This document shows, one piece after another, positions 1-64,000 of a DNA stretch of 64,000 nt. Made by a program: the position numbers and the translations under genes. Numbering within the stretch: the first letter of the stretch is position 1; every line of letters starts with the position of its first letter. The notes beneath the pieces were generated by a model that searched no databases, was not told the DNA's origin, and saw only the letters and a program-made list of their open reading frames with translations. Origin of the DNA: Cryobacterium luteum (GTDB taxonomy: Bacteria > Actinomycetota > Actinomycetes > Actinomycetales > Microbacteriaceae); NCBI RefSeq assembly GCF_900110125.1, contig NZ_FOCN01000009.1:1-64000 (forward strand). Reading direction: 5' to 3'.

Positions 1-119
1 AAGCACTGCGGCTTTCCGCACCTTTGGGGTACGTATAGATACATTACGGCCACCCAGCCCACCCGTCAAAACACACCCCACCCGGGCGTGTCGCACGGGG
101 TGCGGGGGAGACTGGGAAC

Positions 120-1370
120 GTGAGCAGACCAGGGAAGATGACGCAGCAGCATCCACTTGAGCATCGTGCCTGGATCTTGCGCCTAGGGTTTCGCCGCAGC
201 CTGCTGCGACCGAGTGATTCCGACCGGAGTGACCGAGTCACCTATATCGAGTTGTTCTTCGATCTCATCTTCGTCTTCGCGCTCACCCAGCTGTCGCGCT
301 ACCTCTACGCAAACCAATCCTGGGTCGGTGCCCTCGAGTCGATCATTCTGGTGCTCGCTCTATGGTGGCTCTGGGTTTACACCACCTGGGTGACGAACTG
401 GCTCGACCCGGCGAGGCTCCCGGTGCGCGGCGTCGTGATCGGCCTCTCGCTCGTGGGCCTCGTGATCAGCACGTCGATCTACGATTCGTTTGGAGATCAG
501 GGTCTGGTCTTCGCTGTCGCCTACGTTGCCCTGCAACTGGGGCGCACGGTTTTCATGGTGCTCGCCCTCGCCCGGCATGACCCAGCCCTGCACGCGACTT
601 TTCTGCGCATCCTGGTGTGGCTCTCGGTCGCCAGCTTGTTCTGGATCGGCGGAGCCCTCCTGCCACTGTCGTTGCGGCTGCCGGCCTGGCTGATCGCCCT
701 CGCGATTGAGTACGGCTCAGCGAGCCTCGGGTTTCGCCTTCCCGGATTGAAGGCGCCGGGAGTCGATGACTGGGACGTCTCCGGTCCCCATATCGCGGAG
801 CGCAGCGCCCTGTTCGTGATCATCGCCGTCGGTGAGTCCTTTCTGGTGACCGGGTTCGCGTTCGTCGACCAGGAGGCATCCGTTGTTGGAATCTTCGGCT
901 TGTTCCTCGCTTTTGTGAACGGCGTCGCCATGTGGTGGCTCTATTTCGATCACGGAGAGCGCGCCGGGAGCAAGGCGATTTCAGCGTCGAGCGAGCCGGG
1001 TCGGATCGCTCGGCTCGCCTACACCTACGTGCACGCCATAATCATCGCGGGAATTGTGCTCACCTCGGTCGCTGACAAGTCGGTACTGGAACACCCGGGA
1101 GATGCCATGACGCTTGCGGTGGCCGTGACCATTGTGGGCGGGCCCCTGTTCTATCTCGTCGGGCTGCTGCTGTTCCGCTGGATCGTCGCGCGCACGCTGC
1201 TCATCTCCCACGTCGTCGGGCTCGGGCTGCTCGCCCTGACCGGTGCCGCGGGGGCACTCCTGACTCCGCTCGGGCTGGGTGCCGCGACCTCCGTCGTTCT
1301 GGTCATCGTCGCGGCCTGGGAGACGATTGCGCGCGTTCGCGCCGGCACGACCGACGACGACGCCGGTTGA
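120..1370 (+). CDS. ltrA: Low temperature requirement A (LtrA)-like membrane protein
   Basis: A 416-residue multi-pass membrane protein of the LtrA family. The family name comes from a Listeria mutant unable to grow in the cold; the molecular function is not established. The N-terminal cytoplasmic stretch (about residues 1-38) ends in DRVTYIELFFDLIFVFALTQ, the family signature at the first membrane helix. Around ten further hydrophobic helices follow, and a second conserved stretch, ERSALFVIIAVGESFLV, lies near residue 230. The GTG at 120 is chosen because GGGGGAG sits about 10 bases upstream; an in-frame ATG at 138 is the alternative. The gene stands alone at the left edge. The DNA before it (1-119) holds nothing I recognise. 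Confidence 0.85.
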   Translation: MSRPGKMTQQHPLEHRAWILRLGFRRSLLRPSDSDRSDRVTYIELFFDLIFVFALTQLSRYLYANQSWVGALESIILVLALWWLWVYTTWVTNWLDPARLPVRGVVIGLSLVGLVISTSIYDSFGDQGLVFAVAYVALQLGRTVFMVLALARHDPALHATFLRILVWLSVASLFWIGGALLPLSLRLPAWLIALAIEYGSASLGFRLPGLKAPGVDDWDVSGPHIAERSALFVIIAVGESFLVTGFAFVDQEASVVGIFGLFLAFVNGVAMWWLYFDHGERAGSKAISASSEPGRIARLAYTYVHAIIIAGIVLTSVADKSVLEHPGDAMTLAVAVTIVGGPLFYLVGLLLFRWIVARTLLISHVVGLGLLALTGAAGALLTPLGLGAATSVVLVIVAAWETIARVRAGTTDDDAG

Positions 1371-1421
1371 GCGGATGCCGGGCCAACCTTGTGGCCGCGG
1401 GCCCCGGTTAGAAACTGGGCC

Positions 1422-1448
1422 TGCGGACGGGGCCCCGGCCCCGTCGCA
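1422..1448. terminator. GC-rich stem-loop after ltrA
   Basis: ACGGGGCC (1427-1434) pairs with GGCCCCGT (1437-1444), and TGCG/CGCA extend the stem around a one-base bulge. It lies 50 bases past the ltrA stop and has no T-run, so it is a possible intrinsic terminator or a 3'-end stabilising hairpin. The rest of 1371-1545 shows no gene. Confidence 0.4.
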
Positions 1449-1545
1449 GTGCGGGGAGAATGGGACGTTGGACTCTGGTGCTTGGGCCGTGCAGCCGAGA
1501 TACTGAGCGGAGCAGCATCGTTTCGCAACGATCAGGAAGGCAATC

Positions 1546-1932
1546 ATGGGTTCCCTCACGTATAACCGCGTCGTCGTGGAGATCGACGATCGCACCCTTG
1601 CTCACCTGCAACTCGTGATCGTGCAAAAGCTGCGCCGGGGTGAGAGTTTTCTGCTGTCCTGGCAGGATTCGGCAACGGCCGGTTCCGGACGCAGCTCGAT
1701 CTGGCTCAATCCGGCCATCCCGCTGTATTTCACGTTCGCCAGCCGGCACGCCGCCACACTCAACCGACAGTGGATCGAAGATCTCAGCCGATCAGCCAAC
1801 AGTGCTCCGGGACTCGTCATCGTCAGCGAGGTCGGATCCCTGCCGGTGACCACGCTTGCGGCGCGGCCGACGTCCACGTTCGATGCGAAAACGATCGCGC
1901 GCACCGACACCGGGCTCATTCAGTCCGTGTAG
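1546..1932 (+). CDS. DUF7882-type small protein (often mislabelled ATP-dependent DNA ligase)
   Basis: A 128-residue soluble protein of a family that is very common in Microbacteriaceae and recurs in several copies per genome. Recognisable parts are the start MGSLTYN, the segment LAHLQLVIVQKLRRGESF (about residues 20-37), SSIWLNPAIPLYF (about 52-64) and NRQWIEDLSRSANS (about 75-88). Databases often call such proteins ATP-dependent DNA ligase, but there is no nucleotidyltransferase KxDG motif, so that name is not supported here. The start is fixed by AGGAAGG five bases before the ATG. It converges on the O-antigen ligase-like gene with a gap of only 7 bases. Function unknown. Confidence 0.7.
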   Translation: MGSLTYNRVVVEIDDRTLAHLQLVIVQKLRRGESFLLSWQDSATAGSGRSSIWLNPAIPLYFTFASRHAATLNRQWIEDLSRSANSAPGLVIVSEVGSLPVTTLAARPTSTFDAKTIARTDTGLIQSV

Positions 1933-1939
1933 CGCGTGC

Positions 1940-3859
1940 TTATTCGGGCTGGGTTCGCAGAATCGCCGCGAGTTGGAGTGCGACTTCGTTGTCCGGGTCC
2001 AGCTTGAGGGCTCGCTCGACCTCACGCCGTGCGCCAGCGGCATCCTGGTTTGTATAAAGAACGATGGCGTTCTGCACGGCGATGGCAGCGTCCTGCGGTG
2101 CCAATTCCACCAGTGGGGCCAGGGTCTTCGCGGCACCGGCCACATCACCCTCGGTGAATTGCCCCACCGCGAGCGCGCGCTCGGTAGCCACGGTGTGGGG
2201 AAGCCCGACTCGTGACCGCTCTGCCCAATCGATCGCGCGTGCGGAGGCTCCGGGAACGCCGGCATCTGCGGCAGCGGCGAATGACTGGGCGGCGATTCCG
2301 GAGAGGTCGGCATCCCACGGACGAATGGCGGAGGCGGTGCTGAACGCGCTTTCGGCTGCGGCGATCTCGCCGCGGGCTGCGTGCTCGACGCCTGTGGCGA
2401 GGGGAACTTCGGCGCTGACCACGACAATCAGCCAGATTGACCAAACCGCCAGCAGAATTGAACGACCGGCCGCCGCAGTTCTGCGCTGCGAACTCGACCG
2501 CAGGCGAATTCGCAGCCCGCCTTCCGGCCTGCCTGCCACGAGGATTCCCAGCAGGAGGGCGGCGACGATGGTCGTTGACGGCGCCGTGAAGTGCGTGAGC
2601 AGGGCAACACCGAACCCACCGAGGGCCGCGAGGGAGCCGGCGAGAACGTCGCGACGGGCGGCATCCGTTTTCGGGGATGCGGCCGGACCGCGCATTGCCG
2701 CAGTCGGCTCGGCATTAGGCAACCGTCGCCAGGAGCGAAGACCGAACACCGCGGCCGTGATGAAGAGACCGCCGACCACGATGAGCAGCGGAATGCCGCC
2801 GGCCAGAAGAACCTGCAAGACCCCGTTGTGCGGAGAATCCAACACCGATTCACTCGTGGAGTTGCCCGCATTGGCGTTGAGGAATCCGCTCACTCCGACG
2901 CCGAGCGGATGCTCAGCCACTACCCCAGCGGCATCGCTCCAAAACGTGAACCGGCCCTCGAGGGACTGTGTCGAGAGCGGGCTCGCGCCGAGCACACGAT
3001 TGCGGGTGAAGGGCACGGCCAGCGCCCCGCCGATGAGGAGCATGCCCGCAAGGGTGGCAATCCCCACGAGGCGAAGTCTCTGCCGGCCCGACGACCGCAC
3101 GATTTCGAGGGCCATCAGAATGCCGAGCACTAGTACCGCAGCGAGCAGCCCTGCGCGCGACGCACTCAGGATGACGGTCGCGACGGCGAGCACCAAGGCC
3201 GTACTCAACCAGACTCGCTCGGCCAACCCCGTTCTCGGGTTGGTCCAGGCGCGCAACACGGGAAGCATCAGCATCGCGCAGAAAATAGCGCCGAGCACGC
3301 CCTGGTCGGTGGCGTTTCCGGTCAGGGACCCGGGGCGGGCCAGGTCCGTGGCGATGGGCCGTGCTCCGACCGCTTCGAGCAACGAGACCAGGCCGAGGGC
3401 GATGGCGGCCGTCGCGATCGCACGCACCAGCGTGCGCAGGCTGTCGGCAGGAGCGCCGGGGCCAAGCAGACGCGCGCCCGCCCACAGCGCACCGAAGTAG
3501 ACCGGCAGGGTGACGAGGCCCTCATAACGCGGCCAGCGCCCCATGAGCTGCACGCCGGGGGCCGCCGAGATCAGCACGCTCAGCAGTGCGAGGGCGAGGG
3601 CAGAGGATGCCGCAGCCACAAACCAGCGCGGCAGCCGTCCGCGTGCGACCGCGACCGAGGCGAGTGCGACGGCGATGGCTGCGAGGGCGTCCTTCGGCAG
3701 GAACCACCGCACGAACGCGTCGGGAAGAAAGACGATCGACGAGGCAATGAGCAGCCAGAGCGCGGCCGTGGCTGCACGGCGGCGGGCGGGCGGGATCGCG
3801 GCGGGTCTGGGGACCTGGCGCTGCGGCATCCGCGTGGCGGGAATTGCTTTGGACATCAC
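1940..3859 (-). CDS. O-antigen ligase-like (Wzy/WaaL) membrane protein with C-terminal TPR region
   Basis: A 639-residue membrane protein with about a dozen hydrophobic helices over residues 30-500. It carries the Wzy_C/O-antigen ligase core: GRFTFWSDAAGVVAEHPLGV followed by the loop SPHNGVLQVLLAGG. After the last helix (SILLAVWSIWLIVVVSAEVP) come about 150 residues of tetratricopeptide-type helices ending in ARREVERALKLDPDNEVAL. Members of this fold polymerise or ligate lipid-linked polysaccharide at the outer face of the membrane; the substrate cannot be read from sequence. The GTG at 3859 (followed directly by ATG) is spaced 7 bases from GAAGG. That ribosome-binding site lies in the arm of a perfect hairpin just upstream. 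The surface-protein gene 59 bases upstream points the same way, so the two may be co-transcribed. Confidence 0.75.
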   Translation of the reverse strand: MMSKAIPATRMPQRQVPRPAAIPPARRRAATAALWLLIASSIVFLPDAFVRWFLPKDALAAIAVALASVAVARGRLPRWFVAAASSALALALLSVLISAAPGVQLMGRWPRYEGLVTLPVYFGALWAGARLLGPGAPADSLRTLVRAIATAAIALGLVSLLEAVGARPIATDLARPGSLTGNATDQGVLGAIFCAMLMLPVLRAWTNPRTGLAERVWLSTALVLAVATVILSASRAGLLAAVLVLGILMALEIVRSSGRQRLRLVGIATLAGMLLIGGALAVPFTRNRVLGASPLSTQSLEGRFTFWSDAAGVVAEHPLGVGVSGFLNANAGNSTSESVLDSPHNGVLQVLLAGGIPLLIVVGGLFITAAVFGLRSWRRLPNAEPTAAMRGPAASPKTDAARRDVLAGSLAALGGFGVALLTHFTAPSTTIVAALLLGILVAGRPEGGLRIRLRSSSQRRTAAAGRSILLAVWSIWLIVVVSAEVPLATGVEHAARGEIAAAESAFSTASAIRPWDADLSGIAAQSFAAAADAGVPGASARAIDWAERSRVGLPHTVATERALAVGQFTEGDVAGAAKTLAPLVELAPQDAAIAVQNAIVLYTNQDAAGARREVERALKLDPDNEVALQLAAILRTQPE

Positions 3860-3862
3860 GAA

Positions 3863-3895
3863 GCGGCCTTCGACACATCAGCCGTCGAAGGCCGC
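3863..3895 (-). promoter_or_regulatory. Perfect 12-bp hairpin between surface-protein gene and ligase gene
   Basis: GCGGCCTTCGAC (3863-3874) and GTCGAAGGCCGC (3884-3895) form a perfect inverted repeat around a 9-base loop. It follows the surface-protein stop and precedes the ligase start by 3 bases. Read on the minus strand, the downstream arm contains the GAAGG ribosome-binding site of the ligase gene. It could end or weaken transcription, sequester the start site, or both. No T-run follows it. Confidence 0.6.
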
Positions 3896-3917
3896 CCGTC
3901 GATGCGGGTGCGTGCTG

Positions 3918-5372
3918 CTATTTCAGCGCCAAGGCGGTGCGGCGACGCGCTCGGATGGTCAACGCCAGACCGCCGAGTGCCATGAGGGCCAGGGCGAGCC
4001 AGCCCGACGAGAGGTCGGTGCCGGTGTCGGCCAGAGCCACGACCACTGCGGCCGAGGTGTAAGAGACACCGTTTTCGTCAACTAGCACGATGTGGTGCGT
4101 GCCCGACGCGATGTTCGCCGGCATGGGGAAGCTGCCGCTGACGCGACCCAGTGCGTCGGCGGTGAGGGTTCCGAGCAGCACCGGGGTGGAGTGCAGCCAG
4201 ATGTCGACAACCTCAAACGGGGCGAAGCCGGTGCCGGTGATCGGGATGCTCGCTCCCGGGGCGATGGTCTTCTGCGGCATGGTCACGCGATCGCTCTTCG
4301 GTCCGACGACGGAGACGGAAGTCACCCCTCCGGTCTGAGGCAGCAGAGCTGGTGAGACCGGCGTAGATGTCGTGTTCGCCGGCTGGACTGCTTTCGTAGA
4401 CTCACTCCAGAACGTGGCCGACCCGGTCGCCATCCCGGTCACCCGCACGTTCAGGGTGCTGCCGAGGTCATCTTCGGTAATCGTGTACGTACTAGAGGTT
4501 TTGACATCGCCGTAGCTACCGGACCGATGCCACGCGTAGCTCAACTCTGGGTCAGACGGGGTCCAGGGGCCAGCCACGGAGAGGGTCTGGCCCACACGAG
4601 CCTCACCGACGATCGCCACTTCACCCGAGATGGGGTAGGCCGTACCGTCAAGAACCAGAGTTGCGTCGATGTTTGAAACCTCGAAGTCCTTCGCGACTTT
4701 GATGCTCTTGGCGCCCTCGGCAGTGGGTGCATTGTCGTTGTACACCACAGCGAATCCCGTCGGCGTGCCGTAGGAGCCGAAGCTCACCTTGTAACTGCCG
4801 GCAGCGAGAGAATTCACGGAATACGAGCCGTCGGAGGCCGTGTAGTCAATGCCGTTGAAGCCAGGGGTTCCGTCCGCTGCGAGAATGGTTACTTCAATAT
4901 TCTCTGCGGGTGACGTCGTTCCCAAGACGTTCTTCGAGACGACCCCGGAGATGACGCTGCCCTGCTCCAGGAGGAAGTCGGCAGTCACATTGGCCCCGTC
5001 CAATGGCACCGAGGTTGTTAGACCGAGAAATCCGAAACCGTCTGCATTCGGTGCCGCGAAGGACACAATAGCCTCTCCTGTGCTCATGCCGGAGAGTTCA
5101 TAGCGCCCGTCGACTTTCGTCGTTGTGCCGCGGTAGGACTGCCCAACACGGACACGGACGGATGCACCGGCGACCGGAACGATGCCGTTCGGCGTCACCC
5201 CGGTGACGGTACCGGAGATCGTCAGGTTCTCGGCGACAGTCGTAGCGAGTGGCGGGTTCTCCTCGACCGCAGTGGCCGGAGCCGCCGCGAGGGCCCCGAA
5301 GGTTAGGACGGCCGCTACTGTGAGCACGACCGCGAAGCTATGCTCCCGGATACGTGTGAACAAGTTCCCCAT
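3918..5372 (-). CDS. Secreted CnaB-type surface protein with C-terminal LAxTG sorting signal
   Basis: An open frame extends upstream to 5543, but the ATG at 5372 is preferred: GAAGG lies 5 bases before it, and the protein then opens with a clean signal peptide (MGNLFTRIREHSF, a hydrophobic core, cleavage near APATA-VEE). The 484-residue product has two carboxypeptidase-regulatory/CnaB-like beta domains (about 45-225; SGTVTGVTPNGIVPVAGASV and ISGVVSKNVLG), an Ig-like segment with SYAWHRSG, and a final beta domain. The C-terminus reads LADTG (447-451), a hydrophobic helix and RARRR, which is a cell-wall sorting signal of the LAxTG kind used by actinobacterial class E sortases. An LPQTG also occurs internally (344-348), where no membrane anchor follows. 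Probably a wall-anchored surface protein. Confidence 0.75.
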   Translation of the reverse strand: MGNLFTRIREHSFAVVLTVAAVLTFGALAAAPATAVEENPPLATTVAENLTISGTVTGVTPNGIVPVAGASVRVRVGQSYRGTTTKVDGRYELSGMSTGEAIVSFAAPNADGFGFLGLTTSVPLDGANVTADFLLEQGSVISGVVSKNVLGTTSPAENIEVTILAADGTPGFNGIDYTASDGSYSVNSLAAGSYKVSFGSYGTPTGFAVVYNDNAPTAEGAKSIKVAKDFEVSNIDATLVLDGTAYPISGEVAIVGEARVGQTLSVAGPWTPSDPELSYAWHRSGSYGDVKTSSTYTITEDDLGSTLNVRVTGMATGSATFWSESTKAVQPANTTSTPVSPALLPQTGGVTSVSVVGPKSDRVTMPQKTIAPGASIPITGTGFAPFEVVDIWLHSTPVLLGTLTADALGRVSGSFPMPANIASGTHHIVLVDENGVSYTSAAVVVALADTGTDLSSGWLALALMALGGLALTIRARRRTALALK

Positions 5373-5548
5373 GATGACCTTCGATCTCGTGCGAGCGTTG
5401 GTCATGCGTGCATGTCCGAACGCGCGGAGCAATGCCCCCCACTGGATCCTATGTGGCGCAACAGATCGCAGCATCCGCTTCCTGGCCTGCGTGTCAGCCC
5501 AAACCGGGTGCCCCTCGAACGCGCGAGATCGCGGACCGGGCACGAGAA

Positions 5549-5574
5549 AGGGGCCCGCACAGTACGCGGGCCCC
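5549..5574 (-). terminator. Terminator of the thiolase-HCDH-paaZ operon
   Basis: GGGGCCCGC (about 5550-5558) pairs with GCGGGCCCC (5566-5574) around a 7-base loop. On the minus strand the hairpin is followed by TTTCTCG. It sits 17 bases past the paaZ-like stop. Confidence 0.7.
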
Positions 5575-5590
5575 CTACGTTTGCGACGGC

Positions 5591-7648
5591 CTAGTGCTTG
5601 GCGACCAGGGTGAGCACGTCGTAGGACGCGACGAGTTCGTCATTCTGGTTGGTCAACACGGCATCCCAGCGCACCTCGCCGTACTCGTCGGTCTCCCGCG
5701 GGGTGATCTGCTTCGCGGTGAGCGCGACCCGAATGCTGTCGCCGGGCGAGACCGGCGTGACGAACTTCAGGTTCTCGAGGCCAGAGTTGGCGAGTACCGG
5801 GCCGGGTGCCGGGTCGACGAACAGGCCGGCGGCCCAGGAGACGAGGAGGTAGCCGTGGGCCACCCGGCCGGGGAAGAACGGGTTGGCCGCGGCGGCCTCC
5901 TCGTTCATGTGGGCGTAGAAAGTGTCCCCGGTGAACTGCGCGAAGGTTTCGATATCCGCTAGCGTCACCGTGCGGGAATCCGAGACGATCTGATCGCCGA
6001 TCACGAGTTCGGCGAGGCTCTTTCGAAACGGATGCGTGCTTCCAGCCCGCGCAGACGCGCCCTGGTGCCAGATTCCGGTGATCGCCGTGAGCATCTCGGG
6101 CGACCCCTGAATGGCGGTGCGCTGCATGTGGTGCAGCACGGCACGGATGCCGCCGAGCTCTTCACCGCCGCCGGCCCGGCCCGGGCCGCCGTGCACGAGC
6201 TGCGGCACCGGCGAACCGTGCCCGGTTGAGGTGCGGGCGTCGTCGCGGTCGAGCACGAGCACCCGCCCGTTGAAGGCCGAGATGCCGGTCATCAGGGCGA
6301 CGGCAACCATGGGATCGTGGGTGGCGATGCTGGTCACGAGCGACCCGCCGCCCCGACGCACCAGGGCGATGGCCTCATCAATCGTGTCGTAGCCGAGCAC
6401 GCTCGACACCGGGCCGAAGGCCTCGACCTCGTGCACGGCGTCGGCCGAAGCATCGTCGAAACGCAGCAGCAGCGGCTCGACGAACGCGCCATCGGGAGCG
6501 AGCGCGGTCGTGCCGTCGGCGTGTAGCACGGCCGGGGCATCCGTTCGGCCGACGACCAGATCGCCACCGGCGGCCTGCAGGCGAGCAACCTGCCTGAGTA
6601 CCTCGAGGCGCTGCGCGGTGGAGGCGAGCGGGCCCATCGTGACGCCCTCAGCTCGGGGATCGCCGAGGACGATGCGTTCGGTGATGCGTGCCTGCACGGC
6701 GGCGACGACGTCGTCCATGGCCTCGCGCGGCACGATGACGCGGCGGATGGCGGTGCATTTCTGGCCGGCCTTGACCGTCATCTCGGTGACGACCTGCTTG
6801 ACGAAGGCGTCGAATTCGGGGGTGCCTGTGGCGGCATCCGTTCCGAGAATCGAGGCGTTGATCGAGTCGGTCTCATTGGTGAACCGCACTCCCCCGGTCT
6901 GCACCGAGTCGCTCGCGCGCAGCTTCTCGGCGGTGGAGGCCGATCCGGTGAAGGCGACAAGGTCGCCGAGGCGCACGTCGTCGAACAGGGTCGGCACACT
7001 GCCGGAGACGAGCTGCAGCGAGCCCTCAGGCAGCAGGCCCGAGTCGGCGAGGATGCGCACAAAAGCTTCGGCAAGGTAGCCGGACGGGGTAGCGGGCTTC
7101 ACCAGGGTGGGCACGCCGGCCAGGAAGGCCGGCGCGAACTTCTCCAGGGAGCCCCAGACCGGAAAGTTGAACGCGTTGATCTGCACGGCGACTCCGGGCA
7201 GGCGCGAGTAGATGTGGCGCGCGATGAAGGAGCCGTCCTTGGAGAGCGGCTCGACCGGCCCGTCGACGTAGACGCGGGCGTTGGGGAGTTCGCGACGCCC
7301 CTTGGAGGAGTAACTGAACAGCACGCCGATGCCGCCGTCGATGTCGACCCAGGAGTCTACTTTGGTGGCGCCGGTGCGGCTGGACAGCGCGTAGAGCTGC
7401 TGTTTGTGTTCGGTCAGCACCAGCGCCATCTGCTTGAGCAGCACGGCACGCTGGTGAAAGGTGAGTTCGCCGAGCGACTTCTGGCCGACGATGCGGGCGT
7501 ACTCGAGGGCGGCGGCGAGGTCGAGGCCCTGCGTGCTGACACGGGTGACGACCTCGCCTGTCGAGGCGTCGCAGACATCAGTGCCGGTCGAAGCGTCGGT
7601 CGGGGTCCACCAGGATCCCTGCACGTAGCTGGGCAGAATGGTCGTCAT
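5591..7648 (-). CDS. paaZ: PaaZ-like bifunctional aldehyde dehydrogenase / enoyl-CoA hydratase
   Basis: A 685-residue two-domain protein. Residues 1 to about 520 form an aldehyde dehydrogenase: AGQKCTAIRRVIVP holds the catalytic Cys, and AINAFNFPVWGSLEKFAPA the cofactor region. From about 535 to the end it is a MaoC-like hot-dog hydratase with ADIETFAQFTGDTFYAHMNE and FFPGRVAHGYLLVSWAAGLF. In E. coli PaaZ, these domains hydrolyse the oxepin-CoA ring of phenylacetate degradation and oxidise the released semialdehyde. The ATG at 7648 has GAAGGAG 5 bases upstream and matches the family N-terminus; an in-frame ATG at 7699 overlapping the preceding stop (TGATG) would add 17 residues. It is the third gene of the operon. 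No paaABCDE oxygenase or paaK lies in the window. Confidence 0.88.
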   Translation of the reverse strand: MTTILPSYVQGSWWTPTDASTGTDVCDASTGEVVTRVSTQGLDLAAALEYARIVGQKSLGELTFHQRAVLLKQMALVLTEHKQQLYALSSRTGATKVDSWVDIDGGIGVLFSYSSKGRRELPNARVYVDGPVEPLSKDGSFIARHIYSRLPGVAVQINAFNFPVWGSLEKFAPAFLAGVPTLVKPATPSGYLAEAFVRILADSGLLPEGSLQLVSGSVPTLFDDVRLGDLVAFTGSASTAEKLRASDSVQTGGVRFTNETDSINASILGTDAATGTPEFDAFVKQVVTEMTVKAGQKCTAIRRVIVPREAMDDVVAAVQARITERIVLGDPRAEGVTMGPLASTAQRLEVLRQVARLQAAGGDLVVGRTDAPAVLHADGTTALAPDGAFVEPLLLRFDDASADAVHEVEAFGPVSSVLGYDTIDEAIALVRRGGGSLVTSIATHDPMVAVALMTGISAFNGRVLVLDRDDARTSTGHGSPVPQLVHGGPGRAGGGEELGGIRAVLHHMQRTAIQGSPEMLTAITGIWHQGASARAGSTHPFRKSLAELVIGDQIVSDSRTVTLADIETFAQFTGDTFYAHMNEEAAAANPFFPGRVAHGYLLVSWAAGLFVDPAPGPVLANSGLENLKFVTPVSPGDSIRVALTAKQITPRETDEYGEVRWDAVLTNQNDELVASYDVLTLVAKH

Positions 7649-7698
7649 GGGGTCTCCTTCAGGCTGGGTGCGGGGTGCTGTCTCGGCCTGGGCGGCCA

Positions 7699-8592
7699 TC
7701 AGGCTTCGTCCCAGCGGTAGAAGCCCTGGCCCGACTTGCGGCCGAGCTTGCCCTCGGCGACGAGCCGGCGCAGCAGCGCCGGCGGTTCGAAGCGGGCGCC
7801 GAGCTGTTTGTGCAGGTATTCGGCGATGCCGAGGCGCACGTCGAGGCCGACCAGGTCGGTCAGTTTCAACGGTCCGACCGGATGCTTGTAGCCGAGCATC
7901 ATCGCGGCATCGATATCCGCGGCACTCGCGACACCCTCTTCGAGCATGCGGATGGCTTCCAGCCCGAGGGTGACTCCGAGCCGGGAGGAGGCGAATCCAG
8001 GCGCGTCGCTGACGGTGATCGGAGTCTTGCCGAGGGCGGAAACCCAGCTTTGGGCATCCGCTACCAATTCAGGCGAGGTGGCGCTGCCGATGACGAGCTC
8101 AACCAGATTCGAGGCAGGCACCGGGTTGAAAAAGTGCAGGCCGAGAAAGCGGGCCGGGCGTGCCAGTTCGTCGGCGAGGTCGTCGATCGAGATCGATGAG
8201 GTGTTGCTGGCCAGGGCTGCGTCGGCGGAAAGCTGCGCCTCGACCTTGTGCAGGGCCTCGATCTTGAGCGCGCGCACCTCGGGAACGGCTTCGACGACGA
8301 GTTCCCGGTCGGAAAACAGGCCGAAGTCCGCCCCGACGGCGAGGCGGGCCTCGAGTTCCAGCCGGGTTTCGCCGGTGGCGCCGCGGGCGATGCTCGCGTC
8401 GACGGCGCGCAGCACGCGGTCGCGAGCAGCCGAGGCTTCGACGTCGTTGCGTTCGACGAGGGCAACGTGGGCTCCGGCGAGCAGAAAGGCGTGCGCGATA
8501 CCGGCGCCCATGCGCCCGCCGCCGAGCACTCCGACCCGGTCGGGCACGCCCGATTCGCCGCGGTCGCCGAGTTCGAGTTCAGACACAGACAT
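7699..8592 (-). CDS. paaH: 3-hydroxyacyl-CoA dehydrogenase (PaaH/FadB type)
   Basis: A 297-residue NAD-dependent 3-hydroxyacyl-CoA dehydrogenase that oxidises the 3-hydroxy intermediate of beta-oxidation-like steps. The Rossmann motif GVLGGGRMGAGIAHAFLLAG lies at about residues 21-40. The catalytic region FLGLHFFNPVPASNLVEL carries the family HFFNP, followed by the C-terminal helical domain (DAPGFASSRLGVTLGLEAIRM; GYKHPVGPLKLTDLVGLD). The open frame continues upstream to 9513 only as a shadow of the thiolase gene; the real ATG at 8592 overlaps the thiolase stop in TGATG, indicating coupled translation. In this context it probably supplies the PaaH step of phenylacetate breakdown, although a general fatty-acid role cannot be excluded. 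Confidence 0.88.
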   Translation of the reverse strand: MSVSELELGDRGESGVPDRVGVLGGGRMGAGIAHAFLLAGAHVALVERNDVEASAARDRVLRAVDASIARGATGETRLELEARLAVGADFGLFSDRELVVEAVPEVRALKIEALHKVEAQLSADAALASNTSSISIDDLADELARPARFLGLHFFNPVPASNLVELVIGSATSPELVADAQSWVSALGKTPITVSDAPGFASSRLGVTLGLEAIRMLEEGVASAADIDAAMMLGYKHPVGPLKLTDLVGLDVRLGIAEYLHKQLGARFEPPALLRRLVAEGKLGRKSGQGFYRWDEA

Positions 8593-9776
8593 CAGACACG
8601 CTCCAAAATGAGGGCCGAGCCCTGGCCGACGCCGACGCACATGGTGGCGAGGCCGTGCTGGGCGTTTTCCCGCTCCATGCGGGCGAGCAGGGTGACGACG
8701 AGGCGAGCTCCGCTCGACCCGAGCGGATGCCCGAGGGCGATAGCGCCGCCGTCGCGGTTGACGATTTCTTCGTCGAGGCCGAGGCGACGGATGCAGGCGA
8801 TGGACTGGGTGGCGAAGGCTTCGTTGAGTTCGATGGCGCCGAGGTCGGTGATGGCGAGGCCGCTGCGCTCGAGGGCGCGTTGGGTGGCCGCGACCGGGCC
8901 GAGGCCCATGATCTCCGGGGCCAGGCCGACGCTGGCACCGACGACGATGCGGGCGCGCGGCGTGAGGCCGTACTTCTCCACGGCCTCGCCGCTCGCTACG
9001 AGAATCGCCGACGCACCATCGTTGAGCGAGCTCGCGTTGCCGGCCGTAACGACGGAGCCGCCGGCGACGATGGGGCGGAGGGCGGCGAGGCCTTCGAGGG
9101 TGGTGTCGCGGCGCAGGCCCTCGTCGACGAGCACCTCGCCCTTTTGGGTGGGAACGCCGACGATCTCGTCGACGAAGTGGCCGGCGTCGATGGCGGCGGC
9201 GGCGCGCTGATGGCTGCGCAGGGCGAAGGCATCCGCTTCGGCGCGGGTGATGCCGTCGAGCCGGGCGACCTCTTCGGCTGTCTCCGACATGGAAAAGGTG
9301 GCTTTGTCGCGGGCGGCCAGTTTGGGGTTCACGAAGCGCCAGCCGATGGAGGTGTCGAACTGGGCGCCGGGCTTGGCCCAGGCTCGATCGGGTTTGGCCT
9401 GCACCCAGGGGGCGCGGGTCATCGATTCGACGCCGCCAGCGACCATCAGATCGGCGTCGCCGGCCCGGATAGCCTGGGCGGCCATGGTGATCGCTGACAT
9501 TCCCGAGGCGCACAACCGGTTGACGGTGATGCCGGGCACGTGGTCGGGCAGTCCGGCGAGCAGCCCGGCCATGCGGGCCACGTTGCGGTTGTCTTCGCCG
9601 GCCTGGGTGGCGGCGCCGAAGATGATCTCCTCGATCAGGCCAGGGTCGATGCCCGCGCGGCGCACGGCCTCACCGACCACGAGTGCGGCGAGGTCATCGG
9701 GACGAACCGAAGCCAGCGCCCCGCCGTAACGACCTACGGGGGTGCGTGCTCCTCCAACGAGGTAGGCCTCAGCCAT
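8592..9776 (-). CDS. Acetyl-CoA acyltransferase (thiolase)
   Basis: A 394-residue thiolase. The acyl-accepting Cys is in NRLCASGMSAI (about residue 90), GGVESMTRAPW follows, and the catalytic His/Cys region is GGAIALGHPLGSSGARLV with ATMCVGVGQGSALI near the C-terminus. It cleaves 3-oxoacyl-CoA; next to the PaaZ-like and PaaH-like enzymes it fits PaaJ/PcaF (3-oxoadipyl-CoA thiolase). The start at 9776 has AGGAGA upstream; the upstream ATG at 9809 has no such site. It is the first gene of the operon, and a TetR/PaaR-like palindrome lies 50-71 bases before the start. Confidence 0.87.
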   Translation of the reverse strand: MAEAYLVGGARTPVGRYGGALASVRPDDLAALVVGEAVRRAGIDPGLIEEIIFGAATQAGEDNRNVARMAGLLAGLPDHVPGITVNRLCASGMSAITMAAQAIRAGDADLMVAGGVESMTRAPWVQAKPDRAWAKPGAQFDTSIGWRFVNPKLAARDKATFSMSETAEEVARLDGITRAEADAFALRSHQRAAAAIDAGHFVDEIVGVPTQKGEVLVDEGLRRDTTLEGLAALRPIVAGGSVVTAGNASSLNDGASAILVASGEAVEKYGLTPRARIVVGASVGLAPEIMGLGPVAATQRALERSGLAITDLGAIELNEAFATQSIACIRRLGLDEEIVNRDGGAIALGHPLGSSGARLVVTLLARMERENAQHGLATMCVGVGQGSALILERV

Positions 9777-9825
9777 GTTCTCTCCTGACGACGGTGTCTG
9801 CGCGGGCATGCGGGAACGACTCGAA

Positions 9826-9847
9826 ACTTACCGACCGTTCGGAAAGT
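9826..9847. promoter_or_regulatory. PaaR/TetR-like operator before the thiolase operon
   Basis: ACTTACCGA (9826-9834), spacer CCGT, TCGGAAAGT (9839-9847): nine-base arms with one mismatch. The core ACCGACCGTTCGG resembles sites bound by TetR-family regulators of phenylacetate or fatty-acid degradation in actinobacteria (recalled family knowledge). No TetR gene of that kind lies next to the operon, so a distant regulator is implied. Confidence 0.6.
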
Positions 9848-9901
9848 AATTCTGACAGATGCGGGCCGGTTCGCACAACCCGCTGGCGCCTGAGTACGCA
9901 A

Positions 9902-9931
9902 AAGGGCACCCGCCGATTAGCGGGTGCCCTT
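9902..9931 (-). terminator. Intrinsic terminator of the DEAD-box helicase gene
   Basis: AAGGGCACCCGC (9902-9913) and GCGGGTGCCCTT (9920-9931) form a perfect 12-bp stem with a 6-base loop. On the minus strand the stem runs directly into TTTTGCG. It sits 28 bases after the helicase stop. Confidence 0.85.
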
Positions 9932-9958
9932 ACTGAGGCGTACTACTGCGAGCGGATG

Positions 9959-12151
9959 CTAGATGTTGGCGAGTTCCCGCACAGCCGCGTCACCGGGGGT
10001 GGCGGAGGTGTAGCTCGCATCGATCTCGGCACGGTCGAGCAGCTCGTCCATGCGGCGCTTGCGCTGCTTGGGAATGAGCGTGACGACGGTTCCGGTCTTG
10101 CCCGCGCGGCCGGTACGGCCCGCACGGTGCAGGTAGGTCTTGTATTCGTCGGGGGCGTCGGCCTGGATGACCAGGTCGATGTCGTCGACGTGGATTCCGC
10201 GAGCCGCGACATCCGTTGCGACGAGCACGTTGACCCGGCCGCTCGTCAGCATCTGCAGGTTGCGGGTTCGACGAGCCTGGTTGAGGTCACCGTGCAGGCT
10301 GGTGGCCTTGACTCCGGCGTCTTCGAGCTGGTCGGCGAGCTGCTCAGCGTAAGCACGGGTACGGCTGAAGATGAGCGTCTTGCCCTCGCGGTTGACGAGT
10401 TCTTCGATGATGCGGCCCTTGTCGCGGTGCTCGATGACGAGTACGCGGTGGTCGATCGTGGAGGAGGCCTGGTCTTCACCGGCGACCTCGTGCACGGCCG
10501 GGTTGGTCAGGAATTCCTTGACCAGCGAGGCAACACCCTTGTCGAGGGTCGCAGAGAAGAGCAGCTTCTGGCCGCCGGCCTTGGTCTGGCGCAGGATGCG
10601 CTGGACCGGCTCGAGGAACCCGAGGTCGCACATGTAGTCGGCCTCGTCGAGCACGGTGACGACGACTTCACTCAGGTCGAGGCGACCCTGGTCGATGAGG
10701 TCTTCAATGCGGCCCGCGGTGCCGATGATGATGTCGACGCCGCGCTGGAGGGCGCTGACCTGACGGTACTGCGGAACTCCGCCGTAGATCTGGGTGGTGA
10801 AGAGGCCGACGCTGCGGGCGATGGGCTGCACGGTGCGGTCGATCTGCAGCGCGAGCTCACGGGTCGGTGCCAGGATGAGTGCGCGGGGCTTGCGGGCCAT
10901 CTTGCGGTCCTTGGCGCCGTTGTTCTCCATGAGCTTTTCGACGAGGGGAGCACCGAAGGCGATGGTCTTACCGGATCCGGTCTTGCCGCGGCCGAGCACG
11001 TCGCGCCCGGCGAGCACGTCGGGGATGGTCGCAGCCTGGATCGGGAACGGTGACGGAGCGCCGAGGGCGGCGAGTTCGCGCACAATGTTCTCGCCAAGGC
11101 CCAGGTCGCCGAAGGTCACACCGACGACATCGGAGGCCGTCGTCGCGATGGCTTCGAGGCGCTCCAGTACGACATCATCGCCGCCAGCAAAGCTCGGCTT
11201 GGCGCCGTTTTCGCTGCGCTTCGGGTAGAACTTGCTGTCGCCATCGCTCGGACGGTCGTTGCCGAAGTCGCGGCGCGGCGGGCGGTCGTCGTTGGAGCGA
11301 CGCGGGGCGCGGTCTTCGAAGCTGCGGGCCGGGCGGTCACCGTAGGAGGGACGCTCGGTGCGGGGAGCACTATTACGGTCTCCATACGAGGGACGTTCGG
11401 TGCGAGCCGGACGGTCGTTGTTGTAGGCCGGACGATCGGTGCGCGGGGCACGGTCGCCGTAGGAGGGACGCTCGGTACGGGGAGCGCTGTTGCGGTCGCC
11501 ATACGACGGGCGGTCGTTGTTGTAAGCCGGACGATCAGTGCGTGGGGCACGGTCACCATAGTTGGGACGCTCGGTGCGCGGGGCACCGTTGCGGTCGCCA
11601 TAAGACGGACGCTCCGTGCGCGCCGGACGGTCATTGTTGTACGCGGGGCGATCGGTGCGCGGTGCACGGTCACCATAAGAGGGACGCTCGGTACGGGGAG
11701 CACTGTTGCGGTCGCCATACGACGGACGGTCGTTGTTGTAAGCCGGACGATCAGTACGAGGGGCACGGTCACCATAGGAGGGACGTTCCGTACGAGCCGG
11801 ACGGTCGTTGTTGTACGACGGGCGGTCTGTGCGGGGACGGTCGTTGTTGTAGGCCGGGCGTTCATTGCGCTCGCTGTTGGTGCGGCCGCCGTTTTCGGGG
11901 CGAACGGAACGCGAGCCGTAGGCCGGGCGTTCGCTTGAGGGGCGCTCGTTTGCACGCGCGGCACGCTCGTCGGCGTTCCAGCGCTGCTTCTTGGGGGCAC
12001 TCTCATCGGCGCGGTAGCCACGGTGTCCGGGGCTCTTGCTGCCGGCGTTGTTGGAGCCGCCGTGGCCCGATCCGCCCTTGGAGGCGTACTTGGGATCGAA
12101 GTTCTTACCGCCGCGACCGACGGGGGAGTTGTGCGAATTGCCTTGAGGCAT
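9959..12151 (-). CDS. DEAD-box RNA helicase with long low-complexity N-terminal repeats
   Basis: A 730-residue ATP-dependent RNA helicase, probably a cold-shock/ribosome-assembly or RNA-decay helicase. The core starts near residue 340: Q motif ending PFPIQ (Q372), Walker A GKTGSGKT (389-396), PTREL (429-433), TAGR, DEAD (502-505), SAT (533-535) and the C-terminal HRAGRTGRAGKTG. Unusually, the disordered basic tail precedes the core: residues 66-305 are alternating repeats such as RTDRPAYNNDRP and RTERPSYGDRNSAP, rich in Arg, Asp, Asn and Tyr. Such tails commonly bind RNA and can drive condensation (inference). The ATG at 12151 opens MPQGNSHNSPVGRGGKNFDP. It diverges from the GNAT gene across 259 bases in which I see no other gene. 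Confidence 0.9.
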   Translation of the reverse strand: MPQGNSHNSPVGRGGKNFDPKYASKGGSGHGGSNNAGSKSPGHRGYRADESAPKKQRWNADERAARANERPSSERPAYGSRSVRPENGGRTNSERNERPAYNNDRPRTDRPSYNNDRPARTERPSYGDRAPRTDRPAYNNDRPSYGDRNSAPRTERPSYGDRAPRTDRPAYNNDRPARTERPSYGDRNGAPRTERPNYGDRAPRTDRPAYNNDRPSYGDRNSAPRTERPSYGDRAPRTDRPAYNNDRPARTERPSYGDRNSAPRTERPSYGDRPARSFEDRAPRRSNDDRPPRRDFGNDRPSDGDSKFYPKRSENGAKPSFAGGDDVVLERLEAIATTASDVVGVTFGDLGLGENIVRELAALGAPSPFPIQAATIPDVLAGRDVLGRGKTGSGKTIAFGAPLVEKLMENNGAKDRKMARKPRALILAPTRELALQIDRTVQPIARSVGLFTTQIYGGVPQYRQVSALQRGVDIIIGTAGRIEDLIDQGRLDLSEVVVTVLDEADYMCDLGFLEPVQRILRQTKAGGQKLLFSATLDKGVASLVKEFLTNPAVHEVAGEDQASSTIDHRVLVIEHRDKGRIIEELVNREGKTLIFSRTRAYAEQLADQLEDAGVKATSLHGDLNQARRTRNLQMLTSGRVNVLVATDVAARGIHVDDIDLVIQADAPDEYKTYLHRAGRTGRAGKTGTVVTLIPKQRKRRMDELLDRAEIDASYTSATPGDAAVRELANI
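11327..11860 (-). repeat. In-frame repeats encoding the RTDRPAYNNDRP/RTERPSYGDR tail
   Basis: Imperfect in-frame repeats within the helicase gene, with units of about 33-39 codons (RTDRPAYNNDRP, then RTERPSYGDR, then NSAP or NGAP). The copies are nearly identical at the DNA level, so the copy number is likely to vary between strains and to be difficult for short-read assembly. Confidence 0.8.
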
Positions 12152-12410
12152 AAAAATTTCTCTGGGTTGTGTTCAGTACATGGCAGAACAACATCGCACA
12201 CGCGACGTAACTGAGAACCCGAGCAATCTTGGTCGGGGCCGTTCACATACAGTGATTTTTCACCAGCGGATTACTGGGAAACCGGCCCAACTTGACTTAC
12301 AAACCCATCCGCGCACAGCACGGTGTCAAGAGCCGACTTGTCTACGCTACCGGAAGCTTGCTGAAAAGTCACGCAGAAGGGTGCACATTGCCTCGCCCTA
12401 TTCTGGAGAC

Positions 12411-12875
12411 ATGACCATTTCGATCAGTATCGAGCCGCCCCGGCAGACCGACGTCGCCGAACTGCTGGCCGCCGGTACCGTCTTCGCGCATTCGCTCTAC
12501 CCGGTGGAGAACACCTTTCTGCTCAGCACCGACGAACTGGAACGAGCCGGCGTCGCCGTGTACGTGGCCCGCGACGAGCACGGCACCGCCTGCGGCATGG
12601 CCGCCCTGGTGCCGCTGCGCTCCCTTGAGCACGCCGCCGAGCTGAAACGGCTGTTCGTACACCCGGCTGCTCGTGGGCGTGGCGTCGCCGGCCGCCTGCT
12701 CGACCGCATCGAAGCGGATGCCGCCGAACGCGGCATCCGCTCTCTCGCGTTGGAAACCGGCACGCTGCAGCACGCGGCCATGGCGCTGTACCGCGGTCGC
12801 GGCTATGAGCAGATCGAGCTGTTCGGCCAGTACATCGGCGAAGAGCTCAGCGTCTGCTTCGCCAAGAGCCTGTAA
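12411..12875 (+). CDS. GNAT-family N-acetyltransferase
   Basis: A 154-residue GCN5-related acetyltransferase. The acetyl-CoA binding motif A is LKRLFVHPAARGRGVAGRLL (about residues 79-98), with the R/GxGxA-type loop ARGRGVAG; motif B follows in SLALETGTLQHAAMALYRGRGY. The substrate cannot be deduced; homologues often acetylate small amines or protein N-termini. An open frame begins at 12180, but the ATG at 12411 matches the family N-terminus. GGAG lies only 2 bases before it, and TATTCT ends 6 bases upstream, so the mRNA may be leaderless. Confidence 0.8.
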   Translation: MTISISIEPPRQTDVAELLAAGTVFAHSLYPVENTFLLSTDELERAGVAVYVARDEHGTACGMAALVPLRSLEHAAELKRLFVHPAARGRGVAGRLLDRIEADAAERGIRSLALETGTLQHAAMALYRGRGYEQIELFGQYIGEELSVCFAKSL

Positions 12876-13031
12876 CTCAGGCGGCACCCTCGAGCAGCCA
12901 GGCCGGGAACGCCGAGCGGCTGCGCAACGGTCGCGGCCCGTGTTGGAGAAGTTGGCACGGGTTTCAACACCTGCCAGCCTCCGGCAGGCGTGCCGCGACG
13001 CTCCGCGAGTTCAACGCGGTCGACCGCCGAC
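12876..13031. other. Convergent intergenic region with inverted repeats
   Basis: No gene is visible. GTGTTG (12940-12945) can pair with CAACAC (12965-12970), and CCTGCC pairs with GGCAGG at about 12971-12987. These are possible terminator hairpins for the convergent GNAT and IclR genes; neither has a T-run. Confidence 0.4.
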
Positions 13032-13799
13032 TTAGCCCGGCCGGCCGCCGATCCGGCGGGACAGCTCGGCCGCGGTCACCGCCACGGCTGCGGCGAGCGC
13101 CGGCCAGCGATCCACGTCGAACCGATCGTTCGCGAAGGTCACGGCGATGGCGGCGGCCGGCCAGCCGGCATGGTCCCGCACCGCGAGCGCGACCGAGGCG
13201 ATGCCGGGCGTGATCTCACCGTTCTCGGTGGCGTAAGCATCCGTTCGCGCGCGATCGAGCACGGCCCGCAGCTCGAGCCTCGTGCGCGGGCCACGGCCGT
13301 CGCGTTGCTCGAGCGCCGCCTGACTCGGGTAGAGCGCACGCAATTGCGCGGCGGGCAGGCCGGCAAGCATAGCGCGACCGCTGGCCGTAAGGTGGGCGGG
13401 CAGTCGCACCCCCACGTCGGAGACGAGGGAGGGGCGGTGCGCGGCGCGTTCCTCAACCAGGTAGATCACATCGCGCCCGTGCAGCACGACGAGGTGAGCG
13501 CTCTCCCCCAACCGGTCGACGAGTTGCGCGATCAGGGGGCGGCCGAGCCGGGAGAGCGGTTCCTGCCGGCTGAACCCGGAACTCAACTCGAACGCGGCGA
13601 TGCCGAGGCCGTAGCGGTGTTCCTCGGGCAGGTGCACCACGAAACCCTCAGCCACGAGACAGTCGAGCAGTTGGTACACGGTCGAGCGCGGCAGGCCCAG
13701 GGAGCTGGCCAGCGTGGCCGCCGGAACCGGTCCGCGCTGGGCGGCCTGATGCATCAGCACCCGCAGCGTGTTCTGCGCGGCCGGAACCTTCGAAGCCAT
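13032..13799 (-). CDS. IclR-family transcriptional regulator, likely controlling hutH
   Basis: A 255-residue IclR-type regulator. The N-terminal winged helix (about 1-65) contains PAATLASSLGLPRSTVYQLL as the helix-turn-helix and ends HRYGLGIAAFEL. The effector-binding domain carries SAHLVVLHGRDVIYL and LPAHLTASGRAMLAGLP, the usual IclR signature. It diverges from hutH across 111 bases that contain a perfect 7-bp-arm palindrome, so it probably controls hutH in response to histidine or urocanate (inference from position). IclR proteins can repress or activate; the sequence does not decide which. Confidence 0.85.
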   Translation of the reverse strand: MASKVPAAQNTLRVLMHQAAQRGPVPAATLASSLGLPRSTVYQLLDCLVAEGFVVHLPEEHRYGLGIAAFELSSGFSRQEPLSRLGRPLIAQLVDRLGESAHLVVLHGRDVIYLVEERAAHRPSLVSDVGVRLPAHLTASGRAMLAGLPAAQLRALYPSQAALEQRDGRGPRTRLELRAVLDRARTDAYATENGEITPGIASVALAVRDHAGWPAAAIAVTFANDRFDVDRWPALAAAVAVTAAELSRRIGGRPG

Positions 13800-13839
13800 C
13801 CTGTCCCTTCAGCCAGCGGGCATTCAGAGCGGATGCCGG

Positions 13840-13857
13840 TGTCCGGTATCCCGGACA
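13840..13857. promoter_or_regulatory. Operator-like palindrome in the IclR-hutH intergenic region
   Basis: TGTCCGG (13840-13846), TATC, CCGGACA (13851-13857): a perfect palindrome, 41 bases upstream of the IclR start and 54 bases upstream of the hutH start. It is the strongest symmetry in the divergent promoter region and the best candidate for the IclR-family operator. Confidence 0.65.
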
Positions 13858-13910
13858 TCGTTCAGCGTATCGCCCTGTCGCGGGAGACCGCGAGGGTGTG
13901 CACTCGAAGC

Positions 13911-15506
13911 ATGACCCTCGCGACCGCCTCCAGCACATCCGCGCACGACTCGAGCGAGGCATCCGCTGTCACGGCGAGTGTCGTCGTCGGTACCATCGCA
14001 CTCTCCTTTACCGACGTGATCGCCGTCGCCCGGCACAACGCGCGCGTCACCCTCGACCCGGCGAGTCTCGGCGAGGTCGCGGCGACTCGCACGATCATCG
14101 ATGCCCTCGCGTCGGACACCGAGCCGCACTACGGCATCTCTACCGGGTTCGGTGCCCTCGCGACGACGTTCATCACGCCCGATCGCCGTGCCCAGCTGCA
14201 AGCGAGCCTGGTGCGCTCGCACGCCGCCGGCAGCGGGCCCGAGGTGGAACGGGAGGTCGTGCGCGCCCTCATGCTGCTGCGGCTGAGTACCCTGATGACC
14301 GGTCGAACCGGCGTGCGGCCGGCCACCGCCGAGACCTACGCGGCCGTACTGAACGCACAGATCACCCCGGTGGTGCACGAATACGGCTCGCTCGGCTGCT
14401 CGGGCGACCTCGCCCCGCTCGCGCATTGCGCCCTCGTCGTCATGGGCGAAGGCCAGGCGCGCGACCGGGCGGGCAGACTGACCAACGGCGGCGATGCCCT
14501 GGCCGCAGCCGGAATCACCCCGGTCGTACTCGCCGAGAAAGAGGGCCTCGCCCTGATCAACGGCACCGACGGCATGCTCGGCATGCTTGTACTCGCCCTC
14601 GACGACCTGGCCAACCTGCTGGTGACTGCCGATATCGCCGCGGCGATGAGCGTCGAAGCCCTGCTCGGAACGGATGCTGTCTTCGCGGCCGACCTGCAGC
14701 AGCTGCGGCCCCAGCTCGGCCAGGCCGACAGCGCCGCCAACCTGCGCCGACTGCTCGCCGGCTCCGGCGTGCTGGCGAGTCACGCCGGTCCAGAGGACAC
14801 GTCGGTACAGGACGCCTACTCCCTGCGCTGCGCCCCGCAGGTGCACGGTGCCGCGCGCGACACTGCCGCCCACGCCACACTCGTCGCCGGCCGTGAACTG
14901 GCCAGCGCCATCGACAATCCGGTCGTCACCGTCGACGGTCGGGTGATGTCCAACGGTAATTTTCACGGTGCCCCACTCGGCTATGTGCTCGATTTTCTCG
15001 CCATCGCGTCAGCGGATGTCGCGAGCATGAGTGAGCGGCGCACCGACCGTCATCTCGACGCGAGTCGCAGCAAGGGGTTGCCGCCGTTTCTCGCCCACGA
15101 GGTTGGCGTGGACTCCGGGCTCATGATCGCGCAGTACACCGCCGCCGGCATCGTGTCGGAACTCAAACGACTCGCCGCGCCGGCCTCCGTTGATTCGATC
15201 CCCTCCTCGGCGATGCAGGAGGACCACGTGTCGATGGGCTGGCACGCCGCCCGCAAACTGCGCCGCTCACTCGACGGACTCGGCCGGGTGCTCGCGATCG
15301 AGATCATGACCGCGGCGCGTTCGCTCGATCTGCGCGCGCCGCTCACGCCGGCTGCGGCGACCGGAGCGGTGCGTGATCTCGTGCGCACCGTGGTTCCCGG
15401 ACCCGGGCACGACCGCTTTCTCTCCCCCGAAATCGAAGCGGTCGTGCAACTCGTGGCGTCGGGTGCGGTGCGGCACGCGGCGGGCACAGATCTGGCCTGG
15501 GGTTAG
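13911..15506 (+). CDS. hutH: Histidine ammonia-lyase
   Basis: A 531-residue histidine ammonia-lyase that converts L-histidine to urocanate and ammonia, the first step of the Hut pathway. Visible landmarks are HYGISTGFGALATT (about residues 73-86), the MIO-forming tripeptide in EYGSLGCSGDLAPLAHCA (Cys163-Ser164-Gly165), NGTDGMLGML, QDAYSLRCAPQVHGA and MSNGNFHGAPLGYVLDF. The MIO triad is Cys-Ser-Gly rather than the textbook Ala-Ser-Gly; from memory this is usual in actinobacterial HutH. The open frame runs upstream to 12990, but the ATG at 13911 gives the normal family length. Other hut genes (hutU, hutI) are not in the window, so hutH stands alone here with its IclR regulator. Confidence 0.93.
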   Translation: MTLATASSTSAHDSSEASAVTASVVVGTIALSFTDVIAVARHNARVTLDPASLGEVAATRTIIDALASDTEPHYGISTGFGALATTFITPDRRAQLQASLVRSHAAGSGPEVEREVVRALMLLRLSTLMTGRTGVRPATAETYAAVLNAQITPVVHEYGSLGCSGDLAPLAHCALVVMGEGQARDRAGRLTNGGDALAAAGITPVVLAEKEGLALINGTDGMLGMLVLALDDLANLLVTADIAAAMSVEALLGTDAVFAADLQQLRPQLGQADSAANLRRLLAGSGVLASHAGPEDTSVQDAYSLRCAPQVHGAARDTAAHATLVAGRELASAIDNPVVTVDGRVMSNGNFHGAPLGYVLDFLAIASADVASMSERRTDRHLDASRSKGLPPFLAHEVGVDSGLMIAQYTAAGIVSELKRLAAPASVDSIPSSAMQEDHVSMGWHAARKLRRSLDGLGRVLAIEIMTAARSLDLRAPLTPAAATGAVRDLVRTVVPGPGHDRFLSPEIEAVVQLVASGAVRHAAGTDLAWG

Positions 15507-15517
15507 CCGACCTTGTA

Positions 15518-15535
15518 GCGACCTTGATAGGTCGC
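15518..15535 (+). terminator. Hairpin after hutH
   Basis: GCGACCT (15518-15524), loop TGAT, AGGTCGC (15529-15535), a perfect 7-bp stem starting 11 bases past the hutH stop. Only a TTCG stretch follows, so termination may be weak. Confidence 0.55.
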
Positions 15536-15634
15536 TTCGCCCCGTTGTGACCCGTGCGGCGCCGTGCCATACTTGCGCCACGCCGGCCCATCCGAGCCGC
15601 GTAGCTCCATTACCCGAATGGAACAGGTCCCGCA

Positions 15635-17284
15635 ATGTTGCCAGCCTCGAAGCGCCGTCGCACCGGAGGGCTCGGGCGTTTCCGGCAGGCACGGCACCCG
15701 GATCGGGCCGTAACGTACCGTGACGGTTGGCTGGCTGTGGCCCTGATCACGGCGCTCGTACTGTTCGGCCTGCCGGTCGCGGCGAGCGCTGACGAGCTGC
15801 CAGCCGGGGCGCCGGCCGCACCCATCGTCGATACCCCGCCGGAAGCGCAGCCGCCGAGCGATCCCGCGCCGGAACCGACCATCGGTCCGTCCCCGGAACC
15901 CACCGCGCAGCCCTCGCCGGACCCCACGCCCGAACCCTTGCCCGAACCCACGCCGGAACCCACGGTCAGTCCCAGCCCCGAACCGACCGCGGAGCCCACA
16001 CCACAACCAACACCGCAACCAACGGCTACGCCGGAACCGGAACCGACCCCGACCGAAGAACCCACCCCGGAACCGAGCGACGGCCCCATCCCGCCGGTGA
16101 CCGACCCCGAACCAGCCCCCAAGATCGCTCCCGACCCGCGCGGAGCCCCGAGCCCGGCTGCACCCGTCGATAGTGTCGCGTTGGCCGCAACCGCGGCATC
16201 CGCTCAAACGGCCGCCACGGCCCGCGCCGCTGCCGCGATAGCGGCCGAACGAGTCGCCGCCGCACGCGCCACGGCGCAGCACCTCGCCGGGCAACGCGGC
16301 GCGGAACTGGCCGTCGCCCTCACCCGTTCGCAAACCGCCCAGGCCGTGCTCGACACCGCCCGCGACGACCTGGAATCCACACTGGCCAGCCAGACGATCG
16401 CACGGGGCCGCGCCGCTCTCGTGCACCGACTGGCCGTAGAGGCCTCCCGGGACGCCGCAGAGTCCAAGACCAGCTTCGCCGTACTCGCACGCAAGCTGGC
16501 CCAGCAACAGAGCGGCGTCGGCGTCGCTGACGTTTTTCTCGGCGGGCATTCCCTCGACAACGTGCTCGACCAACTCAGTACGCTCGACCAGTTGGACCGC
16601 GGCACCGACAACATCGAGACGATCCAGGCGCGCGCCGAGGCCGACCAGGCGCGGGCGATCAAGCTGAATCAGCAGGACGCCGAGACGCGCACCGCCGCGA
16701 GCTCGGTGACGGTCGAGGCCAGTCAGGCAGCAGTCGATACGGCTGCGAGCGACTTCGAGGTGGCGGGTCTGGCCCTCGTCGCCGCCGCGGCTGATGCCGC
16801 GAACGCTGCTGCAACCCTTGCCGCACTCGACGTGCGCCCGATCATTCCCACCGACGCCGGCCAGCTGAGCGATCAGGGCTGGGCCAACCCCGCACACGGG
16901 CCGATCACGGATGGCTACGGCCCGCGCCCGGTTCGCCCGCTCCCCGGGGTCGGCGCGTTCCACTACGGCACCGATATCGGGGCCGGCTGCGGAGCCCCCG
17001 TCTTTGCGGCCACCGCCGGCATAGTGCGGGCGGCCGGCTCCGTTGGGAGTTACGGCAACTGGATCCTCCTCGACCACGGCCAGGGTGTACAGACGGGCTA
17101 CGCCCACCTCAGCGATACCCTGGTCGCTGTCGGTGATCGGGTCGCCGCAGGCCAACAGGTCGGCCGGGTGGGCAGCACCGGCCTGTCCACCGGCTGCCAC
17201 ACGCACGTCGAGGTTCGAGTCGACGGCGTGCGCATCGACCCACAAGCCTTCTTTCTGAAGCGCGGCGTGGTGCTCGGCCGCTGA
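15635..17284 (+). CDS. Secreted M23-family peptidoglycan hydrolase with Pro/Glu-rich spacer
   Basis: A 549-residue exported wall hydrolase. A basic N-terminus is followed by a hydrophobic signal segment (about 31-52, ending VAASADE). Residues 60-185 form a wall-spanning spacer of PEPT/PSPEPT repeats, then a long Ala-rich coiled coil (about 185-400). The C-terminal M23 (LytM/NlpD-type) domain starts near 415; zinc ligands are H443 and D447 (HYGTD) and H524 (HTHVEV), with H491 (YAHLSD) in the active site. All catalytic positions are intact, so it should cleave peptide cross-bridges. The coiled coil resembles EnvC/RipA-type proteins that act in cell separation (inference). Its stop directly abuts the stop of the convergent RND gene. 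Confidence 0.85.
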   Translation: MLPASKRRRTGGLGRFRQARHPDRAVTYRDGWLAVALITALVLFGLPVAASADELPAGAPAAPIVDTPPEAQPPSDPAPEPTIGPSPEPTAQPSPDPTPEPLPEPTPEPTVSPSPEPTAEPTPQPTPQPTATPEPEPTPTEEPTPEPSDGPIPPVTDPEPAPKIAPDPRGAPSPAAPVDSVALAATAASAQTAATARAAAAIAAERVAAARATAQHLAGQRGAELAVALTRSQTAQAVLDTARDDLESTLASQTIARGRAALVHRLAVEASRDAAESKTSFAVLARKLAQQQSGVGVADVFLGGHSLDNVLDQLSTLDQLDRGTDNIETIQARAEADQARAIKLNQQDAETRTAASSVTVEASQAAVDTAASDFEVAGLALVAAAADAANAAATLAALDVRPIIPTDAGQLSDQGWANPAHGPITDGYGPRPVRPLPGVGAFHYGTDIGAGCGAPVFAATAGIVRAAGSVGSYGNWILLDHGQGVQTGYAHLSDTLVAVGDRVAAGQQVGRVGSTGLSTGCHTHVEVRVDGVRIDPQAFFLKRGVVLGR

Positions 17285-20200
17285 CTACCGAACAACCCGA
17301 CGGGCCGCGCGCCGCTCCCGGGCGCCCTCGACCAGCAGGTAGAGCACCGGCAGCACGATGAGAGTGAGCACCGTCGACGATACGAGCCCGCCGATGACCA
17401 CCAGGGCGAGCGGCTGCGAGATGAAGCCGCCGTGGCCGGTGAGGCCGAAGGCCATCGGCAGCAGGGCGAAAATCGTGGCGAGCGCCGTCATCAGAATGGG
17501 GCGGAGCCTCCGGCTGGCCCCCGCAACGAGAGCGTCGCGCACCGACAGCCCCCGCCGCCGATACTGGTTGACCAGGTCGACCAGCACGATCGCGTTGGTC
17601 ACCACGATTCCAATGAGCATGAGCACGCCGATCAGCGACGGCACCCCGAGGGGAATACCGGTCACCACCTGCAGGGCAATGGCGCCGGTCGCCGAGAACG
17701 GCACCGACACGAGCAGCAGCAGCGGCTGCAGCAGCGACCGGAAGGTGGCCACCATCACGATGTACACGATGAGGATGGCCACGAGCATCGCGACCCCGAG
17801 CTGCTGAAAGGCCTCGGCCTGGTCGGCGCTGACCCCGCCGAGCGTCGCGGTCGCCCCGGTCGGCAGCGCAGTATCGGCGAGCATCTGGTTCAGCTGCGCG
17901 TTCGCCGTGCCGAGGTCGTCGCTCGCGGGCGTCGCCGAGACGGTCGCCGTGCGTAGCCCCTTCGCCGTGGTGAGCGTGCTCGGCCCATCGACTTGCTCCA
18001 CGGTCGCGAGTGTATCGAGAGCCACCGATCCGGTGCGCGTGGGAATCTGCACGGCGGCGAGTTCGGCGGCGGTTGTCGGAGGCGACTGCGCCGTCAGGTA
18101 CACGGTGAGGTTGGTCTCGTCGATCACGATGGAGCCGATTGCGCTGGGCTGCATGGCCTGTGACACGAGGGTGCCGAGTGCGAATTCGCTCAGGCCGGCT
18201 ACCGCCGCCGCCGCCCGGTCGACCGTCACGGCCAGGTAGGGCAGCGAAGCGGCGAGGGTGCTCGCGCTCTCGGTGATCGCCCCGAGTTTCTGTACCGCGC
18301 TGAGAATGGACGTGGTCGCGGTCTCGAGGTCGGCATCCGTTGCCGCGGTGATGTCGACGGCGATGTCGGAGGAGGCTCCGAACCCGCTGGCCGCGGCCAC
18401 CGAGATCTCGCCCACGTCGCCCAGTTGGGCCAGGGCCGTGCGCGCATGATCTTGCACCGCGTCGGCGTCGGCCCTATCGGCGGTGGTGATCGAATAGGTC
18501 ACGGCGCTCGAGGTCGGCGCTCCGCCGCGGAACGCGCTCGCCGCGCTTCCTCCGCCGATCGAGAGCTGCACGATGTCGATACCATCGAGGCGCTGAAGCG
18601 CGGTCTCGACCGAAGCGGATGCCGCATCCTGCGCGGCCAGGCTGGTGCCCACCGGAAGCGTCTGCGTCACCCGGAAGGTGTTCTGCCCGGTTGATCCCAG
18701 AAAGTTCACCTTCATGAACGGCACGAGCGCGGCCGTTCCGCCGAGCACGAGCACCGCGAGCAGCAGGGTCGCGACGGCGTGTTTCAGGGTGAAGCGGATG
18801 ACCGGAAGATAACCCGTCTGCAGCCGTCCCGGGTTTTCGCCGGCCTCGGCTGCCGCGGACAGCCCCGTGGGCAGGCCGGTCGAAACGGATGCCGCAGCCG
18901 CGTGCCGCGAGTGCGCTGCGGGCACCGATCCGACGGTGACCCCGCCGATATCGGAGGCGTCGGGCTCGCCACCGGTCGTTGATTCGGCAGCTGGTTCAGC
19001 GGTCGGCGCCCGCAAGAACCAGAAGGCGAGCACCGGCACGATGGTCAGCGAGACGAGCAGGGAGGCGAGCAAAGCGATGGCCACGGTGAGAGCGAACGGC
19101 CGGAACAGCTCGCCGGTCGACCCGCCGACGAAGGAGATCGGCAGGAACACGGTGACCGTCGTGACGGTCGATGCCGTGATGGCCCCGGCCACTTCGCGCA
19201 CGGCGAAGACGATCGTGGCGGCGCGATCGGCGCCGGCCACGAGGTGCCGCTTGATATTTTCGATCACCACGATGGAGTCGTCGACGACCCGCCCGATGGC
19301 GATCGTGAGTGCGCCGAGGGTGAGGATATTGAGCGAATAGCCCACGCTCTGCAGGCCGATGAAGGTGATCAGCACCGAGGTGGGAATCGAGATCGCCGTG
19401 ACCAGCGTGGCCCGCACCGAGAGCAGGAACAGCAGAATTACGATCACCGCGAAGCCGAGGCCGAGCAGCCCCTCCTGGGTGAGCGCGTCGATCGACTGCT
19501 GAATGAACGGCGCCTGGTCGAACACCACGGTGAAAGTGGCGGGCGCGACGGCCGCCTCGAGCTGAGGCAGAATCGCGCGCACCGCCTTCGACACGTCGAC
19601 CGTGTTCGCGGCGGGAACCTTGGTGACGGCGATGGTGAGCACGGGTTCGCCGTTCACCCGGGAGATGCTCGCGACCGGGTTCTCAGCGAGGGCGACCGTG
19701 GCGACGTCGCCGATGTTCGTGGGGCCGGCATCCGCTGTGGCGCCGGTGAAACCGGCCGAACTGGCCACGAGCGGCAGGGCGGCGATGTCGTCAACCGAGC
19801 CGAGCTTCGAGCCGGCCTGCACCGACAGTGTCGTGAGGCCCTCGGTGATGGCGCCGGCCGGAATGAGCGACCCGTTCTGCTGCAGCGCGTCGCGCAGGTT
19901 CTGGGTGCTGAATCCGCGCGCGGCGAGCTCGTCGGCGTTGGGCGTGATCGTGACGCGGCGGCCGATATCGCCGACCAGGGCGGCGTCACGCACGCCGGCC
20001 ACGTCACGAATGTCACCGAGCACACTGCGCTTGAGCTGGTCGGCGAGCGCAACGGTATCGCTCGAGCTGACCGCGAGGGATATCACCGGAAAGTCGTCGA
20101 TGCTGCCACTGATCACCTGCGGGTCGACGTCGGCCGGCAGCACGCCCTGGATGCGGTTGATGGCCTGGTCGATGCGGGATTCGGCCTTGACCAGGTCGGT

Positions 20201-20497
20201 GCCGTAGGTGAAGGTGGCGCTCACCAGCGAGGAGTTGGTGTTGCTCGTCGTCGACGTCGTCTCCAGCCCGACCAGACCCTGGATGGCGGTCTCGATCGGG
20301 GTCGACACGTCGTCGTTGACGACCTGGGGCGATGCACCCGGGTAATTTGTCGACACGAGCAGCTGCGGCAGCTGCAGGGATGGAATCAGCTCCTGCTTGA
20401 GCCCGGTCAGGGCCAGGCTGCCGAACACGGCCGCCACAATGGTGATGAGGGCGATCAGCGCCCGATTCTTCATGCTCAGTACCGCGAGAAAATGCAC
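17285..20497 (-). CDS. RND-family (AcrB/HAE1-like) efflux transporter
   Basis: A 1070-residue resistance-nodulation-division permease. The N-terminus MHFLAVLSMKNRALIAL leads into helix 1 and the pore domain (YPGASPQVVNDDVSTPIE). Helices 2-6 hold TKVPAANTVDVSKAV and IGRVVDDSIVVIENIKRHL, with the DD pair of the proton relay, and helices 8-12 hold MLIGIVVTNAIVLVDLVNQY and GASRRLRPILMTALATI. A roughly 70-residue polar insert sits in the central cytoplasmic loop (after FWFLRAP). There is no membrane-fusion or outer-membrane partner nearby, as expected for a Gram-positive, where such pumps work alone. Substrates cannot be predicted. It diverges from the YczE-like gene by 52 bases. Confidence 0.9.
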   Translation of the reverse strand: MHFLAVLSMKNRALIALITIVAAVFGSLALTGLKQELIPSLQLPQLLVSTNYPGASPQVVNDDVSTPIETAIQGLVGLETTSTTSNTNSSLVSATFTYGTDLVKAESRIDQAINRIQGVLPADVDPQVISGSIDDFPVISLAVSSSDTVALADQLKRSVLGDIRDVAGVRDAALVGDIGRRVTITPNADELAARGFSTQNLRDALQQNGSLIPAGAITEGLTTLSVQAGSKLGSVDDIAALPLVASSAGFTGATADAGPTNIGDVATVALAENPVASISRVNGEPVLTIAVTKVPAANTVDVSKAVRAILPQLEAAVAPATFTVVFDQAPFIQQSIDALTQEGLLGLGFAVIVILLFLLSVRATLVTAISIPTSVLITFIGLQSVGYSLNILTLGALTIAIGRVVDDSIVVIENIKRHLVAGADRAATIVFAVREVAGAITASTVTTVTVFLPISFVGGSTGELFRPFALTVAIALLASLLVSLTIVPVLAFWFLRAPTAEPAAESTTGGEPDASDIGGVTVGSVPAAHSRHAAAASVSTGLPTGLSAAAEAGENPGRLQTGYLPVIRFTLKHAVATLLLAVLVLGGTAALVPFMKVNFLGSTGQNTFRVTQTLPVGTSLAAQDAASASVETALQRLDGIDIVQLSIGGGSAASAFRGGAPTSSAVTYSITTADRADADAVQDHARTALAQLGDVGEISVAAASGFGASSDIAVDITAATDADLETATTSILSAVQKLGAITESASTLAASLPYLAVTVDRAAAAVAGLSEFALGTLVSQAMQPSAIGSIVIDETNLTVYLTAQSPPTTAAELAAVQIPTRTGSVALDTLATVEQVDGPSTLTTAKGLRTATVSATPASDDLGTANAQLNQMLADTALPTGATATLGGVSADQAEAFQQLGVAMLVAILIVYIVMVATFRSLLQPLLLLVSVPFSATGAIALQVVTGIPLGVPSLIGVLMLIGIVVTNAIVLVDLVNQYRRRGLSVRDALVAGASRRLRPILMTALATIFALLPMAFGLTGHGGFISQPLALVVIGGLVSSTVLTLIVLPVLYLLVEGARERRAARRVVR

Positions 20498-20549
20498 CAG
20501 CTCAGTATGCCAGTGCGCGGCCTGCGCCCGACCTTTAGACTGAATCCTC

Positions 20550-21185
<636 letters not shown>

Positions 21186-21228
21186 TCGATGCCGCGGGCC
21201 GTCCAGCCTAACGAAACCTCCAAGCAGA

Positions 21229-22395
21229 TCAGTCGGCTGCGAGCCCACAGAAGTCGGTGATCGTGCCCTCGAGAATGTCGGCGAGCGCACGCACCGACTG
21301 CGCGTCGGCCCACTCGGTGTCCGCATGCAGGCCCTCGCCGTCGGCACCGAACACGACGCAGGCAATGCCTGCTTGCAGAATGAGCCCGGCGTCGGTCCAG
21401 AACGGTTCGCCCCGGGTCGCCGCGGGTCGCGCGAGCACCCGCTCGGTGTTGGCGGTCAGCGCTCTCACAATGGGCCAGTGCGGCTCGGCCTCGAACGCGG
21501 CGCGGCCCACCAGTCGGGTCAGTGTGAACTGAAACTGGGGTTCACCAACGGCCACGGCGGTGAAGAGCGCGCGCAGCTCGGCCTCGACACGGTCGGGCGG
21601 CTGGCCCGGCAGCATCCGTCGTTCCACGGTGAGCACACAGCGGGCCGCGACCGTGGCCGCATCGTCGCCACCGACAATTTTCGATACCCGCACGGCGCCG
21701 TGGCCGAGCGTGGCGTGGGCCGGTTCGGCGTTCAGCCGCTGGCGCAGGCCATCGAGGGCGGCGAGGGCCAGGCCGGCGTGCCAGATGGCGTCCACGCCGA
21801 GTTCGGGCTGGGAGCCGTGCGCAGCCAGGCCGGTGAGCTCGAGCTCGAACCAGGCAAAGCCACGATGCGCGGTGGTGAGTTCAAGGCTGCTCGGCTCGAT
21901 CACCAGGGCGGCGTCGGCGCTCAGTGTGCGCAGCACCTCCTCGGTGCCGATGCTGCCGAATTCTTCGTCGGCGACGAGGGTCACGATCACATCGCCGGCG
22001 AGTCCCAAGGCCGATGCCCGCGCTGCCGCCACGAGAATGGCCGCAAGCCCGCTCTTGGTGTCGACGGCTCCGCGCCCGTAGACCCGGCCGTCCCGGAGTT
22101 CACCGCTGAACGGGTTTGCCGCGTAGGTCGCGACGCCGACCGTATCGAGGTGAGCGTTGAGCATGAGCGAGCGGCCCGTGCCGGTGCCTTGTTTCACTCC
22201 GACGACCGACGGGCGCCCCGGAATGTGCTCCAGCACGGTGACCTCGAAGCCCCGGGCAACCAGCCACTCACCGCACCAAGCCGCGATTTCGACCTCCCCG
22301 GCGGCGCCCGGCACGAGGTCGGGGTTGACCGAATCGATGCGCACGAGTTGCTGCAAAATCGCGACGGGGTCGCTCTCAGGGGGTAGACGGGTCAT
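21229..22395 (-). CDS. M20-family metallopeptidase (ArgE/DapE/CPG2-like)
   Basis: A 388-residue zinc amidohydrolase of the M20 group. Metal-binding motifs are in order: LNAHLDTVG (about residue 82), GRGAVDTKSGLAA (bridging Asp near 111), VADEEFGSIG (catalytic Glu, about 142-146). The dimerisation domain starts at HRGFAWFELELTGLAAHGSQ and the C-terminal ligand lies in GADGEGLHADTEWA. It should hydrolyse an N-acyl amino acid or small peptide; ArgE, DapE and carboxypeptidase G2 cannot be told apart from the sequence alone. The closing motif H-T-E-W resembles N-acyl/carboxypeptidase G2-like enzymes more than DapE. ATG at 22395, preceded by TTAGGG. Confidence 0.82.
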   Translation of the reverse strand: MTRLPPESDPVAILQQLVRIDSVNPDLVPGAAGEVEIAAWCGEWLVARGFEVTVLEHIPGRPSVVGVKQGTGTGRSLMLNAHLDTVGVATYAANPFSGELRDGRVYGRGAVDTKSGLAAILVAAARASALGLAGDVIVTLVADEEFGSIGTEEVLRTLSADAALVIEPSSLELTTAHRGFAWFELELTGLAAHGSQPELGVDAIWHAGLALAALDGLRQRLNAEPAHATLGHGAVRVSKIVGGDDAATVAARCVLTVERRMLPGQPPDRVEAELRALFTAVAVGEPQFQFTLTRLVGRAAFEAEPHWPIVRALTANTERVLARPAATRGEPFWTDAGLILQAGIACVVFGADGEGLHADTEWADAQSVRALADILEGTITDFCGLAAD

Positions 22396-22449
22396 CCCTA
22401 AAATCTAAGCCCTCTCGCGAACGGGGACGTGCGCTGGGTAGGGTGCAGC

Positions 22450-23244
22450 ATGGGCAAGACATCACGGTGGGGGCTGATCCCGGCGGCGCTGGTGAGCGCA
22501 TCCGCCGTGCTGCTGTTTGCGTTGCGAATGCCTGTGGCCGGCTACGTCGTGCTCGCCGCAGCGCTCGTGCTCGCCTTTCTGATCAACCGGGCTTTGTTTC
22601 GCGACCTGTTACTCATTGCCGTGGGCCTCGCCATCATCAGCACGATCTCGGTAGAGGCAAACATCAGCTACCCCAACATTGCGCTCATGGGCACGGTGCT
22701 GAGCCTGTCCGTACTCGTTCCCTACCTTCTGTCGCGGTACTACTTCACGGACCACGCGATACGGTTTCCGATTCGCACCGGGCAGCGCTGGACCAGGCTC
22801 GAGCGGGCCTACCTGCCGATCGTGGTGCTGATCGGGTATCTGATTCTGCCGAGCTATTTCATCGGTAGTGGCGCGTACCAGAACTGGCCGGCGGTGACCG
22901 TGCCGGACGAAATCGCCCGCCTGTTCGTGGGCGTGGGATTCGTGGGCATCTGGGATGAGTTGTTCTTCATCTGCGTCGCGTTCGCCCTGCTTCGGCGACA
23001 CTTCGTCGACTGGCAGGCCAATATTCTGCAGGCCGTGATCTTCTCGTCGTTTCTCTGGGAGCTCGGCTACCAGTCGTGGGGTCCGCTGCTCACGGTGCCG
23101 TTCGCACTGCTGCAGGGCTACACCTTCGCCCGCACCCGGTCGCTGACCTACGTGGTCTGCGTGCACCTTTTGTTCGACGTGGTGGTGTTCGCCGTGCTCG
23201 TGCACGCGCACAATCGTGTCTGGCTCGACATCTTTCTGTACTGA
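22450..23244 (+). CDS. CPBP-like intramembrane protease family protein (divergent)
   Basis: A 264-residue protein with about eight hydrophobic helices. The C-terminal half has the layout of the CPBP (Abi/CAAX prenyl protease-like) family: GIWDELFFICVAFALLRRHF in place of the usual EExxFR motif, followed by SFLWELGYQSWGPLLTVPFA and VCVHLLFDVVVF with the conserved His. The first catalytic Glu of the EE pair is Asp here (DE), so activity is uncertain. The ATG at 22450 is preferred to the GTG at 22429 because TAGGG is properly spaced. It precedes the DUF4097-PadR operon but is separated from it by the operator. Confidence 0.65.
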   Translation: MGKTSRWGLIPAALVSASAVLLFALRMPVAGYVVLAAALVLAFLINRALFRDLLLIAVGLAIISTISVEANISYPNIALMGTVLSLSVLVPYLLSRYYFTDHAIRFPIRTGQRWTRLERAYLPIVVLIGYLILPSYFIGSGAYQNWPAVTVPDEIARLFVGVGFVGIWDELFFICVAFALLRRHFVDWQANILQAVIFSSFLWELGYQSWGPLLTVPFALLQGYTFARTRSLTYVVCVHLLFDVVVFAVLVHAHNRVWLDIFLY

Positions 23245-23265
23245 CCCTCTTGCACCGTTCAGAAA

Positions 23266-23303
23266 CGCGATATATCGTGTCTTACAGGACACGCGATATA
23301 GCG
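23266..23303. promoter_or_regulatory. 38-bp imperfect palindrome, probable PadR operator
   Basis: Two 16-base arms (23266-23281 and 23288-23303) match at 13 of 16 positions around a 6-base spacer. Each arm contains CGCGATATA, and the left arm also holds the perfect palindrome CGATATATCG (23268-23277). The repeats recur every 26 bp. AT-rich GATATATCG boxes upstream of DUF4097-PadR operons fit PadR autoregulation. It lies 30 bases before the DUF4097 start, so occupancy would block transcription. Confidence 0.75.
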
Positions 23304-23332
23304 TGAGTTTCCCCTTCTGAAAGGACAACCCA

Positions 23333-24220
23333 GTGTCACTGGAAAAATGGCTGGTCGCCCCCGGGCAGACCAAGATTATCGACGTCGAACTGGTGCGCCA
23401 CCTGAAGGTCGGCCTCATCGCCGGCACGGTCGACATCATCGGCCATGACGAACCCGGCGCCCGCATTGAAGTGCACGGCGTCACCGGCAAAGACCTGAAA
23501 ATCTCCATGGACGGCGACCGCCTCGAGATCGACCACCCGCAGCTGCGCTGGGACAATTTCATCGAGGTCTTCGCCTCGTTTCGCGGCACCGCTCGCGCCG
23601 AGGTGAGCATTTCCGTTCCCCGCGACGTGGCGTTGCGCTTCGGAGTCGTCTCAGCCGACGCCCTCGTCTCGGGTCTGCGCAATGACGCCAAACTCAGCAC
23701 CGTCTCTGGCGACCTTGTCATCGACGATGTGCAGGGCGACCTCGAACTCAACGCGGTGAACGGCGAAATCTCGGTGCGCAACCATGTGGGAGCGCTTTCC
23801 GTGCACACCGTATCGGGCGATATCACGGCGAGCGGCAGCATCCGTCAATTCACCCTCGACGGGGTCTCGAGCAACGTGTTCCTCGACCTGGCCGGTACGC
23901 CAGACCAAATCGTGACGAACTCGGTCAGCGGCAACCTCACCGTGCGGCTCGAGACCGCCGTCGCCGCGCGCTACCACCTCAATACCCTCTCCGGCACGCT
24001 GCAACTCGACGACCACACCGTGCGCACCGCGTTCGGCAAGGGCTACGAGGGCTCCACCGGCGCCCTCGACGGCAGCTGGGTCGACGTGCGTTCCAACTCG
24101 GTGTCCGGCGACATCTCGGTCGTGCGCCGCGAACCCACGAGCCCGACGTCGGCCGGTGCAGCGGATGCCTCCCCTGCTTCCGCAGACACCGCCCCTGCTT
24201 CTCAGGCAGACCCGGCATGA
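23333..24220 (+). CDS. DUF4097-family beta-strand repeat protein
   Basis: A 295-residue protein built from short beta-strand repeats (DUF4097, right-handed helix-like), with recurring pieces such as LSTVSGDLVIDDVQGDLELN, AVNGEISVRNHVGALSVHTV and SVSGNLTVRLE. It lacks a signal peptide or membrane helix, so it is cytoplasmic or attached to a partner. Such proteins are typically paired with PadR regulators or anti-sigma-like membrane proteins, in putative envelope-stress circuits; the biochemical role is unknown. The GTG at 23333 follows AAAGGA. The stop overlaps the PadR start (ATGA). The Ala/Ser/Asp-rich C-terminal tail is probably disordered. Confidence 0.8.
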   Translation: MSLEKWLVAPGQTKIIDVELVRHLKVGLIAGTVDIIGHDEPGARIEVHGVTGKDLKISMDGDRLEIDHPQLRWDNFIEVFASFRGTARAEVSISVPRDVALRFGVVSADALVSGLRNDAKLSTVSGDLVIDDVQGDLELNAVNGEISVRNHVGALSVHTVSGDITASGSIRQFTLDGVSSNVFLDLAGTPDQIVTNSVSGNLTVRLETAVAARYHLNTLSGTLQLDDHTVRTAFGKGYEGSTGALDGSWVDVRSNSVSGDISVVRREPTSPTSAGAADASPASADTAPASQADPA

Positions 24221-24933
24221 GTGCCATGTTCGCGCACGGCAGCCTGCGCCTCTACCTGCTGAGCCTGCTCGCCGAGCGGCCCCGGCACGGCTACGAGCTG
24301 ATCCAGGCGCTCAGCGACCGCTTCGGCGGTACCTACAGTCCGAGCGCCGGCACGATCTACCCGCGGCTGGCCAAGCTCGAGGAAGAGGGCCTCGTCACCA
24401 AGCAGGCCGACGGCCGCAAGACCGTCTACGAGATCACCGACGCCGGGCGTGCCGAACTGCTCGCCCGCGACGGCGAACTCGGTGCGATCGAGGACGAGGT
24501 GACCGACTCGGTTCGCCGCCTCGCCGACCAGGTGCGCACCGGCGTCAACTCCGCCATGAAGACCCTGCGCGCTGACCTCGCCTCGGCCGCCCGCCAGGCC
24601 CGCGGTACGACCGCCCCCGAATCGCGCGGTTACGACGGTACTCCCGAGTCGTGGGATCCGACCGGCTCATCGGACTGGGAGCGCAAGACGCCCGCCGAGC
24701 AGCCGCCCGCGGCACCCTCGAGCGCCGAACCCGCGGCGCCCGCGACCGCGCGCCAGGAATCAACGCAGGCCCTGCGCGAGGCCGACATGGTATTGAACGA
24801 ATTCCGGCAGCAGCTGCGCACGGACCTGCGCACCCAGGCCGCCCGGTCGGTCGTGCCGAGCGACACCGTGCCGGCGCTCCGCCGGCAACTCGCCGAGGTG
24901 CGCGCGAGCATCCTCGCCACGCTGCACGCGTAG
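24217..24933 (+). CDS. PadR-family transcriptional regulator
   Basis: A 238-residue PadR regulator. The winged helix occupies residues 8-90 (LYLLSLLAERPRHGYELIQA, then GTIYPRLAKLEEEGLV, TKQADGRKTVYEIT). A helical segment (about 95-130) and a long Pro/Ala/Glu-rich linker precede a final helix pair (about 180-238). It is much longer than the usual 110-180 residue PadR because of that C-terminal extension. ATGA overlap with the DUF4097 gene shows one operon. It probably represses its own operon from the 23266-23303 palindrome. Confidence 0.85.
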   Translation: MSAMFAHGSLRLYLLSLLAERPRHGYELIQALSDRFGGTYSPSAGTIYPRLAKLEEEGLVTKQADGRKTVYEITDAGRAELLARDGELGAIEDEVTDSVRRLADQVRTGVNSAMKTLRADLASAARQARGTTAPESRGYDGTPESWDPTGSSDWERKTPAEQPPAAPSSAEPAAPATARQESTQALREADMVLNEFRQQLRTDLRTQAARSVVPSDTVPALRRQLAEVRASILATLHA

Positions 24934-25402
24934 GCCACCCTCCCCGAGACCGCCAGCGCCCGCCGTCCATTGTCTCCGCTTCGCAGTGCGCGGGAGTTGA
25001 GCCAGTGCGCGGGAGGCGGAACTCGCACGCATTGGCGCAAGTCCAGCTCGTCGCATGGCGCGGGAGTACTGGCCAGGCCACAACTACCGCATACTGGCGC
25101 AAGTCCGGCGCTGTGCCGCCGAGGCGATCTGCACGCCGCCGAGGCGGCGGGTTATTCGCGGAGTTGCGAGTTTTGAGGTGTTTCGGGGCGTTGCGCACGC
25201 TTTTCGCGCGATGCTCCGAAACACCTCAATGTTTGAGCGGGGAGCGGATGACCCGTCGTCGCGGCCCACACGAACAAGTTCACGGTCAGAGGTCAGCAGG
25301 TGACCTGTCGTCTCGGCCCACACGCATCCGTTCAACATCCCGCCGCCGCGCCCACAGGCATCCGTTTCAAACCTGAGGAATCGCCCAAGAACACGGCTCA
25401 AT
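24934..25402. repeat. Repeat-rich non-coding stretch
   Basis: I see no credible gene in these 469 bases. It contains GCGCGGGAG three times (about 24988, 25004, 25054), GGCGCAAGTCC twice (about 25033 and 25095), a pair of similar 27-base direct repeats ending CGGCCCACACG (25246-25272 and 25298-25324, offset 52 bp), and a 14-bp-arm inverted repeat (25173-25229). The mix looks like decayed copies of short intergenic repeat elements. Confidence 0.55.
25173..25229. repeat. 14-bp-arm inverted repeat
   Basis: TTGAGGTGTTTCGG (25173-25186) is perfectly inverted at 25216-25229, around a 29-base GC-rich loop that can itself pair in part. It has no T-run and no nearby gene end, so it is not a typical terminator; it resembles a small mobile or REP-like unit. 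Confidence 0.6.
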
Positions 25403-25430
25403 TTGACAGAGGCCGGCTTAGGTGTAGTGT
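25403..25430 (+). promoter_or_regulatory. Promoter of the APC permease gene
   Basis: TTGACA (25403-25408) and TAGTGT (25425-25430) are separated by 16 bases, a near-consensus housekeeping promoter. The expected transcription start lies at about 25437-25439, which coincides with the GTG at 25439, implying a leaderless mRNA. Confidence 0.65.
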
Positions 25431-25438
25431 CGTCCCTC

Positions 25439-27568
25439 GTGACACCCGAGGCGAGCGCCCCAGTACCGGAAAGTCGTTCCCCCAAGCGGTGGATCATCGG
25501 CGATCCGCTCCCCACCGAGCATTTGGACGGCCAGCTGCTGCCCAAGCACCTCGCCCTACCCATCTTCGCGAGCGACCCGCTGTCAAGCGTGGCCTACGCG
25601 CCGCAGGAACTTCTCATGATTCTCACCCTCGGCGGGCTCGCCTTTCTGAGCTTCGCCCCCTGGGTGGCCGCGGTGGTCGTCGTGCTGCTCGTGGTCGTGG
25701 TCGCGTCCTACCGTCAGCTGATCAAGGCCTACCCTTCGGGCGGCGGCGACTACGAGGTCGCCCACAAGAATCTCGGCGAGAAGGCCGGCCTGGTCGTCGC
25801 ATCCGCTCTGCTGGTGGACTACGTGATGACCGTGGTCGTGTCGGTGGCCAGCGGGGTCGACAACATCATTTCGGCGATCCCGGCGCTGGCCCCGCTGCGG
25901 GTCGAGCTCGCCGTGATTTTCATCATTCTGCTCGCCGCGACCAACCTGCGCGGCGTGCGGGAGTCGAGCAAAGCTTTCGCCGTGCCGACCTACCTGTTCA
26001 TCGGCAGTGTGCTGCTCATGATCGTCGTCGGTCTCGTGCGCGCGCTGCTCGGCGACGCGCCGGTGGCCGAATCGGCCGGCTATGACGTGCAGGGCGAGAA
26101 CCTCGCCCAGGCTGCTTTCGTCCTGCTGCTTCTGCGCTCCTTCGCGAGCGGATGCTCCGCCCTGACCGGCGTGGAAGCCATCGCGAACGGCGTACCCGCG
26201 TTCAAACACCCCAAGGTCAAGAACGCCCAACGCACCCTCACCCTGATGGGCGGCATCGCCATTGTGCTGTTCATCGGGCTGACAGCGCTCGCGCTCATCT
26301 CCCAGGTGCACTACGCGGAACGCGCTTGCGACCTGATCGGCTGGGCCGAATGTGCCACCTCCCCGCAGCGCAGCCTGATCGCCCAGGTCGCCGCGGCGAC
26401 GTTCGGCGACTTCTCCATCATGTTCTTCGTGCTTCAGGCTGCCACGGCGGCCGTGCTGCTGCTCGCCGCAAACACGGCCTTCAACGGGTTCCCTCTGCTC
26501 GGCTCCGTGCTCGCGCACGACTCGTACGCTCCCAAGTCGCTCAGCACCCGCGGCGACCGCCTGATCTACTCCAACGGCGTTGTCCTGCTCGCCCTGGCCG
26601 CCTGCGCCATCATGATCGTCTACCAGGCCAACCTCACCGTGCTCATTCAGCTGTACATCATCGGTGTGTTCGTGTCGTTCACGCTCGGTCAGACCGGCAT
26701 GGTGCGGCACTGGCTGAAACTTCTCAAAACGAACCCGCCCAATCGCGGCTCGATCATTCTGAGCCTGTCAATCAACGGATTCGGCGCCGCACTGACCGGC
26801 ATCGTGCTCATCGTCGTCACCATCACCAAGTTCACCCACGGCGCGTGGCTGGTCTTCGTGATGATGCCGGTGCTGTTCCTTCTGATGATGGGGGTGAACC
26901 GGTACTATCGCGACGTCGCCAAGGAGATCGAGGTCGACCCGATCACGACCTTCGGGTCGCAAGGCGACCATGCCATCGTGCTGGTCGGCAAGATGCAGAA
27001 GCCGGTGCTGAAAGCCCTGGACTATGCCATCGCCGCCCGCCACGTCAGCCTCGAAGCCGTGCACGTCTCCATTGACACGACCGAGACCAAGGAACTCAAA
27101 CGCGCCTGGGTCAAACAGAACATCCAGGTGCCGCTGCGCATCGTCGCCTCGCCCTACCGCGATATCAGCTGGCCGCTGATCAACTACATCAAGGGCCGCC
27201 GGGACGAACACGGCTCCGAGGTCATCACCGTGTACACGCCCATTTACATCGTCGGCCACTGGTGGGAGGGCCTGCTGCACAATCACAAGGCCCGACGGCT
27301 GCGCCAGAAACTCATGCTCGTGCACGGCGTCACGATCGCCCTCGTGCCGTGGCTGCTCGACTCCTCCGAGCTCATCTACGGCCGCCGATCCCGGCCCATC
27401 CCCGGTCAGGACCGGCGCGGCGAGCCCGTGCGTTCCCGCCCGGTGTCGCGCCGCCCGCTTGCGCCGCCCACCGGAACGATCGACACTGCAACGAAATCGA
27501 CCACGATCGTCGGAACGGTCCCCGCGCAGTCCCGCCCGTCGGCATCCCGAAGGCGCAAGCGCAAATAG
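25439..27568 (+). CDS. APC-family amino acid permease with C-terminal cytoplasmic domain
   Basis: A 709-residue transporter of the amino acid-polyamine-organocation superfamily. Helix 1 begins after LPIFASDPLSSVAYAPQELL; YPSGGGDYEVAHKNLGEKAG, GVRESSKAFAVPTYLFIGSV and FASGCSALTGVEAIANGVPA are characteristic of this branch. There are about twelve helices to residue 490, then a soluble domain of about 200 residues (AIVLVGKMQKPVLKALDYAI, with a USP-like pattern) and a disordered basic tail. The substrate is unknown, probably an amino acid or a cation. The frame could open at TTG 25403, but that TTGACA is the -35 box; GTG 25439 as a leaderless start is the better reading. Confidence 0.8.
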   Translation: MTPEASAPVPESRSPKRWIIGDPLPTEHLDGQLLPKHLALPIFASDPLSSVAYAPQELLMILTLGGLAFLSFAPWVAAVVVVLLVVVVASYRQLIKAYPSGGGDYEVAHKNLGEKAGLVVASALLVDYVMTVVVSVASGVDNIISAIPALAPLRVELAVIFIILLAATNLRGVRESSKAFAVPTYLFIGSVLLMIVVGLVRALLGDAPVAESAGYDVQGENLAQAAFVLLLLRSFASGCSALTGVEAIANGVPAFKHPKVKNAQRTLTLMGGIAIVLFIGLTALALISQVHYAERACDLIGWAECATSPQRSLIAQVAAATFGDFSIMFFVLQAATAAVLLLAANTAFNGFPLLGSVLAHDSYAPKSLSTRGDRLIYSNGVVLLALAACAIMIVYQANLTVLIQLYIIGVFVSFTLGQTGMVRHWLKLLKTNPPNRGSIILSLSINGFGAALTGIVLIVVTITKFTHGAWLVFVMMPVLFLLMMGVNRYYRDVAKEIEVDPITTFGSQGDHAIVLVGKMQKPVLKALDYAIAARHVSLEAVHVSIDTTETKELKRAWVKQNIQVPLRIVASPYRDISWPLINYIKGRRDEHGSEVITVYTPIYIVGHWWEGLLHNHKARRLRQKLMLVHGVTIALVPWLLDSSELIYGRRSRPIPGQDRRGEPVRSRPVSRRPLAPPTGTIDTATKSTTIVGTVPAQSRPSASRRRKRK

Positions 27569-27590
27569 CGGCGGGCATCCGTTTTAGGGG

Positions 27591-28676
27591 CTACAGCTGG
27601 GCCATAATCTGCCGGGCGATGATGCGACCGGCCCGGTTGGCACCGACCGTGCTGGCCTGCGGACCGTACCCGGCGAAGAAGATGCGCGGGTCGGTGAAGG
27701 AGACACCGGAGCCGATGGCGACGCCGCCGGCCTTCTCCCGCAGTTTGAGCGGGGCCAGGTGGCGCAATTCCGGCCGAAAACCGGATGCCCACACGATCGC
27801 GTCCGCCTCGGTGAAGGTGCCGTCACTCCAGCGCACACCGGTCGGTTCGATGCTCGAGAACATGGGGCGGGCCACAAGCAGCCCCCGGTCAATGCCGGCC
27901 GCGATGCGGCGAGTGACGGGCACGCCGGTGCCACTGACGATGCTGGGGAGGGCGCTGCCGGCGCGAGCCGCGCGATCCTGCTGCATCACGGCCGCCACGG
28001 CGGTCACCTCGGCGAGCTGGTCGGTGTGGCTGAAGTCGATCGGCCGTCGGGACACCCAGGTCAGTTCGCTCGCGACGCCCTCAAGCTCGAGCAGGAAGCC
28101 GATCGCCGAGGTGCCACCGCCCACCACAACCACCCGTTGACCGGCGAACGCGTCGCTTGACACGTAGTTCGCCGTGTGCACCTGCGTGCCCATAAATGTA
28201 CTCGCGCCCGGGTAGTGCGGAACGAAGGGTGCACCCCACGTGCCGGTCGCGTTGACGATCAGGCGCGCATCGGTCTTCTGGTCCCCGAAAACGGTCGAAC
28301 TCGTGTCCACGACCAGTGTGGACTGTATCGGCATCACTCTCGTCACGGTCACCGGGCGCACCACGTTCAACTCATAGTGCTGTTCGTAGTCGCGGTAGTA
28401 GTCGCTGACGACGTCCCGCGCCGGCAGATCATGATCGGCCGTGTCGAAGCTCAGTCCGAGGTCTTTCATGCCGGGAAGGTCGTTGACCCGGTGTGCCGAT
28501 CCGAGGTGCAGTGCCTGCCAGCGGTGCTGCCAGGCACCGCCGGTGCCCGGGCCGCGGTCGAAGATGATGAAGTCATGGCCGGCCACGAGGTCGAACCGGC
28601 GCAGGTAGTAGGCGACGGACAGCCCGGCCTGGCCGGCTCCGATGATGACGATGGGCACGCTGACATTGCCCGTCAT
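27591..28676 (-). CDS. Flavin-containing monooxygenase-like NAD(P)/FAD oxidoreductase
   Basis: A 361-residue flavoprotein. The FAD-binding Rossmann motif is IVIIGAGQAGLSVAYYLRRF (about residues 9-28), followed by FDRGPGTGGAWQHRW. The NADPH-binding motif is VVVVGGGTSAIGFLLELEG (about 175-193). A FMO-like fingerprint, TFMGTQVHTANYVS, precedes the second Rossmann fold. The closing FAD motif is FFAGYGPQASTVGANRAGRI. Such enzymes oxidise soft nucleophiles (S or N); older annotations call them flavoproteins involved in K+ transport without evidence. It stands alone between the permease (convergent) and DUF3073. Confidence 0.78.
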   Translation of the reverse strand: MTGNVSVPIVIIGAGQAGLSVAYYLRRFDLVAGHDFIIFDRGPGTGGAWQHRWQALHLGSAHRVNDLPGMKDLGLSFDTADHDLPARDVVSDYYRDYEQHYELNVVRPVTVTRVMPIQSTLVVDTSSTVFGDQKTDARLIVNATGTWGAPFVPHYPGASTFMGTQVHTANYVSSDAFAGQRVVVVGGGTSAIGFLLELEGVASELTWVSRRPIDFSHTDQLAEVTAVAAVMQQDRAARAGSALPSIVSGTGVPVTRRIAAGIDRGLLVARPMFSSIEPTGVRWSDGTFTEADAIVWASGFRPELRHLAPLKLREKAGGVAIGSGVSFTDPRIFFAGYGPQASTVGANRAGRIIARQIMAQL

Positions 28677-28745
28677 GCCACCCCATTCCTACGGATTAGC
28701 CTTGCGAACGACGTCCGCGGGGCGCAAGGCCCACCATGCTAAACT

Positions 28746-28757
28746 AAACTCTAGTTT
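28746..28757. promoter_or_regulatory. AT-rich palindrome upstream of the monooxygenase gene
   Basis: AAACT-CT-AGTTT lies in the most AT-rich patch of the neighbourhood (28739-28765), 70 bases upstream of the monooxygenase start and 72 bases upstream of DUF3073. It could be a regulator site or part of divergent promoters. No other gene is visible in 28677-28828. Confidence 0.4.
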
Positions 28758-28828
28758 TTACACATTCCGTTCGGCAAATCCCGAGGGTCTCGCGACTCGC
28801 TCGGCCTGGCATCGTAAGGGGGTCACGC

Positions 28829-29113
28829 ATGGGGCGCGGCCGTCAAAAAGCAAAGCACACCAAGGTAGCTCGGGAGCTGAAATATTTCAGCCCGGATACC
28901 AACTACAACGCGCTCGAACGCGAGCTCACCGGGCATCCGTCCGACCCGCGCCTCGACGAGGACCTCGCCAAATGGCCGGAGTACGAAGCGGACAAGGCCC
29001 GGAAGGCTGCGAGCGACGGTGCCGGCGATTCCGCTGATGATGACGACGATCCCGACGACGACGACCGTTACGTCGATCACTACGCCCCCGAAGACGAGAA
29101 GAAGCGCGCCTAG
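28829..29113 (+). CDS. DUF3073 domain protein
   Basis: A 94-residue actinobacterial protein. The N-terminal half is strongly conserved (MGRGRQKAKHTKVARELKYF, then SPDTNYNALERELTG) and basic, suggesting nucleic-acid or ribosome contact (inference). The C-terminal half is a highly acidic tail of Asp runs (DDDDDPDDDDRYVDHY). Function is unknown. GGGGG lies 6 bases before the ATG. In other actinobacteria this gene is commonly found beside purM, as here. Confidence 0.85.
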   Translation: MGRGRQKAKHTKVARELKYFSPDTNYNALERELTGHPSDPRLDEDLAKWPEYEADKARKAASDGAGDSADDDDDPDDDDRYVDHYAPEDEKKRA

Positions 29114-29367
29114 GCCGCGGCGGCGGGTGGCGGCGTCCGCTTGCGGCGGCGACCACTGCGTCCGTTCGCGGCATCCGTTTGCGGCACACGTTTACGCTGC
29201 CGCAATGTGTCGTCGCCGCGGTTCGTCACTCAGTGGCTACGCTGCCGTTCGTGGCGCGCGCACCCGGCAGGCCATCCGCGCCAGCTGCGTGAGCCAACAC
29301 CTACAGAAAACTACCGCGCTAACGTAGGCGCGTGCCATAACCGGCCGAAGCGCCAGACGGGCCCGGG
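29114..29367. other. Intergenic region between DUF3073 and purM, no gene seen
   Basis: No coding region or RNA gene is recognised. A cluster of related short strings (GTCCGCTTGCGGC, CATCCGTTTGCGGC, CACGTTTACGC) lies at about 29135-29200 and includes one copy of the heptamer GCATCCG that is abundant across the window. Confidence 0.4.
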
Positions 29368-30480
29368 TCAGTTCGCGTAGGCCCCGACGAGACGAACGGC
29401 GCCGCCGTTGACACCCTTGGCACCCTGCTCAAACCCGGTCAGGTCGTGTGCGGCGCGCGAAACGCGGCCGGTGACCCAGGCGGGAATGCCGCTCGTCGCC
29501 AGGCGGGCGATGACCGATGAAGCGGATGCCGCGTCAACGACCGCGAACATGCCCACTCCGAGGTTCCAGGTTCCCTCCGCGCTTTCCAGCGTGGAGCCGG
29601 CCATGTCGCCGAGCACCCGGAACACGGGGGCGGGCGACCAGGTGGACCGGTCGACCTCGACCCAGGAGCCGACGGGCAGCACCCGGGCGAGGTTCGCCGC
29701 GATACCGCCGCCGGTGACATGGCTGAGCGAGTGAATGGCGCCGGCCAGTTCGGGATCGTTGATCACGTCGAGCAGCGGGCCGGTGTACAGGCGGGTCGGT
29801 TCGAGCAGAACCTCACCGACCATGCCGCCGAGTTCGGCTGATGTGTCGGTGTAGCCGATGCCGCGCTGCGCCAGAATGTGGCGCACAAGCGAGTAGCCGT
29901 TGGAGTGCAGGCCACTGGAAGCCATGGCGATGACAACGTCGCCGGCGACAACCTTCTCAGCGCCGAGTACCTGGTCGGCTTCGACCACACCGGTGGCCGC
30001 GCCCGCCACGTCATAGTCGTCCTGGCCCAGAAGCCCCGGATGTTCGGCGGTTTCGCCGCCGACAAGGGCCGTTCCGGTCTCGGAGCAGGCCCGCGCGATG
30101 CCGGCGACGATGGAGGCGATGCGCTCGGGCACGACCTTGCCGCAAGCGATGTAGTCGGTCATGAACAGGGGTCGGGCTCCGACGACGATGATGTCGTCGA
30201 CGACCATGCCGACCAGGTCTTGCCCGATGGTGTCGTGCTTGTCGATGGCCTGCGCGATGGCGACCTTGGTGCCGACACCGTCGGTTGACGTGGCGAGCAG
30301 GGGCTGGCGAAACTTGGTGAGGAACGACACGTCGAACAGTCCGGCGAAGCCTCCGACGCCGCCCCAGACCTCGGGGCCGTGTGTCTTCGACACGGCTGAC
30401 TTCATGAGTTCGACCGCGAGGTCACCGGCGCGGGTGTCGACTCCGGCTGCTGCATAGGTTGCGTTGGAGGAGTTACTCAT
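29368..30480 (-). CDS. purM: Phosphoribosylformylglycinamidine cyclo-ligase (AIR synthetase)
   Basis: A 370-residue PurM, the fifth step of IMP synthesis (FGAM to AIR, using ATP). Conserved parts are YAAAGVDTRAGDLAVELMK (about 9-27), LLATSTDGVGTKVAIAQAID (about 61-80), VVDDIIVVGARPLFMTDYIA, ALVGGETAEHPGLL, ASSGLHSNGYSLVR, LSHVTGGGIAANLARVLP and TWNLGVGMF. All expected blocks are present and the length is normal. Its ATG overlaps the purF stop (ATGA), so purF-purM form an operon transcribed leftward. Confidence 0.96.
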   Translation of the reverse strand: MSNSSNATYAAAGVDTRAGDLAVELMKSAVSKTHGPEVWGGVGGFAGLFDVSFLTKFRQPLLATSTDGVGTKVAIAQAIDKHDTIGQDLVGMVVDDIIVVGARPLFMTDYIACGKVVPERIASIVAGIARACSETGTALVGGETAEHPGLLGQDDYDVAGAATGVVEADQVLGAEKVVAGDVVIAMASSGLHSNGYSLVRHILAQRGIGYTDTSAELGGMVGEVLLEPTRLYTGPLLDVINDPELAGAIHSLSHVTGGGIAANLARVLPVGSWVEVDRSTWSPAPVFRVLGDMAGSTLESAEGTWNLGVGMFAVVDAASASSVIARLATSGIPAWVTGRVSRAAHDLTGFEQGAKGVNGGAVRLVGAYAN

Positions 30481-32066
30481 TCTGGTCTTCCCGGGTCACC
30501 GAACGGCACCTGGCCCAGGCGGGCGAGGGGTTCTTCTTTGCGTGCGGCGAGTGCCAGCACGGCTTCCAGATCAGAATCCGGGCCGGGGTCGCATCCGTTC
30601 GACGCCGTCGGTCGTTCGAGCAGGTTCTTGCCGAGGTGCTGCGACTCGGGCAGCGCGATCGGGTAGACGCCGGTGAAGCAGGCGGTGCACAGCCGTTCTC
30701 GTGGCTGCTCGGTGGCTTCGATCATGCCGTCTTCGGAGAGATAGCCGAGACTGTCGGCACCGATCGACTGGCGCACCTCGTCGATCTCGAGGCCGGTCGC
30801 GATGAGCTCGGCGCGGCTGGCGAAGTCGATGCCATAGAAGCACGGCCAGGTAATGGGCGGGCTCGAGATGCGCACGTGCACCTCGGCCGCTCCGGCCTCG
30901 CGCAGCATGCTCACGAGGGCGCGCTGGGTGTTGCCGCGCACGATCGAATCGTCGACGACGATGAGCCGCTTGCCCTTGATGACGTTCTTGAGGGGGTTCA
31001 GTTTCAAGCGGATGCCGCGCTGCCGGATGGTCTGAGACGGCGCAATGAAGGTGCGCCCAACGTAGGAGTTCTTGACGAGCCCCTGGCCGAACGGAATGCC
31101 CGACGCCTGCGCGTAGCCGATGGCGGCCGGGGTGCCGGACTCCGGGGTGGGGATGACGAGGTCGGCCTCAACCGGATACTCCGCGGCGAGCTTGCGGCCC
31201 ATCTCAACCCTGGCCTCGTGCACGCCGCGACCCGCGATGGTGGTGTCGGGCCGGGCGAGGTAGACGTATTCAAAGACGCAGCCCTTGGGCTCGGCCTTCG
31301 CGAAGCGCTGCGTGCGCAGCCCGTTTTCGTCGATGGTGATGAGTTCACCCGGTTCGACCTCGCGCACGAAGCTCGCGCCGACGATGTCGAGGGCGGCGGT
31401 CTCGGAGGCGACGACCCAGCCGCGTTCGAGGCGGCCGAGCACGAGCGGCCGCACGCCCTGGGGGTCGCGGGCCGCATACAGGGTGGTTTCGTCCATGAAG
31501 ACGAGGCAGTACGCGCCGCGGAGGCGCGGCAGCACCTCGAGCGCGGTGGCTTCGAGGGTGTGGTCGAGGTCACCGGTGAGCAGAGCTGTGACGACGGCGG
31601 TGTCGGTCGTGTTGCCGCGGGCGAGTTCACCGTCAACCTGCGGATAGCGTTCGCGCACGAGCTGCAGCAGCTCGGCGGTATTGGTGAGATTGCCGTTGTG
31701 GCCGAGGGCTACCGTTCCGCTCGAGGTGCGGCCGAGGGTGGGCTGGGCGTTCTGCCAGCTCGACGAACCGGTCGTGGAGTACCGGGTGTGCCCGACGGCG
31801 ATGTGCCCGAGCAGGGTGCTCAGCGAAGCCTCATTGAAAACCTGGGAGACCAGTCCCATGTCTTTGTAGATGAGAATCTTACTGCCGTCGCTCGTGGCGA
31901 TGCCGGCCGATTCCTGGCCGCGATGTTGCAGGGCGTAGAGGCCGAAATAGCTGAGTTTGGCTACCTCTTCGCCGGGAGCCCAGACACCGAAGACCCCACA
32001 AGCATCTTGTGGGCCCTTCTCATTGGGAAGGAGATCGTGATTTAACAGTCCGTCGCCACCGGGCAA
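30477..32066 (-). CDS. purF: Amidophosphoribosyltransferase
   Basis: A 529-residue PurF, the committed step of purine synthesis (PRPP + glutamine to phosphoribosylamine). It is made with a propeptide: the glutaminase nucleophile is Cys23 in GPQDACGVFGVW, so residues 1-22 are probably removed. Further motifs are LQHRGQESAGIA, VGHTRYSTTGSSSWQNAQP, ALGHNGNLTN, FVREVEPGEL and the PRPP loop RLIVVDDSIVRGNTQRAL. The C-terminus includes LCTACFTGVYPIALP. The start is the rare TTG at 32066, supported by AAGAGG 7 bases upstream and by the propeptide length. It is upstream of and overlapping purM. Confidence 0.95.
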   Translation of the reverse strand: MPGGDGLLNHDLLPNEKGPQDACGVFGVWAPGEEVAKLSYFGLYALQHRGQESAGIATSDGSKILIYKDMGLVSQVFNEASLSTLLGHIAVGHTRYSTTGSSSWQNAQPTLGRTSSGTVALGHNGNLTNTAELLQLVRERYPQVDGELARGNTTDTAVVTALLTGDLDHTLEATALEVLPRLRGAYCLVFMDETTLYAARDPQGVRPLVLGRLERGWVVASETAALDIVGASFVREVEPGELITIDENGLRTQRFAKAEPKGCVFEYVYLARPDTTIAGRGVHEARVEMGRKLAAEYPVEADLVIPTPESGTPAAIGYAQASGIPFGQGLVKNSYVGRTFIAPSQTIRQRGIRLKLNPLKNVIKGKRLIVVDDSIVRGNTQRALVSMLREAGAAEVHVRISSPPITWPCFYGIDFASRAELIATGLEIDEVRQSIGADSLGYLSEDGMIEATEQPRERLCTACFTGVYPIALPESQHLGKNLLERPTASNGCDPGPDSDLEAVLALAARKEEPLARLGQVPFGDPGRPE

Positions 32067-32078
32067 GCCGCAGCCTCT

Positions 32079-32531
32079 TTACTTCTCGTTGAACGCTTGG
32101 AAATCATCGTTGGGGGTGCCGGAGCCAGGCTCAGCGGTACGCATGTCGTTGGTATTGATGTCGCTCGTCCCCAGTCTATCGGCGACGACCGACACGTTCG
32201 AGCGCCCGATGACGCGGTCGATCACGAGGGCGACGACCGCACCGAGGGTCGTGCCGAGGGCGAGTCCGCCGAGCAGCAGGAAGCCGAAAATCTGCGCCCG
32301 GTCGTACTCGTCGTTCTCGGGGAAGGAAATCGTGAGAATGAGGGCCAGCAGCACACCGACAATGGCGCCGAGCAGCATGAAGTTGCGGTACCGCGGAGCG
32401 CGATGCACGGTCACCGTCGTCTCCGCCAGGAGCATCTCGCTGGCGGTCGCAGTGTCGGCGGCGGTGTCGGCGGCGGTGTCGGCTGACGGGTCTTGGGGTT
32501 GCTCGGCCTGGGGCCGCTCAGAAGAACTCAC
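32079..32531 (-). CDS. Small two-helix membrane protein, unknown function
   Basis: A 150-residue protein with a Glu/Ala/Asp-rich N-terminal tail containing a DTAADTAADTAT repeat, two hydrophobic helices (NFMLLGAIVGVLLALILTIS, about 50-69, and FGFLLLGGLALGTTLGAVVA, about 82-101) and a polar C-terminus. I do not recognise a named family; similar short proteins are often found next to purF in actinobacteria. It lies 12 bases upstream of purF in the same direction, so it may be the first gene of that operon. The GTG start diverges from the kinase gene by 38 bases. Confidence 0.65.
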   Translation of the reverse strand: MSSSERPQAEQPQDPSADTAADTAADTATASEMLLAETTVTVHRAPRYRNFMLLGAIVGVLLALILTISFPENDEYDRAQIFGFLLLGGLALGTTLGAVVALVIDRVIGRSNVSVVADRLGTSDINTNDMRTAEPGSGTPNDDFQAFNEK

Positions 32532-32569
32532 CCCCGTATTGTCCCATGGGCAGATGCGAGACTGGCTCT

Positions 32570-33487
32570 ATGAACACGATTGCGGTACTCGGAAGCGCCA
32601 ACATGGATCTCGTCGTACGCCAGTCGCGCCTCCCCTTGCCCGGAGAGACCATATTCGGTACCGGTTTCAGCACCGTTCCGGGCGGCAAAGGGCTCAACCA
32701 GGCGGTCGCCGCAGCCCGGCTCGGCGGCGACGTCACCTTTCTGGGCGCGGTCGGAGCGGACGCCTACGGAACCGAGCTGCGTGCGCTGCTGGTGGGCGAG
32801 GGCATCCGCTCTGCCGAACTCACCACAGCGGATGCCCCCACCGGCACCGCCCACATCTCCGTCGTGGACAGCGGCGAGAATTCCATCGTCGTGGTGTCGG
32901 GGGCCAATGCCACCGTCACGACCCTGAGTGTGGAGCAGCGCGCGGTCGTTGCCGATGCGGCCTTTCTGGTGATGCAGTGCGAGCTGCCGACCCGGGTGCT
33001 GGTCGAGGGGATCGCGCTCGCTCGCGCGGCCGGGGTGTTCACCGTGCTGACACCGGCGCCGGTGGTGCCGCTGCCGGCCGGTTTTCTGGCCTCGGTCGAC
33101 CTCGTCGTGCCGAACCAGGGTGAAGCCGCCGAACTCACCGGGGAAAGCGACCCGGTGCGCGCGGCCGAGCTGCTCAGTGCCGAGGGCAGCTGGGCGATCG
33201 TGACGCTGGGTTCGGAGGGGGCGGTCGTGGCCTTCGACGGCGAAGCCCTCGGCCTCGCGCCGGCCCGCCCGGTGACGGCAATTGACACCACCGCGGCGGG
33301 CGACACCTTCGTCGGGGCGCTCGTGGCGCAATTGGCTGCGGGGTACCTGCGCGGCACCGCGGTTACCTCCGACCAGATGATCGAGGCCGTGCGCTATGCC
33401 ACGGTGGCGTCCTCGATCGCGGTGACTCGCGCCGGAGCAACCACCTCGATGCCGACCAAAGCCGAGGTCGACGCGATCCTCGCGTAG
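32570..33487 (+). CDS. rbsK: PfkB-family carbohydrate kinase, ribokinase-like
   Basis: A 306-residue PfkB kinase. The substrate-binding N-terminal signature GSANMDLVVRQSRLPLPGET leads into GFSTVPGGKGLNQAVAAARL (about 34-53). The C-terminal ATP/anion-hole motif is IDTTAAGDTFVGALVAQLA, with the catalytic Asp in GD. This fits ribokinase (D-ribose to ribose 5-phosphate), but other sugars or nucleosides are possible. The ATG at 32570 is preferred over the upstream frame opening at 32546. It converges on the metallophosphoesterase gene, 7 bases apart. The location among purine genes would suit ribose salvage (inference). Confidence 0.82.
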   Translation: MNTIAVLGSANMDLVVRQSRLPLPGETIFGTGFSTVPGGKGLNQAVAAARLGGDVTFLGAVGADAYGTELRALLVGEGIRSAELTTADAPTGTAHISVVDSGENSIVVVSGANATVTTLSVEQRAVVADAAFLVMQCELPTRVLVEGIALARAAGVFTVLTPAPVVPLPAGFLASVDLVVPNQGEAAELTGESDPVRAAELLSAEGSWAIVTLGSEGAVVAFDGEALGLAPARPVTAIDTTAAGDTFVGALVAQLAAGYLRGTAVTSDQMIEAVRYATVASSIAVTRAGATTSMPTKAEVDAILA

Positions 33488-33494
33488 CCCGGGG

Positions 33495-36400
33495 TCAGGC
33501 CCGGGTGCGCACCACGCGAATGGTGACCAGGGCGATTGCCGCGGCGGCAACGGCACCGAGCAGGATCAGCGCCAGGGTCCAGATGTTGAACGACGCGACA
33601 GCGTCGACTGCGACCCCAGCCACGACATCGCCGTCATAGCCGAGGCTGTCGGTGCCGGCGTGCGGGGCTGTGGCGGCAGCATCCGTTGGTGCAGCGGCGA
33701 TCTCGGCGGCGAGCGCTGCGCCCGCCGCGTCGGCGAGTGCCTGCGAAGCAGCCGTGAGCACGGCCGGAACCACGACTCGCGCCGAGGTGTTCGGCGCGGT
33801 GGGCGCCGAAACGTTCGGTGTCGTCACCGCGGGTACCGCTGCCTCCGGCACCACGACCGGCGCCGTGACGGTCAACGTGCGCACCTCGGAGTAGGCGGTG
33901 GCTCCATAGGGGTCTGCGGAGTAGGCATACCAGCCGTGGGTGCCGACGCCCGGGTTCCAGCTCGCGGTCACCGTCACGCCGCTTGTCACCGTGTCGAAGG
34001 CGGCGATCGCGGTGGTCGACAGGATGTCGACGGTGAAGGCATCCGTTGCGAGGGATTTCTGCATCGACGTCATACCGAAGGCCGCGTAGGGCACCGTGAA
34101 TTCCTGGTGCTCCAGGTCGAGGGTGGGGTCGTCGGAGTTGTAGACGTCGAGGTAGGGCGAGTAGGTGCGCACGCTGATCTGCTCGGCGGCGTTGTCGAAG
34201 TGCAGCAGCCGCAGAAAGGACTGCCCGCCCTCCGGCAGGCCCTGGTAGTCGAACAGCATCTGGTAGACCGAGCGGTCGGGGGTGCCGTCGCCGTTGTCGT
34301 CGAACTGATCGATGCGGGTGAACGCGTCGTGGTAGTGCCCGGAGAAGACCATGGCCACGTTGGCGTTGGGGGCGACGACCTCGTCGTAGATCTGCTGCGG
34401 CACCGCCCCCAGGCCGCCGGTGGTGAGCATGTACTCGTGCAGGTTGAGGATGGCGGTGCGCTCGGGGTACTGGGCGAGCACCTCGTTGAGCCAGGCGATG
34501 CCCTCCGCGCTCGGCGCCCAGCCGAGGTAAAGCATGATGAAGTCGATTCCGCCGGCCGTGACCAGATCGTAGTGGCCGCGGTTGTCTTCGAAACTGCCGC
34601 CGTACCAGGGGTTGGCTTCGTAGCGTTCGGCCCCGAAGTTGGCCTTGTACGCGGCATAGTCGGCGTCTTTCTGGCCCACATCGTGGTTTCCGGCCAGCAC
34701 GCCGTAGGGTAGCTGGGCGTCGTCGAGCATGCTGTACGCCGCGTTGGCGTTGGTCCACTGGTGTTCGTCTTCGAAGTTGTCGACGATGTCGCCGGTGTGG
34801 AACAGGTACTGCAGGTTGACGGCGGCGCGCTGCTCGAGCAGGTAGTCGTGGATGTCGAGCTGGCGCTGGTAAAACGTGTCGTTGTAGTACTGCGTGTCGG
34901 ATTCCACGGCGAGTGTGAAGTCGTAGTTCGCCCGCGCCGTGTCGTTCACGTTGTTGACCGGCAGGGTGCTCGACCGGTCGGACAGATCGGCGCCGGCGAA
35001 GCCCTCGGAGTGCTGGATCAGCACGGTCATGACCTGGTTCTGCACGTGGTCCAGTGCCGGCACCATGGCGTCGAGGGTGAACGCGGTCGCGCCCTCACCG
35101 ATGGTCACGTGGCGATCGAATTCTTCCCAGGCACCGGTGGTGAGATTCTGCACGTAGAGCAGCACCTTGGCGTCGGCGTTCGCGGTGCCGTCCCAGCGCA
35201 CCCGCGCGGTGAAGTCGGCGCCGGCATCCGTTGGCACGTCTACCTCGAACAGCTGGTAGGGAAACTGTGAGTCGGAGGTGCTCGGCGAGGTCGCGCCGTC
35301 CAGTCGCGCCATGGCGGTGACCTGATCATCGGTCAACAGGGTCTTGGCAGACCGATCGGTGACGTCGGCGATGGCGGTGGTGCCCGAGTAGGCGCGCACG
35401 TTGCTCTCGGCAGCGGATGCCGTGAATCCCCGCCGCAGGGTGACGTTCAGTTGGTCACCGGTCGGGTCGGTCGCCCGCGCCGTGAGGTCGAGCGGTCCCT
35501 CTTCGACGACCGCACCGTTGAGCGGCGTGATCAGTTCGTTGCCGGGTTCCTCGACCGGGGTGGAGAACACCGTGCTGCGCTCACCAACGTTGCCGACGTT
35601 GTCCGTGGCGGTGAGCAGCAGGGTGTGCTCGCCGTCGGCCAGCTGGATCGATGAGGTGGCATAGGGCAACTCGATGGGCCGGCCGTCGAGGGTCGCGACG
35701 AGCGTGTCGAAGCCGGCGCCGGCATCCGTCGCACTGCCCTCGATCATGAAGTCGCCCTGGTACAGCTGGCCGGCGATGGCGGATGTCGTGACGGCGGGAG
35801 CCGTGTTGTCGACCGTGACGGCGCGAGTCACCGAGTCGACGCCGTTGCTCGCGAGTACAGTGTGCGCGCCGTCGGCGACCGCGGTGGTGTCCCAGGCATG
35901 AGCGACGGCCATGTAGGCGTCACCGGGAATCGTGAAGCTCGAGTTGTAGAAGTCGAGCTTGCCGGCGCTGTCCCCCATGTTGAGCGCCAGGCTGGGATCG
36001 GTGTAGCCGGCAGGCTGCAGGCTGCGGCCGTCGGGAAGCACGAGGCGCGGGTTGCGAATTTGAAAGTCGTCGTTGTTCTCGTTCGGGTTGATCTCCGGGG
36101 CTACCTTGGAGCCGGCCCAGACGCTGACGACGAGGTCTTCCCCCTGCGTCAGGTAGGTCAGCGGCACCGGCGTTGCGATGGTCTCCCAGCCCTCGGGAAT
36201 GCCGTCGTCGAAGATGCGCAGCACGTCGGTGCCGATGAGCACACCGTTCTGAAAGAACGTGTTCACGGCGGTGACTTCGAACACGAACTGGGGTGCGAAC
36301 TCCAACTCGGGATTCGTCGGCACGGTCTGGTCGTCGATGCTCAGGGTCATACCGTCGGTGCTGCTGTCGCCGGCGGCCGACACCGTCGTGCTGCCGGCGA

Positions 36401-37436
36401 CGAATTGGCTGTCGGTGAGGTTGAGGCGCACCGGGGAGTTGTCGACCCCGGTGAGGTCGACCCGCTTTGTCGGGGAAGTGGCCTCGGTGCTGCCGTCGCT
36501 GGCCGTGAAGTAGTACTCGTACCAGCGCTTGCCGGTGAGGTCGACCCGCTGCAGGTCGTACTGGTAGCCGTCGACGCCGTCGGTCGACAGATTCATCGTC
36601 AGGAATTCGGTGTCGATATTGCTCTTGAGGTGCAACTCGACGGTACGCGCCTGCACATCGTCGGTGACGGTGGCCGCCAGAGCGAAGTTGTTGGCCGGAT
36701 CAATTTCACCGAGCGTGTGATCGACGATCATCGGTGACGTCGTGTCGGCGGCGACAGTCTTCGCCTCGCCGGGTACCTGCGCCGCGAACACGGTACCCGG
36801 GGTGGCCGCGACCTTGCCCAGGTTCAGCTGACGTCCCGGGTTGCTGCTGTCGTTGCCGTACTGGATCCCCTTGTTGGCATCGACGTCGTCAGCGCCGGCG
36901 AGGTTGTAATAGGCCGAGTTGACGCTGAAACCGGTATTGGTCAGGATCTCGACGCCGCGTGGCGAGCCGTTGGCCAGGCCGCCGGCGAAGACCTCGACCA
37001 GGTCGGCTCCTGGGGTTAGGTCCGAGCCGAAGCGACTGTTGAATTGGGTGGCGGTGAGCGTGTCGTTCTGGCCGTTCTTGATCCAGAACACGAGGTTGCC
37101 GCCTGGTTTGATCACCACGTCGGTGGGGGTGCTCGGCCAGCGCACGGTTGAGCTATTGGTGAGGTCCGCGAGCGGATACAGGTAGTTGAGCGTGTAGTCC
37201 GCGAAATTGATGGGGCTGGCGGTGGCGTTGTAGACCTCGATGAACTCGTAGCCGTCGGCCGAGCCGACATTGGTCGTGTCCGGCGTGATCTCGGTGATCT
37301 GCAGCGAGGCCGGAATCGCCATTTGGCTGGCTGCCGTGGCCGACACTGCTGGGGCGATGGCGCCCGCTCCGCCGATCAGCAACACGAGGGCCAACGCGGT
37401 CAGAGACGGACGGAACGAACGGGAGAGAATGCGCAC
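33495..37436 (-). CDS. Large secreted metallophosphoesterase with lamin-tail and Ig-like domains
   Basis: A 1313-residue exported protein. The GTG at 37436 follows AAAGG and opens a signal peptide (MRILSRSFRPSLTALALVLL, cleavage after about residue 38). In order: a lamin-tail domain (about 45-175; QITEITPDTTNVGSADGYEF), beta-rich modules (about 210-850), and a calcineurin-like phosphoesterase at about 865-1130 with VESDTQYYND, FHTGDIVDNFED, VLAGNHDVGQ and VFSGHYHDAF giving the dimetal site. The C-terminus has an Ala/Pro-rich spacer, one transmembrane helix (LALILLGAVAAAAIALVTIR) and a basic tail, so it is membrane-anchored and faces outward. It may act on extracellular phosphoesters or nucleotides. 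No sortase motif is seen. Confidence 0.85.
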   Translation of the reverse strand: MRILSRSFRPSLTALALVLLIGGAGAIAPAVSATAASQMAIPASLQITEITPDTTNVGSADGYEFIEVYNATASPINFADYTLNYLYPLADLTNSSTVRWPSTPTDVVIKPGGNLVFWIKNGQNDTLTATQFNSRFGSDLTPGADLVEVFAGGLANGSPRGVEILTNTGFSVNSAYYNLAGADDVDANKGIQYGNDSSNPGRQLNLGKVAATPGTVFAAQVPGEAKTVAADTTSPMIVDHTLGEIDPANNFALAATVTDDVQARTVELHLKSNIDTEFLTMNLSTDGVDGYQYDLQRVDLTGKRWYEYYFTASDGSTEATSPTKRVDLTGVDNSPVRLNLTDSQFVAGSTTVSAAGDSSTDGMTLSIDDQTVPTNPELEFAPQFVFEVTAVNTFFQNGVLIGTDVLRIFDDGIPEGWETIATPVPLTYLTQGEDLVVSVWAGSKVAPEINPNENNDDFQIRNPRLVLPDGRSLQPAGYTDPSLALNMGDSAGKLDFYNSSFTIPGDAYMAVAHAWDTTAVADGAHTVLASNGVDSVTRAVTVDNTAPAVTTSAIAGQLYQGDFMIEGSATDAGAGFDTLVATLDGRPIELPYATSSIQLADGEHTLLLTATDNVGNVGERSTVFSTPVEEPGNELITPLNGAVVEEGPLDLTARATDPTGDQLNVTLRRGFTASAAESNVRAYSGTTAIADVTDRSAKTLLTDDQVTAMARLDGATSPSTSDSQFPYQLFEVDVPTDAGADFTARVRWDGTANADAKVLLYVQNLTTGAWEEFDRHVTIGEGATAFTLDAMVPALDHVQNQVMTVLIQHSEGFAGADLSDRSSTLPVNNVNDTARANYDFTLAVESDTQYYNDTFYQRQLDIHDYLLEQRAAVNLQYLFHTGDIVDNFEDEHQWTNANAAYSMLDDAQLPYGVLAGNHDVGQKDADYAAYKANFGAERYEANPWYGGSFEDNRGHYDLVTAGGIDFIMLYLGWAPSAEGIAWLNEVLAQYPERTAILNLHEYMLTTGGLGAVPQQIYDEVVAPNANVAMVFSGHYHDAFTRIDQFDDNGDGTPDRSVYQMLFDYQGLPEGGQSFLRLLHFDNAAEQISVRTYSPYLDVYNSDDPTLDLEHQEFTVPYAAFGMTSMQKSLATDAFTVDILSTTAIAAFDTVTSGVTVTASWNPGVGTHGWYAYSADPYGATAYSEVRTLTVTAPVVVPEAAVPAVTTPNVSAPTAPNTSARVVVPAVLTAASQALADAAGAALAAEIAAAPTDAAATAPHAGTDSLGYDGDVVAGVAVDAVASFNIWTLALILLGAVAAAAIALVTIRVVRTRA

Positions 37437-37603
37437 TGAGCAGGCCTTTGTTTCATGGGCGGTCTCGCTCAAGCTAGGTGTGTCGCGGGTCCGGTCCGTG
37501 ACGTGCCGGTGAACGGACGGGGCTTCGGCGAATCACTCTGCGTATGGGGGGTACGGCGCACAACTGCGGAGCTGACAGGTAAATCGGGTTCTGGAAGGCT
37601 GAA

Positions 37604-38011
37604 TCAGGAGGAATTGCTGTTTTTTTCGCAGGTTGGTACGCGCTGGGGCACCGGCAGCACCGGCACGTGTCCGGTGAGATCCGCCCGAGCGCCGGAAGCG
37701 TGGATGGCGCCGCTCGCCAGACCGTCGGCCCACGATAGGGCGCCGGTGGCGAGTCCGAGCCAGGTGGCGGCATCCGTTTCGATGACGTTCGGCGGGGTAC
37801 CGCGGGTGTGGCGGGGGCCGGCGACGCACTGCACGGCGCCGAACGGGGGCACGCGCACCTCGAGGGTGTTGCCCTCGGCCTGTTCGGCGAGCAGTTGCAG
37901 GGTGTAGCGCACCGCCTGCGCCCGGATCTCTCGGCTCGCGCTGGCGCCAGCGGCGAGCGCCGCCCGTACCGCAACCCGGCCGGCTCCATCGTCGATGCGT
38001 GCTCGTGCCAT
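37604..38011 (-). CDS. Sterol carrier-type (SCP2-like) small protein
   Basis: A 135-residue protein of the actinobacterial 'sterol carrier family protein' group that commonly neighbours purine genes. Visible pieces are ARIDDGAGRVAVRAALAAGA, LEVRVPPFGAVQCVAG, and PPNVIETDAATWLGLATGAL, ending SGARADLTGHVPVLPV. The segment VIETDAATWLGLATG resembles the lipid-pocket part of the SCP2 fold. No ligand is known. The frame opens further upstream (38194), but the ATG at 38011 gives the family start. It diverges from purD by 52 bases containing a perfect palindrome. Confidence 0.72.
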   Translation of the reverse strand: MARARIDDGAGRVAVRAALAAGASASREIRAQAVRYTLQLLAEQAEGNTLEVRVPPFGAVQCVAGPRHTRGTPPNVIETDAATWLGLATGALSWADGLASGAIHASGARADLTGHVPVLPVPQRVPTCEKNSNSS

Positions 38012-38022
38012 GGCTCCAGTCT

Positions 38023-38034
38023 GCCCGATCGGGC
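38023..38034. promoter_or_regulatory. Perfect 12-bp palindrome in the purD divergent promoter
   Basis: GCCCGATCGGGC, fully self-complementary, 12 bases upstream of the SCP2-like start and 29 bases before the purD start. The position would allow one factor to control both genes. No known purine-repressor consensus is claimed. Confidence 0.45.
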
Positions 38035-38063
38035 GGGCCCGAGGCATCGGGTAGCCTAAGACG

Positions 38064-39329
38064 GTGAAAATTCTGGTCCTTGGTTCCGGTGCCCGCGAGC
38101 ACGCCATCATCACCGCGCTGCTTCGTGAGGAGCCGCAGCCGAGCGTTACGTGCGCCCCCGGCAACGCCGGTATCGCCGACGCGGTGCCGGTCACTGCACT
38201 CGACCCGAACGACCCGGTCGCTGTGACCGATTACGCGCTGCTGCACGGCGTCGAACTCGTCGTGATCGGGCCGGAGGCCCCCCTCGTCGCCGGCGTCGCC
38301 GACGCCCTGCGCGCCCGCGGCGTGGCCGTGTTCGGGCCCGACAAAGCCGCCGCCGCGCTCGAGGGCAGCAAAACCTTCGCCAAACGCATCATGGATGAGG
38401 CCGGCGTTCCCACCGGCCGTGCCGTACGCGCCGGCACCCTCGCCGAGGCTGAAACCGCCCTCGACGAGTTCGGCGCACCCTACGTGGTCAAGGCCGACGG
38501 CCTCGCCGCCGGCAAGGGCGTGCTGGTCACCGACAACCGCGACGCCGCCATCGACCACGCAACGTTCTGGCTCGAACACGGCAGCGTCTTGATCGAAGAA
38601 TTTCTCGACGGACAGGAGATCTCGCTCTTTCTGCTCAGCGACGGCGAGAACGTTCTGCCGCTGTCGCCCGCCCAGGACTACAAGCGCGCCCTCGACGACG
38701 ATGCCGGTCCCAACACCGGCGGCATGGGCGCTTACTCGCCGCTGCCGTGGCTCGACGCCCAGTTCGGCAGTGAGAACGCCTTCGTCGACGAGATCATCGA
38801 GACCGTCGCCCTGCCGACGGTGCGCCAGCTCGCCGCGGAGGGCACCCCGTTCGTCGGGCTGCTGTACTGCGGGCTCATTCTGACGGATGCCGGCATCCGC
38901 GTCATCGAGTTCAACGCGCGTTTCGGAGACCCCGAGACGCAGGTCGTGCTGCCGCGCCTGGTCACGCCGCTGTCCGGCCTGCTGTTCGCCGCCGCGACCG
39001 GTACGCTCGGCGGCCTGCCCCGCCCGGTCTTCTCCGCCGAGGTGGCGGTCACCGTCGTGCTGGCGAGTGAGAACTACCCGGAAACCCCACTCACGGGCCG
39101 GGAAATCACCGGGCTCGACGCCGCCCTGGCCGTGGACGGCGTGACGATCGCCCACGCCGCGACCCGGGTCGACGGCGGCACGCTCGTCTCGACCGGCGGA
39201 CGGGTGCTCAGCGTCGTCGCCGTCGGCGACTCCTTCGCCGAGGCCCGCGCCCGCGCCTACGAAGCCCTCGGGCACGTGTCCCTGGCCGGCGCCCACTTTC
39301 GCACCGACATCGCCGCCCGGGTGGCCTGA
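38064..39329 (+). CDS. purD: Phosphoribosylamine-glycine ligase (GAR synthetase)
   Basis: A 421-residue PurD, the second step of purine synthesis (phosphoribosylamine + glycine + ATP to GAR). ATP-grasp landmarks: [18 protein letters not shown] at the N-terminus, [83 protein letters not shown] and [19 protein letters not shown]. It is intact and of normal length. The GTG at 38064 has no ribosome-binding site; TAGCCT ends 6 bases upstream, so the message may be leaderless. Confidence 0.95.
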
Positions 39330-39401
39330 CTCGACCCAGACGGGTGCGCCGCCCGCGTCGCCCGCGTCGCCCGCCCGTTCGCGCGTGCCATCCCGCCTCG
39401 T

Positions 39402-39499
39402 GGTGGCCAAATCAGGAAAAACGTGCTGCTCGGATCGGGGAAGCCCGGAACCATGCGGTCTTCCACCCATGGCGGCCTGGATTTCCTGAATTAGCCACC
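39402..39499. promoter_or_regulatory. Long inverted repeat between purD and purC
   Basis: An 18-base arm starting GGTGGCCAAATCAGG (39402-39419) is inverted at 39482-39499 with 16 of 18 matches, enclosing 62 bases that include smaller GC-rich stems. It ends 87 bases before the purC start. It could be a structured leader or attenuator for purC, or a small insertion-derived repeat. No gene lies in 39330-39586. Confidence 0.5.
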
Positions 39500-39586
39500 G
39501 AAAATGGGCGTAGCAGACCCGATCACACGCTCTGACGCGCGCGATCTTCGTGGGAGACACCCCCGAGCATGCGGGAGAATGAACGG

Positions 39587-40540
39587 GTGAGCCAATCTGA
39601 GTACGAGTCCCCCGCATCCGCCGTCGCACTCGACGGGTGGGCGCCCGTCTACTCGGGCAAGGTACGCGACCTTTATGTTAAATCTCACGATGGTGAACAA
39701 ACGGATGCCCCCTCCCTCGCGACCGCTTCGCGGGTTCTCGTGGTCGCGAGCGACCGGGTCAGCGCGTTCGACCACGTGCTCGAGCCCGGTATCCCCGGCA
39801 AGGGCGAGCTGCTCACCACCCTGAGCCTGTGGTGGTTCGACCGGTTGACCGACGTTCCCAACCACCTCGTCCCCGATCACGAACCGGTCGGCGGCACCGT
39901 GCGGGAGATCATTCCGGCGAGCGTTGCCGGGCGGGCCATGCTCTGCCGCACCCTGAACATGTTCCCGATCGAGTGCGTCGTGCGCGGCTACCTCACCGGC
40001 AGCGGCTGGAAGGAATACCTCGAAACCCAATCGGTCTGCGGCATCAAACTGCCGGAGGGTCTGCAGAACGGTGACCGCCTGCCCGAGCCCATCTACACTC
40101 CCGCGTGGAAGGCCCCGATGGGCCAGCACGACGAGAACATCTCGTTTGAACGCACGGTCGAGCTGGTCGGGCCGACCATCGCCGCCGAGCTGCGCCGCCT
40201 CTCCCTCGCCCTGTTTCAGGCCGCCGGCGCCATCGCCGAGCAGGCCGGCGTCATTCTCGCCGACACCAAGTTCGAGTTCGGCGCCGACCGGCAGACCGGC
40301 GTGACGGTGCTCGCCGACGAGGTGCTCACGAGCGATTCCAGCCGCTACTGGGACGCTGAAGCCTGGCGCACCGGAACCACCCCGGAGGCCCGCATGGCGA
40401 GCTTCGACAAGCAGATCGTGCGTGATTGGCTCGCCGCACACTGGGACGGCGCCGGCGTTCCGCCCGAACTGCCGACCGAGATCGTCGAGCAGACCGCAGC
40501 CCGTTACCGTGAACTGCTCGAGCGCCTCACTGGCGTCTGA
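39587..40540 (+). CDS. purC: Phosphoribosylaminoimidazole-succinocarboxamide synthase
   Basis: A 317-residue SAICAR synthetase (CAIR + aspartate + ATP). Signature regions are YSGKVRDLY (about 22-30), VVASDRVSAFDHVLEPGIPG, KGELLTTLSLWWF, VVRGYLTGSGWKEYLET, GLQNGDRLPEPIYTPAWKAP, GQHDENISFE and ILADTKFEFG. The longer, yeast-like architecture is usual in actinobacteria. GTG 39587 is chosen because GGGAG is 8 bases upstream; the ATG at 39569 lacks one. It is followed 62 bases later by the VOC gene, not by purS as in many relatives. Confidence 0.95.
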   Translation: MSQSEYESPASAVALDGWAPVYSGKVRDLYVKSHDGEQTDAPSLATASRVLVVASDRVSAFDHVLEPGIPGKGELLTTLSLWWFDRLTDVPNHLVPDHEPVGGTVREIIPASVAGRAMLCRTLNMFPIECVVRGYLTGSGWKEYLETQSVCGIKLPEGLQNGDRLPEPIYTPAWKAPMGQHDENISFERTVELVGPTIAAELRRLSLALFQAAGAIAEQAGVILADTKFEFGADRQTGVTVLADEVLTSDSSRYWDAEAWRTGTTPEARMASFDKQIVRDWLAAHWDGAGVPPELPTEIVEQTAARYRELLERLTGV

Positions 40541-40602
40541 AGCTCGAACGGGGGGCAGGCGCGACGTGCGCATCGCGGAATAGCCGGAGCGGCAGCGCAG
40601 TT

Positions 40603-41508
40603 ATGCCTGCTGTGACTCTCACTGCGAAAGACCTGCTGGCCGCCGACACCGGAATGGGCGCGGTGACCCTGCGCGTGGGCAACCTCGACGCCATGATCGC
40701 CTACTATCGCGACATCGTGACCCTCGAGCTGCAGAGCCACGACGGCCCCGTCGCCGTGCTCGGCCGCGGTCACGTTCCGCTCGTAATTTTGCACCACGCC
40801 CCCGAGCTCGCGGCCGCGGAGCCGCGCTCGGCCGGGCTGTACCACACGGCCATTTTGTTCGACACGCAGGCCGACCTCGCCGCCGCCGTGTATTCGATCG
40901 GCACGAAATCCCCAGGAACCTTCACCGGCAGCGCCGATCACCTGGTCAGCCAGGCTTTTTACTTCACCGACCCCGAGGGCAACGGCATCGAACTGTACTG
41001 GGACCGCGATCGCACACAGTGGAGCTGGACCCACGGCCAGGTCGAAATGGCTTCGCTCTACCTCGACCCGAACGCATTCATTTCTGAGCATATGTCACAG
41101 GAACCCAGCGCCGGCCACGCCATCGTCGGCCACGTGCACCTCTCGGTCGGCGATGTTGCGAGTGCCCGTGAGTTCTACGTCAACCGTCTCGGCTTCGAGG
41201 CAACCGCGAACTTCGGCCCCTCGGCCCTGTTCGTCTCGGCCGGTGGCTACCACCATCACATGGCCATGAACACCTGGGAGAGCTCGGGCAGCGGCAAGCG
41301 CCGCCTGGCCCTCGGGCTCGGCGAGATCAGCATCATCGTGCCGACCACCGACGATATCGGTGCCTTGGGCGAGCGGATGACCCACTACGGAGTCGACACC
41401 CGTCACGACGGGCAGACCCTCAACTTCGACGACCCGTGGGCCAACCGCATCCTGGTGCGCGCCGCGGACCACACGAACGCCGCCGCAGACCCGGTCGCGA
41501 CGCCCTGA
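40603..41508 (+). CDS. VOC-family ring-cleaving dioxygenase-like protein
   Basis: A 301-residue protein with two tandem vicinal-oxygen-chelate halves, like CatE-type catechol 2,3-dioxygenases or glyoxalases. The first half has GAVTLRVGNLDAMIAYYRDI and AFYFTDPEGNGIELYWDRDR; the second has IVGHVHLSVGDVASAREFYV, with His in VGHVHLSV, and YHHHMAMNTWES. His in the second half plus Glu in IELYW give a plausible metal site. The substrate is unknown; the nearby kyn operon makes an aromatic diol possible but unproven. It is downstream of purC and convergent with the TetR gene. Confidence 0.75.
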   Translation: MPAVTLTAKDLLAADTGMGAVTLRVGNLDAMIAYYRDIVTLELQSHDGPVAVLGRGHVPLVILHHAPELAAAEPRSAGLYHTAILFDTQADLAAAVYSIGTKSPGTFTGSADHLVSQAFYFTDPEGNGIELYWDRDRTQWSWTHGQVEMASLYLDPNAFISEHMSQEPSAGHAIVGHVHLSVGDVASAREFYVNRLGFEATANFGPSALFVSAGGYHHHMAMNTWESSGSGKRRLALGLGEISIIVPTTDDIGALGERMTHYGVDTRHDGQTLNFDDPWANRILVRAADHTNAAADPVATP

Positions 41509-41511
41509 ACC

Positions 41512-42231
41512 TCAGCGGGCGGCGCGCGCCGCCCGGCGGGTGAGGCCGTGCACGGTGGCCTGGTAATCCTTCACGTTGAGCGGCCGGCCCGGCAGCTTGG
41601 ACCGCGGCGCGTCGGCCGCGCGCAGGCCGTCGAGCACGATGGAGAGCTGCCGCCGCCACTGGCCGGCGTAGCCGTCGCCGAGGCTGCCGAGCGATCCGAC
41701 CATGGTGACGAGCACGGCGAGGTCGACCGCGTCAACATCGCGGCGCAGCGTGCCGTCCTTCTTGGCGCGGGCCACAAGGCTCGCGATGAAACCGTCGAAC
41801 TCCGCCGCCGGCCGCGCCGACGGGTCTAGCCTGGCCATGCGCCGCAGGATCGGCGGCAGCGAGGGGTCGGCGACGAGCCATTCGGCGACCCGTTCGGTAT
41901 AGACGACGAGCGCGTCCCACGCGGTGGGCGCAGCCTCGATCTCACCGCGCACCGCGTGCAACTGCGCGAGGGCGAGGTCGTAGAGCGCGCGCACGAGGTC
42001 GTCGCGGGTCGGAAAGTTGCGATACAGCGTGGCCACGCCAACTTCGGCCTGGCGGGCGATGGCCTCGAGTGAGGCATCGACGCCGTGCTGCGCGAGCAGG
42101 GTGCGCGCGCTGAGGATCAGTCGATCACGGTTGAGCCGGGCGTCCCGGCGCCGGGGTGTAACCGGGGCAGTCCTCTCGGGTGCAGCCGGAACCGGCACGC
42201 CCTCCTGGGGCTTTCGGGTGGGCGAGGTCAT
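41512..42231 (-). CDS. TetR-family regulator, likely of the kyn operon
   Basis: A 239-residue TetR-type repressor. The N-terminal DNA-binding domain has LNRDRLILSARTLLAQHGVD, SLEAIARQAEVGVATLYRNF and PTRDDLVRALYDL (the helix-turn-helix spans about residues 55-78). The ligand domain has the TetR_C fold seen in regulators with KDYQATVHGLTRR at the end. ATG 42231 is chosen (GGAG 4 bases upstream) over the upstream opening at 42300. It diverges from kynA by 96 bases with nested palindromes, so it probably controls tryptophan breakdown (inference). Confidence 0.8.
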   Translation of the reverse strand: MTSPTRKPQEGVPVPAAPERTAPVTPRRRDARLNRDRLILSARTLLAQHGVDASLEAIARQAEVGVATLYRNFPTRDDLVRALYDLALAQLHAVRGEIEAAPTAWDALVVYTERVAEWLVADPSLPPILRRMARLDPSARPAAEFDGFIASLVARAKKDGTLRRDVDAVDLAVLVTMVGSLGSLGDGYAGQWRRQLSIVLDGLRAADAPRSKLPGRPLNVKDYQATVHGLTRRAARAAR

Positions 42232-42264
42232 ACGCTCCAGTCTAGAACTTTGACCTGCCCCCCT

Positions 42265-42319
42265 CGTTCGGTGTTGCGCCCACCGCCGCAACGTGCGCAC
42301 AATTCAACCAAGCCGAACG
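42265..42319. promoter_or_regulatory. Nested inverted repeats in the TetR-kynA intergenic region
   Basis: Outer arms CGTTCGG (42265-42271) and CCGAACG (42313-42319) are perfect; inside them GTTGCG (42273-42278) and CGCAAC (42287-42292) form a second perfect pair. They are likely sites for the divergent TetR regulator and/or a leader hairpin just before the kynA start codon. Confidence 0.5.
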
Positions 42320-42327
42320 GAACCCCG

Positions 42328-43182
42328 ATGACCCTCAAGAACAACACCCGCGACTTCGACCCCGAGATCGTCACCGATTTTCGCGAGAAGATGAGCTACG
42401 GGGCCTACCTCGATCTGCCCACCCTGCTCGATGCCCAGAAGCCGGTGAGTGTTCCCGAGCACCACGACGAGCTGCTCTTCATCATCCAGCATCAGACCAC
42501 CGAACTGTGGCTCAAACTCGTGCTGCACGAGCTTCAGGCGGCCATCGAGGCTTTGCGCGCGGACCTGCTCGCGCCGGCTCTCAAGGGCATCGCCCGGGTC
42601 AAGCACATTCAACGAACCCTCACCGAACAATGGTCGGTGCTCGCCACCCTCACCCCCACCGAGTATGCCCAGTTCCGCCATTTTCTGGGCAATTCGAGCG
42701 GGTTTCAGTCGTACCAGTACCGTGCGGTCGAGTTCGCGCTCGGCAATAAGAACCAGCGCATGCTCACCGTCTTCGAAGCGGATGCCGCAGCCCACGCCCT
42801 GCTCACCGCCACCTTCACCGCGCCCAGCCTCTACGACGAGTTCCTGCGCTACCTGCACCGAGCCGGTTACGACATTCCCGATGCGATACTCGAGCGCGAT
42901 GTGACCGAGGCCTGGACGTTTCATCCCGAACTCGTGCATACCTTCCGGGGAATATACGAAAATGCCAGCGAGCACTGGGCCGCCTATGAGGCCTGCGAGG
43001 AACTCGTCGACCTGGAAGATAACTTTCAGCTCTGGCGTTTTCGGCACCTCAAGACCGTGCAGCGCATCATCGGCATGAAGCACGGCACCGGCGGATCAAG
43101 CGGTGCAGCCTTTCTGCAGAAGGCCCTCGAGCTCACCTTCTTTCCGGAGCTGTTCGCGGTGCGCACGGAGATCGGCACGTGA
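42328..43182 (+). CDS. kynA: Tryptophan 2,3-dioxygenase
   Basis: A 284-residue heme dioxygenase that opens the indole ring of L-tryptophan to N-formylkynurenine. Key residues align with the Xanthomonas enzyme in place and number: His55 in FIIQHQTTELW, Arg117 in YAQFRHFLG, and the heme ligand His240 in LWRFRHLKTVQRIIGMKHGT; the GTGGSSG loop follows. Length is normal for the bacterial family. It starts an operon: its stop overlaps the start of the amidohydrolase gene (GTGA). Confidence 0.95.
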   Translation: MTLKNNTRDFDPEIVTDFREKMSYGAYLDLPTLLDAQKPVSVPEHHDELLFIIQHQTTELWLKLVLHELQAAIEALRADLLAPALKGIARVKHIQRTLTEQWSVLATLTPTEYAQFRHFLGNSSGFQSYQYRAVEFALGNKNQRMLTVFEADAAAHALLTATFTAPSLYDEFLRYLHRAGYDIPDAILERDVTEAWTFHPELVHTFRGIYENASEHWAAYEACEELVDLEDNFQLWRFRHLKTVQRIIGMKHGTGGSSGAAFLQKALELTFFPELFAVRTEIGT

Positions 43183-44078
43183 CCACCCACCTTTCACCCG
43201 GTCGCGGCGCCGTGTATCCGGGGTTTCTCGACGCGCACGTGCACCTCGCCCTGATCGACCCGGTCATGCTGCCAAGCGGCGGCATCGCCCGGGTGCTCGA
43301 CCTCGGCGGCTGGCTGCCCGACGGCCCGCGCCCGTCTATGCCCGATTTGGCATACGCGCATCAGTTCGTGACCGTCCCCGGCGGCTACCCGAGCCGGGCC
43401 GACTGGGCCGAGCCCGCGTGGACCTGCGCGGTTTCTGGCGCAGCGGATGCCGCCGGCGCGGTGGACCTGCAGGCTGCGGCGGGGGCATCCGTTTTGAAGA
43501 TCACCCTGAACTCGGAGGCTGGGCCGGTGCTCGGCGGCGAGGCCCTGCTGGCGCTGGTCGGCCGGGCGCACCACCGCGGCCTGCCGGTCGTGGCGCACGC
43601 CGAGGGTGCCGGCGAGGCCGAGCGCGCGTTCTCTGCCGGGGTCGACGCGTTCGCCCATACCCCGTTCTCGGAACGCCTTGGCGATGATCTGGTCAACGCG
43701 ATGGCCGGCCGAATGACCTGGATCAGCACCCTCGACATTCACGGCTGGGGTTCCCGCACCGCTGCCTTCGAAATCGCGAGCGATAACCTGCGCCGGTTTC
43801 ACGGCAGTGGAGGTCGGGTGTTGTATGGCACCGACCTCGGTAATGGGCCGCTGCGCCTCGGCCTCAACCTCCGCGAAATCGTGGCGCTGCTCGGCGCCGG
43901 CCTGACCCCTGACGATGTGCTGGCGGCGCTCTGCTCGTCGGCACCGCTCGGACTGACCGTGGCCGACACCCGGGTTACCTTTGTTCCGGGCGAACGGCCG
44001 CGTGACCCCGGCGCCTTCGCCGACTGGCTCGTCACCGCTCGCGCCCTCACCCGCCCCGAACTCGAGGAACTCGCATGA
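43179..44078 (+). CDS. Amidohydrolase-family protein in the kyn operon, candidate N-formylkynurenine formamidase
   Basis: A 299-residue TIM-barrel amidohydrolase with a complete metal site: H20 and H22 (DAHVHLAL), K107 (VLKITLN), H140 (VVAHAEG), H160 (FAHTPF) and D219 (YGTDLGNG). It is fused into the kyn operon by overlaps on both sides (GTGA with kynA, ATGA with kynU). That is exactly where the formamidase that turns N-formylkynurenine into kynurenine is needed, and no KynB or alpha/beta-hydrolase formamidase is present nearby. Family relatives include imidazolonepropionase-like hydrolases. The formamidase role is an inference from position and a suitable active site. Confidence 0.75.
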   Translation: MTTHLSPGRGAVYPGFLDAHVHLALIDPVMLPSGGIARVLDLGGWLPDGPRPSMPDLAYAHQFVTVPGGYPSRADWAEPAWTCAVSGAADAAGAVDLQAAAGASVLKITLNSEAGPVLGGEALLALVGRAHHRGLPVVAHAEGAGEAERAFSAGVDAFAHTPFSERLGDDLVNAMAGRMTWISTLDIHGWGSRTAAFEIASDNLRRFHGSGGRVLYGTDLGNGPLRLGLNLREIVALLGAGLTPDDVLAALCSSAPLGLTVADTRVTFVPGERPRDPGAFADWLVTARALTRPELEELA

Positions 44079-45385
44079 CGCCCACTCCGAACACCGGCCT
44101 CGATGCCCACCTCGCTTATGCCCGGCGGATGGACCGCATCGACGGCCTCGCCCACTACCGGGCGCGGTTTCTCGGCACCGACGCCGACGCCGACACGGCC
44201 AACCCGCGCTCCTACCTCGACGGCAACTCGCTCGGTCGCCCGCTGCGGGCGAGCGCCGACCGCATCACCGACTTTCTGCACCACGACTGGGGCACCCGGC
44301 TCATTCGCGGCTGGGATGAGCAGTGGATGGACCTGCCGCTGCAAATCGGCGACGACCTCGGCCGCGCCTGCCTCGGCGCCGCTCCCGGCCAGGTGTTCGT
44401 CGGAGACTCCACCAGCGTGCTGCTCTACAAGCTGGCCCGCGCCGCCGTGGATTCCCGCCCGCAGCGCACCGAAATCGTGCTCGACAGCGACAATTTTCCC
44501 ACCGACCGGTACATCCTCGAAGGCATCGCGCGCGAGCGCGGCCTGACCCTGCGCTGGATCGACTCCGACACCGAGAGCGGAGTGACCGCCGAGCAGGTGC
44601 GTCAGGTGGTCGGCCCGCAGACCTCCCTCGTGCTGCTGAGCCACGTGGCCTACCGCTCCGGCTACCTCGCCGATATGCAGGCCATCACAGCCGCCGTTCA
44701 CAAGCACGACGCCCTCGTGCTGTGGGACCTGAGCCACTCGGTCGGGTCGGTGCCGGTCGATCTCGACCGCTGCGACGTGGACCTCGCGGTCGGCTGCTCG
44801 TACAAATACCTCAGCGGCGGACCGGGCGCGCCGGCGTTCGGCTACGTCAGGAGTGACCTGCACGAGGTGCTCACCCAGCCGATCCAGGGCTGGATGGGAG
44901 CGCAGGCCATCTTCGAGATGGGGCCGGGGTATCAGCCGGCTAGCGGCATCCGTCGTTTCATGAGCGGCACCCCCGCCGTGCTGGGCATGCTCGCCATGCA
45001 GGACACCATCGCCATGCTGAATGAAGCCACGATCGAGTCGGTGCGCGCCAAATCGGTCGCGTTGACCGAGTTCGCGATCACCCTCGTCGATGAGTGGCTC
45101 GCGCCGATGGGGGTCACCGTGGCCTCGCCGCGGGAGCAGACCCATCGCGGCGGGCACGTGACCATCAACCATCCGCTCATGCGGCAGGTCACAAAGATTC
45201 TGTGGGACAACGACGTCATTCCCGATTTTCGAGCACCGAACGGGCTGCGGCTGGGCCTCGCCCCGCTGAGCACGAGCTTCGTCGAGACCTACGACGGTGT
45301 CGCCGCGGTGCGCGACGTGCTGCGCGGCATCCTGCTCGGCCAGAACGGCGGGCGGGGTCACACCCGGCCTGTAGAATTACGGTGA
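44075..45385 (+). CDS. kynU: Kynureninase
   Basis: A 436-residue PLP enzyme that splits kynurenine into anthranilate and alanine. The PLP lysine is K244 in GCSYKYLSGGPGAPAF; the phosphate region is VFVGDSTSVLLYKLARAAVD and the Asp pair region LVLWDLSHSVGSVPVDL. The N-terminus carries SYLDGNSLGRP, typical of kynureninases. It is the last gene of the kynA-amidohydrolase-kynU operon. Anthranilate-degrading genes are not visible downstream; purS follows after 58 bases. Confidence 0.94.
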   Translation: MTPTPNTGLDAHLAYARRMDRIDGLAHYRARFLGTDADADTANPRSYLDGNSLGRPLRASADRITDFLHHDWGTRLIRGWDEQWMDLPLQIGDDLGRACLGAAPGQVFVGDSTSVLLYKLARAAVDSRPQRTEIVLDSDNFPTDRYILEGIARERGLTLRWIDSDTESGVTAEQVRQVVGPQTSLVLLSHVAYRSGYLADMQAITAAVHKHDALVLWDLSHSVGSVPVDLDRCDVDLAVGCSYKYLSGGPGAPAFGYVRSDLHEVLTQPIQGWMGAQAIFEMGPGYQPASGIRRFMSGTPAVLGMLAMQDTIAMLNEATIESVRAKSVALTEFAITLVDEWLAPMGVTVASPREQTHRGGHVTINHPLMRQVTKILWDNDVIPDFRAPNGLRLGLAPLSTSFVETYDGVAAVRDVLRGILLGQNGGRGHTRPVELR

Positions 45386-45443
45386 TTTAGAATTGCTGTG
45401 ATTTGCCACGACTATAAGCCCCAGACTGTATGCGGAGTGCCCT

Positions 45444-45728
45444 GTGCCAACGATCGTCGTCGAAGTAATGCCCAAGGCCGAGTTGCTTGACCCCCAGGGC
45501 AAGGCCGTCGCCGGCGCCCTCGGTCGCCTCGGTCAGACCCAGTCAGCGCTGGCCAAGGTGACCGGCGTGCGCGTCGGTAAGCGCTTCGAGATCGCCATTG
45601 ACGGTGAAGCGGATGCTGCCACCCTCACCGCCGTGCGCGAACTCGCCGACACGGTGTTGTCGAACTCCGTAATCGAGGATGTCGTCGGCATTCACGTGCA
45701 AAGCGCTCCGTCGTCAGCGGTTGTCTGA
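45444..45728 (+). CDS. purS: FGAM synthase subunit PurS
   Basis: A 94-residue small subunit of the three-part FGAM synthetase (PurSQL), which helps channel ammonia from PurQ to PurL. Typical pieces are [20 protein letters not shown] (about 4-23) and [10 protein letters not shown], with a C-terminal extension of about a dozen residues beyond the usual 80. The GTG start is 58 bases after kynU. Its stop overlaps the purQ start (TGATG), so the two are coupled. Confidence 0.93.
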
Positions 45729-46426
45729 TGCGCATCGGCGTCGTCACCTTTCCCGGCTCGCTCGATGATCGTGACGCTGCGCGTGCGATCCGCCTGGCCG
45801 GCGCCGACGCCGTAGCCCTCTGGCACGGCGACCACGACCTGCACGGCGTGGATGCCCTCGTGCTGCCCGGCGGGTTCAGCTACGGCGACTACCTGCGTGC
45901 CGGCGCCATCGCGAGCCTTTCGCCCATCATGACCGAGGTCATCGCCGCGGCGAACCAGGGAATGCCCGTGCTCGGCATCTGCAACGGTTTCCAGATGCTC
46001 ACCGAGGCCCACCTGCTCGACGGCGGCCTCATTCGCAACGAGACGGGCCGCTTCATCTGCCGCGACCAGGGCCTGCGCATCGAGAACAACGCGAGCGACT
46101 GGACCAGCGGGTTCGCCGCCAATGCCGAGATCGTCATTCCGCTCAAAAACGGTGAGGGCTCGTTCATGGCCAGCGCTGAGACGCTCAAGGCACTCGAGGG
46201 TGAGGGCCGCATCGTGGCCCGCTACATCGGCGGCAACCCGAACGGTTCGCTGAACGACATCGCCGGCGTCACCAACGCGCGCGGCAACGTCGTCGGCCTC
46301 ATGCCGCACCCCGAACACGCCGTCGAGGCCGGATTCGGTCCCGACACCGACGACGCCATGGCGAGCGGCATCGACGGCCTCACTTTCTTCACCTCGGTCA
46401 TCACTCAGGCGCTCATCGCTCACTAG
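45728..46426 (+). CDS. purQ: FGAM synthase glutaminase subunit PurQ
   Basis: A 232-residue class I glutamine amidotransferase. The start [20 protein letters not shown] is followed by [19 protein letters not shown]. The nucleophile Cys is in [17 protein letters not shown], and the His/Glu pair is in [14 protein letters not shown]. It releases ammonia for PurL. PurL is normally the next gene, but here a DGPF/YCII protein and a sigma factor follow, so purL must be elsewhere. Confidence 0.95.
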
Positions 46427-46446
46427 TCAGATTCTTTTTCTGCGAC

Positions 46447-46475
46447 TGTCCTATTCACAGGGGCTGGTTCGTTCC
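46447..46475 (+). promoter_or_regulatory. Possible ECF42-type promoter before the YCII-sigma pair
   Basis: TGTCCT (46447-46452) and CGTTCC (46470-46475) are 17 bases apart. ECF42 promoters are recalled as TGTCGA with a CGA/CGT-type -10, so the match is partial. It is placed 47 bases before the YCII start. Confidence 0.3.
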
Positions 46476-46522
46476 TAAGGTAGATCCATCAACGGATGGT
46501 TCAAACCAAAAAGGAGCGCACC

Positions 46523-46912
46523 ATGACCAGCTATGTCGCACTGATCTACACCCCCGATGTCGATTGGAGCCAGCCCGAGTACGCCGAGGGCATGGCCGAG
46601 TATCAGACGTTCGGTGAGGACGCCGCGAGCGTCATCCGCGGCGGCGCCGCGCTGTACCACACGCCCACGGCGACGACGGTGCGGGTGACCGGCGGCAAGG
46701 GCGGTGATGTCGTGCTCAGCGACGGACCGTATGCCGAGACGAAGGAGGCCCTTACCGGCTTCTATCTGCTCGAGTGCACCGACCTCGACGAGGCCATCCG
46801 TGTCGCGTCGATGATTCCGGGCGCGTGGAACGGTGCCGTCGAGATTCGTCCGGCCCTGCCGATGACTGTGCGGGTGCCCTCGCTCGAGACCAGCGACACC
46901 GTCACGCAGTGA
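46523..46912 (+). CDS. YCII-related (DGPF-type) protein
   Basis: A 129-residue protein of the YCII/DGPF family: YVALIYTPDVDW at the N-terminus, VVLSDGPYAETKEALTGFYL in the middle (DGPY in place of DGPF) and EAIRVASMIPGAW. Members are small ferredoxin-like-fold proteins of unknown catalysis. They are repeatedly encoded beside ECF42 sigma factors and regulated by them. AAGGAG lies 6 bases before the ATG at 46523. The stop overlaps the sigma-factor GTG (GTGA). Confidence 0.85.
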   Translation: MTSYVALIYTPDVDWSQPEYAEGMAEYQTFGEDAASVIRGGAALYHTPTATTVRVTGGKGGDVVLSDGPYAETKEALTGFYLLECTDLDEAIRVASMIPGAWNGAVEIRPALPMTVRVPSLETSDTVTQ

Positions 46913-48174
46913 GCACGGGCGAGTTCACGGGCGACCGCGCGGCCAGGCCCCGTGCGGTCTCCCGTGAACTCACCGACATTCTGCAGAATGAGCGGTGCCA
47001 GGTTCTGGCCTCGCTCACCCGCCTCACCGGGGATCTCGGTCTCGCCGAGGACGCCGTGCAGGACGCCTCGATCAGTGCGCTTCAGACGTGGCCGCGAACC
47101 GGCATCCCGCCGAACCCCCGGGCCTGGCTGATTGTCACGGCCAGGCATCGGGCGATCGACGTGCTGCGCCGCGAGGGGTCGCGCTTTGCCAAGGAGCGGG
47201 AGGCCGCCTTGATGCAACTTCACGAGGCGCCCGACGATTTTTCGGTGGGCGTGCTGCGCGACGATCAGCTGCGTCTCATCTTCACCTGCTGCCACCCGGC
47301 GCTCGCCGCCGAGGCGCAGGTTGCGCTCAGTCTGCGGGTGCTGTGCGGCCTCAGCGTGGCCGAGGTGGCTCGGGCCCTGCTCGTGCCAGAGGCCACGATG
47401 GCCAAGCGCCTCACGCGGGCGCGGCAGAAAATCGCGGCCGCCGGCATCCGTTATCGGGTACCCGACGACGTCGACCTGCCCGATCGGATGCGCGTGGTCG
47501 CGACGACGGTATTTTTGTTGTTCACGGAGGGGTACGCCTCACGCTCGGCCGGGGCGCACGAGCGGCGGTCCCTCGCTGAGGAGGCGGTGCGGCTCGGCCG
47601 GCTGCTGGTGCAGTTACTGCCGGGTGAAGCCGTGCTGGAAGGTCTGCTCGCGACCATGCTGCTGCAACATTCGCGACGCGACGCGCGCTTCGATTCCGCC
47701 GGCGATATCGTTCTACTCGCCGACCAGGATCGCGCACGCTGGGACCTGGCGCTGGCAACCGAGGGCGTCGAGCTGGCGGCGAGCGCCATCCGCCGCAGCC
47801 GGAACGCGCCCGAACGTTTCGCCGTCGTCGCGGCGATCTCCGCCTGCCACGCCATCGCGCGCACCGCGGAGGACACCGACTGGAACGCGATCGTGAGTTG
47901 GTACGACGTGCTGGCGCGGCTGGATCCGAGCCCGGTCGTGCTACTCAACCGGGCGGCTGCCCTCGCCGAATGCGGCCAGGTTCTCGAGGCCCTCGCTGCG
48001 GTTGACGCTCTGCACGGGCTCGACGATTATTTCTGGCTGCACGCCACTCGGGCCGAACTGCTGCGCCGCCTCGGGCGGGGGACCGACGCCGCGGTGGCAG
48101 CGGCTCTGGCGCGTCGGCTCACCGATTCTCCCGCCCAGCAGCGGTTGCTCGAACATCGGCACCCGGGTCTGTAG
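46909..48174 (+). CDS. ECF sigma factor of the ECF42 type with C-terminal TPR-like extension
   Basis: A 421-residue sigma-70 family factor. Region 2 lies at about 18-85 (LAEDAVQDASISALQTWPRT, NPRAWLIVTARHRAIDVLRR) and region 4 at about 120-175 (ALSLRVLCGLSVAEVARALL, VPEATMAKRLTRARQKI). About 240 further residues form a helical DUF6596/TPR-like extension (VFLLFTEGYASRSAG; LDPSPVVLLNRAAALAECGQ) that controls activity in this group. There is no anti-sigma factor gene, as expected for ECF42. The upstream frame runs to 46774, but GTG 46909 overlapping the YCII stop is clearly the start. Confidence 0.88.
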   Translation: MSTGEFTGDRAARPRAVSRELTDILQNERCQVLASLTRLTGDLGLAEDAVQDASISALQTWPRTGIPPNPRAWLIVTARHRAIDVLRREGSRFAKEREAALMQLHEAPDDFSVGVLRDDQLRLIFTCCHPALAAEAQVALSLRVLCGLSVAEVARALLVPEATMAKRLTRARQKIAAAGIRYRVPDDVDLPDRMRVVATTVFLLFTEGYASRSAGAHERRSLAEEAVRLGRLLVQLLPGEAVLEGLLATMLLQHSRRDARFDSAGDIVLLADQDRARWDLALATEGVELAASAIRRSRNAPERFAVVAAISACHAIARTAEDTDWNAIVSWYDVLARLDPSPVVLLNRAAALAECGQVLEALAAVDALHGLDDYFWLHATRAELLRRLGRGTDAAVAAALARRLTDSPAQQRLLEHRHPGL

Positions 48175-48182
48175 TGCGGCTA

Positions 48183-48226
48183 TGGCCCCGAAGGTCCCGG
48201 GCGGCAGGCACCGACCTTCGGGGCCA
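48183..48226. terminator. Bidirectional terminator between sigma-factor and MFS genes
   Basis: TGGCCCCGAAGGTC (48183-48196) and GACCTTCGGGGCCA (48213-48226) form a perfect 14-bp stem around a 16-base loop, centred between two convergent genes. There is no strong T-run on either side. Confidence 0.75.
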
Positions 48227-48244
48227 CTGTTCAGCTCAGCTCGA

Positions 48245-49882
48245 TCAGTGCGCGGCGGCGGGTCGAGCGGATGCTGTGGGCGCGTCATCAATGTCGGCCG
48301 AGGCCTCCAGACGAACGTCGGTGGCGCCATCCGTTTCGAGCGTTTCGGGCAGCCCGTCCCGCTCGATAGTCGTGGCGAGCGTCTTCTCGGTGACGAAGCA
48401 GAGCAGGATGACGGCCACGATGACGAGCGGCACCATATAGAGGAACACCGGGGTGAGCGCGTCGTTGTAGCCGCTGATGATGATCTGGCGGGCGGCCTCG
48501 GGCAGTTCGCGCACCATGGCCGGGGTGAACGAGTTGGCCGCTCCGGCTCCGCCGGCGGGAAGGCGCTCGCTGAGCAGCTCGGTCAGGCGGGCGGCGAACA
48601 GGCTGCCGACCACTGCGGAGCCGATCGACGCGCCGATCTGGCGGAAGTAGTTGTTCGAGGCAGTGGCCGTGCCGACTTCGGAGTTCGGAAAGGAGTTCTG
48701 CACGATCAGGATGAGGATCTGCATGCTCAGGCCGAGCCCGACGCCCATGATCGCGAGGTAGCTGCACAGCAGCCAGATCGGCAGGGTCGGGGTCATGGTC
48801 GAGAGCAGCACGAGGGCGACGCCCACGATGACCGTGCCGGCAACGGGCATCCACTTGTAGCGACCGAATTTGCTGACCAGCCAGCCGGAACCGATCGAGC
48901 TGATCAGCAGCGCGGCCATCATCGGGATCATCAGGAACCCGGCCTCGGTGGCGTTCGCGCCGGTCACCATCTGCAGGTAGGTGGGCAGGTAGGCGAGGGC
49001 GCCGAACATGGCGATACCGGTGATCAGGCCGGCCATAGTGGTCAGATTGAAGTTGCGGTCGCGGAACAGGTGCAGCGGCATGATCGGCTCGGCGGCCCGG
49101 CGCTCAACGAAGACGAAGGCCACTGCGGCGACGCCGGTACCGATGATCAGCGACAAGATCAGCAGGGAATCCCAGTCGTAGGTGGTGCCGCCCCAGGTGG
49201 TGGTGAGTACCAGACCGGTCGAGGCCAGGGCGAGCAGGCCCATGCCGGCCACGTCGAGCTTCGGTTTGGCATGGTCGACCGTGGGCAGGCGCAGGAAGAA
49301 GATCGCGGTGACGATGGCGAGGGTGCCGAGGGGGATGTTCATCCAGAATGCCCAGCGCCAGCCGATGCCCTCGGTGAACCAGCCGCCGAGCAGCGGGCCG
49401 GCCACGGAGGACAGCGCGAACACGCCGCCCATGATGCCCATGTACTTGCCACGCTCGCGGGCCGGTACGACGTCGGCGATGATGGCCTGCGAGAGGATCA
49501 TCAGCCCGCCGCCGCCGAGGCCCTGCACGGCGCGACCGATGATGAGCCAGGTCATGTCGGGGGCGAGGCCGCCCACGATCGAGCCGAGAATGAAGATGCT
49601 GATGGCGCCGATGAACAGGCCCTTACGGCCGATCAGGTCGCCGAGTTTACCGTACACCGGAAGCATGATGGTTGACGCCAGGATGTAGGCGGTCGTCACC
49701 CACAGCATGTGGTCGACGCCGTTGAGCTCACCGACGATGGTCGGCAGGGCGGTGCTGAAGATGGTCTGGTCGAGCGAGGCGAGCAGCATGGTGACCATGA
49801 GCCCGGCAAAGACCAGCAGAATGTGGCGCTTGCCGGGGATGGCGGAGGCCGGGGCCTCGCGCGGGGAAAGTGTAGTGGTCAT
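48245..49882 (-). CDS. DHA2-family MFS drug exporter (EmrB/QacA-like)
   Basis: A 545-residue proton-driven multidrug antiporter with about 14 helices. Helix 1 carries the family's LDQTIFSTALPTIVGEL (about residues 37-53), followed by the loop motif YGKLGDLIGRKGLFIG, GRAVQGLGGGGLMILSQAII (motif C region) and FWMNIPLGTLAIVTAIFFL. The C-terminal tail is polar. It follows its own TetR regulator with an ATGA overlap. Substrates cannot be predicted. Confidence 0.88.
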   Translation of the reverse strand: MTTTLSPREAPASAIPGKRHILLVFAGLMVTMLLASLDQTIFSTALPTIVGELNGVDHMLWVTTAYILASTIMLPVYGKLGDLIGRKGLFIGAISIFILGSIVGGLAPDMTWLIIGRAVQGLGGGGLMILSQAIIADVVPARERGKYMGIMGGVFALSSVAGPLLGGWFTEGIGWRWAFWMNIPLGTLAIVTAIFFLRLPTVDHAKPKLDVAGMGLLALASTGLVLTTTWGGTTYDWDSLLILSLIIGTGVAAVAFVFVERRAAEPIMPLHLFRDRNFNLTTMAGLITGIAMFGALAYLPTYLQMVTGANATEAGFLMIPMMAALLISSIGSGWLVSKFGRYKWMPVAGTVIVGVALVLLSTMTPTLPIWLLCSYLAIMGVGLGLSMQILILIVQNSFPNSEVGTATASNNYFRQIGASIGSAVVGSLFAARLTELLSERLPAGGAGAANSFTPAMVRELPEAARQIIISGYNDALTPVFLYMVPLVIVAVILLCFVTEKTLATTIERDGLPETLETDGATDVRLEASADIDDAPTASARPAAAH

Positions 49883-50514
49883 GAAAGTTTTTCGGTTACC
49901 TCTCTGGCGAGCGAGATTGCTCGTGATTCAAGTTGATCGGCCGCGCCATCGGCCTCGGCTTCAGCCCATTCCTTCACGGCTACCCGCACCGCACCGCCAC
50001 ACAGGGCGAGCACCAGTTCAGCGGATGCCGCGAGCTCGGCCGGTGAGTCGCTCGCGAACCGCACGTCCCGCGCCACGAGGGCCGCCACTGCACCGGTGAC
50101 CTCGGTGGTCAGCTGGGTGAACTGGGCGAGCTGGGTGGTGAGCAGCTGCGGGTGCCGGCGCACAATCTCCAGCCGGTCCTGTTTCATGGTCGGGCGGGTC
50201 GATGGCGGGCCGATCACGGTCAGCAGCAGGTGGATGACCGAGTCGATCAGGCCGTGTTCGGCCACGCGGTCGCAGTGTCCGTGCAGCTCGGTCGCGGCGA
50301 TTTCGACCTGGCGCAGGCCGAGGATCGCGGCATCCTTGCTATCAAAATAGTTGAAGAAAGTGCGCGGTGACACGTCGGCGAGTTCGCTGATCGCGTCGAC
50401 CGTGGTGTGGTCGAGGCCGTCCCGCAACACCAGGGTGACCGCAGCGTCTTCGAGCCGCAGGCGTGTTTCGAGGCGTTTGCGGTCACGCAGGCCCAGGCAC
50501 GGTTCGATGATCAC
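49879..50514 (-). CDS. TetR-family repressor of the MFS exporter
   Basis: A 211-residue TetR regulator: LRDRKRLETRLRLEDAAVTL and VDAISELADVSPRTFFNYFD form the DNA-binding domain with its helix-turn-helix (about residues 25-50). It is first in a two-gene operon with the exporter (ATGA overlap), so autorepression with drug release is likely. The frame extends upstream to a TTG at 50556 without a ribosome-binding site; GTG 50514 gives the family N-terminus and leaves the palindromes upstream. There is no Shine-Dalgarno at 50514 either, and TAATTG lies just before it, so it may be leaderless. Confidence 0.78.
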   Translation of the reverse strand: MIIEPCLGLRDRKRLETRLRLEDAAVTLVLRDGLDHTTVDAISELADVSPRTFFNYFDSKDAAILGLRQVEIAATELHGHCDRVAEHGLIDSVIHLLLTVIGPPSTRPTMKQDRLEIVRRHPQLLTTQLAQFTQLTTEVTGAVAALVARDVRFASDSPAELAASAELVLALCGGAVRVAVKEWAEAEADGAADQLESRAISLAREVTEKLS

Positions 50515-50525
50515 GTTGACAATTA

Positions 50526-50558
50526 TTGCGCACACTGCGTTTTTGCGCAACTGCAAAA
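50526..50558. promoter_or_regulatory. Probable operator of the TetR-MFS operon
   Basis: TTGCGCA (50526-50532) and TGCGCAA (50544-50550) form a perfect inverted repeat across 11 bases; an overlapping pair TTTTGC (50541-50546) / GCAAAA (50553-50558) is also perfect. Both lie directly upstream of the TetR start. Confidence 0.6.
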
Positions 50559-50585
50559 TTACAGTAATGCAGGTTTCTTGGGCAA

Positions 50586-50664
50586 CGCTCAGTGGGGTCG
50601 CTCAGTGGGGTCGCTCAGTGGGGTCGCTCAGTGGGGTCGCTCAGTGGGGTCGCTCAGGTGGGGC
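50586..50664 (+). repeat. Tandem 13-bp repeat, five perfect copies plus one degenerate
   Basis: The unit CGCTCAGTGGGGT is repeated without change at 50586, 50599, 50612, 50625 and 50638; a sixth copy at 50651 has one inserted G. The array lies between the TetR operator and the DUF3817 start, in non-coding DNA. Confidence 0.95.
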
Positions 50665-50710
50665 TGCGACGATGAAACCGCCCCTGCCCCGCCCTGAGTC
50701 GGAAGCCACC

Positions 50711-51172
50711 ATGACCCCGCGCCTGCTGTTTCGTTCCGTTGCCATTGCCGAAGCCATCACCTGGGGGCTGCTGATCGCCGGAATGCTCATGAAATATGTG
50801 TTCCAGGTCGGCGAGCTCGGGGTGAAGATCGGTGGCTTCGTGCACGGCCTGATCTTCATCGCCTTCGGCATCACGGCCCTGCTCGTGGGCGTGAACCAGC
50901 ACTGGGGCGTGCGCCTCACCCTGCTCGCCATGGTGACCGCCATCGTTCCGTTCGGCACTATTCCGCTCGACCGCGGGCTCGAGAAGAACGGCCGGCTCGA
51001 CGGCGGCTGGCGGCACACCCGCACCGGCGACCCCCGCGATCACACCCGGGTGAGCGCCGTGCTGCGTTGGATGCTGGCTCGCCCGGCACTGCTCGCCGGC
51101 GTCCTGGGCGTCGCCCTCGTGTCAATCATGGCCACGCTGCTCACGCTCGGCCCGCCCGGCGGCGCCGGCTAG
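50711..51172 (+). CDS. DUF3817 membrane protein
   Basis: A 153-residue protein with four hydrophobic helices. It fits DUF3817: LFRSVAIAEAITWGLLIAGM (about 5-24), KIGGFVHGLIFIAFGITALL (about 40-59) with the conserved H of GFVHG, and VTAIVPFGTIPLDRGLEKNG. It is a small membrane protein of unknown function, widely found in actinobacteria. The ATG at 50711 has GGAAG 5 bases upstream; a further in-frame ATG at 50672 does not. The C-terminal stretch adds one more helix (ALLAGVLGVALVSIMATLLT). Confidence 0.75.
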   Translation: MTPRLLFRSVAIAEAITWGLLIAGMLMKYVFQVGELGVKIGGFVHGLIFIAFGITALLVGVNQHWGVRLTLLAMVTAIVPFGTIPLDRGLEKNGRLDGGWRHTRTGDPRDHTRVSAVLRWMLARPALLAGVLGVALVSIMATLLTLGPPGGAG

Positions 51173-51237
51173 CCGCTTGGAGTGCGGCGGCGCCCGAACC
51201 CATCGCTTTCCGGGCCCGGGCCCGGTGAGTGGCACGG

Positions 51238-52434
51238 TCAGCCGAGGGTCGCCGGCGGCTGCGGGCTTAGGCCCACGCGGGGGTGGCAGGCGGTCGCGGC
51301 CTTCAAGAGGGCGGCATCCGCTTGACTGAGGTCGAAGATCGCACCGACCAGCGCCGAAAACGGATGCCGGTGCCAGGCACCACTGAGATACGTCACGGCC
51401 TGCGCCAGGTCGTCTGGCGTGTAGTTGTGCACGCCGCGAACGGTGACCAGGCGGCGCACGATCGACTCGGGGTCGAGCGGCACCGCCTCCCCCGGCGAGA
51501 CGCTGCCGACGAGCACGACCACCCCGCCGACGCCGATCAGGTCGAGGACGCACTGCACGGCAGACCGGGCGCCGCTCAGTTCGAGTGCGACAGTCGGCTC
51601 GGCAGCGCCGGCCTGCAGCAGCGCGGTGAGCACGCTCGCCACCCCGGTCGGTGACTCGGTTGGCGCCCCCGGGTCAGCGACGGCCGCGGCCCCGAAGGCG
51701 AGTGCAAGCTGCCGGCGGGCGGCATCCGGGTCGCTGACGACGACGAGAGCGCCGGCATCCGTCGCCATCGCGCAGGCCGTCAGTCCGAGCATTCCGGCGC
51801 CGGTCACCAGCACGGTCGCGCCCGCGAGCGGCACGAGGGCGGATGCCGCACCCAGCGCCGCGACAACGGTGGCCGTCGCGCAGGACGCGGGCGCCAGGAC
51901 CGTCGCCGGAACCTGTTCGTCGACGACCACGACCGCCGTTCCGGCACGCACCTGTACGTGGGTGGCGAAGCCGCCGCTCAGTTCCCAACCCCGCCGCATC
52001 CGTTCGTGGCCGTACTTGGCCAGCTGGAGGCATTTCTGGGGCACGCCGCGGCGACAGCGCTGGCAGGTGCCACAGCTCACCGTGACCGACCAGACCACCC
52101 GCTGGCCCACACGCAGAGGCATTCCATTTGAGGCATATGACTGTTCGGCGACGGCGACGATGTGCCCGACCTGCTCGTGTCCGAGTACGAGGGGCCGGTC
52201 GGCCGGGCGGTGGCCCAGGGCCGTGTGCACGTCGGAGCCGCAGACCGTGGTCAGTTCGACCTCGACCAGCACATCTCCTCGGCCCAACAACACGCCGGGC
52301 ACCGCCACGGCGTCCAGCGGCAGGCCGACCCCCGACCAGACCATGGCCTCCGCGGCGCGCGGCAGAACCACCTCGCGGCCGAGGGTGAGGGCTGGTATGG
52401 TCGCGTGCCGAAAGCCGGGATCGTGTTCGGGCAT
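51238..52434 (-). CDS. Zinc alcohol dehydrogenase associated with phosphonate catabolism
   Basis: A 398-residue medium-chain dehydrogenase. The catalytic zinc site has Cys in TTVCGSDVHTALGH and His-Glu in LGHEQVGHIV; the structural zinc cysteines are in VSCGTCQRCRRGVPQKC. The Rossmann motif is LVTGAGMLGLTACAMATDAG. It matches the branch recorded next to phosphonatase-like HAD enzymes and FAD oxidoreductases in actinobacteria (TIGR03366-type). The expected job is reduction or oxidation of the small aldehyde left after C-P cleavage (inference). It begins 2 bases after the HAD stop and ends the operon. Confidence 0.82.
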   Translation of the reverse strand: MPEHDPGFRHATIPALTLGREVVLPRAAEAMVWSGVGLPLDAVAVPGVLLGRGDVLVEVELTTVCGSDVHTALGHRPADRPLVLGHEQVGHIVAVAEQSYASNGMPLRVGQRVVWSVTVSCGTCQRCRRGVPQKCLQLAKYGHERMRRGWELSGGFATHVQVRAGTAVVVVDEQVPATVLAPASCATATVVAALGAASALVPLAGATVLVTGAGMLGLTACAMATDAGALVVVSDPDAARRQLALAFGAAAVADPGAPTESPTGVASVLTALLQAGAAEPTVALELSGARSAVQCVLDLIGVGGVVVLVGSVSPGEAVPLDPESIVRRLVTVRGVHNYTPDDLAQAVTYLSGAWHRHPFSALVGAIFDLSQADAALLKAATACHPRVGLSPQPPATLG

Positions 52435-52436
52435 GA

Positions 52437-53183
52437 CTACTCGATCGTGTCCTCACGCAGGCCGAGCAGTTCGGCCAGGTCGGCGATGCTCGCGATGACG
52501 ACGTCGGCCCCGGCATCCTCGAGGGTTTCGGTGTCGTGCGTGCCGGTGAGTACTCCCACGACAAGGCCGGCGCCCGCGTTCAGACCGGAGAGGACGTCGC
52601 TTGCAGTGTCGCCGACGACGACCATGGCCGCGACGCTCGACGCGCCGGTGCGCAGCAGAGCGGTCAGTGGCAGGTCGGGGTACGGGCGGCCACGGCCGGC
52701 TTCGGCCGGGCACAGGCTCACGTCAATGAGGTCGCTCCAGCCGAGCGCATCGATGAGCGTGTTCTGCGTTGACCGGGAGAATCCGGTGACGAGGGCCACC
52801 TTCACTCCGGAGTCCCGGAGTTCCTGGAACAGGTCGGCGGCGCCGTCGATCGCCGTCACGCCGACCTGCTCGATGAGTTCCCCGTAGGCGGTTTCGAAGG
52901 CGGCGGTCGCTGCGACGGCTGCTTCTTCGGAGTCGGTTAGTTCGCGAAAGACGTCGAGCTTGGACTGCCCCATGGTCTCGCGCACGAACGCGACGGCTTC
53001 TTCGAGTTCGTCTGCGGTGTCGGCCAGGCCGCTGCGCTCGGCGGCGAGCACGAAGGCCCGTTCAACGAGGCCGTCGTCGCTCACCGTGGTGCCGGCCATG
53101 TCGAAGACGACGAGTTCAACATCGACGTCTTCGGTGTCGAAATCGTCCAGCTCCAGATCGAGGGAAAGGGGTGCGGTGCTCAT
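52437..53183 (-). CDS. Phosphonatase-like HAD hydrolase (PhnX-related)
   Basis: A 248-residue HAD-superfamily enzyme of the PhnX-like group (TIGR03351 type). The N-terminal motif is FDMAGTTV, with nucleophile D28 and Ala two residues later, the DxAGT form specific to phosphonatases. The cap domain has K75 in MGQSKLDVF, in the place of the Schiff-base lysine that activates phosphonoacetaldehyde. The usual HAD lysine is replaced by Arg in GRPYPDL (R166), and GDTASDVLSG (G191-G200) closes the site. It is expected to cleave the C-P bond of phosphonoacetaldehyde or a hydroxylated analogue. An acidic 20-residue N-terminal extension is unusual. GAAAGG precedes the ATG. Confidence 0.85.
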   Translation of the reverse strand: MSTAPLSLDLELDDFDTEDVDVELVVFDMAGTTVSDDGLVERAFVLAAERSGLADTADELEEAVAFVRETMGQSKLDVFRELTDSEEAAVAATAAFETAYGELIEQVGVTAIDGAADLFQELRDSGVKVALVTGFSRSTQNTLIDALGWSDLIDVSLCPAEAGRGRPYPDLPLTALLRTGASSVAAMVVVGDTASDVLSGLNAGAGLVVGVLTGTHDTETLEDAGADVVIASIADLAELLGLREDTIE

Positions 53184-53193
53184 AAGGTGCCTT

Positions 53194-54339
53194 TCAGTGG
53201 GGGATGGGATCGCAGATAGAGGCCATGACGTGCTCGGCGAGGCCGAGACCGGTCGTCATACCGATTCCGGTCGTGGCCGCAACGAGGTGCACGCCGGGTT
53301 CGGGTTCGTCGATGAGAAAATCGTCGCGGCCGCTGGCGTAGAGGCCCTGCCACCGTTCGAGTACACGCGGGCGCGGAACGCCGAAGAGCTCGGCCGTGAG
53401 TTGCAGCAGCTGCTCGAACGCATTCTCATTTTGGAATGGAGAGACGGACGCCCCGCGATAGTGGGTGTCCCCCACGATCAGGGAGCCGTCGGGCAGCTGG
53501 GTGTACATCTGGTTGAGGTCCAGTTCGGCGAGCGCCGGGTACTCACGCCGCAGTCGTTCGCCGAGCCGGACGGCTGCCGGCAGCTCGGCAAACGCTGCGT
53601 AGCGCAGCAGCGACCAGCCGGTGAGAACGGGCGCGGGCAGCGGCGCGCGCAGACCCGCATCCACCCGCAGCATGTCGAGGCCGCAACGGCGGATGCCGTC
53701 GCGGAGCGCGACCTCGGGGTACAACTGGTCAATGTCGTGGTTGACCGCCACGATGACCGTTCCGGCGTCGATCGCGCCGAGCGAGGTCGTGACCCGGCCC
53801 GGGCGCACCACGGTGACCGCGGTGCGGTAGCGAAAAACGACGCCGCGGCCGGCCAGGTAGGCGACGAGGCCGGTGCCGGCCTGGCGCGGATTGGCCTGGA
53901 GATCCCAGGGCAGCAGGGCCCCGCCGACGGCCGTGTCTGGCGCCAGCGGCAGGCGCGCCTCGACCTCGGCGGCGTTCAGCAGCAGCACATCGGGGAGGCC
54001 GGGGCCGAAGACCGATGCGTTGCCCCGCTCGTCGGCCAGCTCGCGCAGCACCGCCAGTTCGTCGTCGTGGCGGGCGACGACGACCGTGCCCGATTCGCGC
54101 AACCAGAGGCCGGCATCCGCTGCCAGTCGCAGCCAGATCGGGCGAGACATCGCGGCGAATTCTCGGGCCAGTCCGCCCTGCGGGGTGAAACACAGGTGCC
54201 CGAAATTGCGAACGGATGCCCCATGGAGGGCGGCCGCGCGGTCCACGACGACCACGGACAGGCCCCGGTCGATCGCGGCGAGCGCGTGCCCGAGGCCCAC
54301 GATGCCGCTGCCGACGACGACCACGTCGAAGGCGGTCAC
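53194..54339 (-). CDS. FAD-dependent amine oxidoreductase of the phosphonate operon
   Basis: A 381-residue DAO-type flavoprotein (TIGR03364-like). The FAD motif is DVVVVGSGIVGLGHALAAID at the N-terminus and the family marker ASVRNFGHLCFTPQG follows; the C-terminus has HLVAATTGIGMTTGLGLAE. It should oxidatively deaminate an aminophosphonate such as 2-aminoethylphosphonate, its N-methyl form or the 1-hydroxy compound, giving the aldehyde used by the neighbouring HAD enzyme (inference from the conserved pairing). GTG 54339 overlaps the phnE stop (GTGA) and gives a clean FAD fold; a GTG at 54360 would add 7 residues. Confidence 0.82.
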   Translation of the reverse strand: MTAFDVVVVGSGIVGLGHALAAIDRGLSVVVVDRAAALHGASVRNFGHLCFTPQGGLAREFAAMSRPIWLRLAADAGLWLRESGTVVVARHDDELAVLRELADERGNASVFGPGLPDVLLLNAAEVEARLPLAPDTAVGGALLPWDLQANPRQAGTGLVAYLAGRGVVFRYRTAVTVVRPGRVTTSLGAIDAGTVIVAVNHDIDQLYPEVALRDGIRRCGLDMLRVDAGLRAPLPAPVLTGWSLLRYAAFAELPAAVRLGERLRREYPALAELDLNQMYTQLPDGSLIVGDTHYRGASVSPFQNENAFEQLLQLTAELFGVPRPRVLERWQGLYASGRDDFLIDEPEPGVHLVAATTGIGMTTGLGLAEHVMASICDPIPH

Positions 54340-56030
54340 CGGAACACCCGGCGCATCCACACAGCGAGGCCCTCAACCAACAGCACCGAGACGAGGATCA
54401 TCAACACGATGGTGGTGACCAGGTCATAGCGTGACCCCTGGCCGGCGTTCAGCAGGTAGTAGCCGACTCCGCCGCCACCGACCAGTCCCAGAATGGTCGC
54501 CGCCCGAATATTGGTGTCGAGCATGTAGAAGCTGTGGCCGACGAGTGCTTTCATACCTTGCGGCACGGTCGCCCCGGCATAGACCTGCAGGCGGGTCGCG
54601 CCCGCAGCGGTCAGCGCCTGTTCCGGACCGGGCTTGACCTCTTCGAGCGAGTCGGCGAGGAGCTTGCCGAGCAAGCCGATGCCGCCGATCGCGAGGGCGA
54701 TGGTGCCGGCCTGGGCACCGAGGCCGGTCACGACGATGAGCACGATGGCCAGGATGATTTCGGGGATGCCGCGAATGGCGACGAGGACCAGTCGCATCCC
54801 GCTGCGCACCCGCCTCGACGGTGCCACGTTGCGTGCGGCGAGCGACCCGACCACGATCGAGGCGACAATCGTGAGGATGGTCGCGGCGAGGGCGATCGCG
54901 ATCGTCTCACCCATCGCGGCGAGCATGACGGGTGCGGTGTAGCTGCCGAAACTCGGCGGCCAGAACTTCGCGGCGGTCTCGGGCAGGTACGACCAGACCG
55001 TGAGAAAGTCGCCCCAGTTGATGTCGCAGATCCAGACGCTGCCAACGACGATCAGCACGAAGAGCATTCCCCACACGGCGTTCCGCACCCGGGCGTAGGT
55101 CCACGGTCGGTGCGAGGCATCCGCTGTCACACCGGTGACGCCGAGTCGCCGCAGCAGCCGGTCACCGAGCCCTCGGCCGGTCGGCGCCTGGCCAAGCATA
55201 ACGACCCGCACGGCGCTCGACACGATCTCCATCACCACGCACAGCGCGAAAATGACCAGGGCGATGCCGAGCCCGAGCGAGTAATTGAGCGATTTGAAAG
55301 CGTACGACATCTCCAGGCCCAGGCCTGCCACGCCGACGTAGCCGAGGATGACCGAGCCGCGCAGATTGATGTCGTTGCGGTGCAGCACGGTGGCGACCCA
55401 GGAGGGAAGCACCTGCGGCAGCACTCCGGCGAAGAACTCCTGCGAGCGGCTGCCGCCGGCGGCACGAATGGCCAGCCGGGGACCTTCGTCGATCTGCTCG
55501 ATCGCATCGGCGAACATCTTGCTGATCATGCCGATCGAGTGGATGCCGATGGCCAGGATTCCCGGCAGCGTGCCCAACGAGAACATCAGCACGAACACCA
55601 TCGCGAGCACGACATCGGGCACCGAGCGGGCCAGCACACCGAGAAAACGAGCCAGGCCCATCCAGCCCCGGCCAGGGGAGGTATTAGCGGCGGCCAGCCA
55701 GGCCAGCGGCACCGAGAAGAACGCGGCGAACAGGGTGCCGAGCAGCACGAGACCCACCGTGAGGGCGGTCAGGTAGAGCAGCTCGCCCGGCGCGGGAAAG
55801 CTGATGACGCCCACCCGGTCGAAGAAGCGGGCGGCATTTTCCCAGCTCGCTGTCATCCGCGGCAGCGAGATATCCACGCTGATCAGCGAGAGAACGGATG
55901 CTACGACCAGCGCCAGCAGGGTCAGCCCGGCCGCGATCTTCTCCGGCTGGGCGCGATACCGCGGGGCGCGCTGGGCCGGGGCTTCGGCATCCGCTTGGCC
56001 GGGCCGGCGACGATCGAGGGTGAGGGTCAT
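54336..56030 (-). CDS. phnE: Phosphonate ABC transporter permease, PhnE-PhnE fusion
   Basis: A 564-residue protein that carries two complete PhnE-type permease domains in one chain. Domain one (about 86-275) has the coupling-loop pattern AIRAAGGSRSQEFFAGVLPQ and RGSVILGYVGVAGLGLEM; domain two (about 365-560) repeats it as ALTAAGATRLQVYAGATVPQ and RAATILGLVGGGGVGYYLL. Most phosphonate systems use one PhnE homodimer or separate PhnE1/PhnE2; the fusion would make the pore from a single polypeptide. Its start overlaps the phnC stop and its stop overlaps the FAD gene. Confidence 0.93.
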   Translation of the reverse strand: MTLTLDRRRPGQADAEAPAQRAPRYRAQPEKIAAGLTLLALVVASVLSLISVDISLPRMTASWENAARFFDRVGVISFPAPGELLYLTALTVGLVLLGTLFAAFFSVPLAWLAAANTSPGRGWMGLARFLGVLARSVPDVVLAMVFVLMFSLGTLPGILAIGIHSIGMISKMFADAIEQIDEGPRLAIRAAGGSRSQEFFAGVLPQVLPSWVATVLHRNDINLRGSVILGYVGVAGLGLEMSYAFKSLNYSLGLGIALVIFALCVVMEIVSSAVRVVMLGQAPTGRGLGDRLLRRLGVTGVTADASHRPWTYARVRNAVWGMLFVLIVVGSVWICDINWGDFLTVWSYLPETAAKFWPPSFGSYTAPVMLAAMGETIAIALAATILTIVASIVVGSLAARNVAPSRRVRSGMRLVLVAIRGIPEIILAIVLIVVTGLGAQAGTIALAIGGIGLLGKLLADSLEEVKPGPEQALTAAGATRLQVYAGATVPQGMKALVGHSFYMLDTNIRAATILGLVGGGGVGYYLLNAGQGSRYDLVTTIVLMILVSVLLVEGLAVWMRRVFR

Positions 56031-56971
56031 CGGCGGTTGTCCCGCGCCGAAGCAAACGTCTGCAGGTCGAGCTCGTCCTGCTCATCGGGCTCATCGGGCT
56101 CAACGGGCTCCTCCGGTTCGTTCTGTTCCACGGTGCCGATTTCGGTTTCGATCGCATCGAGCTCACCGGTCGACGTCGTGACCCGGCCGTAGATCTCCAT
56201 CACGTTCTGCTTGGAGAGGCCCTGAGTGGAAGTGTCGAGCACGACTTCGCCGTGCCGCAGGCCGACGATGCGGTCGCCCCATGACAGCGCCAGGTCTACC
56301 TGGTGCAGGCTGCACACCACGGTGAGGTCGCTGTCGATCGCGATCTCCCGAATGAGCGCCATGACCTGAGCGCTGGATTCCGGGTCGAGTGACGCGACCG
56401 GTTCGTCGGCGAGCAGAATATCGGGGTTCTGCATGAGCGCCCGGGCAATGCCCACCCGTTGCTGCTGCCCGCCGGAGAGGGTGTCGGCGCGCTGGTAGGC
56501 ATGCGCCAGCAGACCGACACGCTCGAGGTGGCCCAAGGCGGCCAGCTTGAGTTCGCGGCGGTAGCCCCAGAGGCCCAGCCGCGGGCCGCGCACCCGAAAC
56601 AGGGCCCCGGTCAGCACGTTCTCGAGAACTGTCAGCGGCCCGACCAGTTCAAACTGCTGAAAGACGAAGCCGACCCGACCGCGCAAGGCGCGGAGCGGCC
56701 GGCCCGTCAAACGCGAGACCGTCGCACCCAGCACGGTCACCGTGCCGGTATCGGGCCGGTCCAGGCCGTCGAGGTGGCGCAGTAGGGTCGATTTGCCCGA
56801 ACCCGACAGCCCGAGCAACACCACGATCTCGCCGCGGGCGACGGTGAGCGATGCATTCTTCAGGGCCGTGGTCTCCCCGAAGGTTTTCGTCACACCGCGC
56901 ACCGTGATCACCGGTTCCGCCGCGAGGGCGGAACCGGTCGGGGGTTGTAACGGCTTGGTCAGCCCTGGCAC
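56027..56971 (-). CDS. phnC: Phosphonate ABC transporter ATP-binding protein
   Basis: A 314-residue ABC ATPase of the PhnC type. Walker A GLSGSGKST (54-62), Q-loop FVFQQFELVG, signature LSGGQQQR, Walker B ILLADEPVASLDPES and the switch His in CSLHQVDLAL are all intact. An acidic C-terminal tail (EEPVEPDEPDEQDELD) extends beyond the family end. The GTG at 56971 overlaps the phnD stop, without a ribosome-binding site. An alternative GTG at 56911 lies at the edge of a 12-bp hairpin and would give the usual PhnC N-terminus; the start is therefore uncertain. Confidence 0.9.
   Translation of the reverse strand: MPGLTKPLQPPTGSALAAEPVITVRGVTKTFGETTALKNASLTVARGEIVVLLGLSGSGKSTLLRHLDGLDRPDTGTVTVLGATVSRLTGRPLRALRGRVGFVFQQFELVGPLTVLENVLTGALFRVRGPRLGLWGYRRELKLAALGHLERVGLLAHAYQRADTLSGGQQQRVGIARALMQNPDILLADEPVASLDPESSAQVMALIREIAIDSDLTVVCSLHQVDLALSWGDRIVGLRHGEVVLDTSTQGLSKQNVMEIYGRVTTSTGELDAIETEIGTVEQNEPEEPVEPDEPDEQDELDLQTFASARDNRR
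56910..56938 (-). promoter_or_regulatory. Perfect 12-bp hairpin at the phnD-phnC junction
   Basis: ACCGGTTCCGCC (56910-56921), loop GCGAG, GGCGGAACCGGT (56927-56938). It starts 20 bases past the phnD stop. Intercistronic hairpins after solute-binding-protein genes often protect that part of the mRNA, giving more binding protein than transporter. No T-run follows. Confidence 0.65.
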
Positions 56972-57912
56972 TGCGAAGCCGACGTCTTCACGCAGATGTC
57001 GCGAATGGTGTTGTAGTACGCGTCGTCGACGGGCTCGGTCGCGAAGAATGTGTCGCGGAAAGCCTGGGTGTCAGCGCTTTCGATGCCGGCGGCGATGATG
57101 TCGTCGATGGTGACCTCGGCGAGGATCTCGGTCAGTGTGGTCTTCAACTCGTCGGGAAGGGTGTCCGAGACGACGATCGGGGCCCCGGGAACCATGGTCT
57201 CGCCGATCACCTTGACCTTGTCACTCTTGGCGACCTCGCTGTCTTCGGCGAAGCCGACCTCGCACTCCTTGCCCTCGCCCACCTTCTGCACGCTCACGTC
57301 GTGCTTGCCCGCGAACACCGGGGTGACATCGGCGACCGGGTCGACGCCGGCTTCGAGAAGGTTGTAGGAGGGAAACAGATAGCCGCTGGTCGATGACGGG
57401 TCGACGAAGCAGACCTTCTTACCGGCGAACTCCTCGAGCGAGGTGATGTCGCTGTCGGCCGGAACGATCGCCTGGGAGTAATACCCGGGCACCTCGCCCT
57501 CCTTCGTCACGATCGACGAGATCGGGGTGATCGCCGCGCCGTTGTTGGTCGCGGTGATGTAAGTGAAGCCGGAGAACGACGCCACGTCGATCTTGCCGGC
57601 GATCGCGGCTTCGATCAGGGCGGCGTAGTCCGTCGACTCGTGGTACTCGACGGTCTTGCCCGTCTCCTGCTCGATGTAGTCCATCAGCGGCTGGTAGTTG
57701 GTCTGCGTGTCGACGGAGTCGGGCACCACCCCGAAGACGAGGGTGTTCTCATCGGCGGCGTAGCTCACGCCGGTGGTGTCATTGCCGGTCGCATCGGCCG
57801 TGTCGGCCGAGCAGGAGGCCAGGTTCAGGGTGAGCAGAACGGCGGCGCCGGCGGCGAAGGCGGCTTTCGCTGCGTGAGAAGTGGTACGTGAAAGAGCGCT
57901 GTGGATTGCCAC
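56959..57912 (-). CDS. phnD: Phosphonate ABC transporter substrate-binding lipoprotein
   Basis: A 317-residue solute-binding protein. The signal peptide ends in the lipobox LASC, so it is lipid-anchored outside the cell. PhnD-type blocks are LVFGVVPDSVDTQTNYQPLM, GKTVEYHESTDYAALIEAAI, GKKVCFVDPSSTSGYLFPSY and VPGAPIVVSDTL. GTG 57912 is chosen because AGGAAGG is spaced 6 bases upstream and it yields the complete signal peptide; the frame opens earlier (58239) without support. It is first in the six-gene phosphonate operon. Confidence 0.92.
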   Translation of the reverse strand: MAIHSALSRTTSHAAKAAFAAGAAVLLTLNLASCSADTADATGNDTTGVSYAADENTLVFGVVPDSVDTQTNYQPLMDYIEQETGKTVEYHESTDYAALIEAAIAGKIDVASFSGFTYITATNNGAAITPISSIVTKEGEVPGYYSQAIVPADSDITSLEEFAGKKVCFVDPSSTSGYLFPSYNLLEAGVDPVADVTPVFAGKHDVSVQKVGEGKECEVGFAEDSEVAKSDKVKVIGETMVPGAPIVVSDTLPDELKTTLTEILAEVTIDDIIAAGIESADTQAFRDTFFATEPVDDAYYNTIRDICVKTSASQCQG

Positions 57913-57985
57913 GTGAAACCTTCCTGGGTCGGGGGCATTACGTTCACTCACGTTAAGCAGGTCGCCCGAACGGCATGGGCGCCCC

Positions 57986-58004
57986 GGGTAACGGGCAGGT
58001 GAAC
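57986..58004 (-). promoter_or_regulatory. PHO-box-like direct repeat upstream of phnD
   Basis: On the minus strand GTTCACC (58004-57998) is followed by GTTACCC (57992-57986), the starts 12 bases apart. Actinobacterial PhoP sites are direct repeats of GTTCACC-like units spaced 11 bases, so this is close but not exact. A further GTTCACT occurs on the plus strand at about 57948. The rest of 57913-58098 shows no gene. Confidence 0.4.
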
Positions 58005-58098
58005 GCGTCATGGCCACTGTTTCTGCAGAGGTGACCACGTAAGCTGGCTGAACCGGGGTCCCTGATGGAACACCCGGGGAGACGTCGGGGGGCAGAGC

Positions 58099-58461
58099 GT
58101 GGCAACTGGCAGCACGTGGAGCGTGGATGTCGATGGCACGCGCACTCTTCTGACCGACGTCGACGCCGACGGCCCCGAGATGTGTAACGCCGCTTCGTTT
58201 GTAGGCCAGGCCGGCGTGCTGGCGTTGGGGGCGGTACACGGTTCTTCGGCGGTGTCGCGGGCGCTGTCATCGTTTCTCGAGGAGCGCGAGTCCGCTCCGA
58301 TGCGGGTGGCGTTTTCGTTCTCGTCGGCATCGGCCGCACTCATCACTTCGGTTGAGGCCGTGGTCTTCGGCGATGAAGAGATGAGTGAGAGCCCGCCACG
58401 AAGCATCGACCCATCGAGCGCGTTTTCAGCCGAGCGCTTTGGCCGGCGACGCGCATGGTGA
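58099..58461 (+). CDS. Small protein of unknown function, first gene of a WXG-hydrolase cassette
   Basis: A 120-residue protein I do not recognise. Residues 1-30 are beta-like and acidic (TGSTWSVDVDGTRTLLTDVD), the middle is an amphipathic helix pair (SAVSRALSSFLEERESAPMR, SASAALITSVEAVVFGDEEM) and the C-terminus is basic (SAERFGRRRAW). No signal peptide is seen. GGGGGG precedes the GTG start, and the 3' end overlaps the hydrolase gene by 7 bases, so the two are co-translated. In size and helical content it could be a secretion partner of the WXG-like protein that follows, but this is only a guess. Confidence 0.6.
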   Translation: MATGSTWSVDVDGTRTLLTDVDADGPEMCNAASFVGQAGVLALGAVHGSSAVSRALSSFLEERESAPMRVAFSFSSASAALITSVEAVVFGDEEMSESPPRSIDPSSAFSAERFGRRRAW

Positions 58462-60197
58462 ACGTTCGTCTGCCGCATTCGAGCGACCTGCCCGAACTCG
58501 ACATTGATGCCACGGGGCTGGAGGAGGCGGCCGATTGGCTGTCCCGGAGCGCTCGCGACTTCACCGACCGTGCCGGCGACATGGACTCACACTGGTCGGG
58601 GCTCAGCGGAGTTTTCACGGTGAACGGAACGGACCGCATCTATTCCGCGTTCACACCGGGGGTCGAGGTCGCCGAGGACTACTCCCAGGCGATGCGCTCT
58701 GCCGCAAGCGCTTTGGGGACTTTCGCCATTGCCGTCGCCCTGCTGAAAGCGCAGCGTGACGAGCTCGACAATGAGATCTCGGCGCTGCGCATGATTGCTG
58801 TCGCCGTGGAGGCACAGGATCCGGACTATCCGTCGTTTTACTCGGACGCAAGCGTTGAAACGATGGCCTGGGACCTGAAGGGGCGTGTCGCCGACCTGTC
58901 CGACCGCTTCGGCTATGCCGAAGACGCCTGCATTCTCGCGCTCGGCACGATCACGGGCGGCACCGGGCACGGATTGCCATCGCCCGGCTCTCTCGGCCAA
59001 CTCGGCATCGTGCCGGCCACCGGAATGCCGATCTGGCATTCACAGACCGACCTCTTCGCGTCCAGCACCTCGGACCGGGCCTTGAACTCGCTGACGTATC
59101 TGGGCACATTGACCTCGGCACAGGTCACACGGTGGCTTGCGTCTCACCCTGAATTTCTCGAAGCCATGGATGACATGCCACCGGATGCCGGGGAGGTGGC
59201 CGCGTGGTGGCATGCACTGGGGTCGAGTGCTGAAAGCGCCTCTGACGGCCAACTGGCGCTCATCGCAGCCGTGCCGTCACTGGTCGGCTCGCTCGAGGGT
59301 GTCGCCTATTGGGGTCGGGACAAAGCGAACCGCCTTCGTCTCACGGAGGCCATCGAGATCGAGCGCAAGCGATTGGCGATGTACAATCCCCGGCTGGAAG
59401 CGCTGGAGAATATTGTCGATGCTCTGGGCCCCAACGAGCAGATCTCCCCACGTTTGCTGGCAAGCCTCGAGCTTGGCGATCGGCCCCTCGCCGCGATCAC
59501 AGTCGGTGATCTGGACCGCGCGGCGCACGTCAACTATCAGGTGTCAGGTATGTTCTCCGGCACCGACAAGATGACCGACGCTGTTGCCGATGCTGCGGCT
59601 TTGTACCAGGCCGAAATGATTTGGGCCGACGCCCTCGGCATCGACGGTGAAATCGCTACCGTCGCCTGGATCGGCTACGACTCCCCCGATCTGCTCTCAG
59701 TGCGCCACGCGGAAAGTGCCACTCTGGGAGCGGCCAAGCTCGAGCAGGCACTGGGCGGCTTTGGCGCCGTGACCGACGCCCGCGGAACCGACCCGTTTCT
59801 GAGCGTGCACGCGCACTCATACGGAACAACGACCGCATTGATCGCCCTGCAACAGCCATTGGGAGTGGACGCACTGGCGATGTACGGTTCCGCCGGCTCG
59901 GAGGGCGTACGATCGGTCGAGCAACTCGAAGTCGACCGGGAGCAGGTCTATGTCTCGACCACCAGCCCGGACGGTCTCGCCGCATTCGGTCGGCTCATCA
60001 GCGGCCGCGGCGACCCGGATTCTGACCGCTTCGGTGCCGTTGACTTCGGCTCAGATGGCGATTCCATCGACCCGGTGACAGGTCAAGCCTTCGTTCCGAT
60101 CTCGGGACACACCGAATACCTCACGGAAGGTAGTGAGTCCCTGCGCAATCTGGCCCTAATCGGCCTGGGACGTGGCGACCTCGTGACGAAAGGATGA
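58455..60197 (+). CDS. WXG-like domain fused to DUF1023 alpha/beta hydrolase
   Basis: A 580-residue protein. The N-terminal 115 residues are a helical region with a WxG turn (HWSGL, W47-G49), as in WXG100 proteins exported by type VII systems. The middle carries the DUF1023 hallmark EVAAWWHALGSSAESASDGQ with AAVPSLVGSLEGVAYWGRDK. The C-terminal hydrolase has IGYDSPD, the nucleophile elbow HAHSYGTTTA (S455) and the catalytic His in SGHTEYL (H552). Catalytic residues are present, so it is probably an active esterase or lipase-like enzyme delivered to or beyond the envelope. No signal peptide is seen. The lipoprotein gene overlaps its stop (ATGA). Confidence 0.78.
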   Translation: MVNVRLPHSSDLPELDIDATGLEEAADWLSRSARDFTDRAGDMDSHWSGLSGVFTVNGTDRIYSAFTPGVEVAEDYSQAMRSAASALGTFAIAVALLKAQRDELDNEISALRMIAVAVEAQDPDYPSFYSDASVETMAWDLKGRVADLSDRFGYAEDACILALGTITGGTGHGLPSPGSLGQLGIVPATGMPIWHSQTDLFASSTSDRALNSLTYLGTLTSAQVTRWLASHPEFLEAMDDMPPDAGEVAAWWHALGSSAESASDGQLALIAAVPSLVGSLEGVAYWGRDKANRLRLTEAIEIERKRLAMYNPRLEALENIVDALGPNEQISPRLLASLELGDRPLAAITVGDLDRAAHVNYQVSGMFSGTDKMTDAVADAAALYQAEMIWADALGIDGEIATVAWIGYDSPDLLSVRHAESATLGAAKLEQALGGFGAVTDARGTDPFLSVHAHSYGTTTALIALQQPLGVDALAMYGSAGSEGVRSVEQLEVDREQVYVSTTSPDGLAAFGRLISGRGDPDSDRFGAVDFGSDGDSIDPVTGQAFVPISGHTEYLTEGSESLRNLALIGLGRGDLVTKG

Positions 60198-60697
60198 CCA
60201 GCACAATGAAACTTTCACGCCGCCGGCGACGACTCGTTGCGGCTGGCCTGCTTCTTGCCCTCTCGACAGCGGGCTGTGCCCAATCAGGAGCGAAAATGAC
60301 CCCCGACGAAGCAAAATCAAGCCTCATGAGCCTCATGGAGTCCCTGCAGACCGAGCTGGGTGGCGAATGGCGAGCCGAGGACATGACGGGCCCCCTCAGT
60401 TGTGACCTCGCCGGCGGTGAAGGCATCCGGTGGAGCGCCCTGCGGTTCGGGCCAGTCCCGGCCGACCTGCCGGCCGCTGAGAAAGCGAGCGCCACCGCCG
60501 CCGCAATCTTCGAGGAGGCCGGATATACGGTAACCACTTCATTCCAAGAGGAGCTGGGTTACATCGTTGGGGCGCAGAATGAACGCGGCGGCGGCGCTGA
60601 CTTCGGCGCAAACACGAACGCCATGAACATCAGCGCCTACAGCGACTGCGTGCAGGGCGATCTCGGCGCGATCATAGACGAGTTGAACCGAGGCTGA
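60194..60697 (+). CDS. Lipoprotein of the WXG-hydrolase cassette
   Basis: A 167-residue lipoprotein: basic start MTSTMKLSRRRRRL, hydrophobic core and lipobox LSTAGC. The mature part has two more cysteines (LSCDLAGGEG and YSDCVQGDLG) that could form a disulphide. No named domain is recognised; the layout resembles small actinobacterial envelope lipoproteins. ATGA overlap with the hydrolase shows co-translation. If the hydrolase is a toxin, this would be the candidate immunity protein; a chaperone or unrelated envelope role is equally possible. The gene ends directly at the truncated acyl-CoA ligase. Confidence 0.7.
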   Translation: MTSTMKLSRRRRRLVAAGLLLALSTAGCAQSGAKMTPDEAKSSLMSLMESLQTELGGEWRAEDMTGPLSCDLAGGEGIRWSALRFGPVPADLPAAEKASATAAAIFEEAGYTVTTSFQEELGYIVGAQNERGGGADFGANTNAMNISAYSDCVQGDLGAIIDELNRG

Positions 60698-61095
60698 CTG
60701 GGACCGACGGGTTTCTGCACACCGGCGATATCGCCACGGTCAGCGACATCGGCGAGGTGACCATCGTCGATCGCAGCAAGGAACTGATCAAATACAAGGG
60801 GTACCAGATCGCGCCGGCCGAGCTCGAGGCCCTGCTGCTGACCCATCCGCAGATCGCGGATGCGGCGGTGATCGGGGTAGCGGATGCCGACGGCCAGGAA
60901 TTTCCCAAAGCCTACGTCGTCGTCGTGGCCGAGTCGGCCGTCACTGCCGAGGAGGTCATGGCGTACGTGACCGAGCGGGTCGCCCCGCACAAAAAGGTGC
61001 GCGCGGTCGAGTTCATCGACGCGATCCTCAAGTCAGCGTCGGGCAAGATCCTGCGCAAGGACCTGCGCGCGCGGGAACGTGCCGCCGCCCAGTAG
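60698..61095 (+). pseudogene. 5'-truncated acyl-CoA ligase (C-terminal domain only)
   Basis: Translating through the lipoprotein stop gives, immediately downstream, the C-terminal part of an adenylate-forming acyl-CoA ligase: TGTDGFLHTGDIATVSDIG, then VDRSKELIKYKGYQIAPAEL, and the catalytic Lys in KSASGKILRKDLR. Only about 130 of roughly 520 residues remain; the AMP-binding N-terminal domain is missing. A GTG at 60757 could still start a 112-residue fragment but has no evident function. The junction coincides with the lipoprotein stop, as if the cassette had replaced the 5' part. Confidence 0.85.
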
Positions 61096-61125
61096 CGCCG
61101 AATACCATACGACGCCGCACAGTTG

Positions 61126-61202
61126 CTCACTTTGGCCTGACTCATTTTCTCACTGATAGCTATAGTGAGACTACAGTGAGGATAAAGTGAGGGCGCAGTG
61201 AA
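61126..61202 (+). promoter_or_regulatory. 11-bp iteron array overlapping the AlbA_2 gene start
   Basis: AGTGAG occurs at 61164, 61175 and 61186, and AGTGAA at 61197: four copies exactly 11 bp apart, the last overlapping the GTG start codon. On the other side of the central ATAGCTAT (61156-61163) the inverted form appears as CTCACT at 61149 and 61126 and CTGACT at 61137. This makes a two-sided operator-like array. The ribosome-binding site GAGGG lies within it. Confidence 0.8.
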
Positions 61203-62976
61203 GACTAGTCAGGGATCGCTCAGAGAAGTCATCAGCAGCATTCGACGCGCTGGAACGGATCTGAGACAGATCGAGGTGAAAGCTGCCGTCCGCGAGTTGC
61301 CCAAGAGTCTCTGGCCCACAGTCAGCGCCTTCAGCAACCATGGTGGCGGGCTCATCATTCTCGGTCTCTCCGAAGAAAATGGCTTCAACCCAGCCGAGGG
61401 GTTTGATGCAGCCCGCATCCGTGATTCAATCTCCGATGCATTTCGGCCGCGCGGCCCTTTCGAACCAGCTGGCCCCATCAGTCCACGCCCCGTCGGCGCG
61501 ATCGACATAGTCGACGTCGACGGCGCCCAGGTCGTGATCGTCGACGTTGCCGAGCTCCCCCCGGGAAGCAAGCCGTCATACGTCACGAATCAAGGCGTCG
61601 AGGCTGGCACCTACGAGCGGGTGGGTGATGGTGATCGGCGCATGAGTACCTACGCAATATTTCTCCTGACCTCGGACCGCGGTCAACCTCGTGACGACAG
61701 CGCACTCGTTGCCGGCTCGACGATCACGGACTTGGACCCCGCCCTCGTCGATAAATTCATTGCACGGCTGAGAAGAACGCGCGCGCGATCGATCGCGGAT
61801 CTGACGGCAACAGCGGATATTCTGCAGCGGCACAATGTCATCGGTACCGGCGGAGTTCTGACGCGCGCGGGGCTCCTGACGCTGGGGCGCTACCCCCAGC
61901 AGTACTTCCCTCAGCTGATGATCACATTTGCGGCCTACCCGGGACGCACTAAAGCCGATGTCGTCGGCGACATTCGGATGCTCGACCGACAGGTCGTTGA
62001 GGGTCCGATCCCCGTGATGGTCGACGATGCCGTTCGTGCGGTCCTGAGCAATCTCAAGGTGCGGCGCGTTTCCCGTGGTGCCGGAGCTGCGGATGAACCA
62101 GAAATCCCGGTGGACGCCGTGCGCGAGGCCATTGCCAATGCCCTCACCCATCGCGACTACAGCGACTTCGCGCTTGGCGACCAAGTGCGAGTGGAGATTT
62201 ACCCGGACCGGCTGGAAGTCTGGAGCCCGGGTGGCATCTGGGGCGGTCGCAGGGTTGTAGATCTTTTCGACGGCAGCTCTCGCTCTCGCAATCAAGTGCT
62301 CGCGAGTTTGCTCACAGAAGTCCCCTTCCCCGACAGAGACGAAACCGTCTGTGAAAACGCTGGGTCGGGAATCTTGCGGATGGCTGGTGTGCTGGGTGGA
62401 ATGGGACTCCCCGCTCCGCGTTTCACCGCTACGTCCACCAGCATGACCGTCACCCTCGACCGGCATGGATTGCTCACACCGGAGATGTCCTCCTGGCTGT
62501 CGGGCATCGGGGCAGCGTCGCTCAATCCGGATGCGCAGCGAACTCTGGTTCTGGTGCATCGGGGCTACGACGTCGAAGATCAACTTTTACGGGCCCAATT
62601 TGGCATGGATTCCACCGACGCGCGACTGATTTTGCGAGCACTCGTGGCCGACGGCTGGCTTCGATTCCCATCGCAACCTGGCGGCGCCTACCGCCCGGGC
62701 CCAGGACTCCTCGATGCCGAGTTGAACGAAAACACCCTGTTCTCGGACGTTGTGGTGCCACCGACCCAACACCCTGAAGGTAGTCTCGATGAGAGGATTC
62801 TGAAGGCCATCGGGCAAAATGATGAACTCAGCATCAACGAGCTGGTGACAATTACACAAAGCAGCACAAACTCCCTGCGCCCTCGCTTGCGAGTACTCAT
62901 CGAACAGGGTGCCCTGGTTCCGACTGCTCCACCACAGAGCCGCAATCGGCGCTATCGACGGCCACCCGGCGAGTAA
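61198..62976 (+). CDS. Schlafen/AlbA_2-domain protein with HATPase_c_4-like region
   Basis: A 592-residue protein. Residues 20-140 form an AlbA_2 (Schlafen-type, formerly AAA_4) domain: IEVKAAVRELPKSLWPTVSA, FSNHGGGLIILGLSEENGF. The centre has the conserved block VDAVREAIANALTHRDYSDF (about 300-320) with YPDRLEVWSPGGIWGG, as in HATPase_c_4. The C-terminus has two winged-helix-like segments (DSTDARLILRALVADGWLRF; DELSINELVTITQSSTNSLR). This is the layout of putative transcriptional regulators and of some defence proteins. The GTG start lies inside an 11-bp iteron array, suggesting autoregulation. Codon and base usage look somewhat less GC-rich than the neighbours. Confidence 0.82.
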   Translation: MKTSQGSLREVISSIRRAGTDLRQIEVKAAVRELPKSLWPTVSAFSNHGGGLIILGLSEENGFNPAEGFDAARIRDSISDAFRPRGPFEPAGPISPRPVGAIDIVDVDGAQVVIVDVAELPPGSKPSYVTNQGVEAGTYERVGDGDRRMSTYAIFLLTSDRGQPRDDSALVAGSTITDLDPALVDKFIARLRRTRARSIADLTATADILQRHNVIGTGGVLTRAGLLTLGRYPQQYFPQLMITFAAYPGRTKADVVGDIRMLDRQVVEGPIPVMVDDAVRAVLSNLKVRRVSRGAGAADEPEIPVDAVREAIANALTHRDYSDFALGDQVRVEIYPDRLEVWSPGGIWGGRRVVDLFDGSSRSRNQVLASLLTEVPFPDRDETVCENAGSGILRMAGVLGGMGLPAPRFTATSTSMTVTLDRHGLLTPEMSSWLSGIGAASLNPDAQRTLVLVHRGYDVEDQLLRAQFGMDSTDARLILRALVADGWLRFPSQPGGAYRPGPGLLDAELNENTLFSDVVVPPTQHPEGSLDERILKAIGQNDELSINELVTITQSSTNSLRPRLRVLIEQGALVPTAPPQSRNRRYRRPPGE

Positions 62977-63032
62977 AATTCAATCCACCAAGTTCGGCAG
63001 TTCCCGCAACACAGGTCAGTACTGGGTCGCAT

Positions 63033-63872
63033 CTATAGATGCGGGGGTGGTGCCCCGAGACTCACGACGGTCTGGATCGCGGCATGGTCCGACGGCCATC
63101 CGCCCTCATAGCGCGTGACGTTTATGGCGGCCTTGAGCACGGTGACGCGCGGCGTGACGAGGATCCAGTCGATGCGTTTGTGATTCTCGCGCGGCGGACG
63201 GTAGTCCAGGAACGTTCCCCACCCCTCGGTGAGGCGTTCTTGGGCTGTGTCCCAGGTGTCCAGCAGCAGACCCTGGCCAGTGAGTCGGTCGTAGGGGGAG
63301 GTCGTCGCATCCGTGTTGAAATCGCCGGTCACGACAGTAGGCAGCAGTGATGCAGCCACGATTCGTAGCAGTACATCGGCGGATCGCACCCGCGAGGTGC
63401 GGGAACGGTTATCGAGGTGGGTGTTCACGGCCCGGAAGTCGATGCCGGTGGCCACGTCGTGAAAGAGCGCGTCAACGACGACGCGCGGAGTGCGGTTGCC
63501 CCACGAGGTGGAGCCCGGCCGCAAGGGTGTGTCCGAGAGCGCCGTCTGCTCCCAGTCGAGCAGGCGCACTCGACGGGAATCGTAGACGATCGGACAGCCT
63601 TCCCCGCCCGTGTTGGTTTCCCGGCCATGTCCGATCGAGCGGTAGCGATCGCCGAGGGCGTGACGCACGAAGTTCGCCTGGTCGAACAGTGCTTCTTGCA
63701 CGCCGAGCAGCGCGGGCTGTTCCGCCGCGAGCAGCCGTTTCAGCAGCGACCGGCGGTGCACCCACCGATCGGGGCTGCGCGGGTTGAGGTGCGGTAGGCG
63801 TCGACGGATGTTGAAACTCATGACATGCAGATCAGGTGCGGTGACGGGCCCGATAAGTGCGCTGTCTGTCAT
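63033..63872 (-). CDS. Endonuclease/exonuclease/phosphatase-fold protein
   Basis: A 279-residue member of the EEP fold (DNase I/ExoIII-like). Landmarks in order are DLHVMSFNIRRRLPHLNPRS, ALLGVQEALFDQ with the metal-binding Glu, DFRAVNTHLDNRSRTSRVRS, PTVVTGDFNTDATTSPYDRL, RIDWILVTPRV and WPSDHAAIQTVVSL with the catalytic Asp-His. All metal and catalytic residues are present. It has no signal peptide. The substrate could be nucleic acid or a phosphoester; similar proteins are annotated only by fold. It converges on the AlbA_2 gene. Confidence 0.83.
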   Translation of the reverse strand: MTDSALIGPVTAPDLHVMSFNIRRRLPHLNPRSPDRWVHRRSLLKRLLAAEQPALLGVQEALFDQANFVRHALGDRYRSIGHGRETNTGGEGCPIVYDSRRVRLLDWEQTALSDTPLRPGSTSWGNRTPRVVVDALFHDVATGIDFRAVNTHLDNRSRTSRVRSADVLLRIVAASLLPTVVTGDFNTDATTSPYDRLTGQGLLLDTWDTAQERLTEGWGTFLDYRPPRENHKRIDWILVTPRVTVLKAAINVTRYEGGWPSDHAAIQTVVSLGAPPPHL

Positions 63873-64000
63873 GGAACCAGCCTATGTGGACGGTGCGACG
63901 ACGTCGTGCTCGGCCACCGCGCCACCTACCGTTTGGGAAATCCGTCCCTGGCACGCCGCCACTGCCGCCTACTGTCGCCGGCTGGGCACGGCCGGGTGCT
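63871..64000 (+). CDS. Possible 5' fragment of a gene cut by the window edge
   Basis: From the ATG at 63871, which overlaps the divergent phosphatase-fold start, a frame stays open to the edge for 43 codons; the piece PTVWEIRPWHAATAAYCRRL looks protein-like. No family is recognised. No clear ribosome-binding site is seen, so it may be chance. Confidence 0.3.
   Translation, partial: MEPAYVDGATTSCSATAPPTVWEIRPWHAATAAYCRRLGTAGC

Follow-up and report, generated by a model that had tools for sequence, protein, structure and literature searches.

A phased repeat array upstream of a Schlafen/AlbA_2-ATPase-winged-helix gene in Cryobacterium luteum, a candidate self-operator

The window analysed here, a 64,000-nucleotide stretch of a Cryobacterium luteum contig, contains a gene whose product combines a Schlafen/AlbA_2 domain, a GHKL-type ATPase domain and a C-terminal winged helix. 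Directly in front of it, at 61126–61202, seven hexamer units can be read from the sequence, three of the CTCACT type and then four of the AGTGAG type, at steps (left to right) of 11, 12, 15, 11, 11 and 11 bp, so that 15 bp separate the two halves (61149 versus 61164). The features of this region are the following.

61126–61131, minus strand: unit L1, CTCACT, inverted copy (sequence and repeat finder)
61137–61142, minus strand: unit L2, CTGACT, one mismatch, identical with the -35-like hexamer (sequence and promoter scan)
61149–61154, minus strand: unit L3, CTCACT, inverted copy (sequence and repeat finder)
61161–61166, plus strand: -10-like hexamer TATAGT, 18 bp after CTGACT (promoter scan)
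61164–61169, plus strand: unit R1, AGTGAG (sequence, repeat finder, genome-wide pattern count)
61175–61180, plus strand: unit R2, AGTGAG (sequence, repeat finder, genome-wide pattern count)
61186–61191, plus strand: unit R3, AGTGAG, the GAG of which opens a Shine-Dalgarno-like GAGGG (61189–61193)
61197–61202, plus strand: unit R4, AGTGAA, overlapping the GTG start codon (sequence, repeat finder)
61198–62976, plus strand: gene of 592 codons for the 592-aa SLFN_AlbA_2/HATPase_c_4/winged-helix protein

An earlier note on this DNA had described AGTGAG-type units at exact 11-bp steps (61164, 61175, 61186, 61197) with inverted copies opposite them, and direct reading confirms both, the inverted copies being the three CTCACT-type units at 61126, 61137 and 61149. 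The 11-bp repeat family and its inverted copies were also recovered by a repeat finder. A chain of four hexamers at 11-bp steps, allowing at most one mismatch, was seen in none of 5000 dinucleotide shuffles of the 162-bp region; the generic lag score of the array region reached p = 0.005, which is the floor of 200 shuffles, and the inverted-repeat score p = 0.035. The sole sigma70-like promoter in 61080–61230 (one found, shuffle mean 0.1) is CTGACT-18-TATAGT at 61137–61166. It lies inside the array: the deviant left unit serves as the -35, and the -10 shares bases with R1, the first right unit. Immediately before the array, the window carries at 60757–61095 a 112-aa AMP-binding_C fragment without the remainder of the enzyme, probably a broken AMP-ligase gene.

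The gene is accessory within Cryobacterium: a genus search gave any match at E ≤ 0.001 in 8 of 57 genomes, and full-length close copies in three, the window's own and two that are 97% and 85% identical. In C. glaciale (L006/L019) we observed a short remnant of 46–49 residues, pointing to gain and loss of the gene within the genus. The array of the window differs from that of the 97%-identical relative at one of its 42 unit positions and three of its 35 spacer positions, compared with eight changes in the 38 nucleotides immediately upstream, and in the alignment the 85% relative, C. melibiosiphilum, has the matching layout with one additional right-hand unit. The central ATAGCTAT, taken by the earlier note for a feature of the array, is replaced by GAGAGCTATAG in the 97% relative and by GACAACCACAG in the 85% one. 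As the unit positions change least and ATAGCTAT is not kept, selection seems to hold the units rather than the centre. The overlap of the last unit with the start codon, also claimed before, is shared by the three Cryobacterium genes and absent from the relatives L020, L022 and L024, where an ATG start occupies the position matching the GTG.

Within the 3.83-Mb genome, AGTGAG-N5-AGTGAG occurs twice, both times in the array, and AGTGA-N6-AGTGA five times, three of them in the array. Over nine genomes, 25 of 41 AGTGA pairs at the array spacing are situated at the studied gene (G190, 4/4; G114, 2/2; G278, 1/1; G109, 4/5; G178, 3/4; G000, 3/5; G050, 3/5; G021, 5/14; G514, 0/1). The genome with most distant pairs is that of C. 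melibiosiphilum (G021), where nine of the 14 are away from the gene; they include three AGTGA at 11-bp steps (G021:C90:15514-15540), which could be a second target or chance. For eight relatives with a palindromic layout we used a looser pattern, TCACT-N4-7-AGTGA; 14 of its 41 sites are at the gene, its totals are not clearly above the reversed-pattern control in several of the eight, and part of the off-gene sites is one recurring 15-mer. This 15-mer, TCACTTGACCAGTGA, is present off the studied gene in six of the eight genomes, all from the order (G494, G689, G764, G797, G729, G607), with one to three copies in each; it resembles a binding site for a different conserved regulator. In one relative (G791:C45:32180-32300) three more TCACT-AGTGA palindromes lie 340–460 bp past the 3' end of the gene, perhaps as a second operator. 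The own genome also encodes, on contig C29, a distant paralogue (L011, 32% over part), whose promoter contains an AT-rich inverted repeat of another unit (p = 0.005). From these pattern counts, clusters of units appear to mark the gene, and single sites elsewhere could be bound as well.

The product of the gene has three recognisable parts.

61264–61647, plus strand: Schlafen/AlbA_2 domain, residues 23–150 (Pfam, structure comparison, profile alignment)
62176–62457, plus strand: HATPase_c_4, GHKL-type ATPase, residues 327–420 (Pfam, homologue alignment)
62791–62958, plus strand: C-terminal winged helix, residues 532–587, recognition helix SSTNSLRPRLRVLIE; candidate array reader

The SLFN_AlbA_2 match (PF04326) scores 37.1 bits against a curated cut-off of 25.3, and in the family profile alignment D21, E26 and E59 fall on SLFN13 E205, E210 and D248 (the SLFN13 numbering depends on an inferred 13-residue tag offset). 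Mutation of these SLFN13 residues diminished RNase activity, according to the accessible part of the SLFN13 study (PMC5862951). Of 131 homologue proteins, a count that includes near-copies, 129 retain the three-carboxylate centre. In one gene of one genome, represented by the overlapping loci L095 and L114, the third carboxylate is replaced by P, the sole such case among the aligned homologues; this protein may be without nuclease activity, and its promoter still has an 11-bp repeat (p = 0.005). The HATPase_c_4 match (PF13749) reaches 71.6 bits with a cut-off of 26, and N314 and H318, just before the domain, and G345 and G391, within it, are identical in all 131 homologues; we take these residues to be the GHKL motifs.

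The winged helix was matched at residues 532–587 by a profile whose seeds include the studied protein. After residue 400 and at i-E ≤ 0.05, the profile finds a winged helix in 108 of the 131 proteins; some of the 23 without a match are truncated where the retrieved DNA ends. Confidence in the structural model is low overall (pLDDT 64.5, built from 5 sequences). In it, about 60 residues of the winged helix match MarR- and AspA-type folds with Z between 9 and 10, in tied rows; for the AspA structure 5k5q we obtained Z 9.7 and rmsd 2.8 over 68 aligned residues, tied with many winged helices, and 4rs8 is a further AspA-related structure among the fold matches. Over the full length, the best fold match is 3LMM (Foldseek E 4e-23, 18% identity; VIA comparison Z 18.8, rmsd 10.4, 393 aligned), which is also the best profile match (E 9.5e-26); given the high rmsd, the domains in the model are arranged unlike those of 3LMM. 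A PDB search with the single sequence gave no relative at E ≤ 0.01, the relatives being found by profile search, and no NCBIfam family was matched by the protein. PADLOC returned partial matches alone, pAgo at 1.7e-15 (residues 178–421) and two Aga models. Tandem winged helices were considered, as two profile matches were common at first, and were dropped when at i-E ≤ 0.05 they persisted in only 10 of 131 proteins, the studied one having a single match; the helices predicted by the model at 444–484 give only a hint of a second winged helix. Judged by its domains, the protein is probably an RNase effector with an operator-reading domain of its own.

If the array belongs to this type of gene, similar arrays should precede its homologues. 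Nearest-relative, family, order and class searches yielded 135 homologue loci, reduced to 118 by merging similar promoters; fragments, second copies, rows with internal stops and some low-ranked rows were left unfetched. The short proteins of L119, L136 and L148 are out of the protein counts and kept as promoters, and L086, where no start codon was found, had already been merged away. Compared with their own shuffles, after correction of the start positions of L052, L053, L066 and L087, 80 of 118 homologue promoters contain a phased direct or inverted repeat at p ≤ 0.01, as do 5 of 200 flank windows; at p ≤ 0.05 the numbers are 97 of 118 and 24 of 200. Above p = 0.01 there remain 38 promoters, of which 21 have no signal even at p ≤ 0.05. 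The flank windows (flanks and gene bodies of the homologue loci) are mostly coding DNA, and hence promoters of other genes were added as a control. A 150-kb stretch of an Arthrobacter plasmid with 143 genes supplied them, 70 of these genes having at least 100 bp free upstream; a Rhodococcus stretch without annotation was left aside. Here one of 70 promoters passes at p ≤ 0.01 (Fisher 2e-22 versus the homologues) and ten at p ≤ 0.05, and direct repeats alone are found before 63 of 118 homologues versus none of the 70. The fraction at p ≤ 0.01, grouped by identity of the first 430 residues, is 15/18 (at least 45%), 29/43 (40–45%), 24/37 (35–40%) and 12/20 (30–35%).

The spacing of the repeats was observed to follow the helical turn. 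In the first lag test, based on provisional starts, the direct or inverted score exceeded the control 99th percentile in 61 of 118 promoters versus 10 of 472 windows, and the repeat lags peak at 10–12 and 20–24 bp. The counts in the 118 promoters versus the 472 controls are 19 versus 5 at 11 bp, 29 versus 17 at 12 bp, 24 versus 6 at 21 bp and 15 versus 3 at 22 bp, the control windows having small rises only, mostly at multiples of 3. For the 35 strongest arrays, 202 of 282 same-strand spacings are within 1.6 bp of multiples of 10.9, compared with 72 of 217 in the top fifth of the control windows. A stricter count of 7-8-mer copies exceeds the control 95th percentile in 35 of 118 promoters and the 99th in 21; it is weaker than the lag test probably owing to the short or degenerate units of many arrays. 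A repeat peculiar to the Cryobacterium genome is ruled out, as the homologues carry arrays as well, many of which can be recognised by eye. The earlier note had named homologues lacking the repeats as the observation that would speak against it: most homologues do have them, and the 21 silent promoters do not. Its further expectation of a conserved 11-bp AGTGAG survives for the helical spacing and fails for the hexamer.

Unit sequences indeed differ between lineages while the helical spacing stays, which rules out a single family-wide motif. The unit is AGTGA in the clade of the Cryobacterium protein, TTCGCAC at 11 bp in L017, TTCCCAC in L029, TTACCAC in L069, ACAACTT in L078, CATGCTA at 12 bp in L077 and L085, and AAATGTAA in L152 and L156. 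The layouts vary as well, from the two-sided one of Cryobacterium to palindromes alternating every 21–22 bp (L049, L054, L058) and one-sided runs (L030). Among more distant loci, 14 of 49 reach p ≤ 0.01; this set excludes L044, L170 and L176, which are fragments or have an unclear start, and L174 and L182, which lack upstream DNA. Several arrays are on mobile elements. In Streptococcus satellite phages or proviruses (L167, L188, L189, L190) direct ATCTTGAGATT repeats at 11-bp steps are situated upstream of the AlbA_2 homologue, Javan341 (L167) having four in a row plus copies beside the start, and in both annotated records (L167, L190) an integrase follows the homologue. Another satellite has GTGTGCGAAT at 12 bp, a Chlorohelix plasmid has AATCCCGCA(C/T)T at 11 bp with inverted copies just after parB, and two further phage or provirus contigs also carry arrays. 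Virus-borne relatives numbered 15 in the alignment scan; one single-protein scan gave two satellite copies, and the scans with two other single-protein queries gave none.

In a further set of seven plasmid homologues, none has a phased direct repeat at p ≤ 0.01, L195 having an inverted repeat at p = 0.010. Six of the seven overlap the preceding gene or lie no more than 25 bp from it (TrlF, BREX brxC, DUF4062, LexA-type and HTH genes occur in this position), and the lack of phased direct repeats is then what an array tied to the gene's own promoter would predict. As a separate observation, six loci (L035, L037, L039, L042, L165 of phage Squirty and L171 of a Gordonia phage) have a whole or partial TACTCTAAAA..TTTTAGAGTA-type palindrome, situated at the start codon of these distant homologues in place of an array; p ≤ 0.01 is reached only in L039 and L165, and both phage copies (L165, L171) are near an integrase gene.

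If the protein reads its own array, the recognition helix should co-vary with the unit. This was assessed on the 75 of 118 loci with a complete winged helix. Operator similarity, measured by repeated 5-mers, correlates with similarity of the winged helix when the first 430 residues are controlled for (partial Mantel 0.215, p = 0.0005), vs 0.055 (p = 0.085) for the first 430 residues when the winged helix is controlled for; the control region gives 0.080. At least three AGTGA units accompany a recognition helix of the [LIVT]R[PQR]xL[RK] type in 22 of 23 loci versus 3 of 52 with other helices, the helix classes having been drawn up after viewing the sequences. In the tree, AGTGA is mostly within one clade; the three members of this clade without the LRP-type helix (L016, L052, L053) are also without AGTGA, and L031 and L143 combine AGTGA units with another type of helix. 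With the class redrawn (L082 out, L115 in), independent pairs were concordant in two of two cases for the LRP helix, too few for significance, and gave nothing for the SR helix; 37 sister pairs gave a partial r of 0.24 (p = 0.074). A strict proof that the helix dictates the unit was dropped in view of the post hoc classes, the single clade and the sister-pair p-value. Since, in addition, independent pairs are few, we regard the co-variation as suggestive; it is likely that the winged helix of the protein reads its own array.

We considered three other explanations of the array. A separate regulator encoded elsewhere might read it, as RptR or BrxR does at other defence islands; BrxR is a stand-alone repressor in the accessible account (PMC9122601), and some unit pairs do lie away from the gene. 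We consider this unlikely, as the operators resemble each other in step with the protein's winged helix more than with its core, and a trans-acting regulator common to the lineages should have preserved a single unit. Nor does Pfam assign any of the four scanned neighbouring genes to a regulator family (three have other matches, and one has none).

The repeats could act in RNA, as a leader fold, as a leader bound by the AlbA_2/Schlafen domain, or as an RNA of the type III toxin-antitoxin kind. In type III toxin-antitoxin systems repeated RNA antitoxins precede RNase toxins, and here the repeats of the left half run opposite to those of the right half. Schlafen domains act on RNA (PMC5862951, accessible part). 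Still, such a role seems very improbable: the spacing is quantised in DNA helical turns, some arrays, such as that of L030, are built of successive direct repeats and do not pair, and if the promoter-like hexamers inside the array are used, its left half would not be transcribed. An RNA element at the array was also rejected on the Rfam result, a single match far below the gathering score. We give equally little credence to a non-functional expansion by slippage near a rapidly evolving accessory gene. Near-perfect tandem runs do occur in some relatives (L088, L030) and the number of units varies, with an extra one in L014, but in the closest relative the units stay while spacers and flanks change (1/42 versus 3/35 versus 8/38), inverted halves and alternating 21–22 bp palindromes are not slippage products, and arrays are rare in control windows and other promoters.

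The remaining explanation, self-regulation, is the one we consider probable: the array would be a self-operator, and the Schlafen-ATPase-winged-helix protein would bind it by its winged helix and repress its own promoter. It is the best reading because the array sits on a promoter-like site and the product of the gene ends in a winged helix. The earlier note had spoken of a self-limiting regulator; the self-limiting part agrees with our reading, whereas 'regulator' is incomplete, since the AlbA_2 part keeps the Schlafen-type three-carboxylate centre and the protein is a probable RNase effector too. The array spacing is also compatible with polymerisation along DNA, as had been proposed there. 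Binding is probably cooperative, as unit number and layout vary while the helical phase is kept.

Several known systems resemble parts of this model; the comparisons rest on the accessible parts of the cited papers. The closest in domain order are the Schlafen RNase-minimal histidine kinase-wHTH fusions associated with BREX/BR, which are predicted RNase effectors (PMC12839542). These fusions are presented as a backup effector, and the text available does not mention operators, whereas the Cryobacterium gene stands alone with a promoter-like site and a phased array. The best structural match, 3LMM, is the solved structure of DIP2311 of Corynebacterium diphtheriae, labelled 'Uncharacterized protein' among the structure matches. 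RptR (PMC12255303) is linked to defence genes and, as in our model, represses its own promoter via several direct repeats, two of them overlapping the -10 box. It is a small stand-alone protein, though, while the Cryobacterium binding domain would be part of the effector, and its 9-bp repeats with TAGCTA are conserved across diverse bacteria, while the unit of the Cryobacterium family differs between lineages. Several such 9-bp repeats are not found in our array, which has one central TAGCTA that is not kept in the two nearest relatives. BrxR/WYL (PMC9122601) likewise represses anti-phage genes and binds repeats, but it is a separate protein with inverted repeats and a WYL ligand domain. AspA of pNOB8 (PMC5120986) has a winged helix, binds a site in front of its own gene and spreads from it along the DNA in helical form; it is a segregation protein with a 23-bp palindrome and without an effector domain. 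The AlbA_2 nucleoid-associated or DNA-binding proteins (PMC10561277, PMC5445408) share the Pfam domain, which is linked there to mobile elements (PMC10561277) and is putatively DNA-binding, whereas the DNA reader we propose is the winged helix and not AlbA_2.

We infer self-binding, repression, cooperativity, RNase activity, a role in defence and a trigger, which could be combined as follows. A single polypeptide would combine an RNase (the Schlafen-type AlbA_2 part), a GHKL-type ATPase and, at its C-terminus, the winged helix. Its subunits would bind, by the winged helix, the 11-bp-spaced units on one face of the DNA helix, covering the -35, the -10 and, in Cryobacterium, the start codon, and the covered promoter would keep expression of a potentially harmful nuclease low; a nuclease able to harm its host would gain from such tight self-control. 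A change in the ATPase, linked to infection or nucleotides, would then release the repressor and/or unleash the nuclease. The one-protein module is probably defensive. Phage infection as the trigger is our guess, prompted by the description of prokaryotic Schlafen-linked systems as anti-phage modules in the available text of PMC12839542 and by the BREX link published there for the matching architecture.

Among the titles and abstracts listed in our search (many subscription papers and preprints being out of reach), none deals with arrays before AlbA_2/HATPase_c_4 genes, and the accessible literature gave no explanation of how bacterial Schlafen-type effectors stay quiet. The domain architecture is known (PMC12839542, as far as accessible); new, to judge from this literature, are the phased, lineage-specific putative self-operators before Schlafen-ATPase-winged-helix genes. 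A wider and more doubtful proposal is that single-gene modules of an effector and its own repressor occur across bacteria, with phased operators diversifying together with the reading helix and so insulating copies from each other; the array might then be a docking track on which the nuclease is held inactive and the gene silenced, until a phage, by altering nucleotides or the array, releases both.

A widespread and recognisable operator predicts a binding site for many members of the family, and the natural pairs of operator and recognition helix can be used for tests of specificity. The guess that AlbA_2 proteins are regulators may thus give way to a testable mechanism, in which one protein may serve as effector, sensor and repressor without a separate antitoxin.
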